From: Charina bottae
Lineage: Eukaryota > Chordata > Lepidosauria > Squamata > Charinaidae
DNA length: 64,000 bases
Reading direction: 5' to 3'
Assembly (NCBI GenBank): GCA_023362775.1
Contig: JALMGJ010000016.1
Coordinates: forward strand, 2,898,001 to 2,962,000
The notes below the pieces were generated by a model. It was not told the DNA's origin. It worked only from the letters and a program-made list of their open reading frames with translations, and did not search any database. Of the stretch, positions 1 to 64,000 are shown piece after piece; the stretch's first letter is position 1, and each line of letters begins with the position of its first letter. The position numbers and the translations under genes were made by a program.

Positions 1-3000
1 GTTATATAGAAGGGACAACAGTGTTTTAGACATGCAGAAAAATAATTTTAAAAAGAGCTGCTGTTCTAGAGAACTCCGACTTCAAATACCAATGTCACAG
101 AAATGCTTAGTTTGGAATATGAATCTCTCATATCTTCGTTCCTAAGGAGGCAGCCATCCTCAATAATTCTTCTCTAATTCAGAAAGCAGTTTCTTTACTG
201 AGAGGGCTGGAAATTCCCTAAAAACTGTTTTGAATCCATTTGTCTCCAAGGAAGACCATCTTTATTGCTTTCCCATTCCAGCAGACACTCTGATTCCCAG
301 TGAGCTTAAACACCACCAGATGGTGATCTTCCCATGACTATAGAATTATAGAAAGTTCCTCCTTGTCCAGAAAAGCATAATGCCATCCAACATAGAAAGT
401 CACATTCAAAATGTATGTTGCTGAATCTTGCTAGATACCACTAGACATATGCTTGCCATGGTGATTCTGGTAATAAAGAGGGATGTGTGGATCAATTGTC
501 CCATTTTAGTGGGACAATATTCTGGTCTAGCATTTTTCTATAGATTTTCAAATTAAACAAATGTATGAAAAAATGTTTAACTTTTTAAAGTGTTGCACTT
601 TCTTTATGAAGTGTTCAAGCATCTAATATTTTCTTTTTCTTAAAATGTTTATGGACTCAGATTAAGACTACACAGAAAAAAATACATTTTTCAGTTGATC
701 ATACATCACATGGTATGAAGTTACTCAACTGAAAAGCATTGTGCTTGCAATGTTCTATCAAATGAGATATATAGAGATATAACTTGATGCATACATGAAG
801 TTAAAATAATCTACATGATAATTGGGGAGTGCTATCAGCTCTGCCTCCATATTTGGGGCATATTATTGATCCTGTTTCCTGAATATCCATACCTCAGTAG
901 AGATTTCCAGGAAGGAAGACAGTTCTTGAGTAGCTGTTTAGACATATATTTCTGCCTGATTATGGAAGGTTTCTAGTAAAGTAGAAACTGAGTCATAACC
1001 TGCTTCTCACATGTAGCTTGTTTCCTGCTATAGAGGAAGGAGGAGAAGGAGGAGCTGTTATGTGAATGCATGTTTCACCTTCATGGCCTTCTGCTAATCC
1101 AATTTACTTTTAAAATAATGTCAAAGTTACAGAATAATAATAAAAAAAGATTTTTACTTCCTTAGACTTTCTGACAGTCTAGGAAAGTAAATAGGTCATA
1201 ATGTAAAGTGAATTTCATCAGAAGAAATAGATTAACACATGACAAATAGTAGAATGTAATTTGATGTGTCAAAGGAGCAACTTGTGTGATATTAGAATGA
1301 GTTGCAGATAGTTGATTTTCTTTTCCATTCCATATGTAGGAAAGGTTCAGTTGGTTGTGATCAGAGGCCAGGAACAGATCTAAGCATTAGAATTTCCTCT
1401 CAGAAGAGGCTCCAGCTCCTTCTTCAAACTTTAAGGGAGCCTTTTTTTATTTTCTAACATTGCTTTGTCATATATATTATTGCATTAGTGTTCATGGTTT
1501 TCTTGGGATTTATAATTGTTTTTTACTTTTACTTTCAGATAGCATATTTTGTCCTTGTTTTGTGCTTGCTTTTGGATTTAAAAAGACTGCAAAACTATTT
1601 AAGAAAGACGGGAAAAAGCAGGGAGTATTGATAATTTGTCCTTCAATTGATCATTTCTCCTTCAATTCTTCTTCTTTCTGTTCTGATATACCCACTACAG
1701 AGAAATAAATATTTTTGTGTTCAAATTGAAATAACTTGTTCCTTTCCCAGTAAGGCTAGATCCTTCAGATCAGATGCTTTTGAAGTCCAACTCATATCAG
1801 CTGCAGCCATTATTGGCAATCTTCACAGATTCTGGGAACTATAATTCAATAATATGTTAAAGTGTTTTTGTTTTTTAATTCATCTATTCTAAAGTGATTC
1901 ATCTGTTCTAAAGAAGCATGGGAAAAAACCACCAAACTTCCTCTGAAATCTCTTGGGGTATAGCTCAAAAGTCATTCAATAAAGCTGAGAAAGAACTGCT
2001 TTTGGAAATCATGAAAATCCATGAATCCCCTTATCCAAGGATGGATCTTCCCCCAATGAATCAGTTATAAGTAGTAATTTCTGAAAATGATTGGAGTGAA
2101 AAAAAAGAGAGAGGGGGGGATGCAAATTAAAATGAGAGAACTCCTGCATCCAAGTTTGAAGGTCCCAAAGAGAAGAACATTGTTTCTGAATTGCAGAGCA
2201 TCAGGAACTACAGTTAGATGTGCAAAAGGTTTGATAGGATGGCTGAAAGTATAAGTCTGTCTTGTTATTGCACTTTTCTAAAATAATAGCCCTTTCTGGC
2301 TTTAAAAAGGGCTGGAGTATTTTGCTGCAGTTGAAACAGCCAAGAGACCCATGAGGCATTCATTATCCTCTTCAGACAGAACTCTTGATAACATGTTTTG
2401 TCCAATTTACCAGTATCTCACCAAGGAACCCCAAATTTAAATACAGTGTAAATAGCCTGGTAGAGACCATATGAACTAGGATGTAGAATTATAGCCAAGA
2501 ATGGTTCTCTCTCCTCAATTCCATCCTTCCCTAGGGAGTTGTTGGTTCCTTGATTTATGTCCTTCCAGGCCCTCTACAGCTCATTAAGATTTAACAATGT
2601 AATACCATGATTACTCAAGTATCTCAGTCACATGGAGGTTGTATCTGCTGGTACAGCAGGAGCAGATTAGTTTAGAACAACTAGCACAGTAGGATTAGAT
2701 GTGGGGGAACTGCAGGAAAAGCCTCTACAAGGATTTTAAATGGCTTTCATCCATTGAATCTATTCATTCTAGATTTAAAACACGGGGCTTCCTTGTTCAA
2801 GAGGAAAAAATACATCAGTAAACATGGAAAGAAATTGCTTACTTTATAAGTTAGCAAGTGTTAGAAGAATTGCCAAAGGAAAGAAACATTTTGCAAAAAT
2901 GTGGAGGATCCGCATTGGGCGAAGCCTCTTGAAAACTGTAAATGTGTTTTCATCAAATTAGCAAACCTTCTGATGGTGAACGAGATCACAAAACCTTGAT

Positions 3001-4920
3001 ACTTCTCCGGTGAGACTTGTATGGGAAAAGAGCATATTGGCTGTGCACATATCAGTATAAAACTTTAGCTACTTTCACAAAGAATGGTGAGGACTCCTGA
3101 TAATATAAGGCCTGACAAGGACATATAAATTTTCTAACATGTATTGCATGAACAGGACTTATAAACTGGCTGATCATAGGAATAGAACTAGGGTGGAAAA
3201 GAAGTAGGTTTCATCGTATTTCATAGGTGGAAAAATTTTTCTACTGGTATACAATTCATGGTTATATCCATGAATCTTGGATGGACAACGGATAAAAATC
3301 TATCAGTAAACTCAGGACTTAGTACACTCTAGGCAGAACATCATCGGTGGCCACATGACAGCAAGAAGAATCATGCCATTGATTCAGGGCTGATGCATCC
3401 CACAAACAATAACAGATTGACAGTGGTTTGCAGCAGAACAGCAGTAGCCCGGGCGAAAATGAAAAATGGATTGCTTGCCTGTCCAAGAAATGTATTTCCT
3501 TTCTAACACGGCCTTTTCACTCATTCTTGAGCATAAAGAAAAGTGCTGAGAAACTAATGGTGGCTTTTGCAAATAATGTGAGGCAGGACATGTTCACCAA
3601 GAAAAGAATGGAATGAACATCCCTTCTGGCTGCCTTCCTCAATCAGAGTCTTTCTAGATGCTTTGGAATACACCTCCTAGCATCTGCAGTTCTAGCAGCT
3701 ATGGAAGATAGGAGCTTATGCTGTCACTCCTGGGGGATGCCTGATTGGATTACAAGAGAAAATCTATTTTTTAAAAAACAAACCTACCAAGCTGTGTTCT
3801 AGTGCATTCACGTAGTCTCTCTGAATCCTAATGAGATGCAGTCAAGCACCAAAAATTACATATAAATGGGAGTTTGACAAAAAAGACCAGTATATAATTA
3901 TTAAAATGCTTTGATGACTGCTTTTACCAGTAGCTCCATGAATTGCATGCTAAGATATCAGTTCAAAGAGTGATGAGAATGGACAGAAGCTCCAGAAAGA
4001 TGCTGAATAAGTGCAGGAGCACCATAAAAACCACGGGTAATAATCTAAATGTTATCTTTTACTTAAGGCCACATTACCAGAAAAATTGGATTCAGATGTC
4101 TTGCAGGAGAATATAAAACTATTTTTAATTGTTTATTGTAGTACAAGAAGACAAGAGAAAAAAGTCTGTTCCAGTGAGAAATTCACTGACCCCTGCATTA
4201 AAAAAAAACACCTGGAATCAGAGACCATTAAATAGAGATATTCATATAAAAATAAGAAGTGTGCATACAATGATTTTAAATAATAGCAATTAGCAGTTTT
4301 AGAAGTGCCAGGAATCTTGTTCTGAGAATGTTGTATCAGTTTTGTTTAAAAAACGCATCCTGTATGGAGATATTGGCAATGCTTTTCTTTCTATTGTCAA
4401 AGCATATGAGATTTCATAAGTGACTCAGCTCTTTCTGAACACCCAATTAAAGTAACATTTTCTTTTATCTTATTATTGCATGGTCTTTTTTCACATAGCT
4501 AAAATCTTCAGCAACCAATTACCATTAATGTTCCTTAGTACTAAATATTCTGAGCTGGGCTTTTAGGTTACACTCCCATAAATTCCTTGGAGTGTGACCC
4601 ATTGAAATGACTGAAGTTTATTCTGAGCAGATCAACATGTGTTACACTGATATATAGATATACTGTAGATTTGATATATACAGTAGATATGCAGTATAAA
4701 GACTGTCTCTATTAAAAACAGCCTAATGGATCAGACTGAAATCTATTTAATTCTGCAATGGTTAACTAGTTGCTTAGGAGATATTTATAAGTGGGGCATG
4801 AGGACATTAGTATCTTCTAACTTCTGTTTCTGGAATGCAGGGCATATCTGCACAAAACCTTTAAGCTCTTCCTGTCCGGTGCTCATGCTTGACTCTAAGT
4901 GGGTTTAAGAAAATTGTGTT
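1..4920. other. AT-rich non-coding stretch, no gene seen
   Basis: No frame longer than about 80 codons and no recognisable protein motif appears on either strand. The sequence is AT-rich, with scattered short A or T runs and a small TA-rich palindromic patch near 4645-4690. I see no LTR, SINE head or tRNA-like fold. It is probably intergenic or intronic sequence, possibly with repeats too old to recognise by eye. Confidence 0.6.
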
Positions 4921-5337
4921 CTTTTTTTTAATAAGAATTTTATTAAGTTTGAAACAAAGATAAAAACTACAAAAAAGAAAAAAACTGCAAAAAGAAAAAA
5001 ATAAAAGAGATAAATATTCTCAAATCTTTACCCAACTTCAAAATATATTAAAGCATTTACATATCTCTGTATTATACACAAGGCATTTTTCATACAGAAA
5101 TCAAACAGCCCAACTGCCCCACTCAGATACTCAGACTTCTCAGCATAAAACCTCCCACAGAACAGATCCACTTCTTTCCCACAACATTCCATCAGAAAAA
5201 CAACTCCATTTGTAACTTGCAACTCAGAGAGTCCCTTTAGCCCCTTCAACACCAGAATGTAATAGTCACCTGGGGTTTCAGCAAAGGCTTCAATCTCGCT
5301 GTCAGTAGAAACATATCTATCTTTATTAAAATCTTCA
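4921..5337 (-). mobile_element. L1-like LINE 3' end (tentative)
   Basis: Read on the minus strand, the segment ends in a T-rich tract, an AATAAA-type signal and then an A-run at 4921-4930. That is the look of a poly(A)-tailed LINE or retrocopy 3' end. A frame of roughly 100 codons is open from about 5337 to 5028 and contains a Cys-containing stretch (LMECCGKEVDLFCG), but I do not recognise it. A squamate L1 3' UTR is the best guess from base composition. A retroposed cellular 3' UTR is the alternative. Confidence 0.35.
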
Positions 5338-5840
5338 TCTTCTTATTTATTTATTTTTTATTTATTTATTTTATTTATTTATTTTCAAATTTATTCCCCG
5401 CCCATCTCCCATGCAAGGGACTCTGGGTGGGTTACAATAAATAAAATTTAAAAACTATACAAAATATCTCACAAGCATAAATAAATAAAATAAAATCCAA
5501 GATGGATTAGTACCCGCAGAATGGATCATGGGGCTACGGGGCCAGCCAACCCCAGGAGGCACTACCACCTCCGTCGTCCCAGGCCAGGTGGCAGAGCCAG
5601 GTCTTAAGGGCCTTCCGAAAGGCCAGGAGGGAGGGGGCCAGTCTCACCTCCGGGGGCAAGATATTCCATAAGGCGGGCGCTATCGCAGAGAAGGCACGCC
5701 TGCTGGACCCCGCTAGATGGAATTCTCTTGTTTAGGAGGTCCGAAGCATACCCTCTGCATGCACGGGTGGGGTGGGCCGACGTTATCGGGACGAGACGGT
5801 CCCTCAGGTACCCTGGCCCTATGCAATTCCCAGACAATTC
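5335..5840 (-). mobile_element. CR1/L2-type LINE 3' end with ATAAA-rich tail
   Basis: On the minus strand this reads as the 3' end of a non-LTR retrotransposon. Fragments of a typical C-terminal tail are recognisable in shifted frames (an ALWNxLP-like block followed by FRKALKTWL at about 5700-5590). After these come a GC-rich 3' UTR with the motif CCACCCAGAGTCCCTTG and a tail of ATTTATTT-type repeats at 5340-5390. The same 3' motif (GCCGCCTAGAGCCCTCCAG) recurs on the plus strand near 42190, so at least two copies of this LINE family are present. No intact reverse transcriptase remains. Confidence 0.55.
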
Positions 5841-6645
5841 CTCTGCTACTATGCTCTCTCAAGTTTACATTTGAGCCAATTGCTTTCTTTTCTGTGGATG
5901 CATCTTACTGGAGACACACATATAAGAAAAAACATATGCTTACTAAGTTAAATTTATACATACAAAATCTGAGCATAAAAATGCACAACTTCTATGCAGG
6001 CAGAACAACTAGCTTTGGTTGGTTGGTTGGTTGGTTGCAGTTTCTGAATCTTTCCTGAATAAAGTCCAATGCAATGCCTGTTATAACAGGATCTCCTCAT
6101 TATCATAGTAGTTGTAACACATATCTGACATGCAATATGTCCCTGGTTTAAAATATAGCAGAAATGTAGGTGGTTTTGTTTTGTTTTGTTTTTAATTACT
6201 ATTTTCTTTCCCTGAACTACCTACTTTGTCACTGGGCTTTTTTTATTAAAAAAACCCTAAATTTAACTGGAAACATGATAAAACAGTGCACCGCTGGACT
6301 TTTTTTTTTTTTAAAAAAGGAGCCTAGTGGAAAGTAGGTAGCTCAGGGAAAGGAAAGAGTATATATTTTTAAAACTGTTTCTTCCAAGGTTCAAATCAAG
6401 GACATTTTGCATGTCAGACAAGTAGACAGAAAATGTAGGTAACTCATGAAAAGAATAGTAATATCTTCCTGGGTTTCAACCACACACTTGTGCATGACAA
6501 GCAAAGATAACCATTACTTTACTGAGAAGACCTGCTATAACAGGTGCTACAGAAGACTTTATTGAAGAAAATACAATGTAGTGTTCCTATTGCTGTGAAG
6601 TCAAATCATAGTGTGGGTAGGTGGGGCATTCTAGAGAAGTGTTTC
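5841..6645. other. Non-coding stretch with a TTGG microsatellite
   Basis: No gene is seen. A short TTGG tetranucleotide run lies at 6014-6036 and homopolymer T and A runs at 6240-6320. An inverted pair of similar segments around 6195-6240 and 6318-6355 (containing AGTAGGTAGCTCAGGGAAAG and its near complement) could be a small fold-back element about 160 bp long. Confidence 0.4.
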
Positions 6646-6840
6646 TGTCCTGACTTCAAGTGAAGGAAAACACGCTGAGACTTTAAGTTGAAGCTCTAAT
6701 GTTTATTGTCCTACTCTCCTAGACAGAATCCAGCTAAACTAAAATGAACAGGTAATGCTCAGAGAAAGGGTCCAAGAAATCAGGGCAGGGCCTTCTTTAG
6801 CCTCTTGGGAGGAAAGCAAAGCGATTCAGTACTACGCATG
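6646..6840 (-). repeat. 3' LTR of the 6.6-11.9 kb chromovirus
   Basis: The 3' limit at 6646 (element-sense end GGACA) is set by the 65-bp match to the 5' copy. The 5' limit is inferred from a purine tract (AGGGGGAGAAACACA) just before a TG at about 6839 and is uncertain, because the pol frame stays open to 6780 and would then overlap U3. The LTR contains the self-priming complement at 6727-6740 and the polyadenylation signal AATAAA near 6706. No clear TATA box was seen. Confidence 0.6.
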
Positions 6841-9800
6841 TGTTTCTCCCCCTGGAGGGAGCCCCTTCCTTCTCTGTCAGTTATCTCCCTGACACCACCT
6901 TCCCCTCCAAAAACACATTCCATCGAGTCCCCCTCCCCTCCAGTGTCCTTGTCTCCATCCACTTTCTCATGGGAGTCCATCTCCTCCTCCGAATTCTCAT
7001 GGGAACTGGGGAGTGGGGGGAGCTCTTCAATGGAAAGATCTTCAAAGGAAGAAGGGCTGCTGTCATCCAGATCTGATAACATCTCCTGTGCAGCTGGCTC
7101 TTCCTGCAAAACAGCTAGAGGGTTAGAGAAGTTCTCCCCCCTCCCTCTTGGGAAATGCATGCCAGAGGTGGAGGGCTGCGGCTCAGCCTCCTCCCTTTGC
7201 TCTGGCCCCTGGGCCTCTCGTAGGGGTGAAGGTTGCCAACTTATGAACTCCTCTGCTTGGTGGTTTTCTCCTTGTTTGGTCAAGGGATCAATTTCTGGGA
7301 GCTTGTGAGGCCTTGGCTTGTGAGGGAAAAGCTGATGGAATTTGTGCACCAGCAAAGGTGCATGTATGTCTTTGGCATTTTCCCAGGACCGTTCCGTCTG
7401 AGAATACCCCTTCCAGTGTATCAAATATTGGATGCCCCTGCCCCACCGCCTTGAATCTAAAATGTCTCCAACTTCATACTCTTCTTCCCTGTCTACAAGA
7501 ACTGGAGGTGTGTGTGTGTGTGTGGGGGGAAATCTGTGAACGCAAGGCACTTGGGGGGGATTCCTTGACCAACAATGATCTGTGGAACACTGGATGGATT
7601 TTCATTGAGTCTGGAAGCTGCAAACGATAAGCCACTGGGTTTATCTGCTGTAACACCGTGAAAGGGCCTACGAACTTAGAGTCCAATTTTTAGAAGGCCT
7701 GCTAGAGGTTAAAAACTTGGTAGAGAGCCAGACCTTGTCTCCCACAGCAATCGGTGGCCCTTCTTGTCTGTGTGTGTCTGCAGTTCTCTTATAAGCAGCT
7801 TTGGTATTGTCTAGCTGCTCCTTTAACAGCTCATGAGCAGCTTGTCGCTCTGTGACCAAGTCTGCAGCTGCCGGAACTGCCCCCTGTTGCGAGGAAGTGG
7901 GCAATACCCGCAGATTAAACCCATAGAGTGCTTGGAAAGGGGACATCTTGGTCGAGGAATGCACTGAATTGTTATAGGCAAATTCTGCCATGGGGAGCAG
8001 GTCTGGCCAATTGTCCTGGCAATAATTGATGTAACATCTGAGATATTGTTGCAATATCTGATTAATTTTCTCAGCTTCCTCATTTGTGGAAAGATGATGC
8101 TAAGAGGACAAGTGTATTTGGACCCCCAATGACTGAAAAAGTGCCCCCCAGAATCTGGAAGTAAATTGACAGCCTCTGTCGCTAATTGTGTGATTAACCA
8201 TGCCTCTATGCCTAAAGATTTGGTCCAAAAACAACTGTGCTGTTGCTTGTGCCTTTGCAGGGAATAAAATGTCCCATTTTTGTAAAACAGTCCACAACCA
8301 CCAATATGGAAGTAAAACCTCGGGCCGGTGGCAAGTCAGTGATGAAATCCATGGAGACGGTGTCCCAGGGCTGGGGGGGTGTGGGCAGGGGCTGTAAAAG
8401 TCCTGCTGGTTTTCCTGTGATGGGTTTGGCGTGTCTACAGGTATGACAAGAGGCCACGTAAGTCTTTATGTGTGCAGCCATCTTAGGCCACCAGTAGTCT
8501 CTGAGAGCTCTATGCAGGGTTTTAAAAACTCCTCCATGTCCGACCGTTTGGCTGTCATGACATAGCTTTAGCACCTCTTCCCTCAGGGGGGATGGGAACA
8601 TAAAGCCATCCGCTATGCCAAAGAATCCCCGCATCTACCGTGAATGGGGAAAGTGTTCCTTGCTGGGCCCCCTGGAGGTCATCCAGCCTAGCTCTTGCAT
8701 ACCGGTCCTGCTGCTGCTGAGCTTTGATTCTTGCAAAGAGATCCTACGCCTGCCTGCTGGCTGCTAAGATCTCTGCTTGGTTCCCCTCAGGAGGCCTCTC
8801 AAAATTGTGAGGTTGTAAAATTGTAGCATGAGCACGTTGGTGGGAGGCTGTAATGAACTGAGGCTGTCGAGATAATGCATCAGCCAGATGATTCTGATTG
8901 CCAGGTAATTAAGAGATTATGAAATTGAAACAGTAGAAAAACTGGCTCCATCTGACTTTGCATGGCATGAGTGACTTGGTGTTTTGTAAAAGTTCTAAAT
9001 TCTTATGATCTGTGCAAACTTTTACCGAAAAGGTCGCCCCCTCTAGCCAGTGTCTCCACTCTTGGAAAGCTGCTTTGCTAGCAATTCCTTGTTAAACACA
9101 TCATAGTTTCTCTCTGCCGGTGATAGCATTCAAGAGAAAAAGGCACAAGGAAGCATCCCCTCCCCTTTTGGGTTCTCAGCCTGCAGAAGTACAACTGCTA
9201 TTGCAAAATTAGATGCGTCTGTGTGGACAACGAATTGCCGCTCTGGGTCGAGGTGTCTTAGAAAAGGTTGGGATACGAAAAGTTGTTTAAACTCTTGGAA
9301 AGCAGCCTGCTACTGCTCACCCCAGAAGAACTTTGTCCCTTTCTTTAGGAGCTGAGAAAGTGGGCATGCCTTTTCTGCATATTTTAATATGAATTTGTGA
9401 TAGAAATTCGAGAACCCTAAAAAATTTTGTACCTCCTTCACATTACGGGAGTGTTCCAAGAGAGAATTGCCTGGACCTTTGAGGGATCCATGGCTATGCC
9501 TTCTGTGGAAATTCTGTAGCCCAGATAGTCCAATTGAGTTAAATCAAAGGCACACTTCTTTAGCTTGGCAAAAAGCCTGTTTTCTCTTAGTCTTTGTAAA
9601 ACATTGTGGACATGGGTTATATGAGAAGTTGGATCATCAGAAAATATGAGGATGTCATCGAGGTAAATGACTACATACTTATCTAATTAATCTGAAAAAA
9701 TGTGATTCATAAATCTGAAAATACAGCCCCACAATTACTTAGTCCGAAAGGCATGACCAAATATTCAAACTTACTATATTTGGTATCGAAGGCTGTCAGG

Positions 9801-10918
9801 TATCCGTGCCCTTCCTTCCTTCAGATCAGATTGTAGGCATTTCTGAGATCCAACTTGGTAAAAATGCATGCTTTTTGTAAGCGATTGAGCAGGTCTCTAA
9901 TGGTAACTGCATTAAGTGCACTGTAGTCATGAACTGTGCGCATGGGAGTCCCCCTTCCTTCCGTCTGCGCTGAAGGTGCGAAGGGGTCTGGCTTCTTTAG
10001 TACAAAGAAGGTAGGGGCAGATGCTGAAGATGTGGACAGTCGAATGAATCCTTTCTTGAGGTTTGTATCCAAGTATTCTTTCAGAGTAGCTAGTTCTTTG
10101 GGAGACATAGTATAATGCTTCTTTGCTGGAAACTTGGCTCCTGGTTTTAGGTCGACAGTACAGTCGTACACCCTATGGGGTGGTAATGCTGTAGCCTCCT
10201 GTTCGCTGTAAATATCTGTGAAGTCTCTGTACTTGGTCGGAAGCTGCGCCCCCCTGGTCTCCAAGACTGCTGTCATTGTTGGAGAAGGTGAGGCTGCTTG
10301 CAATTTGTGGTGCCGACAGTCTTTTGCTGGGAAGGAAATTGCTCCTATCACCCAGCGCAAACAGGGGTTGTGAAGCTTTAGCCACAGCATGCCCAGGATT
10401 ATAAAACCTTGTAATGATGCTGTGACATAAAGCTGAATCCACTCAGTGTGAGCTCCAATCATTAGCTGAAGTGGTTGTGTGCAGCATATGACTGGGCCTG
10501 CTTTGAAGGGTTGACTGACAATGGTTTCAACTTCTATGGAACGTGGTAATTCCAGTGTTGGAATATCCAACTTTTCCACTGTTTCTACATCTATAAAGTT
10601 GGTGGTGGCACCGGAGTCAATGAGAGCGTCTAGTGCAACTTGCCACTTGGAGTCTATGGTTACTGTGACTGGGATAAAGTAAAATGCTTGGTTGGAATCT
10701 CCGGAATGAGCTCTTCTTAATTGCTGGAGGGCCTCCTTGTGGAGCTCTGGTGAGGGAGGCTGCCAAAGTTTCCCTGGTTGGAAGTAGAGGCTGGGGCCAG
10801 TCTCTGCTCTGCTGCTTGGTCTAGTGGTCTTGCCGGAGCTGCTTGGCCTCTGACCGGACAAGCCATTACTATGTGATCCGGGGCCCCACAATAAAAGCAA
10901 AGGGCTCTTTCTCGCCAT
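6780..10918 (-). pseudogene. pol: Chromovirus pol with chromodomain and acidic tail, broken
   Basis: Polyprotein remains in order. Aspartic protease with ALIDSGATTNF near 10620. Reverse transcriptase starts with the FTKLDLRNAY block near 9840; the catalytic YLDD box is readable near 9650 after stops. RNase H remains (CTDHKNL near 9030; LADALSR near 8880). Integrase has zinc-binding HGG...CHTC (8550-8440), a MDFITD block (8360), SDRGCQF (8180) and YNNSVHSST (7970). A chromodomain (VGDILDSRRWGRGIQYLIHW) lies near 7475-7400. Stops and frameshifts split it at about 9820, 8635, 8100, 7680 and 7510. The last shift coincides with a TG microsatellite and a G run. The final 256-codon frame continues about 165 residues past the chromodomain as an acidic Ser/Glu/Pro-rich tail ending in a basic PPKRLKK. 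Confidence 0.87.
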
Positions 10919-11760
10919 CTCTGTCTCTCAGCATTGGAAATTAGCCTTCGTGATGCTCCAATTTGCATCGGCTCCTCTGCTCCTAGGTAAGCAGAAGTGG
11001 TGGGGAAAGCTGTAAATCCTGGAAGCGTCGGTCTGAATCCTGCTTTGCCTCTCCTCGGCCGGAGCTGCCTTAATTCTTCCAGCCTGGCGTCTATCACTAC
11101 GGCCAGCTGGTATAAATCTTCCAAGGTTGCTGGGGTTCCTTGCCTCACCAGCTCGGTCGTAATCTCTTCATCAAGCCCTTATTTAAACTCATCTTTTAAG
11201 GCGATCTCATTCCAGCCCAAGTCTCCTGCTAACAGTTTGAAATCCGCAATGTAAGTTCCCACTCTCCTATTGCCCTGTCAGAGCTTTCGAATTTCCCAGC
11301 TGGCGGTGACTTCTCTGATCGGATCATCGAAGTGGGCTCTGAAACAGTCCATAAAATTCCGGTAGTTGTTTAGAATTGGGTCGTTGGCCTTCACCATTGG
11401 GATGGACCATCTGGCAGCTGATCCTTTCAGTAGGCTTAAAATGAAGGTGAGTCTGGTTCTGTCTGTTGGGAATTCAGCTGGTCGGCTGTCAAAGAACATG
11501 GTACACTGAGTGAGGAAGGTTCTTAGTTGCGCAATCTCTCCCCCAAATTTTTCCGGTAAGCAGCCCTGGGACCTCAGGATGACTGGCGGGGGTGCTGCTG
11601 CTAGGCCTGGCTGCAATGCCACTGGAGCTGGTTACTGTAACCGCTGCAGCATAGCTGCCTGTAGTGTATTGACCTGAACATCGACCTGCTGCTGCTGCTG
11701 TTGTAGGGCTGCCGCGAGTTGCTGGATCACCAGTCCGAGTTCTTGTGCCTCCGAAGACAT
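10717..11760 (-). pseudogene. gag: Chromovirus gag, broken
   Basis: Gag is the structural protein that packages the retrotransposon RNA. The frame starts MSSEAQELG at 11760, 60 bases after the primer-binding-site LTR junction. It has a polyglutamine run encoded by CAG repeats (near 11690), the capsid-like block KFGGEIAQLRTFL, and a CCHC zinc knuckle CFYCGAPDHIVMAC near 10890. In-frame stops occur near 11633, after WEIRKL at about 11278, and near 11180, so no full-length product is possible. The knuckle frame overlaps the protease frame, which lies in the -1 frame. That would fit ribosomal -1 shifting in the ancestor, but decay prevents proof. Confidence 0.85.
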
Positions 11761-11803
11761 TCTTCGAAACTCCTTCTACCTCCCCCTTTTGATGGGAGTT
11801 GTG

Positions 11804-11817
11804 AGTTTAGCTGGATT
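11804..11817 (-). promoter_or_regulatory. Self-priming primer-binding site
   Basis: The element-sense sequence AATCCAGCTAAACT lies two bases downstream of the 5' LTR end. It is the exact reverse complement of AGTTTAGCTGGATT in the 3' LTR (6740 down to 6727 in element sense). It does not resemble the 3' end of a common tRNA by eye. In Tf1 and sushi-like elements the 5' end of the mRNA folds back on the primer-binding site and is nicked to prime minus-strand DNA. Position and exact match suggest that mechanism here. Confidence 0.6.
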
Positions 11818-11819
11818 GA

Positions 11820-11884
11820 TGTCCTGACTTCGAGTGAAGGAAAACACGCTGAGACTTGAAGTTGAAGCTCTAATGTTTATTGTC
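11820..11884 (-). repeat. Remnant of 5' LTR (R/U5 only)
   Basis: This 65-bp segment is nearly identical (63 of 65) to 6646-6710 in the same orientation and ends CA at the junction with the primer-binding site. Sequence beyond 11884 does not resemble the 3' LTR, so the U3 and promoter part of this LTR has been lost. Confidence 0.75.
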
Positions 11885-13225
11885 ACCTGGACATTTTTGT
11901 TAGATTGAAGCCTGAAAGAAAGTAAACCAACCACTTCTTTCCTGCAATGGCCAGGTTACAGCCTCTCATCATATCTCCTTCTGCCAATGACAACTCCAGT
12001 ATTTGCTCCAGTTCATGCCACAAGAGAAGGAAGGAGGGGGTGAAGCAATTAATTATAAATTGCCTTGAAACAAACAAAGCAGCAACATCTGTTAAAATCA
12101 CAAACAACCTGATGGTTTGGGAAAAAAGCAAACAAACAAACAGCCAGAGAGATAAAATATAAAATGCATGCTTCCATGTGTAGTGCTTTTTACAAAGATG
12201 GGTCATGATCGGTGTATATGCTTGTGGAAAGAATATAACTTCAAGCAGTACCTTTGTCACATATACTGAATTAGAAATTCATTTAAGGGAAACATTATTA
12301 CGTAAACTTAGATAGCAAATATGCTAATGCGTAATTAGGTATTAGTCTACCATTCTCTTCATAGTAGAAACTGTGTTCACTTATCACAATATTTTGAAAA
12401 GTATCCTAAAATAAGACACAAGGAGAAAATACACACCTGGTCATTTGTAGACCTGTTTTACTTTTCTTTTTTTTTTTAAGATGTAGTAATTCAGACAATG
12501 TTTTAAAAGCAGTAATCTAATTATCAACATCTATGTACAGATTAATTAGGGAAATAATTAGGCTTTCTAACATTGTAAATAAGTAGGGGACAGTTTGAGT
12601 GTGGTACATTACATAAAGAAGTGCTCTGATCAGAACTTCACACCAACAAAAGGTAACTTTTTATGACGTTGTTTTTTTTTGTGTGTCATTTGATTCACGC
12701 ACCCAATGAAATGGCATGGTTAAGAGCCATCTCTCCATTGGTCAATGCTGAAAATGGAACCCATTTCTACGCACAAATTGACAAGAAATGATGTCAAGAA
12801 TAAAGCAAATTGAACCATGAAGCAGGCAGTGGTCATCTGAGATTCTGCACAATGAGATATTGCAAAATAAATGCCAAACATTTAAACTTTAAATGAATGC
12901 ATTACATCTTCAAACTTGGAAGGGCTGGTTTATATACTGTACCTGCGTAAACTACAACCTCCATAGCCATATTGCCAAAGTTTAGAAAATAATGTATAAG
13001 ATCATCCAGTATAGGTATTATTACAGATAGTGAAAATGAATGAGTGAATTGGAAGGATAAAAACTGCTCTCCATGATTTTGTTGGATACACAACAAGCTT
13101 GTAGGACATAATTAATACTGTATACATCGATGTCTCCTTAGATGACATCTCAAAGGTGCAACATTGGAAGAAAGTATGCCAGGAGCTCCCTCTTCTTTTG
13201 TTTTCCTATTCTTATGACTTAAATA
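11885..13225. other. Non-coding stretch
   Basis: No gene or clear repeat boundary was seen. The longest frames (125 codons on the minus strand at 11883-12260) have no recognisable motif and are probably chance. The stretch is AT-rich. Confidence 0.5.
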
Positions 13226-13440
13226 GGGCCAGTGTGGTACAGTGGTTAAAGCACTAAATTGATGCCATGGAAACCTGTATTCAAATCCACCCTAAGTGAC
13301 AGAAACCCATTCAGCAAAGCTAGTTACTCTCAGCTCATAGAGCTGTTGTAGAATGGAGAAACAGGAGAAGGAAGAGCTGTGTATACCACCTTGAACTCCT
13401 GAATGCAAAGCGGGATATAAATCTAGTAAGTAAACTTTTT
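13226..13440 (+). mobile_element. tRNA-derived SINE
   Basis: The 5' head carries RNA polymerase III internal promoter elements: an A-box-like TGGTACAGTGG at 13235-13245 and a B-box-like GTATTCAAATCC at 13277-13288, spaced as in a tRNA. The body (CTCAGCTCATAGAGCTGTTG) and the 3' motif CACCTTGAACTCCTGAATGC followed by GGGATATAAAT match the layout of common squamate SINEs, and the tail is AGTAAGTAAA-like. Several B-box substitutions suggest an older, inactive copy. I see no clear target duplication. Confidence 0.75.
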
Positions 13441-16339
13441 AAATACAAGTGGGCAAATAAATGGTGGAGATGGTGCATTAGCTGAGGAATTGGGTCTTGC
13501 CATTAGGGTAGGTGGGAAATAGAAGATGGTTAATGTCAATTTTTCAAACAGCAGTGATTGGAAGAGGCAATGGGTTTAACAACCTGCCATCTTGGTATGG
13601 ATTCTAAAAAATGGGAATTGGAGGTACAGATATCAATATCACCTGGAGAACCCAGTAGATGGCACACAGCTACAGTATAGAGAGCAGGCATGCGTCTCAG
13701 TCCCAAACGTAATTCTGAAATTAAGTTTGGTTTCTACAAAGAAAACTTGTAGAAGAGAACTGTCCCTTCCTTCTACCATCCTTCCACCTCCACCCTCTCC
13801 CCGAAAGCCTCTCCAAAGGCACACAGGCCCTCTGGAGAATGGGGTGTTGGAGTAATTGTGGGAAGGAGAAGCCAACAAATTCAGGAGGAGTCTGTCCAAC
13901 TGGGACTGATGTTCACCTCCAATCCTGCCCTTCTGCCTTCCACTCTCTGTTGCTAAGGAGAATCCTAAGACTCTCGGGGGGGGGGGTGTACAGGAGGCAC
14001 AGAATATGCAGGAATAAAGATGGAGAGGTTTCCTTCCACAAACTCTTTGAAGACTATTTTCCTATTCCTTCATATTCAGGAATGAGCCCTGTTGAATTCA
14101 AGAGAGCTTCATTCTGAGCAATCACAAATAAGACAGTGCTGCAAGTTGATAGATCAACATAATTATCTTTGCAAATCAAGGGCTTCTGCGGCTAATACAA
14201 CAAAAAATTTCCCTGGTAAGGCTTTAGCTCCCACACAGAACCATAAAGAAGACATATGCAATAGCATACTTTTTTCTTCCTTTTGCTGTATTATGTCTGG
14301 AATAAAGCTTTCATAGGTTTAAAGTTCTCTAATTTGACAAAAGCATTCAGCTTTCATATCAAAAGTAAGTTTTAATAATTATTATGGACAGTCTTAAGAC
14401 AGTCTCTTCCATTCAATGAAATATATACATTAAAAAAATGGATTGCACAGGTTAATGTGGACTTGAGGATAAACTGCCTTTAAAAACAAACAAAAACAAA
14501 CAAGCAAACAAGCAGTACCATGAAGTGTTCCTTAGACTACCTGGACTATAATACATTTTGTTTATAATGCAGAAAGTTCCCAGTGCTCTATTCCAAGAAA
14601 TTTTGTATATGCTGATTTTTGCACATGTTGGATTATTCATTGCATGCATGTCCAAATATGGCAGCCTCTATTTTTGTATACACAAACATGGTGCCTGGCA
14701 TTTTGCACATGCACAAAATGCACCCAACATTATTGCAACCTTTTCTGTAAAGTTGGATTTATGTAAATCTGGGGACTACCTATAGTTTCAATACCATTTC
14801 ATCTTTTGCTTGTCAGACCTTAGTATTTTCAGTTTAAAACTACCATCTACTTTAAATATGTAACTTAGAACTCTCCTTTTGTTTCTACCACACCGTAGTC
14901 AGCGAAGGCACAGTTTGAAATGGGATCCCCACATGAGAGTTCTGTGTCCTGTGACCATTTGAGTGCCATCTGGATGCAGTGTCCTGTATGTACTACTTTA
15001 GTTGCCAAAAAGTGATACATTGCAATATATGATTTCTAGCTGCATCCTAGACAGTAAGTTTCCCCCTTCTACCAGGTGCTATTTTCTTCTTATTTGTAAT
15101 GTCAGAGAGTTTATTGGGCCCTCCTGAACAATGTAGTATTTTTAGCACTCCATCCTGAAGCTCATGAATCTGGGTGCTATTTTACGTCAAACAAATATGA
15201 AAACCAAAATCAAAATTATATATATTTTTATATATTCTGGAAGTTTATGACATATACCACATTCATTGGAATTCAAGAGGGAAAAAAAACCTGTCAGAAG
15301 AGACGTGTAGGTTAAATTTATAAATCATCTTGACCCTGCACATCATAATTCAAGCGGATAGTGATCACTAGTGTCAAAATATTCAGAGACTTGAGCTCTG
15401 ACAATGTCCAGGAGAGAGAGAATCCCATCACTGTAGAGTGGCTGTTGAAAACTTGACACCTTGCTCTATCTGACCCAACTCTGATCAGACAGTCAATTGT
15501 TGTAGGCTCTTAATTCTCCTCATAGGAAATCACTGGAAAGAAGTTGCTTATTCTTAGACATGCTGGAGTCAAGTCAAAACTAGCACTGTGAATTATGCTT
15601 TGAAGGCAACAAGAAACCACCACACATATTACATATAATAAGTGTGGTGCCCTATATAATGCCCTATTATCTCCCACTGTATAAATGCCCTATTATCTCC
15701 CACTCTGCATAGTTAGGCAGGCCTGAAGCACCAGAAGGTGTTCAGGGCAAGTCTATTACCATGAGCAATTCCACACAGCAGCCTAAGCTGTTTGTCTCCA
15801 TGCTGCTCCTGGCTCTCCCTGAAGAGGACTTAAAAAATTCCAATCCAGATTGCAATGATTTGGCAATGGGAAAAAGTTATCCTTAGTCTGAATTATGGTT
15901 GCCAAAGGCCCTGATGTATTGTTTCCCCCTTCTTGCCCTTCCCAACTGTGCAGGGAAGGCAGGCTTTACTAGTAGGTTCCTGTGCAAGTAGGTATACCAG
16001 TTCCTGCTTTCTCCTTTAAGGGAACATTTACTCCTCACTAGTCCCTGTCCTTTTGCTTTACTTTTCAGACGTTTATGCACAGGAGTACTTCATGTCCCCT
16101 TCCCATGTTGTCTACTTTGATACTAAGACCAACCCTTTCTCTTTTTTCCCCCCATTGGACCATCTTTTCTTCATTCCTACACTGATCAAAGCAAAGGGAA
16201 CGGGTTGTTGTTTCTTAATTCCTTTGTTCCATTGTAGGTGGCTGCAAAGAACTGATGACTCGGCTTCATAGAATCAAAGAAGTAGCATTCATTGAAACTC
16301 TGTGACTTCATTTCAATATGCCTACATTGCCGCTAAAAG
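13441..16339. other. Non-coding stretch
   Basis: No gene was seen. A poly-G run lies at about 13974-13987. A short local duplication of about 25 bp (ATGCCCTATTATCTCCCACT) is repeated in tandem near 15660-15705. Open frames of 60-90 codons carry no motif. Confidence 0.5.
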
Positions 16340-17040
16340 GTTTTTTTTTTAAGGGAAGGGAAGAATTTTATTACAGTGGATACAGGGTAGCAATGAAAAG
16401 GGAAAATGCTTCACCCAATGTGGGCAGAAACCAAAAGGGTGCCCACTGGGAGATGTAAGGTTGGAATGGAAATGTGAGGTAGAAGAGATAGGGAATACAT
16501 TCCCTCTACTCCATGTTCTTTATGGCCCATCAACAGGAAAGGGGGTGGGGAAGGGAGGGGAGGAACTGATAAGAAATTTAGAACATAGCAGTCCAGAATG
16601 AAGTGGTCATAGAGGACAGCCACCAGCTGCTGGAGGGGAGGGGGTGTGCCAGGCATTGTAGCTGATCAGAGCTGGGAATATCACTAGACCAGAATGAAGC
16701 TTCTGTAGACCACCAGATTGGAAGGGCTTAAAAGGGTTCAGGATGGAAAACAGTATTTTTGAATTGGAGCTTCAAGATAAAGGCAGGGATTGCATTTATG
16801 GAAAGTTGGGAGTGTTTGGGGGATAACACTGTCTGATCCTGCATTCAAAAAAACAGTGGGTTGTCTGTATTGGCAATGGGGCAAGTAGAAAATGTGGATC
16901 TGGCCTTTGCTTCTTATAGACATGTGATCTATGGACAAGAAACGGAGAATCACTTTGGTTAAGCTTCTCATCAATTGTAGGACTTAAATGGATAGCTTTA
17001 ATGATCCCAAACAACACATATTATCCTTAATTGAAATGCT
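16340..17040 (-). pseudogene. Possible processed retrocopy of a cellular 3' UTR
   Basis: On the minus strand the segment ends CTGTAATAAAATTCTTCCC and then an A-run at 16341-16350. This is a polyadenylation signal followed by genomic poly(A), which suggests a reverse-transcribed mRNA end. The sequence is more balanced in base composition than its surroundings and reads like a mammalian-style 3' UTR. Short frames (81 codons, Pro-rich, 16411-16656) have no recognised domain. A 75-bp piece (16496-16572) recurs in inverted orientation at about 18212-18288. I cannot name the source gene, and no flanking target duplication was proven. A LINE 3' end is the alternative. Confidence 0.35.
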
Positions 17041-19752
17041 TTGAGATGTGCTGGGTAAAAGACATGCCTCAGAAAGCAGCCCTTTAGGAGGCTGATTTAT
17101 TTTTACTGAAAGACTTGCTTTTTTTTTTCCTGCTCTACAAGTGAATGTAGTCATCTGCCAGAGAAGACTGCAGATATAACTATTTTCCCAACCATAAATG
17201 TAGCAAAACTAATTTGTTATAATATAATGGTTACCTGGTTTGTCAAACAGAAGTAAATATAAATGACAAATTAGTGGATGGGCTTAGAATACAGTTTCCA
17301 CAATAGCAACTTGTGGGAATATACTTCTATTGTTCCTGAAAGGTAACAATTATTTGGCATAGTCTCATAACATGTATAGCTGTACCTGGTTTAGAGTAGT
17401 TAAAAACCGATCGCAGGAAACTATGTCTTTTTCTGCATGTGTTGACAGGAAATTCCACCACCATTTTAGAGTCATAGGATCCAAGGTGCATCTGTCCAAC
17501 TATATCTGCTGGTGTAAAGTCTTATAAAGCATAGGGAGATTGGATTGCTCTTCTGGACAAATCAGCAACCAGGAAAATAAACAAACATCACTTATGTCTA
17601 ACGTGCATGATTTTTGCTGATTGAGTCGGAGCAACTCCTCTGCTTCTTTCCAGTGCTGAAAGCGCATATGCTCCATCTTCTTGAGCTTGATAAGATTATC
17701 AGTCCTGATGATAAGCAGGAAGACCAAAGAACTGGAAGGGGTCATGACCTCAGAAGCCATCTAGTCCAACCCCTGCAGGATTTGCTAAAGAAAGGTGGAA
17801 GCAACAGTTAAGTCAATTTTGGCTCATATCACAACGAAAGGGCAGCTCAACTGTTATCTGCACTCATTTCCCAGCTTTGAAAGATCTCTGTTAGTTACCT
17901 GTGGAAGACATTTTCCAGATGCAGTCTCTACTTTTTAAGTCCTAAGCATTTTATTAATTTTATTATACAATATTCTTTCCACTTGTCTCCTGCTTTTCCT
18001 TGCAAATGGCACTCAAAGAACCCGAGAGCAACAACATACTGTATTTTTCTGCACAAACGCCTACAATATAGGAGTTTGCATACTCCCCTGCAGATTGCTT
18101 TCACAATTCCTTATGGCTTGTTACATTAGGGCAGTGTTTCTCAACCTTGGCAACTTGAATATATGTGGACTTCAACTCCCTGAATTCCCCAGCCTGCATG
18201 TTTTAAATTTGTCAGCAGTTCCTCCCCTCCCTTCCCCGCCCCCTCCCCTTTCCTGTTGATGGGCCATAAAGAACATGGAGTACAGGGGATGTATTACTTC
18301 AAATAATGTTTTTGGATCTCAGGCTTTAATCAGTTTAATACTTTCCTCTTTTAAATTATATACTCTATCTGGAATCCTTGAATTGTCCTGTTCAGATGTA
18401 ACACAGAGAACAGGACTTGATGAGTGATATGAATTCAATTCTTATTTTGAACATGATGGTCTAAAAAGGAAAACATATGTGTGAAGAGCTCTTGCTGTTC
18501 TATAACCTGATGTTACAGGTGTCTGTGTGATGGGAAATTCCAATTTAGAAGCAGCTACTCCTATTCAAACTTTGGCTCTTGATATGAGCAATTGGGGTCT
18601 GAGATAATTTTTTTAATTCTGATATGGTTCAGATGATATTATCTCAATCTCACCATACCCATTACCATCCTGTCTCATTTGTTGCACCCTCAATTTTAAG
18701 GAAGTTGTCATAATTTGATAGACCACAATCTTCTTTAATATCTAGCTTGGCAAACTATGGCTGAAATGTTGCTTTCAAACCAGGATATCAAAGGAACAGA
18801 TTCTGGTATACCTGATTTAGGAATATCAGAGTCCATGGAGTTGGGTGGGGAAGGAAGGAAGGAAGGAAGGAAGGAAGGAAGGAAGGAAGGAAGTTGAACC
18901 TGGGATTCTGTGTGTTAAGTAGCTGCCAATGTGCAAAAATGAAATTAGCCCATAAGCCATAGGGAAAGCTTCACTGTCTCATTGCCTTACTGTTAAAAGC
19001 ATGACATTGCCAGTTTTTATATACTGTATCAGTTCCAATCTGAACCATCCTGAATAGAAGTCATGTCTTTAAAAACAAACAAACAAAAACGTTACCATAA
19101 GGAACAGATGGGCAGGGGAGTATTATTTTTTTATTTCCTTTTAGCCTAAGGTACATAACTGAAACTTTTATTCTTTTTGAAATATTGCTTTTGCCACCGA
19201 TTTCTCAACTACTACACAAACCATTAAGCTTTATTACAACAATGAAGCCAATTATGATATCCTGGTTTCCAGTAAACCTGGATAAAGCCCACAAAGTGTT
19301 CATATACAGAAGATTGTGCTGGGTAGTTAACAGCTTTACAAAGGTTGTTTGCAGATGTCTTTAATGTCTTATATTATGATTATTGGGCATTTTATTTGTC
19401 TATATTCTTCAGCAGGGCAATCAGTGGCAATGTGTTTAATTACTTTATGAGACAGTTACATACTTAAATTGCAAGAGCAGGAAAATACTCTTTAAAAGAA
19501 CAACCACCAGCAGCTGGAACAAAAATGAAATACATGTGTAAATTTGCTTCCTCCTCCGATAAACACATACTTATTTCCTCACAGTGCTGAAGTGCATATA
19601 TTTAAATTGATTGCTATGTAAAAATCACAGAGCGACTGTGAATTGGTTACCTGAAAATTAAAACAAACAGCATAGTATATGCTGTTTGAAGAGGTTGAGA
19701 AGTACAGAGTTTAGCTAAAAGGATGAAGAGAACTCTCTTACAGAGGTGTCCA
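17041..19752. other. Non-coding stretch with small repeats
   Basis: No gene was seen. Near 17735-17790 is a short old interspersed-repeat-like motif (GGTCATGACCTCAGAAGCCA then TCTAGTCCAACCCCTGCAGG). A hAT-like end with CAGTGTTTCTCAACCTTGGC starts at 18132 and runs to about 18200. A GGAA microsatellite lies at 18849-18893. Confidence 0.45.
18849..18893 (+). repeat. GGAA tetranucleotide microsatellite
   Basis: About eleven uninterrupted GGAA units. Confidence 0.95.
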
Positions 19753-19903
19753 CAGGGTACTGTCAAAAAAGTCAAGATGGTGGTCATGACAGTGCAATCA
19801 AAGCTCCGCCTTTTTAATGTTTTGAGTTTTTTTAACATAAAAATGGGTGGAGCTTTGCTCACACTATTGTGCCCAATGTCTTGACTTTTTTGACCATACA
19901 CTG
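19753..19903. mobile_element. Short palindromic MITE
   Basis: The two ends are long imperfect inverted repeats. The left end begins CAGGGTACTGTCAAAAAAGT and the right end, reverse-complemented, begins CAGTGTATGGTCAAAAAAGT. The inverted match continues about 60 bp inward through GCTCCGCC and GCTCCACC, so nearly the whole 151-bp element folds back. There is no coding capacity. It is a non-autonomous DNA transposon of unassigned superfamily, and a target duplication is not clear. Confidence 0.7.
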
Positions 19904-20160
19904 TAGATACCCCTGATTACAGAGATATTATGAGATATCAGAGACTTGAAGAGCATGATGGAAAATGCTGGAGTTCAAGGAATATGGGTAAGGCTATAGC
20001 TTGGCTTCAGAGCCATAAGATAAAGTCTAGGCCAGGTTTCCAAATCTCATGTCAAAGTAGGTGAACCAGCTTTTCACTTAGAACAGCTTTTTGGCTGATA
20101 TCAAACTAAGCTACTTTGTGAATGGAAGACCACCAGAAAGTTCTAATGCTGTTAAAAAAA

Positions 20161-20651
20161 TGTCAGAGCACGCAACGTGGGGCGGCCTGCTCCTTTTTCC
20201 AAGACTCCAGTGATCCACGTTCTATGAAGTAAATAGACACTCAAGCAGAGATTAGATAAAATAGCCTATTTACTTTATATACATACGTAGTCCAAAATAC
20301 AGTCCAGTAACATCCAACAGAGTTACAAATGATAACAGCAACGAGAAGGAATACAGCAACGAAAAGGAAAACAGCAACAAGAAGAAATACAGCAACGAGA
20401 AGAAAGAACACAAGAACTTCACTTCTTTTATACAAATACTGACCTATCACGTTATAGGTCATTCTCATCATCTGCCACACCCAACTAAACTATAGCACCT
20501 GTAGTATGAGTCATTACTGCCACATCATACCTTCAACAATGGCTGATAATTGGATGACTTGCAGAATATTTCACTTCTCACCTAGATACATCAAGCCTCT
20601 CCGGTATAATTTATCTATCTGTAAATTCCTGGGTATATACAAACCCAAACA
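20161..20651 (-). repeat. 3' LTR of the copia element
   Basis: This LTR is 491 bp with the same ends as the 5' LTR. It has four 18-bp tandem units at about 20332-20405 and a 39-bp block (after CACATCAT near 20526) absent from the other LTR. The tandem units translate into an artefactual Val-Ala-Val-Phe-Leu repeat protein that should not be annotated. Confidence 0.92.
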
Positions 20652-20796
20652 CCCCTCCAATTTACAATAGATATTACATTTCACTTATACAAAATAGAAG
20701 ACATACACATATTGGACACACACATCCTATGTCTCTCTACACTTAGACTCTGATCCTATCATTCTTTGCCATCTGTATACATGCTTCACTGTCTTC

Positions 20797-21753
20797 TTAT
20801 ACACATATAGGTCCCTCAATTGTTACATTTACATCCCTTAACAATTGCCTATACCATATGAGTTCTGAACGTAGGTCAGATAGTGCAGCGTACTCTGCCT
20901 CTGCAGTAGATACGGCAACAGAACTCTGTTTCCGAGACCTCCACCCCACCAAGGTGTCACCAAACTTAATTATCAATCCTGACATTGATTTCCTATCATG
21001 TACATCATTAGCCCAAGCACTATCTACATAGCATTTTAATTCCAATGGTTTACAAGGTTTTATTAATAAACATTTATTAATAGTCCCTTTAAGATACCTA
21101 AATACATATTTAATACCTTTCCAATGTCTCTGGGTAGGTTGCACAACATACCTACTCAGTACATTCACCGCATTCCTGATATCGGGACACAACCATTGTG
21201 CTACGTACAATAAACTTACAATTATTGATTGATACTGTTCTTGATTACATGATGTTTGGTCATCGTCTCCAGCCTCTGTCTTAACAAAATCAGTTGTCAT
21301 TGGGGTAGGAACCTCCTTGCAATGTTCCATATCGTTATCTCTTAGCAGCTGTTCAATTTTCTTCCGCTGCTCTAGAACGTAACCCCCATCAACCTTCTGA
21401 ATACCTACGCCTAGGTAATTCCTAATCTCTCCCAGATCTTTAATATCAAATTGTTGCTTGAGTTCTTCAGTAAATTCATTTACCCTCCTTTGATCTTTAG
21501 CTATAAAACACAAATTGTCTACAAAGAACAAAAGCAATACCTGTTCATCATTACATTGCTTTATATACAGACATGGGTCACCCTTGCTACACTTAAACCC
21601 CATTCTTTGCAATGCTTCATCTAATCGCAGATTCCAGCAATGCACCGATTGCCTGAGTCCATACAATGCTTTCTGCAACTTGTATACTCTACCTGCCTTA
21701 TTAGATTCATAACCCGGAGCTTCAGCCATATAAATTTCCTCCCACATGTACAA
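20797..21753 (-). pseudogene. pol: Copia reverse transcriptase and RNase H, catalytically dead
   Basis: The frame covers only the later part of the RT. It begins at EEIYMAEAPGYE and continues through KLQKALYGLRQS. The expected YVDD box is FVDN, with the second Asp codon at 21514-21516 changed to AAT. RNase H follows with CYVDSAWAND and STAEAEYAALSDL near the C-terminus. The RT finger region (normally about 90 residues, with the KARLVA block) is missing: LPEGHRE sits directly against the EEIYM segment near 21760. The result is inactive for polymerisation. Confidence 0.88.
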
Positions 21754-22690
21754 TCTACTTCCCTATGCCCCTCAGGCAGCCTAGTAGATTTAAACACCTT
21801 ATGGGAATTAATGGCATTCATTTCCACATCCATAGCAGCTTTCCACTTTTTCTGCTCTTGTGGTGGCAACTCCTCTGAATAGCTATGAGGTTCATAATCA
21901 ACAAAACACACTTTAACATCAGCTGGTTTGTAATGCTGAGGTGGTATGCCCTTGTTAACTCTTTCAGATCTGCGCAATACAGTAGCATCCTGCTTCATTG
22001 GCACACTAGGAGTTAATTCCTCTTCATCCTTAATCACATCTCTGGACTCTCGCCGCTCTGATAGCTCGATCTGTCCCTGACTAGGAAGAAAAACCTGACT
22101 CCCTCCGTGTAACTTCTGCCAATTTCTATGCTCACTGAAACTTGCTGATTGTGAAATAACAAGTCTTCTGCCATCAGTAAGCCTATATCCCTTGGTTCCT
22201 GGCTCATACCCCACAAAAATCATTTTCTGTGCTTTAGCCTGCTCTTTCCTACGTACTTCCTTATGCACGTGAACCCAGGCTGTGCACCCAAACACTTTCA
22301 AATGAGCTAATGATGGCTTCTTGCCATACAAAATATAATATGGTGTTTGATTCACTGACACACTCCACAACCTGTTAATTAAATAATTAGCAGTCAGTAT
22401 AGCCTCTCCCCAGTATCCTCTAGATAACCCTGAGTCAGCTAACAGTGAATCCTTTACTGTTTGTAATGCTAAATATCTTTGTTCTGCCACTCCAGGCTCT
22501 GATGCACTATGTGAATTGGTTCTTCTGTATGCAATGCCCCTCCTATTGAGCCATTGCTGAAAACTGCCACTCATAAACTCAGTACCCCGGTTAGTCTGCA
22601 AACTACACACCTTTGTGTTATATCTACATTCTACAATCTGCACCCAATTCCTGAACTTATCAATTGTCTGGCTTTTAGCTTTCAACAGAT
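21754..22690 (-). pseudogene. pol: Copia integrase core, catalytic Asp replaced
   Basis: This contains the integrase catalytic core and its C-terminal extension. The second acidic position lies in LQTNRGTEF, where copia integrases normally have Asp; the codon at 22590-22592 is AAC. GVAEQRY carries the expected Glu nearby. YLINRLWS, LKVFGCTAWVHV and FVGYEPGTKGYRL follow as in the family. The frame ends by running out of phase at the RT junction (LPEGHREVDCTC), where sequence has been deleted. Confidence 0.85.
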
Positions 22691-23510
22691 AACAGAACCT
22701 GAATCTAGTGAAATCGTCAACAATTACTAAGACATATTTAGCACCGCCTAATGTGGCTGGTAATGGGCCAATTAGGTCAACGTGAACTAATTCAAAACAT
22801 TTCTATGTGACTTTCTATCACTTAATTTGCTTACAGGATACACCTTTGACTTAGACACCTTACATGCTGTGCAATCCAGATAAGCTTGGCACGGTTTCAA
22901 ATCCATTCCAGAAGTTGCTTCAGACATCTTTTCAACCACCTTGAAACTTGGATGCCCCAACCTTCTGTGCCACAAATGTTCACATGATTCATGGCATGGT
23001 TTGTTGATCATTGCTACATCATGGGTTACATAACCATCTGTCTTGGGTTTCATCTCATACAGACTGTTCTGCAATACACCCTTACCACAGACATGATTAT
23101 TTTTCATAATAATACATTCACCCTTCACAAACCTTACTTCATATCCCTGTTTATCTAACTGAGAAACACTCAGGATATTATACTCTAGGTCTGGTACACA
23201 TAGCATAGGTAATTCAATATTCAAACTAGGTACAAACACAAACCCTTTTCCAATAACAGATGCAAACGTTCCATTTGCCAGGCTAACATGATTCCGTTCA
23301 GCCTGCGTAAACCTTTTAAACATCTTCCTGTCATTGGCAACATTTTCGCTTGCTCCACTGTCCAGAAGCCACATCTCCTTTAAATTCCTTCCAGTAGAAT
23401 TTATCACCAACAGCTGGACAGCACTCCGTTGCTTGGCAATCCTCGGCTTGACTTTTGCCTTACTTTTACAGTCCCGTTGCAAATGGAATTTAGAACCACA
23501 GCGAAAACAG
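22690..23510 (-). pseudogene. pol: Copia protease and integrase N-terminal region
   Basis: The same 341-codon frame that carries the zinc knuckle continues into the aspartic protease (WLLDSGASENVAN at about 23370; the catalytic DSGA is intact). It then enters the GAG-pre-integrase zinc domain (LWHRRLGHPSF near 22970, then DCTACK). It stops at 22787 just where the integrase core should begin. The DLIGP and VDDFTRF blocks are readable in the next frame, which indicates a single frameshift. Confidence 0.85.
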
Positions 23511-24186
23511 CATTTAAGAGATAAAACCTTATTATCAGTGTTAGTACAAGAAACATATTCCCCCACAGACTTACTCTGCTGTGGCTTATCTACAGTGCTT
23601 TTGCTGTAAGCCTTTCTTCTCTGTTCTTCCTCCAGAAGCCTCCCAGTCAGATAATTTACAGTCAAATCTTTCTCAGATAATGACCCGAAACTGGTTGCTA
23701 AATTATCCCATGTTTTATTAAGTGAATTGAGAATAACATACACCTTATGCGCTTCTGTCAATTGCATCCCTCTTTGTGCCAATTCTAAGAACATCCCAGT
23801 CATGTATTGCAAATGCTCAAAGACATTCCCACTGCTACTTAACCTAGCATGTTACAATCTTCGCGTTAACATGACCTTACATAACGGTGTGCTTCTGAGA
23901 TATACATTTCTTAAAGCTTCCCAGCACTCATTAGCTAACTGTAATTCCTGTACATAACATAATGACTGTCCTCCAAACATAAAATTATGCTTGACAATGC
24001 TCTCTCATTCTGTAAAATAGCTTCCTTATCATCCAACTCGTCTGGTGGATCATGGACGGCTCCCCAAATACCTTCACGGCGAAGAAACATTTCCATCTTA
24101 TACGCCCAAGACAGATAATTGGAGTCATCCAGCCTTTCCAGAGGGAAACCACCTCCAATAGTAGACTGCATTTTCACTGTGCTCAT
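23510..24186 (-). pseudogene. gag: Copia gag, frameshifted
   Basis: Gag starts MSTVKMQS at 24186, with a UBN2-like start of gag (RLDDSNYLSWAYKMEMFL). The first frame stops at 23935. The reading continues in another frame (QLANECWEALRNVYL) and again from 23812 (GMQLTEAHKVYVILNSLN), so at least two frameshifts are present. The CCHC zinc knuckle CFRCGSKFHLQRDC lies near 23510. The protein would have coated the element RNA in virus-like particles, but no intact product can be made. Confidence 0.85.
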
Positions 24187-24394
24187 CGCTCCTCAGCCCC
24201 TCCTGGGCAGACACCGATGAATAAATAGCACAGACTTTATCAGAATGTCCTTCAGCTGCAAACAGGCCTAGAAAAAATACACAGCCAGGCACGGAACCTG
24301 TAAAAGCTCCAAATTCGCCCCAGATATCCACACGACTCCTGGATAGGCTTCCAACGTCCTCACAGCCATGCCAGCATTCAACTGCACACATTCC

Positions 24395-24412
24395 ACTGCT
24401 GGGCCCGTAACC
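24395..24412 (-). promoter_or_regulatory. Primer-binding site matching the initiator tRNA-Met anticodon arm
   Basis: Immediately next to the 5' LTR the plus strand reads TGCTGGGCCCGTAACC. This is the same as the anticodon stem-loop of vertebrate initiator tRNA-Met except for one base in the anticodon (CGT instead of CAT), so the element RNA can pair with it. Drosophila copia primes from an internal cut of initiator tRNA-Met in the same region. A half-tRNA primer is therefore inferred rather than the tRNA 3' end. Confidence 0.75.
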
Positions 24413-24846
24413 TGTCAGAGCACGCAACGTGGGGCAGCCTGCTCCTTTTTCCAAGACTCCAGTGATCCACGTTCTATGAAGTAAATAGACACTCAAGCAG
24501 AGATTAGATAAAATAGCCTATTTACTTTATATACATACATAGTCCAAAATACAGTCCAGTAACATCCAACACAGTTACAAATGATAACAGCAACAAGAAG
24601 GAATACAGCAACGAGAAGGAATACAGCAACAAGAAGAAAGAACAGAAGAACTTCACTTCTTTTATACAAATACTGACCTATCACGTTATAGGTCACTCTC
24701 ATCATCTGCCACACCCAACTAAACTATAGCACCTGTAGTATGAGTCATTACTGCCACATCATATTTCACTTCTCACCTAGATACATCAAGCCTCTCCAGT
24801 ATAATTTATCTATCTGTAAATTCCTGGGTATATACAAACCCCAACA
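24413..24846 (-). repeat. 5' LTR of the copia element
   Basis: This LTR is 434 bp, with element-sense start TGTTGGGG and end CTGACA. It includes three 18-bp tandem units (AACAGCAACRAGAAGGAAT-like on the plus strand, about 24588-24645). Relative to the 3' LTR it lacks one 18-bp unit and a 39-bp block. Confidence 0.92.
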
Positions 24847-24851
24847 AAAAA

Positions 24852-27800
24852 TATCCCTAAAAAGTACCAATGGTAAATTTCTTCTGTGGTGTTACCAAGA
24901 AAACAGCTTTGTCATGTCCATGTAGTCACCAGTAGTCAAGTTTCGCTTAAGGAACTCTTTCCTTTCCTTTACCTCTAGAAAATACTCCTAAACAAAGCTA
25001 TATGATACAGCTAGATTTTAGCAAATCCCTCATTTTTCAAATGCCTGCTATTATCTTATCAGAATGCACTTGTCTCTAATGCTTAGTAGCTTTTTCATGT
25101 TAAAGATATAGTAACCATACACCCTTTATTATAAAGGACTGTCCTATATTTCAGAAAGCTGACCTTTAGATTTATTTAATTTAATTATTTATTTCCTTGG
25201 TTTTGTGCTTGAATTTTCCTTTTTAAAGCAAAGTTATAAACATTTTTTTAAAAAAAATCCTTATGAACCTCTTTCAGATTTGCCTCCCTTTCAGGTTTCT
25301 CCTTTATTTTTTCCAAGAAAATATGGTCACTGTCGTTAAGGAGTTCTCTAGCAAATGGTTCTAAGCCAAGTACATCATGAGGAAAAAACGTTGTCTGTGA
25401 GGTTGTGCCTCTGTGTACATTTGAATATAAGGTCTCCCCATAGATTCTTAGCTCAGTCCTCTTTGAATCAGCTCATGGAATTTGGGTACCAAACATTAAA
25501 TTTAGCATCAACTAACTCTTACTTAAAGATCCAAGGATGATAGCGTTGAGCACATGTAAGTGGCCATCTAATTGAAGGAATAATGCAACCTCTAAGAGAG
25601 CAAGAGAGTTCGATGCAATATTCAAGTAGTGCCGTCTTCTGGTGCTTGTAGGGTACTCTAGCTAGCTGTCTCTCTCTCCAAATGCGGTTTGAATGAGGAA
25701 CTCCAGAGTCCAGCTTGTATTTCTCTGAAACAGTTATCAATTAGCATTTTTGCTTCTTGTGTTATGGGGATATTGAATTGCTGTTTTTCTCCACTTATTT
25801 GAGCATCTGGGAAATCACCATGACAACAGCACATGCCAGGTGTCTGTTTAGAAAGCGCTCCATTCCTTCAGCCTTCCTCACTGAAATTCATTACCTTAAT
25901 TTCCAAGCTAATACTGAAGCAAAACGAGGCTGAGCAGAAAGATTAAAAAGACATCCTTCTTGATTAAAAACTTCATAACCTAGAATTGGTGTAGTCTGTA
26001 AACTGCATCAGGTATACAAATTAGCTTAGGAATGGAAGATACCTATTCATATGAGTAAGATAAAATACAATAGCTCAGAATTACAACTCCTGGTAAATAA
26101 AAGGAATCAAATTAGGAGTACTGTATTCTTTTTAAAAATTGTTAAAAATCTCACTTGAAGGTACAATGAAGTCTTGTTTTTTAAAGGAATGCTTCAAGAG
26201 AACAACATTCAATATAGAGATAACCCCAAGAGACAGACAGACCTATAGGAAAGGGTTGGAGATGGTACAAGATCAGTATGAATGATCTGAAGAAATTGCT
26301 GCAGCCTGGGCAAAAGGTCAAACTTGACTTCAGCAATCAGAATTGCCTCTTCATCCATGTGTTGCAAACTGCTACAGCATAATTACACAGCTAAGTGAAG
26401 TGAACAAGATGTGATTGTGAATTCACCCATGCCCTTTTAACTAAAACCTAAGACATCTGTGTTGGTTGCTTTTTTGTTGTTGTTGTTTCTTTGACCAAGT
26501 CAAGACATTTAAAGCACTATATAATTTAGCATGTGAGACCTGAAGGAATGCCCTCTGCCATTTATTTTGCATATGCATTAAAATCACCCACAGATGATCA
26601 CCCACTATCTGATCACTTCTGCCATTGTGGTTCATGGCGATATGATAGATGGTTCTTTTCAGTGGTGGTACCCCAGTTGTTGAACTGTCAACCTAGGAGA
26701 TTTTCTGCTGGTATCTAAAAAGCTGTTTGTTAACCCAAATAAATAATGCATTTGGATAATTAGCAAGGGAATTGGAAAAAGGCTAGAGGAAAGGGCTAGG
26801 TAAAGTGCTGGACATGCTTAGCTGTAGTTTTCACAAAAGCCTAGCCTTTGGCTTTTGATTTGGTTAAGCACAAAGCCCAAGGCCAACCCGTTAAAAATGT
26901 AGGGCATTATCAGACATAGCCTCAAATCAAAATTGAGCCCCTCACCAAACAGTCAACAGCCTTCCTAAGCCGTTTTCATTGCACCACATTCCCGCTTTCT
27001 CCTGCTACAATGTGAAAGCTGTTTGTATAAAATCTTACCATTGTTGCAAGAGGAAGCCATGCCCTGGTACCACTAACTTAACTGTAGAAGCTTGATTATC
27101 TTACCATGTAGGTAGATAATAATCCCAATACTGCTTAAGAATATTTCAGACTATTCTTTCCTTATCTGGGTATTGTCTCAGAATCCTCAGCAATGATAAT
27201 TTTAGCTGAGAATTATGGAAGATGAAATCTGCATTCCTGGGCAGCATCAAAGTACAGATAATTGTTTCAGTGTATCAAGCTCTTGGACACACCCACTGAG
27301 ATAGACATTGTCTGAATACAGTAATGAGTGCTTGGTAGAGGATTAAGCTCTGTCCTAATATTCAAGACAAGTACAAGCAAGAGAGACAATTTCTTGTCTG
27401 GAAATATAGATTTGGCTCCAGTTGGAAGAACAGTGCTTAGAATGGATCATGCGGAATAAGTAGCAAGCTGGGTAAAGTTTGAATCACAGTTTGGTGTAAC
27501 AGAATATCAGTGGTTTAGATTCAAGGACACTGATAGTGCTCAACCTGGCTGCAGAAATACAGTAAGACAATTATAGTAAGATAATTAATTGGAATAGAAA
27601 GTTAAGTGAAAGATCTAATAGTTTGGTCCTGGAAAGAACAAAGTTCTTCCTTTACATTTGTTTGGAACTGAACTGACAGAGGTTCATAGAGTTAGATGTA
27701 TCTATCCATTTCACAACAAACCAGATGAACTGTTGAATGAATGAAAGGGCCTGCCTTTCTACTCTAGCACCTATTCAAAAAAGTAAAAAGTAAAGAAAAA

Positions 27801-28003
27801 ACTTAACAAAAATTAAAACTAATACTAAAGTTAATTAACAATTGAAAGTCTGCCTGTCCAGCTCTTTGACAGCTATCTCAAAGTGAAAATAATTATTTCC
27901 AAGAAAATTCTTATAGGGATAAAAGAATTTTAGCAACTGAACAATTTCTGATTTAGTACCAATTTATCCTCTAATATGCAGAGACATTTTACTTTCTTTC
28001 TAA
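24852..28003. other. Non-coding stretch
   Basis: No gene, LTR or clear SINE was found in about 3.1 kb. A GTT trinucleotide run lies near 26473. Frames of 60-75 codons have no motif. Confidence 0.5.
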
Positions 28004-28008
28004 CAGCC

Positions 28009-28649
28009 TGTCCTGTCCCAGTCCAGTCACAAACAATACACCAGGGAGGCAGTTGAAAACTTTATTGAGGAAATTGTGAAGCAAACGAACAGGCGGCCAG
28101 GAAATGTGAGTGCAAAACACACCCAGATAACAGAAACAAGCCCCCAAAAGCCCAGCAAACTTGCCTTAGAAAAGTTACGAGTTCAAAACACGATTAGTCT
28201 AGCAAAGTCCAAGAACCCAGATGCTGTAGGTGGTTTGTCAGCCAGTCCAGAGTCAAGTCATGAGGTTTCCAATCAAGAGTCAAGGCACATGAAGTCTGGG
28301 TAAGTAGACAGTTGTTTCCAAGGACCCATCTGGGCTTGTGGTTCCTTTTAAACAGGGGCAGACCCAGGTGGAGCTTGTTTAGGAGGGCAGGGTTGCTTCC
28401 TCTTGTGTAGCCTTGCCGACCTCTGCTGTTCCTCTCTCCTTGCTCTCAGGCTGGGAGGGAGTGGCAACCCTGCATCCTCACTGAGCAGCAACAACTGACC
28501 CTGATGCTCATTGGCCAGCCCTGCCTCCTCTGCCTGCCCAGGCGGCCATTCATCAAGCCCCCCCCCCCATGGCTGCCTGATCGACCTCCAATGCTGTCCC
28601 AGGGCATGGCTGCCCTTCCTCGTCCTCAGACTCTGAGCCCCTCATGACA
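28009..28649 (-). mobile_element. Solo LTR with 5-bp target duplication
   Basis: In minus-strand sense the 641-bp segment starts TGTCATGAGGGGC and ends CTGGGACAGGACA, a TGTC...GACA pair typical of LTRs. An AATAAAG signal lies near 28061, close to the 3' end. It is flanked by CAGCC on both sides (28004-28008 and 28650-28654), a perfect 5-bp target duplication. No primer-binding site or coding sequence adjoins it, so it is a solo LTR left after LTR-LTR recombination. Whether it comes from an endogenous retrovirus or a Ty3/gypsy element is not decided. It does not match the other LTRs in this window. Confidence 0.75.
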
Positions 28650-28962
28650 CAGCCTTCCGGTGATCTGGAGGGAGGGGGTTCCTTTAGCTGATAATGGAGA
28701 AGCTGGCAGCTGTGTATTTGCACAAATGTTTCCTGAAGCTTTATCACTCTGGAAACTAACCACACCATTGACAAAACAGATGTGTCTTTACAGATTTTCC
28801 AAATCCTGAGAGGGTGGAGCCAATAACAACTCCTGAGGGAATGCATTCTTTAGTCTGGGTCCTCTCCTACATTCCAGACAGTCTGGTTCTTTCCTGCAGA
28901 ACTTCATGATTGGATGGGTTCATAACATCAATTAAATAGACATGTAATCCTATCTTCTAATG

Positions 28963-29271
28963 CAGGGATTTCCAAAGTTTTCCCACGGCGACACACCAAC
29001 CGCCGTTGGTGTGTCGCTGCGGGAAAACCTGGAAGCGCCGCCATTGCAGCAGCACGCAAAAACCCGGAAGCACTGCTGCCACTTTCGCTTTTTGCATGCC
29101 GCCGTGGCTGCACCGCTTTCGGATTTTCGCGTGCCACCGTTGGTGTGTCACCGCGGGAAAACCCGGAAGCGCTGATGGCACGCCATCAGCGCTTCCGGGT
29201 TTTGACACGACACATCTGGGCCCCACAGGCGACACACTTTTGTGTTGTGACACACAGTTTGGAAAGCTCTG
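28963..29271. mobile_element. hAT-type MITE with 8-bp target duplication
   Basis: The 309-bp element has ends CAGGGATTTCCAAAGTTTT and, on the right, AGTTTGGAAAGCTCTG, which are imperfect inverted repeats. It is flanked by the identical 8-mer TTCTAATG (28955-28962 and 29272-29279), the hAT target-site length. The inside is GC- and CpG-rich with several nested palindromes. The best is at 29161-29200, with 19-bp arms (ACCCGGAAGCGCTGATGGC) around two bases. No coding capacity. The element at 50.9-51.1 kb shares its right end and palindrome motif. Confidence 0.88.
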
Positions 29272-29279
29272 TTCTAATG

Positions 29280-31858
29280 GTTTGAAGGAAGCTACCTCAG
29301 ATCTCCTTTTGGAGAATTTTAACTCAAAGCCCTACAAAATATAAACAAAATGGCCTACTGTTTAGGGGCTAGTTTCACATTCCATCTTTTGAAAAATAAA
29401 TAGGGACCCTTTAAGTTTAGCCTTTTGAGAAGTCAGCCAAATGTGTATTAAGATAGAGAGTCCAGAAACATTATGGAAAATGTGTCCTTTTCTCACAAAC
29501 TCTATTACCCACTGTCCAAAACTGTATTTCCATCCCTTACTGTAGACCCAACCAGATCTAAACAGTAATATGATCTGAGTATAAGGGTTCCTTGAATTAC
29601 CTAGAATTCTTTGGTGAAAAAAACAGACAGAGTAGCAGTGTTTGGTAGCAGAGATGGAGATTAAATGGAGGCAGAGGGGTAGGACCAGAAAAAGCATCCT
29701 TGCTCTCTTCTCATGTGATTCAGATCATATGAAGGCTAGAACATCAGAAAGCAAACTATAATCTAAAGGCTTTAGACAACTCCTTTATGGTAGTTGTGGA
29801 TTTGACTGGATCTTCAGTTTAAGAAATGGCAGATATTTCAGCAACAAAGCATTAAAATGTCCTGATGAGATAATAAGAAAACATCAGACAAGCACCAGTG
29901 GCACGGAAGGCAAAAGATCCAGCTAATTTCAAGGAGAAAAGAATGAAGTAAAGGGTTTGATTTGATCTGAACATTGGAGTGCACATAATTCAAGGTTATA
30001 GCTGCATTTGCAAGTGCGAGAAACAAAAAGAGGAAGCATGAGAATTGGAGGAATATCCAAAAGTAAATGCCATAGAGTTGTGTAGTGTGTGTGTGTGGTG
30101 TTACTTGGCAGTGAAATCCCAGTTCAGTAACTGGGAAAAAAATGTCTATATGAAAGCTTTTTCTCCCTTATTTCAACTGACTAAATTGTTAAGACCTAAC
30201 AAGGCACAGCCCAAATGTTATTTTTCTTTCTACCGTGAGAACTATCTGCTTCAACAATGGTGCTAGCTGAGCAAAATTATCACATTTTTTCTCTACCCCA
30301 ACTCCAAATGGATCTTTACATTCTGATGCCAAGAAAACATAACTGCTTTAACATAAATATCTCAAATAAAATCATATATTCCCTCTTCCTTTTATTAAGA
30401 CCTACACAAAAAATTGGAGGCTGTTTCAGAATTTTTAGTCATCTGACGTTTTAAGGCAAGATGATCTCTCAATTTATGTCTCTAATCATAAGACAAAGAA
30501 TCAAAGGAAGAACTGCACCAAAAAAGGAGGTTTTTTTAGCTATTTCAGTGCAAGATTTTGGACAGGGTTTATCTCTCTGGCAGTGTCAGAATGCTTATGC
30601 TAAGTTGTTAGTGGATGCTTGACTTTATTACTGAAGATCAGTGAGACAAGCCAGCATAACTCAATCACTTTTTCAGAGCATCTGTTGGATCAACAGGTTA
30701 ACCAGTGAAGAATTATCTCTATTTTTTTCCCCCAGGCAAGTGAAAAAGGGACTAATGAAATCTTCAGGTGTTCCAGAGAGACAAGAGATCATAGAGGGCA
30801 TTAAAGTAAAATAAGCAATCAGGAGTTGGATACTATTTTTCCTTTCCTTGATAGCACTCCTGCTTCACAATAAGTGTTTAAATGGTAACCCATCTTTGCA
30901 AGGTTATTTACATTTGGAATTAGAAACCCAAGGTTGCATTTCAAGTAGTTCTAGAACTTCTATTAAACTTCACTGTGGTTTAAACATTGAACCTAGCATG
31001 TACAGAAATGTTTTAACCAGAGAGTAAACTCCTGTGAATTTAAATAATGGATCTATCTATAGATATAAGCACATGCTCAAAATAGATAGATGAATGATAG
31101 ATGGGGAGAGAGAAAGAAACATCTGTGCTACTCTCTCCACTACTGCCCAACCATCAAAGAACTCGGGGAGATGCCAGACGGAGCTGACAGGATTAAAAAT
31201 ATATACCAAGGCATTTTTATGATTTTCTTTACTGAAACATATTAAAAATAGAATAAATAACCACACACAGGAGAAAAGAAAAGAAAAAAAGTAATGAATA
31301 GAAGGATAAAATATCAGTAGATAAAAAGGGAATTTACAATGGTCATAAAAATTAAAGTTTGGTATTTCATTCATTCATTGATTAATTGATTGCATAGAAC
31401 TGAGTACATTGTATCATTTCTAAGAAGTCTAAAAATATTTATAAAAGTCTGAACAAAATGTTAATATCATCACTATCATTATTCCAAGGATAAATACACA
31501 CAATCATTTAAAAAAGGAAAAAAAATAAGAAAAAGAAAAAAGAAAAATCAATTAAAATATTATTAGAAAATTACTTGTTTTCAAATTCCCTCCCATTTTA
31601 CCCCAACTGTTAATTACAATCAAGATGATTATATGCATTTAAAATTGTTTCTGATTACAGTCTTTATGTTGTTTTCCTCTTAAAAACCATATTGTTTACC
31701 TAATACAAAATGTCTAAGTTTGCCTTCTTGTGTGATATATGATATACAGTATAGGGGAAGCATTCTTTCTTAAATTTGGTCAAGTGTCTCTTATGAATAT
31801 ATACTGTTAATTTTGCCATTGTTATGTATTTCTCAAGTTTGGTTTCCCAGTCTGATAT
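29280..31858. other. Non-coding stretch
   Basis: No gene was seen. A GT run lies near 30083-30098. An ATAG-rich patch (31055-31105) and A-rich tracts (31500-31560) are present. Confidence 0.5.
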
Positions 31859-32128
31859 TGTCAGCCCTTTGAGGTAGGCTGGACTTGAACACCAAAGTCA
31901 TGAATATTAAAACTACTTTTATTATAGGGTTACAGTAACAGAATCTTGCAAGTCTGAAAGTGCCTCCCCCCTCCCTGCCTCTATCCTAAAGAGAACTAGG
32001 GAGGGTCAAGTCTGAGATGTTTTCTCAAATTACATCCCTGCTTTGGACTCAAATTTCTCTTATCTGACCATTGCTTTGGCTGCCGCTCTTCATCCTCTTC
32101 CTCAAGGTTATTCTCACAGCACATTACA
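31859..32128 (-). mobile_element. Possible solo LTR
   Basis: The minus-strand sense starts TGTAATGTGCTGTGAG and ends GGGCTGACA, with an AATAAAAG signal about 60 bp from the end. The flanks GATAT (31854-31858) and GAGAT (32129-32133) could be a degenerate 5-bp duplication. No coding region adjoins. This is a suggestion from end structure only. Confidence 0.4.
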
Positions 32129-32133
32129 GAGAT

Positions 32134-33649
32134 CATCAGCAAAGTGTCTCTTTTTCAATGTTAATATATGCCTAGATATTTAACTTGGTTTTATTTTAAC
32201 CTCCACTGCAATATTTGAATGGTATGTACTGCTTTTGTCATTACATTTCATATAAAAAGAATTTCAAGAAAGAAAAGTAGAAGACAGAATGTTCAGAAAA
32301 CAGTTAGAGACAAAGGAAGAGTGAAGGAAGACATAGCTGTCTATTACCAGCTAGCTAGCTAGCTAGAGATAGATAGATCTATTCTAATATTCTTTTTGTA
32401 ATATTCAGCCATCATTCCTAATTGCAGGTTGGACTAAATATGAGTACTCTTTCCCAAAAGGTTGAAGGTCACTAGTATTTATTAAACTTTTTAAATATAA
32501 AAAGAATATTAATTTTATTAAGCTGTTAAAAATATTGCCCTAACTTCTCTCGCCAAGCAGTTCATGATTGGTATCACTATCACAGGGCTGAGTCAAGACT
32601 TTCAATTTTCTATAAAGTACATGGCCAATTTTAGATAATGGAAGTCCCTTGCTTTTATCTTAATCCCCCATTATTATTATTATGTCTCAAATGGGCCCCA
32701 TTTAATTCTGACATCCTGCTGAAGCTGATCTGGATCTTATCCTCTGGATACACATAAGTGCTGGGTGTAGTCAATTGAAAAGAGTTTTGAAAAGTGCTTT
32801 GTGGTGAACTGCCTCCCTCTAGAACAGTAAACGTCTACTTGAACAGAACCTACAGAACAGAGCCTTTAGCTTCTAGGTATTTTCTGTTTTCAAGGCAAAG
32901 GCTATTTTTGTTACAAACTGCAAATGCAAGCATGAATGCCTGCAATAATTCATGCGATTGCTATAGCATTAGTTGCTGACGTGAGTGTTTGAATGAGCCA
33001 TCATACTCAAGCCACTGATAAAACTTAAATATATTGCCTCATTTACTGCAAATACAATGAATTCAAAGCATACATTTCCAGCCAGCAGGTGTAGGAGGAC
33101 ACACATGGGTGTGAATGAACCATGTGTGCTTTGCCCTAGATGTTTAGCATAACTGTGCAATTCTTGCCACAGGCACATGAATCTCAACTACTGCTAGAGT
33201 TTTGCAAAATGGCATGCAGCTGAGATATAAAAAAAACCCCACAACACTGAGGCACACCAGGACTTTCTAACTACTGATGCTAAGCACGTAACCCCAGATT
33301 TTTCAGCTTGTCTCTTCGATATGTAACACTTGTTTATTAAGCAGAAATTACGTTGGTGCCTCAAAATATTCAGGACGAATAATTTCAGGCACTCCCCAGA
33401 AAAGAACTGAAGTGATGAGAAAACCACCTCCTTGAAAAGGAAAATTGGTGCTTTTCATTAGAAATTAGAATGGCAGACCTTGAAAGGGTGCTTTCAGAAT
33501 GCAGTTCAATTACGCTGGTATGGTTGAATGCTTGTTCTATGCTCAGGGATAGGTGTTCATTGTGCAGATCTTCACACTAACTCACAGATCTTCAGGGAGT
33601 ATGTGAATAAAATGCAGGTGGTTGCAGGAAGGTCCAGTTTTGATACTGC
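32134..33649. other. Non-coding stretch
   Basis: No gene was seen. A short GCTA/GATA patch lies at 32350-32380. Confidence 0.5.
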
Positions 33650-33710
33650 ATACTCAACATCATTGGCGATCACTCGTAGCCGAGTAAGATTGTCTTCCAA
33701 AGGTAAAATT

Positions 33711-36700
33711 TTAACAGTGGATCCGTAAGTGGCTATAAAGGCCAATTCTGGATCCGCACAAACTCCCACAATGAGGGCATAGGTTTCCGGGTGGGAGACG
33801 GTCATGATGAGGGTTTGCCTGACGTGCCTTCCTTTTATCTCTTTTCTCCCTTTCGCCCTGTACTCGTGCTTCTTCAAAGTCCATAGCGCCATTAATAAAG
33901 GCTGATCTCCAATTGAAACGCTCATGAGTTAGGGCTTCCCAGTTCTCAATGCTGATATTACATTTTTTTAAATTAGCTTTGAGAGTATCTTTGAATCTCT
34001 TTTGCTGTCCACCAATATTCCGTTTTCCATTCTTAAGTTGGGAGTAAAGTAGCTGCTTTGGAAGACGATGGTCAGGCAATTCGAACAACATGACCGGTCC
34101 AGCGAAGTTGATGTTGGATGATCATTGTTTCAATGCTGGTGGTTTTCGCTTCTTCTAATACACTAACATTAGTCCGCCTATCTTCCCAAGTAATTTGCAG
34201 AATTTTTCGGATGCAGCGTTGATGGAATCTTTCAAGAAGTTGGAGGTGGCGTTTGTAGAGGGTCCATGTTTCACAGGCGTACAGAAGGGTTGGTAGTACA
34301 ATGGCTTTGTAAACAAGCATTTTGGTCTCCCTGCGAATGTCCCGATCCTCAAACACTCTATGCTTCATTCGGGAGAAAGCTACACTCGCAGAGCTCAGGC
34401 GATGCTGAATTTCAGCGTCGATGTTGGCTTTTGTAGATAGATGGCTGCCGAGATAAGAAAAGTGGTCGACATTTTCTAGTGACACACCTTTAAGCTGGAT
34501 TGATGGTGCTGCGGAGGGATTGGTTCAAACTTGCTGGTAAAGCACTTTGGTTTTTTTAATGTTAATCGAGAGGCCAAACTTTTCATATGCTTCTGCAAAG
34601 ATGTTTAGGATAGTTTGAAGATCTTCTTCGGAGTGTGCACAGACTACGTTATCATCAGCATATTGAAGTTCTATAACAGAAGTTGTAGTTACCTTATTTT
34701 TTGCTTTCAGCCTACTAAGATTAAAAAGCTTTCCATCTGTTCGATATATAATTTCTACACCAGTAGGAAGTTTCTCTTCAACAAGGTGTATAATCATAGC
34801 GATGAAGATAGCAAATAAGGTTGGAGCAATAACACATCCCTGTTTAATGCCGGATTCCACTTTAAATGGATCGCTTTGAGAGCCATTGTTATTCAGGATT
34901 GTTGCCATCATGTCGTCATGGAGTAGCCGCAAGGTGTTCACAAATTTATCAGGGCACCCGATTTTCAGAAGGAAGGTCCAGAGAGCAGTACGATTTACAG
35001 TATCAAAAGCTTTAGTCAGATCAATAAACGCCATGTACAGAGGGCGGTTTTGCTCCTTGCATTTTTCTTGAACCTGTCGTGCAGTGAAGATCATATCCAC
35101 TGTTCCCCTGGAAGGGCGGAAGCCATTTTGCGTTTCAGGGAGGATGTCTTCTGATACAGATAGGAGACGGTTTGCGATGATCTTTGCCAGGATTTTGCCT
35201 GCTGTGGCTAGAAGGGAGATGCCTCGATAGTTTCCACAGTCTGTTCTATCACCCTTTCTAAAGAGAGTGATAATTATGGCATCCCTAAAGTCTTCTGGAA
35301 TCTCCTCCCTCATCCAGATTTTTTCGATGAGCTTATGAAGTTGTTGTGTAAGTTCAGGCCCGCCTTCTTTAAAGACTCCAGCAGGAATCCCATCAGGTCC
35401 ACTAGCTTTGTTATTTTTCATTTGTTTAGTGGCTTTACTAACTTCCTCCAAACTAGGGGGTACTGCAAGCTCATCTCTTATTTGTTTTTGCGGGATTTGC
35501 AAGAAGACTTCATCAGCCACAGTAGAGTGATGATTAAGGAGATTGTAGTAATGCTCTTTCCAGCGCAGTGCAATAGACTCTTTGTCCTTTAGAAGTTTAG
35601 CACCATCTACTGAGCGTAAGGGATTTGTACCATGGTTTGTTGGTCCATAGATGGCCTTTATGGCATTAAAAAAGCCCCGTGCATCATGAGCATCTGCAAA
35701 ATGTTGGGTTTCTTGGGCTTTTTTTATCCACCATATGTTCTTAAGTTCTCTAGTTCTTCTTTGGACTTCTGCCTTTGCACTGGCGTAGATTTTTTTCTTA
35801 ACGGCACAGTTAATATCTTTTTGCCATATCCGGAAGGCTTTCCTTTTCTTGTCAATAATATGTTCAATCTCACTATCGTTCTCATCAAACCAGTCCTGAT
35901 GTCTCTTAGTTTGGTATCCGATAGTTTGTTCACAGGCTGAAATAATAGAAGTCTTCAATTTAACCCAGTGTTCCTCAACATTTTCAGGAAGTTCCATAGG
36001 CAGATGTTTCTTGAGAGTTGATTGAAAGCAAGCTCGTTTAATAGAAACTTGAAGGGCCAGTGTATTCATTTTACGCCTTGGTTTTCTTCCTTGGAGCCTA
36101 CGATGAGGGACAATCTTTATGGCCATTGTGGATCGAATTAATTGATGGTCTGTCCAGCAGTCATCGGCGCTCGTCATGGCTCTGGTGAGAAGTACATCAC
36201 GGTGATCTCTTGCACGGACAATTGCATAATCTAAAAGATGCCAGTTCTTCGACCGTGGGTGCTTCCAAGATGTTTTTAAAAAATTTTCTGGCGAAAGAGT
36301 GTGTTAGTAATGACAAGGTTATGCTCTGCACATTTAGTCAGAAGTAAGATTCCATTCATGTTGCTCTTGTCAACTCCTTCTTTCCCAATGTTCCCTGGCC
36401 ACAAATCAAAGTCACGCCCAACTCTTGCATTGAAATCGCCGAGGAGGATAATTTTATCCTCCTTTGGTATCTCTGATAAGATGGTGTCCAGCTGGGTATA
36501 AAATTTTTCCTTGATATCCTCATCTGCATCTAGTGTTGGTGCGTAAGCACTTAGGATAGTTGCCTGTTGGTTTTTGGCGAGTTTTATTCAGAGAGTTGAG
36601 AGTCGTTCGTTAATCCCAGTGGGAACTTCTGACAAGAGCTTCACAAGGTCGTTTTTGATAGCAAAGCCTACCCCATGTATTTGTCGTTCTTGTTCAGGCA

Positions 36701-36896
36701 GTCCTTTCCAAAAGAAGGTATAACCTCCTTTTTCTTCCTTCAACTGTCCTCCTCCTGCTCTTTGAGTTTCTTGGAGTGCTGCTATATCAATATTAAAACG
36801 TCTCAGCTCACTTGCAATAATGGCAGTCCTACGTTCAGGTCATTCACTATCCATATTGTCTTGCAGTGTCCGTATATTCCATGTTCCAAAATTCAT
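33711..36896 (-). pseudogene. LINE endonuclease-reverse transcriptase, nearly intact
   Basis: The protein nicks target DNA and copies the element RNA onto the cut. Coding starts MNFGTWNIRTLQD at 36896. The APE endonuclease has LQETQRAGGG and the catalytic-type block LLGDFNARVG near 36440. The RT has a GPDGIPAGVFKEGG block (35400), NGFRPSRGTVDMIF (35120), AFIDLTKAFDTV, GIKQGCVIAPTLF and the catalytic YADD near 34650. A thumb and YLGSHLSTKA region follows, then LLYACETWTLY (34270). The last part ends with a C2H2 finger, CPHCGSLCGSRIGLYSHLRIH. Damage: TGA at 36840-36842, TGA at 36588-36590, a frameshift near 36290, a stop at 34522-34524 and a frameshift near 34090. Confidence 0.88.
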
Positions 36897-37460
36897 GTGT
36901 TTTTTACGACCGCTAGATGGTGACCCCACTGGTCGCGGTAATCCAGTCAGGGAGAAATATGAGGCAGACTATGTTTAGGGCACCTTTTCTAGCCCCCTCC
37001 CCATATGGGGTGAGCAGAGTGGATCCTAAATAGGGCTGCTCAGTCGTGGATACAGCTGCCGAACTACTCAACTGCCTCGATCCTTGAGTCAGGGCGACTG
37101 AATCCGTATCCACCACCCATGTGCTGATCCATGACTAGGAGCTTCCGGATTTCACAGTCCTGCCCCCGTTGCCATTCGTCAGTCGCCATGGGACTTTTGG
37201 TTGTTTTGGGTTTGGTGTGGTTGGAAGACGCCTGTGCGTGAATTTGTTTTATGTGTGGAGATCGGTGCACAACGATCAGCACACAACCTTCACAGAAAAA
37301 GGGTCTAATCCAATGGCATGGATACCATGACGATTGGTGACCTTTTGTCTGCTGCAGCCTTCATCTGCCTTCGCAGCCGTTGTAACAATACACCTTGTTA
37401 TCTTCCGCCTGTTCTGCCGTTGAGGACTTTCTTGGATCGTTCTTTGTCTGGTTCCTCCCC
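36897..37460 (-). other. LINE 5' UTR downstream of the ribozyme
   Basis: About 560 bases between the ribozyme candidate and the presumed start codon at 36896. Short overlapping frames (67-77 codons) show no motif. The last 100 bases before the start are GC-richer and contain a run of CCCCTCC-type sequence. This region may hold the internal promoter. Confidence 0.5.
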
Positions 37461-37583
37461 CTGGACCTTACCGCCATGGGTGACCCTACCAGGAGTACAT
37501 GACTCCCGACGGCTTCGCTCACAGGGTTCATTGAGAACACACAAGCCCACTCACCACAACAAGGTGACGATCCAGCGAGTGAG
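37461..37583 (-). ncRNA. HDV-like self-cleaving ribozyme candidate at the LINE 5' end
   Basis: Minus-strand pairings found by hand follow. P1 is CTCACTC (37583-37577) with GAGTGGG (37552-37546), 7 bp with one G-U. P2 is CTGGATC (37575-37569) with GGTCCAG (37467-37461), 7 bp with one G-U. P3 is ACC/GGT (37565-37563, 37555-37553) around a 7-base loop. A P4-like stem is ACCCT/AGGGT (37527-37523, 37487-37483) holding an inner GGAGT/ACTCC hairpin. The P4-P2 joiner ATGGCGGTAA (37477-37468) has a C in a GGCG context, like catalytic C75 of the HDV ribozyme. P1 begins at the exact element start set by the target duplication, where such ribozymes cut. P1.1 was not resolved. HDV-like ribozymes are known at the 5' ends of R2, RTE and L1Tc/ingi elements. 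Confidence 0.68.
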
Positions 37584-37594
37584 ATACTCAACAT

Positions 37595-38099
37595 GCACTT
37601 TCCATGAATGAAGAAGAATTGAGTGACAATGTGATGCTTGGTTTACCTATAGATAAAGGCAGGGTGGGGTGAACTTGTAGAAATAGACTGAGACAAAAAC
37701 AAAATGGGATCTTTTTCAGAAGACAGCCCTACACAATTTATGACCCATCAAGCCAAATTCAACTCAAAAGCCATGATTTACAGTCCATGAGTAAATATAT
37801 TGTAAATGAAAATGTTATGGCACCTTAAAAATCAATATATTACTGTATTTATTTTGCTTAAGCTTTGGTGGATCACAGTCTACTCCAATGAAAATCTAAG
37901 GCACAGGGATTTTGTGAAAGAAAAAAAAAGGAGGGGAGACAAATACATGAATGCATAATTGACCATTATGCTAATAATAAAATATTAAAAACTGGAGCCA
38001 AAATTAGCTTTTCTTTTTATATCCTCATTCCCCCTTCTGTGTCATATCTTTTGGGATTGCAAAGCTGAGAGCAAGATAAGTCTGATTTTATAATTCTGT
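37595..38099. other. Non-coding stretch
   Basis: No gene or repeat end was recognised. A poly(A)-rich run lies at 37920-37932. Confidence 0.5.
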
Positions 38100-38590
38100 A
38101 AACCCTTCTCTGGGCCTTTCAGTAAGCATCTATACAGGAGGTTGTCAGTTCTTCTCCATGCTAGTGATAAAATCAAAAACTGTCTTTAAATTGATAAAGG
38201 TATCATAAAGGTATCATGAGAGCAGCATGAATATTTTTTTTCTACCAAATATCTCAGTATGGTGCATTGATCAAATGTTGACCATCCAGCCCTGAAGCCA
38301 GCTTGTTCTGTCTCTAAAAATTCAGATGTGCTGGAAATAATACAATCAACAGCTTTAAGAATCATGTGGTTTGTTGCATCCTTAATGTATTTCTTCACCT
38401 GGAGCTTGGCTTCACCTGCTGAGGCTTGTATGAATTCTGCCATTTTAAATACTGGGTAAAACTGGTCTTGTGGAGTGCTTCTCTGGTTTGGTCAATCCAT
38501 GTCAATGGGTTTGCCTCTTTGTGGAAAAGAGGTCTTTCAGTTTAATCCTTGATCATGCTTGGCCTCTCAAAAAGTCCTTAGAGAGGCCAA
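38100..38590 (-). mobile_element. Old LINE reverse-transcriptase fragment
   Basis: A minus-strand frame (38443-38186) contains EQAGFRAGWSTFDQCTILRY, the RT block around the QAGFRxGRST motif of CR1, L2 and Jockey-like LINEs. Just downstream, in a shifted frame, IDFKTVFDFIT corresponds to the following AFDLKAAFD-type block. Stops and frameshifts are frequent. It is a different and older LINE than the one at 33.7-37.6 kb. Confidence 0.6.
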
Positions 38591-38877
38591 ACTAAAAGTT
38601 CTTGATTTGGACTTGAGAGCTACTGTAGACTTAAAACCTCAAACTATTGCAATAGAGACCATTTTATGACCTTCTCCAAAACAAAATATTTCTTTAATAC
38701 CCAATTTCTTCTTCACTGAAAACCCTTCACTGTAGCAACACACTTAGCTTCCAGGGTACTGAAGGGAAAATATGGTAATATCCCATTCTCAGGGTAATTA
38801 TGTCCATGTTCAGGTGAAGCTAAAAAAAGAGTTACCTGTGTGTTATTCTTATTTATGCTAACTGGTGGTCTAAGCCA

Positions 38878-39180
38878 ATAACCTGTCAGGGTGCAGCGTA
38901 TATTGTGCAGTTGTGCACCTCGCGAGTATAGTATTTGTCCCCCAGGCTATTGGATTCTTGAATGCCAAATAGGTTCTTTTGTGAGTTAAAGAATGTATAT
39001 TTTTAAAGAATGTATATTTTATAAGAATGGGTATTTTATAGTAATTATGGTTTTTTATTATTATCATTAGTATGTTATTGCTTGAGTGAATTTGTGAGCC
39101 AACTGCAATGAAATTTCATTCTGTTGTGCACTTGTATAGTGTACAGTGGGATGACAATAAAGTTATTATTCTATTCTATA
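38878..39180 (+). mobile_element. LINE 3' end with an ATTCT-type tail
   Basis: The segment has the hallmark 3' region CAATGAAATTTCATTCTGTT, then GGGATGACAATAAAGTTATT, and ends in ATTCTATTCTATA repeats. This tail type (AATAG on the other strand) is known from snake CR1 LINEs that seed microsatellites. The upstream part is a remnant of the 3' UTR, and no RT remains. Confidence 0.6.
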
Positions 39181-39181
39181 G

Positions 39182-39471
39182 CAAAGAAAAACAGTCCAGT
39201 TTGTAGCAAAACTGTACACACTTTACTGTACACTATATACACATAAGTAACACTAGTAACCACTCTACTCACAACTCCAACCAGATATAACTCCAACCAT
39301 CAGCCCAACACAATACAAATTACTTCTGCTTATATGCAGTGAAAAGGAGTTGCTCTGCTGCCACACCCTACAGGCATGGTCCAATTACCATGAGTCATCC
39401 ACAGCTCAGCTGTGTGCTATTATGTCCCCATATTCATCCAGCCAAATTTACTCCAGGGTAGAACCCTGACA
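39182..39471 (-). mobile_element. Possible LTR fragment, copia-like
   Basis: Minus-strand sense starts TGTCAGGGTTCTACC at 39471, preceded by a purine tract (GGGAAGGTTA). It contains ATGACTCATG, then GGTGTGGCAG, then a TATAAG motif. The copia LTRs at 20.2 and 24.4 kb show a similar order of motifs. The other end is not clean (no CA) and abuts the LINE tail at 39180, so it is probably truncated. Confidence 0.4.
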
Positions 39472-41864
39472 TAACCTTCCCTATTGATTAAGTCTTTGGG
39501 CTGGCAGAAAGAGGAGTTTGTGTGTGTTTGTGTGGATCACAGCACTGCTATTTCTCTGCAAGTAGCAACATTCTGTTTCACTGTATGTACAGTAATTCTC
39601 ATTAGGAAGTGTTAGGTTTGGGCATTTTGGTTTCTTTCTACTTTTTTTTCCTTTCATGAATTTCTGTTTATTGTATTACCTAATCCCTGTATTTTACTTT
39701 CTTCTTTGGTTTATGACCATCCAGAAGCAAATTATTATTATTACTAGATGATAATATTTTATGGAATAAAAAAACATTTATGGAATTTTCCAAAGCTCTT
39801 CAGGAGGCTTGTTAGCTATTAAGTTTAGAAATTGCTCTGGTGAACAGACATACAGAACTATCACAATCTCAGTGCATTTCAGTAGGGCTTGTGCTTCTGA
39901 GCCAATTAACTTCCACTCTGTGGCAGAATGGGAGGAAATGTTGCAACAATTGATAGGATGTACGCTGGCTTATAGGGAAAAATCAAGGTGTGAGAGTAAA
40001 CAGACAGAGACAGAGTGCAGCATTTCTGGCTAAAATATCTATACTATAAATAAAAGCAGAGTTGTATATACAGTTACATCGTTGCAAAAAGGTACAGACA
40101 AAGCAGAGTACATCTTCTCCAGTGTATTGCTTCCACTGACAGACATGACAGACATGAAGGAGCACCATGGCATCACTCACATAGCCAGGCATAGCTCACA
40201 CTTCCCAGTCCACAGGAACAGAACACGTGAAGAAGTACATGGCTAAAAGACACAAGAAGTCAAGAAGCATAGAACACCATTTTGCATGGTTAGATATTCG
40301 GTTCTTCCAGCTTTCTGATTGGCTGGAAGTTAGGTGTGACACACACCAGGCCTAAAGCATAGGCCATAGCAGTGCTGCATCTAAGCAAGCATGTGATTCC
40401 CCCCTCCCTTGCTTTACACAGAGCAAGGCTTCCCACAGAGGGAATCAGGAGGACTTGTTCCCATGCAAACTACCCAAAACAATACACATGTGACAGTTGT
40501 TATCTGGCCACCTGCACTTCACGTCACCATGAGAAAACTGTGCTTTGTAGAGAAAACAATTTGCTAATTTCATATGAGAAATCTGACAACAATAGCTTTA
40601 CAGCATTAATGCAGGGCAGGTGATGTCATACTGGCAAGATTAACTTCTTATACTGCCTCCTAGTTTCTCTGTTTCCTCCATCCCCCTTGCTGAACCCAAG
40701 GTACAGTTCTCCCTCTTAACAGGCATCTTTTCCTCTGGTGTAAAAACAAATTAAGTGGGAGGGAGCCCTGGTCTGTTCATGGGAAATACTGAGCATTGCA
40801 AAGACAATAGTTATGACACAACATTGCTTTTTGAGAGTTTGGAGGATGAAGCCCTTAGGTGTGTCAAAGTTTCCTTCTATTTGTACAGAACTCCAAGTGG
40901 GTCTTGTCAATATTGTGGGATCATCATTCTGTTTGATTTCTCTTCTATAAACCCTAAGGAATCCATTACAAAATCTATACAGTATGATCTTAATATATAT
41001 TTTGTGGGGAGATATATGAACTCCAAGGTTTTCAAATTCACTAGTCATGAACAGCCTTGTACCTTCTCTAAAAAATAATCCCAGGTGATCACTCAAGAAA
41101 GAATTTCTCTCCTGTCCCTATGAAAATAGATTGTCCACATTTCTCCTCAAAAACAGCTTGAGTAGATCGAGACACCTCTTTAATAGAAATTTTCTATCAT
41201 GAAGACACAAAGATCATTTTAACATATGTCAATTGAAATCAAAGTCGACATATTATTTTGTTAGAAAGTTTCTGAGCATTTGTTCTTACTTTCCTCCACC
41301 TCTACCTCCATCAAAAAGAATCAGATGTTCTTTTCCTTTTTTTAAAAGAATGAATACTCTTCATATTTTTCTCCTTGGGGCAGGGGAGGATGTGGTTATA
41401 CAGTATTTGAATGCAGAAGGCTTTGATGATCTATTCTGGTGTTCTGCTTCAAAAACCCACAGGAAAAAAAGAGAAGAAATCTGACATACCTATAACTCTT
41501 ATAGCTATGACTTAGAGAACACTCTACAATTTTAGCTACTTGTTTAATAGCTTAAATAAGTAGCCGTTATCCATTCTTTAATTCAAGCAAACTTTGGAAT
41601 AGTTTGCATCACATTTCAGTTTAAAGAATTATGAATGTCAGGGAGGGGGAAAGATTATGACTACCTTCATAGTGCCCACTAAACCATGGTTTGCATAAGC
41701 ATGGCTTTTGATTAAGTCACACCTATCTGGGTTCACATATCATACTAAGCCTTAAAACAGCAGTGCCCCACATTTTCTCTTATGAGAACCATGTACCTCA
41801 TCAAAAGCTCTTTGTGCATTGTCCAAATATCTGAAAACAGGTTACCTATTACTTCCTATGATAA
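39472..41864. other. Non-coding stretch
   Basis: No gene was seen. The segment 40016-40495 has LTR-like ends (TGTCACATGTG in minus sense, TGCAG on the plus strand) but no target duplication was found. Confidence 0.45.
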
Positions 41865-42275
41865 TAATTTCCGCCCACCCAGCGGATCGAAAGCATATGC
41901 GAGTAGATAAATGGGTACCACTTCGTGGGTCAATTTGCCGGCGTCCAGCGGAGGGTCGTCCTCGTTCCGAAGAAGTCCTAGGGAATCCCGGTGATGACGG
42001 CAGAGGACGACGGATCCAGAAAAGAACAGCTTCCTGGACGTCAGCAGCCGGCGCGGAAGCGAGGCATGCTGGGGCATGTAGTCCGGTGCCTGCAGCCGAA
42101 GAGCCGGTTCCCTGTCCTCTTCCCTATCGTGCGGTAAATTTAAAAATGTATATGATATATGATGTATAATTTGAAATATATTGATGTTGTAAGCCGCCTA
42201 GAGCCCTCCAGTAGGGAGGGGATAGGCGGGGTATAAATAGGATAAAATAAATAAAATAAATAAAATAAATAATAT
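41865..42275 (+). mobile_element. Composite: Bov-B/SINE piece followed by a CR1-type 3' end
   Basis: The left part (41879-41940) has GGATCGAAAGCATATGCGAG followed by TAGATAAATGGGTACCACTT. It is the reverse complement of the segment at about 57670-57715 and belongs to the Bov-B or squamate SINE tail family. The right part (42190-42275) has TTGTAAGCCGCCTAGAGCCC and an ATAAA tail, the same LINE 3' end as at 5390. The GC-rich middle (41975-42130) is unassigned. Confidence 0.55.
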
Positions 42276-42340
42276 TCAAATCTAGGTTTCCAGTTTCCAG
42301 CTGTTTGTAATTTCTTAGAATAGCTCTATGCATGCCTTAC

Positions 42341-42366
42341 ACACACACAAACACACACACACACAC
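42341..42366 (+). repeat. CA microsatellite
   Basis: Dinucleotide AC run interrupted once by AAAC. Confidence 0.85.
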
Positions 42367-42369
42367 AAT

Positions 42370-42545
42370 AATCTGCTTTTCAATCATGTCCGATTCTCGG
42401 TGACTGCCTGGACTAGTCCCTGCAGTTTTCTTGGCAAGATTTCAGAAGTGGTTTGCCATTGACTCCTTCCTAGGGCTGAGTAAGAGTGACTGGCCCAGTG
42501 TCACCCAGCTGACTTTGTGCCTAAGGCGGGACTAGCATGCCATAC
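42370..42545 (-). mobile_element. Sauria-type SINE, 3' part only
   Basis: In minus sense the sequence has TAGTCCCGCCTTAGGCACAA, then CAGCTGGGTGACACTGGGCC, then GCAATGGCAAACCACTTCTG, then CTTGCCAAGAAAACTGCAGG and GAATCGGACATGATTG. This is the layout of the central and Bov-B-related 3' parts of squamate SINEs. The tRNA-like head, expected beyond 42545, is absent, so the copy is 5'-truncated. Confidence 0.7.
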
Positions 42546-42784
42546 AAGTATTATATTGTTTTTTGTATTGTATTGTATTGTATTGTATATTGTATGCATG
42601 CCATACAAGTGTTATACAAATTTAAGTAGTAGACCATATAATATACACAGATACTTTCTTTAATGGCCCATATATAAACTTATATATTGGACTGGGTTTC
42701 AGTTACATAAAGGCTAATTCCAATTGAATCTTAGAGTAGTTTGATGATAGAACCTTTTACCCATGGGGGTGATGGGCTACATTT

Positions 42785-42897
42785 CATTGGATGTGTTCAG
42801 ATGGAAGCTAGACTGTCATCTGTTGTGGATGTCTTAATCTGGATTCCTACATTGTGGAAGGTGTTGGACCTCATAGTCTAAGTGGCTCCTTAAAACT
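42785..42897 (+). mobile_element. CR1 LINE 3' end fragment
   Basis: The sequence TCAGATGGAAGCTAGACTG, then GGATTCCTACATTGTGGAAG and GTTGGACCTCATAGTCTAAG matches the general plan of CR1 3' ends (aggctggatggccatctg ... ttggactggatgg), diverged. The usual octamer tail is not preserved. Confidence 0.6.
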
Positions 42898-44255
42898 CTT
42901 TGCCTCTAGAAAATTTCTTCCTGCAAATTAAAAATAACCATATCAGAGGAAAAGACAAAGTCTGAGTTCAGCCCTTTTCCAGCTGGGCAATTTTCTTGTG
43001 TACTGAGAATCTAAATGTAGAATGGTACCATCCCCCACAAGAAAAAAATCCAATACACACTCTGATCCCTTAACTTTAGTTTGAGTCAAAAGATCAGGGT
43101 TTGGGGTTGCAGGGTTGGTATCATTTAACCCATCCATCCTACTTTATAAATCTGCTACTTATGCAGACCAGACCTTAGTTTTATTCTTTGTTTTAGGATG
43201 CCAAAACATTTCTTATAGCTAGCCCTTCCTTGATAATCTTCCAGAACTTATCTCCAATTAGTTTCTTGGTTAGCTTGGGTTCTTTCCAACTAAAGCCCTC
43301 TGAAAATAACACTGTAGCATTATTAATACATGATCTTATTAACTCCTTGTGGTAATACCCATGCAATGTCTTTAAAGTCACAGTTGTTTTAATTAGTGCA
43401 TCAGCATGAAGCATGGCTTACACTCAAAATGGCCATATGGCACACCACTTGGGGAATCTTCTTGTATACTCATAGGGCACGAATGCATTTATTGAAAATT
43501 TAAAATGTATTATTTATCAGGGAAGAAGGAAAATTAATTCCTGACTTATCCTCAACATGCAAGGGAAGCAGAATAAAGTATGCTTTGTCACTAATGCTGA
43601 GGCACCAGGTCAACGTTTTTACCCCTGTGAAAATCTCCAGTGATTTTTTTTGCACCCTCTTAATTTAGTTAAAATATTTACAAGCCACTTATCTGTTAAT
43701 AAGATAATCTGAAGCAATGTACAAAAGGACGAATAAAATTGCAATGGTAGAAAACATCAAGTTTTTATAAAACACACAGAATAAAATCTTGGGCCATAAG
43801 CAATTAAAAATATGACATGATATTATCAAGTTCTATTTAGGCAGGGATTACGACAAGCCAAAGTGGGGTCCAAATGTTCACTTGAAAGAGGCAGGGGGTT
43901 GTTTTGTTTTGTCTCTTTCATGAGGATTAAACAAATGCCACTTGCAATTCAGGCAAGAGGAAAGGTAAACTCAACTTTGCTAGATTTTGTTTCCTTCTTG
44001 ACTTCTCTAAAAAGTTCCATGCACATGTTTAAAAACTCTTTTAATCCTCCTCCTTTCTTAATCAACAATAATCACTTCATTGTCCAATGTCATTGATGAT
44101 TGTGTCACAAGAAAAATTAGCAGCAGAGTTCTCATGTACTTCTCTTAGTACATAATACAACATTACATTGCCAGATGATCATTGCTTACTAAGGAAAAAG
44201 TTAGAGCGGTACAGACTTCAATATGTTTGTGAATGCACAGGTGGGGAGATATATA
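42898..44255. other. Non-coding stretch
   Basis: No gene was seen. A degraded LINE tail on the minus strand may lie at 43665-43765 (the reverse complement reads ACATTGCTTCAGATTATC). Confidence 0.45.
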
Positions 44256-44814
44256 TACCGTATTTTCCGGCATATAAGACGACTTTTTAACCCAGGAAAA
44301 TCTTCTCAAAAGTCAGGGGTCGTCTTATACGCCAGGTGTCGTCTTATACGCCGGAAAATACGGTATTCGCCGTTTAAGACCTCTCCTGGCCAAGTGCAGC
44401 CGCTCGCCGGAACGCAGCCCCCAGGGAAGAGCAGGAGGACGAGCGCGGGAGAAACGCGGGGAGGGGGGAGTGAGCTCCGTTCCCTCGGAGCAGCCTTGGG
44501 AAGGTAGGGGGCAAAATGCAGTGGCTCCATGACGGGCTCCAAAGTCGCCCACAACGCTCAACGGGCGCCTCGCTTCGCCTCGCCTCGCCTTCCCTTCCCC
44601 TCCCAGCTGCGCTTTAAATGGAGCGGGGCCCCAGAATTGGCCGCGTTTCGGGAAGCCTGGTAGGAAACGCGTTGTGGGCGACTTTGGAGCCCGTCGTGGA
44701 GCCAAACGGCGAGTACCGTATTTTCCGGTGTATATCCCAAACTCTATATTTTAAATGGAAAAGTTGTGGGTCGTCTTATACGCCCAGTCGTCTTATACGC
44801 CGGAAAATATGGTA
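44256..44814. mobile_element. Nested-palindrome MITE with GC-rich core
   Basis: The outer ends TACCGTATTTTCCGGC and GCCGGAAAATATGGTA are inverted repeats in TA-rich flanks. The left 110 bp (44256-44365) and the right 101 bp (44714-44814) are each closed by their own copies of this terminal repeat. Inside, AAACGGCGAGTACC at 44704-44717 pairs with GGTATTCGCCGTTT at 44362-44375 with one mismatch. A 35-bp inverted repeat (44523-44557 with 44669-44703, one mismatch) frames the centre. The core is strongly CpG-rich. No protein is encoded. Confidence 0.8.
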
Positions 44815-44821
44815 TATATAT

Positions 44822-44825
<4 letters not shown>

Positions 44826-44856
<31 letters not shown>
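44826..44856 (+). repeat. CA microsatellite
   Basis: About fifteen CA units directly next to the TA-rich right flank of the nested MITE. Confidence 0.95.
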
Positions 44857-44860
<4 letters not shown>

Positions 44861-46540
44861 AACACTGTATATATACATGTAAGTTGATTTCTACTTCCTC
44901 TAGCTCAAGTTTAGATCACAATTCAACACACTATTGTATGTTTTGGCACAGCATTAAATGGGATATGGATTTTCTTAAAACAACATAAATAATGGAATAT
45001 GGCTTGATTCCATCTATATCTATATACTGTATACATTTGAATACGAATGCTGCCCACCCATATTGCACTATCTGGATTTGTATCCTATCATACTGTTCTG
45101 TTCCAGTTCCTTATAGGTGACTAGATATATTGAGTCCTGCCTTACATGAAACTTCTATATCTAGTAGTGGTAGGGAAAGGATAGGGAAATGGTAGGGAAA
45201 TGTCAGGATTGATCCTGACATTTAATAATGAATACATATTCTCCCCACTGTTAAAGTGTAGCACTGGAAAACTTTTTCTTTTCTCAGTGACATCAAACTG
45301 TCAAAAATAATGCCTATATCTGCTTTCTCCAAACTAAGGGCCCCCTAGACATATGGACCTCAACTGTCAACATTCTTAGTAATGCCTAGACTGCCTGTGG
45401 AACTCTGGGACATTAAGTTCATACATCTGAAAGACATTCATTTAAGAAGGCTGTCTTACATAATGATGTATCACTATGTTCACTATATGATCCCTGGTTA
45501 GCTTGTGTTATACATTGAAGAAACTCTAAGTGTAGGATGGATTTAGTAGAAAATTGGAGTAGTGAACAGATATGATAAAGACTGACCATGTACATGATCT
45601 TTATGGACAACTGAATTCCTACAGTCTCATATGCATTGCAAACTATTCATTCAGTCAGAAGTTAGGACAAACCATTATGTCTTACCAAGGATACTGAGGC
45701 ATTTCAAATACCAAGGCATTTGAAAATAAGTACAGAGGAAGAAAGTTGGATATCAGGTGGAAAGACAGACCTGCAGTAAAGATCAAGAAATAAATGTAAG
45801 TGGGGAACAAAAGGATTGGAATCAGAAGAGTAAAAGGTTTGAGGGGAAACATACAGAGAAAAAAGAAGGAATAGAAGTGTAGACTATGGAGATAATGGAA
45901 AGTAACTGTCAGAAGCTTAAAATAGCAAAACAAAAGGGGAAGCCAATGAAGAGAATGACAAATCACTAATCTGATCAAAATAATGAACTGAAGAAAGTGA
46001 GATGAACAACAACATTTAAAACAAGTGTAGGAAACAACCTACAGCATGGACAGACAGACACCCATAGAGTTTTTTCATATTGCCATTATTTTTTAAAAAT
46101 CCTAATGGTGAAAAATCCCCATGTGATTTTGAATTTCAAAAATGTAACAGAATTAACAAATCAATTACAGAAAACATTCCAAGTTCAAATTAAAGGGTGA
46201 AATTCATTTGCACATGAGCACCTTTATTCCCAAGGTCATTCAGCAAAAAACAAAACAAAAAAAAAACCATGAACCAATCCTAAAGAATTATGTCATGATT
46301 GTTACTCAAGATATTGCATAAAGTGGTTAACTGCAGATGTCTTATTATCAAATAGTTTGTAATACATTTAATCATCCAGATTCTAATGACACCTATTCAA
46401 CAACAATGTACCTTAGAGGAGAGGACAGAAAACTACTTTATGTCTTCTCTTTTCAGAGCATCAGTGTATAACTTCACAATAAAAAATAAAGCCATTGAAA
46501 TCCAGTGTGGTATATTCATGACACTGGGTCATGTGTAGCA
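44857..46540. other. Non-coding stretch
   Basis: No gene was seen. The segment near 45320-45410 (CTCCAAACTAAGGGCCCCCT, then GACCTCAACTG) resembles a worn hAT-like MITE end. The 98-codon hydrophobic frame at 45682-45978 on the minus strand has no motif and is probably chance. Confidence 0.45.
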
Positions 46541-46544
46541 GGAC

Positions 46545-46715
46545 CTAGTTGGTCTTAGCTGATCTCATCAAAGCTAAGCAGGGCCAGACCTGGTTAGTAC
46601 TTAGATGGAAGAACACCAGGAAATTCAGGAGGTTGGCTATAGTGGAAAGGAAAAAAAAAAGCTAGAAGATGACAATGACAAACTACTTTTTTTTGCCAAG
46701 AAAACTACAAGAATA
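46545..46715 (+). mobile_element. 5S-rRNA-derived SINE
   Basis: The head matches the 3' half of 5S rRNA, including the internal promoter: TGATCTCATCAAAGCTAAGC, then CTGGTTAGTACTTAGATGG and GAACACCAGG (46560-46620), with several changes from functional 5S. The next 80 bp (GACAATGACAAACTAC then GCCAAGAAAACTACAAGAAT) is a SINE body/tail like that of the element at 42.4 kb. It is therefore a SINE3-type element such as 5S-Sauria rather than a 5S gene. Confidence 0.75.
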
Positions 46716-48081
46716 TGTCCAAGAGCTGAGGTTTCCTGAAAGCTGCCTTTACCTTTATACCCTTGATCCAGCTTTAGTCCTATGCATCAAATGGCACACA
46801 ATTTATAGTGTGTACAGCAGATGGTGGTGTACATTTCTGTTTGCATCAAAAGATCTGTTCAGCCTGGATCCCAATGTGCATTGCCAGATTGAGATAATAT
46901 ACATTATCCTCTCAGTTTCTGATTTTAAAAAATAGAAAGGTCTATATTATATCATAGAATTACATCCTTCTTACCTTCATCTTTTGTTCTCTTTCTGTTT
47001 TAAAATGTAGGGATTTATCTTTAAAAATACTGAAACTATAGCTATCTAAAATGCACATTCATAATGCTAAGTCTTAATAAATGATGACAGACAGATCGTT
47101 CTACTGCCACAACAAAACAAGAGAATCTAATTAAACCTGAAGATGAATGAGTGGCAATTGACATTAGCTTGCTTTGTGCCGAGTGAGATAATAAATGGAA
47201 AGACCACCAGATATCAAGAAAGTGAGGAAGTATGAGGAAGAAGAGAAGTTTTGTTTGCAGGAATAGATTTTCCTTGTGTTAGAATTGTGTTGTGGGGGCA
47301 GGTGGAGAATTAATCTGTGAGGCTTGAGTGTAGATAAACCAAGCATAAAATATAGCTATTTTTCTTTTAAAGGCAGACAATGAAAATCTGGAGCCATGGT
47401 CTAATTTTCCTTTGCTTATCTTGCACATGGCCTTTGGTTTAGCATGTGCAAGTATATTCTGCTCCATCTAAAACAGTGAGTGAAGTGCAAGGAGCCAAGC
47501 ATCTGGGCCAGCAATTTGGAGTTGTGCCTTGGCTTTTCATAAGCACACCATATGATCAAACACATCTGCACCTGTGCAAACTGGCAAAGACAAGCCAATT
47601 TTGTATCCTCGCTAGAGAAAATTAACAAGGACTTCTCTGTCTTTTCATACATATTTTTAATTAGGAGTTTTAAAACTTTGCAAACAATTTATAAAAGCAC
47701 CATTTCATCTCTTCCTATACAGTATGCATTTACTCAAACAGAATCCTTCCCACCTCTGGAAGCTTGCAATCCAAAGAATGATCTCCATGAACATGAGACA
47801 GCTCTTCAACTACATTTAAGGAGATCTGGCACTAGAATCTACATGGTTGGGAACCATTATGCCCCAAAAAAAACACCTTTGATTTTTGTAAGGATAACAT
47901 TATAGATAATATGAAAAATGTATAGGATCGCAGCTAGAGTATTAAGGCTCAGCATGTTTTACTGAGAAATAATCATTGAGTTCAATAAACATTCTTACTA
48001 GAAGCTGCTTAGGGCTATTTTTTCACACTTTATTTTAAAAGTCTTCATGCAAAGCTATCTACATTTGTTTATCTTGCTCTG

Positions 48082-48115
<34 letters not shown>

Positions 48116-48863
48116 TGTACATAAACTGTTACACATTTGAGAGTTAAACTACCTTTAATTTAGCATATTTTTCTTGCAACCAAATCCCACTGAATTACAT
48201 GGGGTTTACTCCTAAAGGAAATGTAAATGTACATAAGATTACAGCCTCTGGCTACAATTTCAAGAATGCTCATTTAGGGATAAACCTGAGGGGATATTAT
48301 GCATTTGTTTAAGAGGATGATGATAAGGATGTCCTTCCACCCATAAGGCACTTAGGGCAGTTTACAAGCTTAGCAGTCATAGTGAATTATATAAAGCCCC
48401 CTTTATTTAATACGTATATCCTTTCTACACTTGGAAAGGGTCCCAGTGTGGCCTATGCATCAGTAGAAAGAGAAGGACATTGCCCTTAGCTGTACAATTT
48501 CAAAAGACATCACAGAAAAGGAAAAGAAGATGAATGGAGCGGGAAAAGGAAACAACTTTTCTTAGTCTCTCCCTGTGCCACAGCAGGGTCATGAGATGAC
48601 AAAGTGAGAGACAAAGCTTGATGGAAATGGTTTCTCAGCTTGGAATTTATAAGGCAACTTCCTTCTGAGCAAATGTTAAGAATGTGCTGCATGTTTCAAC
48701 AAAAAGACAGTACACTTTAGCCAAATGGCAATATTTAAACCCCCCTGGGTCATTTACCTTCTTTCAAAGACAGTTTTGGAAGATTTGAGTACCATTTTCT
48801 GTTTCTGAAAGATGTATAAAAGTATATGAAAAAGGTTTATCTGGCCAGATTCCATTGTTTATT
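46716..48863. other. Non-coding stretch
   Basis: No gene was seen. A CA run lies at 48083-48111. A short old repeat motif (TGAATTACATGGGGTTTACT) lies at about 48190-48245. A LINE-tail-like motif (ACCCATAAGGCACTTAGGGC) is near 48340-48375. Confidence 0.45.
48083..48111 (+). repeat. CA microsatellite
   Basis: About fourteen uninterrupted AC units. Confidence 0.95.
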
Positions 48864-48864
48864 G

Positions 48865-49172
48865 CAGCCTTTCTCAACTTTCTGATCCTGGAGGAACCCT
48901 TGAAATATATTTTCAGGCCTTGGGGAACCCCTGCACATTCAGGCTCAAATATAGGCCAGAAGTTACAAAAATATTATATTCATTTCATGGATAGGCCTGT
49001 ATATATGCATTAACAGTGTTCTTAAACTAAAAATAAAGAAGGAAATGTAGCTCTTTAATGTGAAGTTGCCCAAATTTTAAATATTTTTTAAAATAAATCA
49101 TGATTTCCCAGGGAACCCCTAGTGACCTCTTGCGGAACCCTAGAGTTCCATGGAACCCTGGTTTATTGACTG
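48865..49172. mobile_element. Old hAT-like non-autonomous element
   Basis: The left end CAGCCTTTCTCAACTTTCTG is followed by GATCCTGGAGGAACCCTTGA. The right end has GGAACCCTAGAGTTCCATGG before AACCCTGG. These repeats of GAACCC at both ends are typical of worn hAT MITEs whose ends read CAGTGTTTCTCAACC. Terminal inverted repeats are degraded and a target duplication is not visible. Confidence 0.5.
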
Positions 49173-49874
49173 CTGGTAATGAACTATAAAAACTTTGTTT
49201 GTTTTCCATTACAGGAATCAACATAGGCTCTCTTTCTATGCTTTCCCACACTTCTCCCCTTTTCTGGTGATGGGGCTGTAAGAAAGAATTCAAAAGAATT
49301 TGTAGTATTTTTTTTTAATTAATTGCCATTGGTGTGTCATCTGAAACCAATAAACTATGGTCAGCCTTGAGTATGATTGTTTAAAATAAGCCAACCTCAG
49401 CCAAACATAAAGTTGACTTCAATAAACTGACTATTATTACAGGTTAATGTAACATTTTTACTCTCCTCCTGTTCATCCCATTGAAGAAAAGGAGGTTATG
49501 GGTATAAGCCTTGGGGAAGAGGCTGTGCATTCTCATAATGATAAATCCTGTGACATTCAGAAGTGCAGAACCTGCTTCCCCAGGACCGCACCTGAACTGG
49601 AACAAGCACAGCAAGCCAATATTTTGTCAAAAGACTAAATTGTGCATTGTGAGGTTAAAACTCAAGTTCTCCCCCTTATATACTTGTGTGTGATGTGTGG
49701 TGCACATTCCAAAGGGAGAAACTTTGCACTGCAATGTTGGGATGCACACCTTGTCATTTGCACCCCACTCCCACCACTTGCAGATGCCCATGCTTTGACT
49801 TCAAAACCCTCTGGAGCAGTCCCTCTCCAAATGTTGCCACTGAATTTTCATGTAACATAACAGGAAATGATCTA

Positions 49875-50389
49875 AATAATCATATTAACTGGTTTTAATT
49901 AATTAAATTTAACTTTTTGCAGGCTAGTCCTGCGGCATGCTACTCAATGACCAAATGCAACCCTTCCCAAACTCCGATGTTATACATCCATGGTTTCATA
50001 TTACATCCAAATACCTTTACTGGATGACTAGGAGTTCTTCTACAGAGATGGAAAGAAAATCCATTCTCTCTCTCTCCTGTTCACATATCAATTGGAGAGT
50101 ATGCCACCAGTGTTCAAAGTTCAGTGGCTACCAATCATGGTTTAAAGATTTCAGACGCAATACTTACCCTAAATAATTTATACATATCATTATATCTACA
50201 TATAAATAATTTCTACATAATTTTTACATATATCTACAATAATTTCTACATATCTTCATGTAATATGAAACCATGGATGTATAACATGGGAGTCTGGGGA
50301 GGGTTGTGTTTGGTCATTGATTAGCATGCCACAGGACTAGCCTGCAAAAAGTTAAATTTAATTAATTAAAACCAGTTAATATGATTATT
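49875..50389. repeat. Large inverted repeat, 132-bp arms
   Basis: Left arm 49875-50006 and right arm 50258-50389 are inverted copies, about 94 percent identical by eye. Both contain TTTTAATTAATTAAATTTAA, then TTGCAGGCTAGTCCTG and ATACATCCATGGTTTCATAT. The 251-bp spacer is AT-rich with CTACATA repeats and has no frame. The transcript would form a long hairpin. It is either a fold-back DNA element or a local inverted duplication. No target duplication was found. Confidence 0.8.
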
Positions 50390-50517
50390 AACTCTAAAAT
50401 GTTGATATATACAGTACATTGATTTTCTTTTCAGTATCTACAATGCTCTTCATTGAAAAGAGAGGTAGTCTTCATTGCCAAAACATTACCTCTACACAAA
50501 CATCTCCTTTACTTTAC

Positions 50518-50598
50518 CCTTTCCTTTCCTTTCCTTTCCTTTCCTTTCCTTTCCTTTCCTTTCCTTTCCTTTCCTTTCCTTTCCTTTCCTTTCCTTTC
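50518..50598 (+). repeat. TTTCC pentanucleotide microsatellite
   Basis: About sixteen tandem TTTCC units. Phe-Leu-Ser-rich frames here are artefacts of the repeat. Confidence 0.95.
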
Positions 50599-50889
50599 AT
50601 ATAATTCTGCAGTTAAAGAACTATATGTAGTGTCATGATTCTCAAGGGAACGTTAGGATCATTAACATGAGTGAATAAAAGGATTACAATTGTCACAGTG
50701 ACACATTGGGATGATTATTACTATTACAATATGAAACCAGGGCTTGCTTTGTTCTAAAATATAATTCTTAAAGAGACTGCCTTGTCTGCAAATGTCAGTT
50801 CATCCTCCCTATTTAGCATTTTGAGCCAAACAAGATGAGCAAATTGAAATGTTGGTTATGAGAACAGAAGCAAAATAACATTATGTGTT

Positions 50890-51125
50890 GCCTGTGGTGT
50901 CCTGCTGTGTCGCGCAAAAACCCGGAAGCACTGATGGGGGAACCGAAAGAAGCGGCACCCCCGCCAATCAGTGGCGGTGCTGATTGGCGGGGGTGCCATT
51001 TCTTTCGGTTCCCCCCATCAGCGCTTCCAGGTTTTTTGCATGACAGACCAGGACACTGCAGGCCGCGCAGCCACCGCCACCGCCGTTGGTGTGTGTTACC
51101 AACATTAAAAGTTTGGAAAGCTCTG
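50890..51125. mobile_element. hAT-type MITE with long perfect-looking hairpin
   Basis: The right end AGTTTGGAAAGCTCTG and the inner motif CCGCCGTTGGTGTGT are shared with the MITE at 28963-29271. The core is a hairpin with arms 50914-50971 and 50980-51039 around an 8-base loop, with only a few mismatches. The arms include AACCCGGAAGC and GGCACCCCCGCCAATCAG. The left terminal repeat is not recognisable, so the element is truncated or rearranged at that end. Confidence 0.75.
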
Positions 51126-53359
51126 AACAAGAGAAAATATTGTTAAAAACCAGATGCAAGTGCTTAAGGAGTTTTGTTTGCATTGCCAATAAAAAAATAA
51201 ACGTTATTGCAACTAAATCCCAAGGGGAAATGTTTAAAAAGCAAGAAAAAAAGGGAGGAATTACTCAGGAATAGTAGTTCTATCTAGTCTGTAATATCAT
51301 CAGGACTTTATTTCTTTTTTAAAATCTTTTATTGGTGAAATATAACAGCCAGAAGATATGATAAAGTACAACCAAAAATATAACAGTGCTAATATAATCA
51401 GAAAAGAATATATTGAATAGTTATTAAATGAGTGACATTTGAAGTAACTAAAAATATATTCATAAAGTGTTGACATAGAACTAGCTCAGTCCTTTAACAT
51501 ATTATTGAATCTAGCCATAAAGACCATCTATTGCTCCATCTTCTCAGTTTTAATACAATATGTTATTTCAATACAGTAATATCTATAAAATATAATTAGA
51601 GATTCTTAATAGTCTTTCATATATCTGTAACCCAGGGAGTTGCAGTAAAGTTGAAGAAATGAGTGAAACTGGTGCCATCCAGCAAGATTTGGCCAGAGAA
51701 GCAAGAAAATAACTTGGGTGTTAGACATCTGGTGCCTAGAATTTGTATTTAACAGGATGCAGGAACTAAGCTGCAGATGTTAAGGCAAACAAGAATAAAG
51801 AGGTGAAGAGGACACAGGATGAGATAAAGGGCTCCTTAGCAAACAAAGTGGACTCTGAAAGGAAAGCAGAATTGAAATCAGAGTTCTGAAGGGACAGGAA
51901 GTTTGTCTCATGGGGGTGAGAGGAAGAAATTAAATTTAGATTTTTGGTAAAGGGTATGGAGTTGTGGGCACCCAGTAGAGACCTAGATATAAGAGGAGAC
52001 CCAGTGGAAGCTTGATGCAGAGAGGCTTCACCCTGTTACGTGTTTGTTACCTACTATGTAGTTGAAAATGCATTGGCCCTTTAAGAGAACCATTGGGTTG
52101 GATGAAAGAGAGAGATAGAGAGCAAGCAAGTCTCCCCCATACAGAGGTTCCAAGCCACTGAGTTCAACAGTTATTGTTATATGAAGTTATTCTCATGCAG
52201 GTACAGTAAGTATCTATGCAAATCTGTCTGTAGATTTGTATAGTTATTGTTTGTTGCAAGTGATAAAGTAGACCTGTTCTCAGTTTTTGACTCTGAATAC
52301 AAGTAACAAAGTCGAGTTATTTGTTCATAACTAGAAGTCTATCTTGGATTTAATAGGATTATAAATTAGTGCAGGATCTATGGAGGATGAAGAAGATGCT
52401 CCTTACATCACCTGCTAATTCAAAAGTTGACAGAACACTTGGTTAAAGTGTTCATAGGAATAGAAAAGGAATTGATAGGGACTCAACAAATGAGAGTTTC
52501 CCTTTGGGATATTTTCTTGAACTCGGGACTAGTTACTGTGAAAATAACAGGGCTACCCCAAAGCAGCATCACATCTAAACTTACAGAAAACATCTAGCAG
52601 TACCTGCAAGAAAATGTTACAACGTGGGGCTCTTATATAGTCTTCTAGGCAGCAAGTCATGTTCTTTTTTTTCAGAATGCGACATTCTATCTCTATTCCA
52701 CTCTGTTTCCTATTTTTATTCTTTCTGATCCAATGGGATGTTGGAAAGAAATTAGGGAAGGGACCCCACACAATGTCTGTCCAGCAGTGGGATAACAATC
52801 TGAAAACACAACAGAACCAAATCTGGACCAAATCTGATGTGAAAAGAGAAGCTGGCAAAAGAAAGACTTGAGTTTGAAAGGGCGCTGAATCTGTCTGGGG
52901 CCTGCAGAGAAGAAAAGTCCAGAAAAAAAATCTCCCAATGCTGCATTTAAAAGCCTCTGAAGATGAATTATAGTTAATGGGAAGTTTTGCAGGTATGCAT
53001 TGGGAAGGGGCAGGGAAGAAACCAGGGCTCTAGAGAAGGACTTCCACCCTGTATAGCAGGAGACAGGAGATAGGTTAAGTGAAAAGTTCTGACCAATGGA
53101 AAATTGCACCACCCAGAAGCTCTAAAGCACCACACTATTGCAAACAATCCAAACCAAACCAAGCTCCCACATTTTACTTGTTTGAAATAAATCTCAACAG
53201 AGCTGGGGGTGGGGGTGGGATTTTCTCAGCACTGCAAAGCACCATGGCAATGATTTTGGACTAGCATAGACTCTCTGTGTGGGTGTGCCATTAGAAAGAG
53301 TGTGGGGGCATAACGGGTTGATTGACCAAAACTTCTCTCACATTTTTGTTAACTCTATA

Positions 53360-53399
<40 letters not shown>

Positions 53400-54536
53400 A
53401 ATGTTCCACTACTTTCTGAGCTTTTTTTTAAGTGGGTAGCCCTGGCTTTCATTAGGCAAGGTGACTGTGTGGTGTACAAATTTTTCCCCACTGTTATAAA
53501 ATTTACACTTCTTTAAACAAGTGGAAACTACCACAATGATTTTAGCATAGAGACTCATGTTAACTATTCTAGTCAATCAGCCATAGCTTCCTTTAGCATA
53601 TTGCTTTTGATTTCCTGTTCCCTTGGCCTCTAAGACAGTGTTTCTCTGTCAATGCCTTTAGATTTTCTTGTAATGATATTTTGGCCAATATTCTGTTTTC
53701 TGCATGCATGGGGCCATCTTGGCCATATAAGAATCCAGCCTCAGGATATGAGCTTGCCATTGTTACAGTAGCTATATATGAGGCAACATTGCAGATGTTA
53801 AAAAAAAAAAATTAAAGAGAGAGGAAAAATAATCAGATAAATTGGTTAGCAAGCTCTGGTCTTGAAAGAACTCCTGATGAATTCCAAACTGATTACTTAC
53901 TAGCAATAAAGGCTTCATTGTTATACCACAATGGGTAAAATAGTTCAAGGACTCCTACAAGGTTGGTGAAGGAAAATAAAGAGGAATGAAAAGGAAAGAA
54001 CAAAAGGATGCTTTCTGTAGACCTCATATTCTAGACTAAATGGCAGGGTTCATCTTCTTCCTTTTCACTGTATGTATAAAGTCATTTGACACAGCTATGC
54101 ATTTTATCCAAAACCTATTGCTCTTATTTATTGGACAGAAGTAGAACAATATAGCTCTATTTCAGAATTAGTTTTCATTCTTGAAAAAAGATGCCTGTGC
54201 CCAGATTGAATCTTTTCACTCTGCATGGAAACACAATGATTTAATATTCATCAATTTTTTTACAATCTCTCTAAAAATTGGCCTAAAACATTTACTGTCT
54301 GACACAAGGAACAAGTTATCATTTCTAGCTCTTCTCCATGAGGAGGACCTTGAGGACACTTCAACTGGATGATAATGATAATGATGATGATGATGATGAT
54401 GAGTTGGATCATATCTATAGCTCTTATCAAAATCAAGAAAAGAAATGTATTTTGTTCTGCCCTGTCCCCATAGTTGTCAATCTGATGCCTATTAGAAACA
54501 GTATAGCAGTCTTCTCCTGCACCTCATAAGAAGTGA
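51126..54536. other. Non-coding stretch
   Basis: No gene was seen. The start (51300-51345) looks like a minus-strand A-tailed LINE 3' end (AATAAAAGATTTTAAAAAAG). A CA run lies at 53361-53397 and a GAT trinucleotide run at about 54371-54402. Frames up to 139 codons (52693-53112) lack motifs. Confidence 0.45.
53361..53397 (+). repeat. CA microsatellite
   Basis: About eighteen CA units. Confidence 0.95.
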
Positions 54537-54545
54537 ACCTCCTCT

Positions 54546-55239
54546 GTTACTGGAGGTTGCTTACAATAACGCGGTACACCAAAGCACGGGGTTTTCGCCA
54601 TTCAAAGTCGCTACAGGGCAGGACTTTATAACTATCCCCGAATTGGCCATGTCACACAACACAGAACTGCCACAACCTCTAAAAGCGGACGAATGGATAG
54701 GAAAACTAAGCAGCAATTGGCCAGTCATGGTGCAAACATTGCAGGAAGCCAAAGCTAGTTACAAAAAATATGCTGATCGCAAGAGGGGGGAAGAATGGGA
54801 ATTAAGAGTAGGAGACAAGGTGTACTTGTCAATGAAGAATCTGCGGGCAACACAACCATCACGGAAATTGGCACCAAAATTCATAGGTCCATTCCCAATC
54901 ATTGAGGTCATCAATCCAGTAGCGGCAAAATTACAATTGCCAAAAGCGCTAAGAAAGGTGCATCCTGTGTTCCACATCAGTTTGTTGAAACAATACCACA
55001 GCTCACAACACTGGCACCCTGAACCAGTGGAAACCCCCCCCCCCTTGTTGGTGGAGGGCGAACCACATTTCGAGATTGATAGAATTCTGGATTCCAGAAG
55101 ATATAAGGGGCAGTTACAGTACCTAGTGAAGTGGCAACACCTACCAATTGGAGACAAGGAATGGGTCAGTGCAAAACACACACGCGCTCCCAAACTCGTG
55201 AAAGCTTTTCACAGGGAATTCCCGGACAAACCGCATTGA
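54546..55239 (+). pseudogene. pol: Chromovirus integrase C-terminus and chromodomain
   Basis: Open for about 230 codons from the truncation, without a stop. It starts in the end of the integrase core (LEVAYNNAVHQSTGFSPF). A linker and the GPF/GPY module follow (KFIGPFPIIEVINPVAAKLQ), then HPVFHISLLK, then a chromodomain (HFEIDRILDSRRYKGQLQYL, VKWQHLPIGDKEW). It ends FPDKPH. In intact elements the chromodomain helps steer integration to marked chromatin. The missing N-terminal part makes this a fragment even though the surviving frame is intact. Confidence 0.85.
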
Positions 55240-55361
55240 CGCAAACACTTGGACTAGGCAAGATACTAAATTAATGTCTGCTCTCTCCTTACAGGAACTG
55301 TTTGAAAATGTTTAGTAATAAGGGGAGTACCGAAACTCGTACCACAGGAGGGGGGGGAGCA

Positions 55362-55720
55362 TCATGGGCCGGGAGCATGTCAGAGATCGGCAGATCTCTG
55401 CCAAAGCGCTAGACGGATATGCGCACTCCAGGAAGCTGCAACTGACAGGACACTGACGCCGGTCGAGTAGACCAGTTCGCACATGGCTGATGACCGTGAA
55501 TACACATCCTCGCCAATGGATGACGACGCGTCTCAGAAGACACGATTACACGTGTCTCCAAACAAAGAACCTTGGGGGGGAGGGAATGCTTAAATGTAAC
55601 CACTGTATCTGTTTCACTCATTCAAGTCTTTGTTCGCACTAGCTTCTGTATCCTGTAATAAACTTTCCTGCTTCTAAGAACTCATGCATCTGTGAGTTAC
55701 TCTAGAGCAAGGAGATTACA
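55362..55720 (+). repeat. 3' LTR of the truncated chromovirus
   Basis: It starts at about 55362 after the purine tract, with TCATGGGCCGGG (the expected TG seems lost), and ends GGAGATTACA. AATAAA lies at about 55659, followed by a short U5. Limits are inferred because no second LTR is present. A shorter LTR starting at TGTAACC (55595) is the alternative. Confidence 0.55.
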
Positions 55721-57324
55721 GATAGTGGATGGAGTGCCTTACAACTAAGCATAGTCCATACCAATATCCGTACCTTACTCTAACATTGATGATACAATGC
55801 TGCTCTTGAGGATCAAGTACTTTTATGGAAGTCACATAGCATATAAAGCTCTATCCATTCTCTGGCTAATGGTACAACTTACTTCCTTTCATGTAGAAGA
55901 TTACATGTGGTAATGGAAAATCAAGCAACTCCCATCTCACCGACTGTGTCTGCATGATAAATCAACAAATATTATTGTTGATTTTACTGTGTTATCCGTA
56001 GGCAGATGGAATGCCTTTATCACAATCTGTAATCATGGCTGGTTGTAGAAGGCATATTTTAAACATAGCCTGGTATGTCCTCTGAACCCAGCCTCATGAC
56101 TAGCTTGTTGTTGCGTAGCCATTAGTCCTCCAGTAACATAAGACAGGATTCAAGAACAACCACAAAGTGGAGCTGCTCCCACAGCAGTGTTTCCACTGTT
56201 CTTTGTTTTTAAGACTCTATGGGAGTCCTGGTGATTCATTCTTTTTGTCCTTCCACACCACAAATAGGTGTCACTGAACATTACTGGTACTGGTTAAATA
56301 AGTGGAAGTACTGGCCAGTACAAAGGTTACTAGGATATGAAACAAAAAGAAAGGGGATTAAGAAATTGGTCAGGTGTGGCTAAAGCATTCTCTAGGTGAA
56401 TGCTTTAGCCATAGTTAACACCAAGGCATATTTACTGTGTTGTGTAAGTGCAATCATTTAAAGTGAAACTATAATTTCTAGCAGCATCTTGGCAGATCTC
56501 CTAAAAGCATTTGTCTATTATGCTACAATATGAATCCTTTGAAGGACAGATGTTTACACAAAATGTTTCTCCACTACAAAATTTGGAAAATAAATGTTTC
56601 ACTGACAGGGAAGCTATGTCATCTGGGCAGTAAGATACTGCATATTAACAGTTCATCATGTGATAACTCTGGTTATTTTAATTTTTAAAGGTGTTGATGT
56701 TCTAATTTTGAAAGTTATGTAGAAATGTTCAAATATGAAAAGTATGAATTATTTGCAGAACATTCAGAAAATGCATTATGTATCACAGAATCACATGATC
56801 AAATATAACTTATTCACTTCAATTATTCTAAGACACTTAGAATAATATCTACTTATTTTCCATTCCCACCTCCACCACTTGTTTTTACTATATATATAAT
56901 TTGGAAGCAGGGTTCTTTTCTGGATTAAGACTAAAGAGATGTTTATTTGTCCAGGGAGATAGGGAGACATATGGATCCAGTCATGTTCTGCAAGGCAAAG
57001 CAGTTTGAAATTTATTTACTTTTGAATGTTTTGCAAAATAATTAATGCATACATAACAAATCTGAGTTCTCTTATTGTTCTGTTTCAACCCCTATAGCAT
57101 ACAGTAATGCTTCCTCTCATGCCAGATAAAGGACTTTGGTAAAGCAGTTTTGTATTTAATTACTGAAAGTAGATCAAATATGACTAGATGTATGAAATTG
57201 TAATTGAAAACACAGTCATGCAACTAGTTTCCTCTTCTATAACATTCCAGACAACATATTCAAGTTCTGAGATCATGGCATTGTGCTTTTTCCCATCATT
57301 GTCAGAGACTAGGGAAAATACTGT
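55721..57324. other. Non-coding stretch
   Basis: No gene or repeat boundary was recognised. Confidence 0.5.
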
Positions 57325-57522
57325 ATATAATATTATAATATAATATAATATAATATAATATAATATAATATAATATAATATAATATAATATATATAATAA
57401 ATATAATAATATAATAATAGAATAGAATAGAATAGAATAGAATAGAATATAATAATATAATAATATAATATAATATAATATAATATAATATAATATAATA
57501 TAATATAATATAATAATATAAT
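57325..57522 (+). repeat. TAATA/AATAG microsatellite, left block
   Basis: Tandem TAATA units with an internal patch of AATAG units at 57417-57447. Tyr-Ile-Leu-rich frames here are artefacts. Confidence 0.95.
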
Positions 57523-57729
57523 GGTAAAGGTTTCCCCTGCACAGTCGTGTCCGACTCTAGGGGCCGGTGCTCATCTCTGTTTGTTAGCCGAAGAGCCAGC
57601 GTTGTCCGAAGACATTTCCGCGGTCACGTGGCCGGCATGACGCGCACAGAACGCTGTTACCTTCCCACCGAAGTGGTATCTATTTATCTACTTGCATTTG
57701 CATGCTTTCGAATTGCTAGGTTGGCAAGA
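57523..57729 (-). mobile_element. Bov-B/SINE tail inside the TAATA array
   Basis: In plus sense: GGTAAAGGTTTCCCCTGCAC, CAGTCGTGTCCGACTCTAGG, AGCCGAAGAGCCAGCGTTGT, GGTCACGTGGCCGGCATGAC, then CTGTTACCTTCCCACCGAAG and TGCATGCTTTCGAATTGCTA. This is the reverse complement of the squamate SINE/Bov-B 3' region. It stops where the tRNA-like head would follow (GGTTGGCAAGAA). The related piece at 41.9 kb is in the opposite orientation. Confidence 0.7.
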
Positions 57730-57905
57730 ATAATATAATATAATATAATATAATATAATATAATATAATATAATATAATATAATATAATAATATATAATA
57801 TAATATAATATAATATAATATAATATAATATAATATAATAATATAATATAATAATATAATATAATATAATATAATATAATATAATATAATATAATAATAT
57901 AATAT
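57730..57905 (+). repeat. TAATA microsatellite, right block
   Basis: Tandem TAATA units with occasional AAT slips, continuing the left block after the SINE segment. Confidence 0.95.
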
Positions 57906-60144
57906 TGGAATATACCACTTAGGTATCACTCAAATTTATAGTGCTAATATCAATGTTATTGAAACTAAACATTTGAGAATATCTGATTCTGATATTTTCA
58001 AAGACATACAAAAGGGGTTTAGATTTCCTGGCTATTTTTTGCTAACTTTCACTTTAATAAAAGGTTTAATTTTGGCCACTTTGTTCAGCAGCATACCCCT
58101 AATATCAGTACAGAAAATATTTTATTCTTCTTTTCATTTATCTTCAAAAACATTTCTCTGTAAGAATTTCTTTGCACTCTATTTTCTACCCCTGTGGGAA
58201 AACAACATAGCTGATGTCCTGGCATCAGGAGACACAAAAATAGAGAGCTAAGATATATTTCTGTGATCATTTAATGTAGCTCCTAAGAAGGTGAAGCTCT
58301 CCTTCTGTCTAACAAATATCAAAGTAAACTTGCATGGAGAACATTTTTCAGTGGCAGACAAATGAAAGGTGTGTTGTGGCAGAGATGAACTCCATGCATC
58401 TCTATGACTCACCATTTTTCTGGTTTTCACAAAAGAATAGATAAGTACAGGCATTCCTCAAATGGCTTCTTCAGGAGGGATTCAGATTGAATGCTCCTTA
58501 AACAGGGTGCTGTTTAAATGATTTAAAGTGAAATTAAAGCAATGGGCCATTGTACATGTACCGATTTCTCAAAAGCCCCATATGAAGTTATGATATAATA
58601 CCACAGATGGGCCTGTCATATATAAAACAGGACTGCATTTTTAAAAGATACAAGGTTTAATATAAAGCAATCAGTCAAGTGCTGAAATGCCCTTACATTA
58701 TTTGAGTATGGCTACAAAATCTGGAACCCACCAGGCTGAAAACAATTGTTTCCTATTTCTGGTAATGCAAAGTTAAGGGATACAGGATTATCAATTACTT
58801 ACCAGGATGTAACAGAATACAGATAGACAGAATTCTAGCTTTGCCTTTGAGGACCAGACTTTGGGTCACAACTCCAGGATCCCATTCAGTAGAATAAAAG
58901 GGAGACCTGTTGGTTAATTATCTGAGAATTTGGGGGGTTAATTTGCTGTTCCAAGCTCTGGGACAAGATTAGAGGTGTATGTTGAGATATGTGACATGGA
59001 TATGACTGACAGGGAGGGAGAGCTAACAGGTGATTCTAACTTTAGAGCTTGAGAGAAGTGGGCAGGATGTCTGCTTGCTTTTTTAATGATGGCCAACAAG
59101 TGGTACAAGTGAATTTCCCAGCTGGCAGGAAAACAAAAATCATCAGTTACTCCCCTAATGTGGAGTGAGGCTGGGGCTGAGAAAGGAGGTGAGTTTTGGT
59201 AAATGGCCAGAGAGGGGGGTTTAGCCATTTATCAGAACCTGTAGAGCTTGGTCTACCCATTTTTTTCCTATTCCTTTCCTTATTGCTGGATCTGATAGAC
59301 CAGAACCTCTGTACATGCTTAGAAAGCTCCCAATCTATTGGCTTCTCTAGCATATATCGATATCTTGGTCTATTGCTCTCCCCAGCAATCTTAGTAGAGA
59401 CACTGGAAGACCAGGACCCCACTTCAGTTGCTTAGAGAGGTCCTGCTTTACTGATTTCTTTAGGGATATTAAAAGAAAAAGTAACTCTGACCAACCATGA
59501 GTATAAACTCAGGGTGAAGCCTACTCCATGGTGATCAGGGAGTCAAAGTGTACTCCTCCTCCTCCTCCTCCCTTATTCTGTCATCAGGCTGCCTGCCAGC
59601 AGCCTTATTTAAGGAGGTCAGTCCCTTTTTTAAGGAAAAGGCAGCAAGTTCACCTGGCTGCTACAACCATTTAGTACAGTATGGATAAAGTGACTTAGAC
59701 TGATCAGAGTCTTGACACTTCATTGGCAGAGTCCATTGCAGTGACTGGGGTAACATCTAGCCACATTAATGAGGACCAGTTTGGGCCTGTGAACTCTGCT
59801 GATAGCAGGGCTTCTGTTGGGAATATAGGGGAAATTGCTACTTCCATATTGGATCAGAGAAACATGAAATGAGATCACCTCGACTATGGCTGGGGATGAG
59901 AGGAGGGCTGGTCATACAGATGTATCTTTTTTTTTTAAGATGTATCCTTAAAGACTTGTTAGCAAACCATAAAGCTGAAGTTACTGGGACAAGTAAAAAT
60001 GCCCTCAGAGAGCATTTGTTGTTGTTGTTTCTGTGTTTTAGAAGCAGGTGGAATGGAATAAAGCCTTCTTGATTTTTCCTGATTCATATGAAGCACAGCC
60101 ATAACTTCCCTTTGGTTCTTCTTCATGGAAAGCCACTAGCTGAT

Positions 60145-60181
<37 letters not shown>

Positions 60182-60331
60182 TGTCAGCCATAGCCATCTA
60201 TCTATTGTCAGGGATAGATCTAGATCTAGATTTATATTTCATAATCTAATTAATGACATAATTTTACCCCACTTGGGTTGGGAGTGCATGATATTCTAGA
60301 ACAGATATACTTGTGATGATCTCAACAACAA
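57906..60331. other. Non-coding stretch
   Basis: No gene was seen. A CTGT tetranucleotide run lies at 60146-60179 and a short CTC run near 59553-59568. Confidence 0.5.
60146..60179 (+). repeat. CTGT tetranucleotide microsatellite
   Basis: About eight tandem units, followed by CTATTGTCAG motifs repeated twice. Confidence 0.9.
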
Positions 60332-60668
60332 TGTCCCAATAAACACTTCTCCATGCAATTCATTGAAATGCAGATAAAGCTTTATTTAGGATACATGTTC
60401 ATTGAAGCACTCCTAAAGACTTGAATACTGATTCCCGCCAAACTATGCTCTCTTAACCCTTCCCTTTGCACGCCAATTCACCAGCGATGATCTCATGGAG
60501 CAAACGGTCCCATCTCCTCTCCGTTGCAGGTGCATGACCTTGGCCTAGCTGTCTCTAGCTTCCAGCAGCAGACATAACACTCAACTGTCCTTCCCCCTCC
60601 CAACTACTATACAAGCACTAAGGTATTATAGATTCTAATGGCAGGATTCATAGACATGAACCCTGACA
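60332..60668 (-). repeat. 3' LTR of the right-edge chromovirus
   Basis: The LTR is 337 bp in minus sense, starting TGTCAGGGTTCATG and ending TTATTGGGACA (TGTC...GACA). AATAAAGC lies near 60390. The start directly follows the purine tract. The second LTR is outside the window, so the limits rest on end structure. Confidence 0.7.
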
Positions 60669-60827
60669 TGCCGACCCTCCAAAAGAAAGAATAGTATGCC
60701 AAGAACAAGAAAGGTCAAGAAATACAAGTATACATAAAGGCACATGGACAAATTCCAGAATTCTTCAGGCTGCAAGACAATGGGAGGCACTGAGATCTGA
60801 AAAACAGAAATAAGAATAATTGTGCAG

Positions 60828-63800
60828 TTAACCAGGTTTAGAAGGGAATTGATCATGGAATTTCTTCAATAACCTTGGCGCTGAAACATGAATCTTATCA
60901 ACCCACTCCTCAAATCCCACAGGCAAATGTTTCCATTGCACCAAGTACTGTAATTTTCCTCGGTGCAATCTAGAGTCCAAAATGTTCACAATTTCAAAAT
61001 GTTCGTTATCTCCCACCATGATAGGTGGAGGCGCTACTGGATCTGGATGCCATTGATCAGCTGGTTTAACTGGTTTCAATAAGCTGATGTGGAAAACAGG
61101 ATGTACTCTACGAAGGTTCTTTGGCAAGTCCAATTGAGCGGCTACTGGGTTGATCACTTTCACAATGGGAAATGGCCCAATAAATTTAGGCCCCAGTTTC
61201 TTGCATGGCTGAGTTGATTTCAAATGTTTTGTGGACAGGTAGACCTTTTCTCCCACCACTAAAGGCCACTCTGGAGCCCGTTTACGATCAGCAAAATTTT
61301 TGTATGAATTTTTTGCTTCTTGTAATATATTCAACATTACCGGCCAATTTGATCGTATTTTTGTAATCCATTCATCTGCTAGTACAGGATCAGTTTGTTG
61401 AAGCATGGCAGGGTCAGGTAGTTCAGGAATAGGTACAAAATCCTGGCCAGTAGCCACTTTAAATGGTGAAAATCCAGTGCTCTGATGAACAGCATTATTA
61501 TAGGCTACCTCAGCAAAGGGTAACAACTCCACCCAATTATCTTGCTGATGACTAATGTAACACCGTAAATACTGTTCCAACACGGAGTTAAGCCGTTCAC
61601 AAGCTCCGTTACCCTCCGGATGATGCCCAGAGGTAAGACCCTGTTCAGTTCCAATCAATTTTAGAAATGATTTCCAAAATTTGGCGGTAAACTGACTTCC
61701 GCGATCGCTGATAATCCGCAAGGGGGCGCCGTGCGCTCGGTAAATGTGCAAGATGAATAACTTTGCCAGTTGACCAGCAGATGGCAGTCCTTTACAAGGG
61801 ATGAAATGAGCTTGTTTAGAAAATAAGTCAGTTACTACCCATATGACGGTCTTGCCTTTACTCTCTGGTATGTCTACAATGAAATCCATTGAAATTTGTT
61901 TCCATGGGCTTGTTGGCTCAGCCACTGTTTGCAATAGTCCCACCGGTTTCCCGGGTGCTTTTTTCATGGATACACACACATGACATGACAAAACATATTG
62001 TTTAACATCTTTCCTCAAAGTTGGCCACCAAAATTGCCTTCTGACCAAATGTAAAGTTTTTACAAATCCGAAATGTCCGGCAATTTTGCTATCATGACAA
62101 CGTTGTAAAATAGCCTTTCTCACAGCCTCTGGAACATATAATCTGTCTCCATTCCACCACACCCCATTCGCCTCAGTTAATGTTTGCTTGTGCTCTTTCC
62201 ACCAATCATCATCCTCTATAGCGGTTTTAAGTTCTTTCTCTAGAGAGGGTTCACATAGAGGTTTCGGTGGTTTGGCCTTGCTTCTAGTGATAGCCACCTT
62301 CCCTTGCAATTGTACAGGTATGGGTGCTGCATCATTGTCAGAACCAGGTTCCTCCTGGTTGGATAAGCCCAATTGTTGGGGAGACATTACTGTGGATACC
62401 ATCAGTTCTGGTTGAGTGTCATGCTGTGGCAGCCTAGATAAAGCATCTGCTAAAAAGTTTTTTCCAGCTGGCAAATACTTTAATGTGAAATTAAACCTAC
62501 TGAAAAATTCAGCCCAACGGATTTGTTTAGGATTTAATTTCTGAGGCGTTTTAAGTGCTTCCAAGTTCTTATGGTCAGTGAAGACTTCAAAGGGATGAGG
62601 CGAACCCTCCAGCAGGTGTCGCCATGTAGCTAGAGCATGTCGCACTGCAAAAGCTTCTTTTTCCCAAACCAACCAACGTTGTTCAGCCTCAGTAAATTTA
62701 CGAGAAATATATGCACAAGGTCTTAACTGATCATTATTGTCTCTTTGCAATAATACGCATCCAACCGCAGAATTGGACGCGTCTGTCTGGATCAAAAAGG
62801 GACGTTCTGGATCAGGATGTTTTAAAACGGGTTCTGCAGTGAACAACTGCTTCAGTTGTTCAAAAGCCGTTTGGCACGCCGGCGTCCATTTTAATTTCGG
62901 TTGAGGTTTATTTGCTAATACGCCATCAGCCGATTTCTTGGTTTTTAACATATCGGTTAATGGTAACGCAATCTTGGCGAACCCGGGAATGAACTGGCGA
63001 TAGAAATTTGCGAACCCGAGAAAAGATTGTAATTGCTTTTTTGTTCTGGGGGTTTCCCACGCCAATACATCTTTAACTTTGGCGGGATCCATTTCAATGC
63101 CCTGATGGGATATTCTGTAGCCTAGAAAATCCAATTTTTCTTTGTGAAATTCACATTTAGACAACTTAACATACAGTTTGTTTTCTAAAAGCTTTCTGAG
63201 CACTGCTTTTACTAGTTTTACATGTTGTTCCATGGTCTCTGTGTATATTAAGATGTCATCCAGATATACCAATACCCCCTGGTACAGAAATTCATGTAGA
63301 ACCTCATTAATTAAGCTCATGAAGACTCCAGGCCCGCCCCTTAATCCGAACGGCATGACTTTATATTGAAAACAACCTAATTGGCAATTAAAAGCGGTCT
63401 TCCACTCATCCCCTTCTTTTATGCGTACTCTAAAATACGCTTCTCTCAAATCCAGCTTAGTGAATATTTTCCCTTTGGTCAGTTGAGCCAGCATATCTTT
63501 CATCAACGGGAGCGGATATTGGTTAGAAATACAAACAGCATTCAACCCCCTGTAGTCCGTACAAAGCCGTAATGAGCCATCTTTCTTTTTCCGGAATAAA
63601 ACCGGAGCAGCCGTGGGTGAGGTGGATGGCTCAATAAACCCCCACTTGAGGTTCTTATCTATAAAATTCCTCAGCTCTTGTAGTTCCTTATGAGTCATTG
63701 AATACAACTTGGGTTTAGGTAACACTGCCCCAGGCTCCAATTGTAAAGAACAGTCTGTTTTCCGATGAGGGGGCATCTGGTCTGATTCCGTCTCTAAAAA

Positions 63801-64000
63801 AATCTCCCCCTCCTCCTCATATAGTGACGGTGCCACCGCTGCTTGAGCTAGCTCCCGCACCACACCGAGTCCTGCAGTTTCCCGCTCAACTCCCAAATAT
63901 GAGCCATCTGCAAATTCCATTTCTCCAGAAACCCAGTCAATCTGAGGGTTACGCTCCCTCAACCATTTGAGCCCCAATACTATGGGCTGATTGGAAATGG
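60828..64000 (-). CDS. pol: Chromovirus Pol polyprotein, partial at N-terminus
   Basis: The reading frame is open from the right edge to a stop at about 60828. Positions below count from the Leu-Gly at 63977. The end of the aspartic protease (VLGLKWLR then NPQIDW) comes first. RT spans about 75-260, with FTKLDLREAY and the catalytic YLDD at 238-241. RNase H spans about 390-515 (QTDAS, D399; E441; D468; LADALS, D511). The integrase zinc region is H635/C665/C668, and the core is MDFIVD (D698), SDRGSQF (D758) and ACERLN (E794). Then come a GPF module (KFIGPFPIVKV, 931-941) and a chromodomain (HFEIVNILDS to EEW, 993-1025). The RT block usually reading GLxNAPA is GLRGGPGVF. All catalytic residues are present, so activity is possible if the unseen gag and 5' LTR are intact. 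Confidence 0.92.
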   Translation of the reverse strand, partial: ISNQPIVLGLKWLRERNPQIDWVSGEMEFADGSYLGVERETAGLGVVRELAQAAVAPSLYEEEGEIFLETESDQMPPHRKTDCSLQLEPGAVLPKPKLYSMTHKELQELRNFIDKNLKWGFIEPSTSPTAAPVLFRKKKDGSLRLCTDYRGLNAVCISNQYPLPLMKDMLAQLTKGKIFTKLDLREAYFRVRIKEGDEWKTAFNCQLGCFQYKVMPFGLRGGPGVFMSLINEVLHEFLYQGVLVYLDDILIYTETMEQHVKLVKAVLRKLLENKLYVKLSKCEFHKEKLDFLGYRISHQGIEMDPAKVKDVLAWETPRTKKQLQSFLGFANFYRQFIPGFAKIALPLTDMLKTKKSADGVLANKPQPKLKWTPACQTAFEQLKQLFTAEPVLKHPDPERPFLIQTDASNSAVGCVLLQRDNNDQLRPCAYISRKFTEAEQRWLVWEKEAFAVRHALATWRHLLEGSPHPFEVFTDHKNLEALKTPQKLNPKQIRWAEFFSRFNFTLKYLPAGKNFLADALSRLPQHDTQPELMVSTVMSPQQLGLSNQEEPGSDNDAAPIPVQLQGKVAITRSKAKPPKPLCEPSLEKELKTAIEDDDWWKEHKQTLTEANGVWWNGDRLYVPEAVRKAILQRCHDSKIAGHFGFVKTLHLVRRQFWWPTLRKDVKQYVLSCHVCVSMKKAPGKPVGLLQTVAEPTSPWKQISMDFIVDIPESKGKTVIWVVTDLFSKQAHFIPCKGLPSAGQLAKLFILHIYRAHGAPLRIISDRGSQFTAKFWKSFLKLIGTEQGLTSGHHPEGNGACERLNSVLEQYLRCYISHQQDNWVELLPFAEVAYNNAVHQSTGFSPFKVATGQDFVPIPELPDPAMLQQTDPVLADEWITKIRSNWPVMLNILQEAKNSYKNFADRKRAPEWPLVVGEKVYLSTKHLKSTQPCKKLGPKFIGPFPIVKVINPVAAQLDLPKNLRRVHPVFHISLLKPVKPADQWHPDPVAPPPIMVGDNEHFEIVNILDSRLHRGKLQYLVQWKHLPVGFEEWVDKIHVSAPRLLKKFHDQFPSKPG

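Follow-up and report, generated by a model that had tools for sequence, protein, structure and literature searches.

A predicted HDV-like self-cleaving ribozyme at the exact 5' terminus of a LINE family in Charina bottae

The first 151 nucleotides of a LINE family in Charina bottae, here called family A, very probably code for a self-cleaving ribozyme of the HDV-like type, placed precisely at the 5' terminus of the element. The copy analyzed lies on the minus strand of a 64,000-nt stretch of the genome assembly (the window), and nucleotides (nt) of the LINE are numbered from its first base. An HDV-like ribozyme at this terminus had been proposed in the initial annotation, and it is still the best reading of the region, but the 3' strand of P2, the joiner J4/2, and the catalytic C had been misassigned. 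The features of the revised model are listed below by window position; family B is a second LINE family, described further on.

33661..37583, minus strand: LINE (family A), with a broken endonuclease/RT frame and a C-terminal CCHH finger, assigned by RVT_1 and homology
33650..33660, no strand: target-site duplication on the 3' side of the LINE, 11 nt, ATACTCAACAT
37584..37594, no strand: target-site duplication on the 5' side of the LINE, 11 nt, ATACTCAACAT
37433..37583, minus strand: predicted HDV-like ribozyme, nt 1-151, with the expected cleavage site immediately 5' of nt 1 (37583)
37577..37583, minus strand: P1 5' strand, nt 1-7, CUCACUC
37566..37574, minus strand: P2 5' strand, nt 10-18, UGGAUCGU plus C18
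37563..37565, minus strand: P3 5' strand, nt 19-21, ACC
37556..37562, minus strand: L3, nt 22-28, UUGUUGU, with U22 and G27 where L3 has its conserved U and G
37553..37555, minus strand: P3 3' strand, nt 29-31, GGU
37546..37552, minus strand: P1 3' strand, nt 32-38, GAGUGGG
37534..37538, minus strand: P4 5' strand, nt 46-50, from the unconstrained fold
37519..37526, minus strand: P4b 5' strand, nt 58-65, CCCUG-U-GA, from the unconstrained fold
37513..37520, minus strand: motif common to family B, part 1, nt 64-71, GAGCGAAG
37491..37507, minus strand: hairpin inside the P4 domain, nt 77-93, from the unconstrained fold
37464..37487, minus strand: motif common to family B, part 2, nt 97-120, AGGGUCACCCAUGGCGGUAAGGUC
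37459..37465, minus strand: P4b 3' strand, nt 119-125, UCCAGGG, from the unconstrained fold, overlapping the P2 3' strand as first drawn
37451..37455, minus strand: P4 3' strand, nt 129-133, GGAAC, from the unconstrained fold
37441..37446, minus strand: J4/2, nt 138-143, CAAAGA, with C138 at 37446 as the candidate catalytic base
37433..37442, minus strand: P2 3' strand, nt 142-151, composed of G142, bulged A143, and ACGAUCCA

The 11-nt duplication ATACTCAACAT is present at both 33650-33660 and 37584-37594, and it sets the 5' boundary of the LINE, its first base, at 37583, as the initial annotation had stated. The reading frame of this copy is disrupted. A 550-amino-acid RT piece matched the RVT_1 domain in Pfam (5e-37), endonuclease homology upstream of the RT was seen in protein comparison, and a C-terminal CCHH finger was read from the reading frames. 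A protein search returned 1731 relatives at E ≤1e-20 among 7985 scored candidates, and the named organisms among the matches listed (120 of the 1731) are animals. No further significant copies of the LINE were found within the window, no relatives were found in viral contigs by exact pattern, protein, or alignment, and the antisense ORF over the ribozyme had no protein match at E up to 1. A looser ribozyme pattern gave at least 151 matches in viral and prokaryote contigs that were ascribed to chance; a loose upstream filter retained one of them, in which no ribozyme context was seen by eye. The window holds other retroelement sequences, all recognized by eye. A fragment resembling the RT of a different LINE adjoins the element at 38186-38443 (minus strand). 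Gypsy-type pol ORFs, some with a chromodomain-like end, lie at 60828-63977 (minus strand, open for 1049 codons), 6780-10918 (minus strand), and 54643-55239 (plus strand), and Copia-type pol and gag-like ORFs lie at 20797-23812 (minus strand).

Two helices of the first drawing are present in the window copy, namely, P1 (CTCACTC/GAGTGGG) and a short P3 (ACC/GGT), which closes a loop of 7 nt. The start of P1 falls on the boundary that the duplication defines, a coincidence that had been put forward for this copy and that recurs in other copies of family A; it shows the position of a cleavage site rather than cleavage. The L3 U and G, which form a reverse wobble pair in HDV-like ribozymes according to the consulted part of PMC3774820, correspond to U22 and G27 in family A and occur with equal spacing in family B. 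P1.1, the pairing of L3 with J1/4, was assessed by eye: one pair is available in family A (G24-C39) and two are possible in family B, where the length of the G run varies among copies. Overall, P1, P2, P3, and P4 follow HDV order in a nested double pseudoknot, and all 31 modelled pairs are standard in the window copy.

P2 had originally been drawn as CTGGATC/GGTCCAG. It is replaced here by TGGATCGT (37567-37574) with ACGATCCA (37433-37440), which form eight Watson-Crick pairs, so that the ribozyme ends at 37433, 28 nt beyond the earlier drawing. In the RNA, the helix joins UGGAUCGU (nt 10-17) to ACGAUCCA (nt 144-151) at -10.8 kcal/mol, versus -8.7 kcal/mol for the helix that it replaces, and C18-G142 can lengthen it beyond bulged A143. 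The joiner had been placed at ATGGCGGTAA, with the catalytic C at 37473. Because the P2 3' strand comes after the C-N-A-A joiner CAAAGA, a better layout takes C138 (37446) as the candidate catalytic base. The C-N-A-A sequence precedes the P2 3' strand in both families (C138-AAAGA in A and CUAAA in B), and its C is the presumptive catalytic residue. Among dinucleotide shuffles, the corrected descriptor anchored at base 1 was matched by 0 of 20,000 with the L3 U/G rule and 2 of 20,000 without it, compared with 2 and 20 of 20,000 for the fold as first drawn, counts that flatter the models because all descriptors were written after the sequence had been seen. When the descriptor also admitted one bulge in P2, none of 20,000 shuffles satisfied it for family A, and none of 20,000 for family B. 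Shuffling just the 3' part left a P2 and joiner in 374 of 20,000 cases for A and 806 of 20,000 for B, and taken alone these two features are therefore modest evidence for either family. A scan of the two window strands with the corrected descriptor found 36 start positions; only at 37583 and its neighbor 37582 is the P2 8 bp long and the U/G rule obeyed.

Family A is abundant, and its copies share the 5' end. The sequence of nt 1-30 had 1341 exact matches in the 1.80-Gb assembly and none in a reversed control. A search with nt 1-150 gave 123 candidates, of which 40 were scored (18 at 100% and 22 at 99% identity). All 30 family A loci that were cut out begin with CTCACTC, and their upstream flanks are unrelated save for one weak BLAST pair. 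These 30 loci are a selected sample because the query began at nt 1, and a second sample was therefore taken through nt 300-329, using the first 41 listed places of 1841 exact matches. Nt 1 is present in 26 of these 41 unselected copies, and the start falls within nt 1-5 in 34. The exact 5' 30-mer occurs in 20 copies and is absent from 21 (20 fetched copies plus L241), whose first base is nt 1 (6 copies), nt 2 (3), nt 3 (3), nt 5 (2), nt 14-16 (3), nt 32-33 (2), nt 107 (1), or nt 150 (1). Upstream flanks were inspected for the 30 selected loci and 20 more, a set that excludes the 20 unselected copies with the exact 30-mer. Copies extending upstream of nt 1 had been named in advance as evidence against a ribozyme here, and none with shared upstream sequence was found among these 30 plus 20 loci. 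Two 5' junctions have unusual structures. In L250 (356 nt), the first ~13 nt of the element (nt 1-13) are tandemly repeated, and L242 (256 nt) has a 5' foldback, where nt ~113-170 recur in inverted orientation, attached at about nt 2, as might result from a cDNA end priming synthesis on the template it was copied from.

Over nt 155-1600, family A loci diverge by 1.03% from their majority sequence (23 of 30 loci; L001, L009, L010, L020, L023, L024, and L025, which are interrupted or deleted, were left out), and an ORF of ≥900 amino acids is found in 4 of 20 fetched family A stretches. Judged by its copies, family A is young and has moved recently.

Target-site duplications were examined in 20 fetched copies, 17 of which reach the 3' end. 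In 9 of the 17, a duplication of 9-12 nt is flush with nt 1; in one of these, L212, the 3'-side duplication comes after a simple repeat. Another copy has one extra base between the duplication and nt 1. The script found a 6-nt match in 1 of the 17 and none in 6; by eye, six of these seven have a duplication of 7-11 nt separated from nt 1 by 2-9 extra bases, and the seventh sits in a simple repeat. R2 elements whose transcript is cleaved at the element's own 5' terminus likewise have variable 5' junctions, scattered around a fixed RNA end (PMC3774820), such an end being predicted for family A. Two copies, L226 (1048 nt) and L227 (1302 nt), are internally deleted, retain both ends, and are flanked by duplications of 12 and 11 nt, respectively. 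They are probably non-autonomous partners of the LINE, and their structure suggests that the element ends are enough for movement in trans.

The proposed helices were compared with those of a second family. The pattern GGGTCNCCCAWGGCGNVAAGGNC had 53 matches and none in a reversed control; the 30 loci cut out comprised 4 variants of family A and 26 members of family B. As judged from its sequences, family B is a second LINE family in the same genome, older than A and with a distant protein. The distance between the two proteins was judged via common relatives: the family B endonuclease/RT is about 20-45% identical, in fragments, to relatives of the family A protein, versus 50-68% for the family A protein itself. 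Eight of the 26 loci, whose 5' end looked truncated or rearranged (L037, L039, L040, L046, L047, L049, L051, and L056), were left out of the family B majority. Its 5' end reads CCCCCC-AAGUCCUGCUGUGCU-GCC-UCAUCGU-GGU-GGGGGG, followed by the P4 domain and then by CUAAA-GCAAGCAGG. P1 is C6/G6, P2 is CCUGCU(G)UGC/GCAAGCAGG, P3 is GCC/GGU, L3 is UCAUCGU, and J4/2 is CUAAA. P4 (CUGGG/CCCAG) and P4b (GGGAUGA/UCAUCCC) both appear in the unconstrained fold.

MAFFT misplaced helices when aligning A with B, and pairs were therefore counted on a hand-made structural alignment. All 30 compared pairs are standard in both families; between A and B, 19 are changed on both sides, 2 on one side, and 9 are identical. 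The 19 double changes fall in P1 (2), P2 (8), P4 (4), and P4b (5). In a control in which the partners were slid by 1-3 bases, 9-17 of the 30 still pair. The check for compensatory changes that had been called for thus supports the helices, within a comparison of two families in which, for family B, P2 was picked by its complementarity and P1 is a homopolymer whose length is uncertain. P4 and P4b were found by folding and for that reason are the cleaner paired-change evidence. A translated 5' region of a relative, GGKVKGEVPDKERPKEVL, was recognized at residues 433-488 of a Coilia grayii gene model (P0008), and the 5' sequence therefore reaches into fish; protein letters cannot test pairs.

The P4 domain combines replaced helices with a conserved motif. 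Unconstrained folds recovered P4 and P4b in both families, and when nt 39-137 of the window copy are folded to minimum energy, GGUCCAG lies mostly inside P4b, CCCUG(U)GA/UCCAGGG. GAGYGAAG, followed by AGGGUCACCCAWGGCG..AAGGUC, is near-identical in A and B, families in which P2, P4, and P4b have been replaced and the proteins are distant. The core pattern of the motif, AGGGTCNCCCAWGGCH, had 311 genome matches and 1 in a reversed control. Inspection of 20 of these 311 places assigned 4 to family A and 13 to family B, left 3 unrelated (L239, L248, and L249), and brought up no third family. A hairpin pattern likewise yielded no third family, its 11 matches being 10 that their sequence assigns to family A and 1 due to chance, with 3 in a reversed control. 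The motif is placed away from the core and so is not explained by cleavage alone. We would guess at a promoter or protein-binding role.

Three other accounts of this 5' end were weighed against the corrected ribozyme. The fold as first drawn, with P2 as CTGGATC/GGTCCAG and the catalytic C at 37473, has a helix of seven pairs, including one G-U, at -8.7 kcal/mol, a descriptor matched by only 2 of 20,000 shuffles under the L3 rule, and a J4/2 whose beginning resembles the AUGGCG of HDV. However, it requires 3 nt between P2 and P3, its register allows at most 3 bp in family B, and its P2 3' strand pairs within P4b in unconstrained folds, while the corrected P2 is the stronger at -10.8 kcal/mol; we give it scarcely any credence. 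That the structure exists only on paper, as a chance fold or dead remnant that does not cleave, would fit the absence of an Rfam match, the weak P1.1 of family A, and an ordinary folding energy. Covariance models of Rfam (release 15), which the initial annotation had proposed as a check, gave no match at gathering scores nor at E up to 10; folding energies were ordinary relative to shuffles (z of -0.51 for nt 1-104 and -0.44 for nt 39-137), and nt 1-104 folded alone preferred a long hairpin over P1-P3. Against this stand the shuffle controls, the paired changes, and recent movement (1.03% divergence in 23 of 30 loci), and we regard a chance or remnant structure as very improbable.

Alternatively, an internal promoter might start transcription exactly at nt 1, with a structured 5' UTR serving translation or binding of the LINE protein. 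Promoters that start the RNA at the exact 5' end are described for some non-LTR elements (PMC3774820, in part), trypanosomatid Pr77 is presented as promoter and ribozyme at once in the portion of PMC8256844 consulted, and the P4-domain motif is strongly conserved at the sequence level. The promoter account leaves unexplained an HDV-type double pseudoknot at that very spot and the paired changes in P2 and P4. An RNA polymerase II start at C would also be unusual. Such a promoter is compatible with the ribozyme, and both could hold; as an explanation of its own we consider it improbable. The ribozyme as corrected here is the reading that we retain.

By comparison with R2 and L1Tc, the LINE RNA would be transcribed inside a longer RNA, and the ribozyme would fold while its strands emerge. 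With the help of C138, the RNA would be cut directly upstream of nt 1, and its shortened form would serve as the template for target-primed reverse transcription, so that new copies would have an exact 5' end and carry the ribozyme again.

The nested double pseudoknot is shared by HDV ribozymes and both families, and the family B L3 (UCAUCGU) and joiner (CUAAA) are close to those of HDV. Unlike HDV, family A has a much larger P4 domain, a P1 that begins with C, and no match to an Rfam family. HDV-like ribozymes are listed in PMC11620745 for R2, R4, R6, RTE, SART, Baggins, and L1Tc. Those of the L1Tc/ingi type start at C1, and the trypanosomatid ribozyme L1TcRz/Pr77 resembles family A in lying at the 5' end of an APE-type LINE, in having its cleavage site before a C at +1 (predicted for A), and in the existence of internally deleted partners with a common 5' end (PMC4035085, partial text). 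Compared by layout, Pr77 is 77 nt long, whereas the family A ribozyme is about 151 nt with a P4 domain of ~100 nt and a conserved motif. R2 ribozymes, as described in the part of PMC3774820 consulted, are similar to family A in a P1 of 6-7 bp, a P2 of ≥5 bp, the L3 U and G, a catalytic C before the P2 3' strand (a candidate in A), and a variable P4. R2 targets 28S genes, and its cleavage site often lies upstream, in rRNA, whereas family A occupies differing sites and its P1 lies wholly inside the element.

Vingi elements, which are related to Ingi, have one ORF with an APE endonuclease, an RT, and a C-terminal finger; the Vingi/Ingi clade is marked by the APE endonuclease, the RT, a C-terminal CCHH finger, and the lack of RNase H. 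By this domain layout (endonuclease, RT, and C-terminal CCHH finger), the family A LINE may resemble Vingi. The clade has been reported in hedgehogs and reptiles, according to the part of PMC5753468 seen. A literature search whose reach excluded most subscription work, including the paper that defined Vingi, found no description of family A, and titles and abstract openings retrieved for Vingi and ribozyme held nothing related. The family A ribozyme looks like a new addition to the known HDV-like ribozymes of LINE 5' ends, as a predicted member.

The motif of the P4 domain, kept where helices changed, raises a separate question of its own. It is conceivable, although we hold the idea only tentatively and think it rather unlikely, that these distant LINE families share a 5' end of two modules, a freely drifting HDV-like core and a P4-domain motif that has another function, for example acting as an internal promoter, the way Pr77 does, or being bound by a host factor or the LINE's own protein. 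Should the LINE be related to Ingi, the ribozyme, and perhaps the motif as well, may have been inherited in common with trypanosomatid L1Tc. The comparison of the two families gives a model that is missing from Rfam release 15 and could be used to search animal relatives of the LINE, and family A, young and with 1341 exact copies of its 5' 30-mer in a single genome, makes a good study system. The predicted ribozyme would provide a testable answer to how an animal LINE with many insertion sites makes exact 5' ends, namely, by co-transcription and self-cleavage, as in R2.
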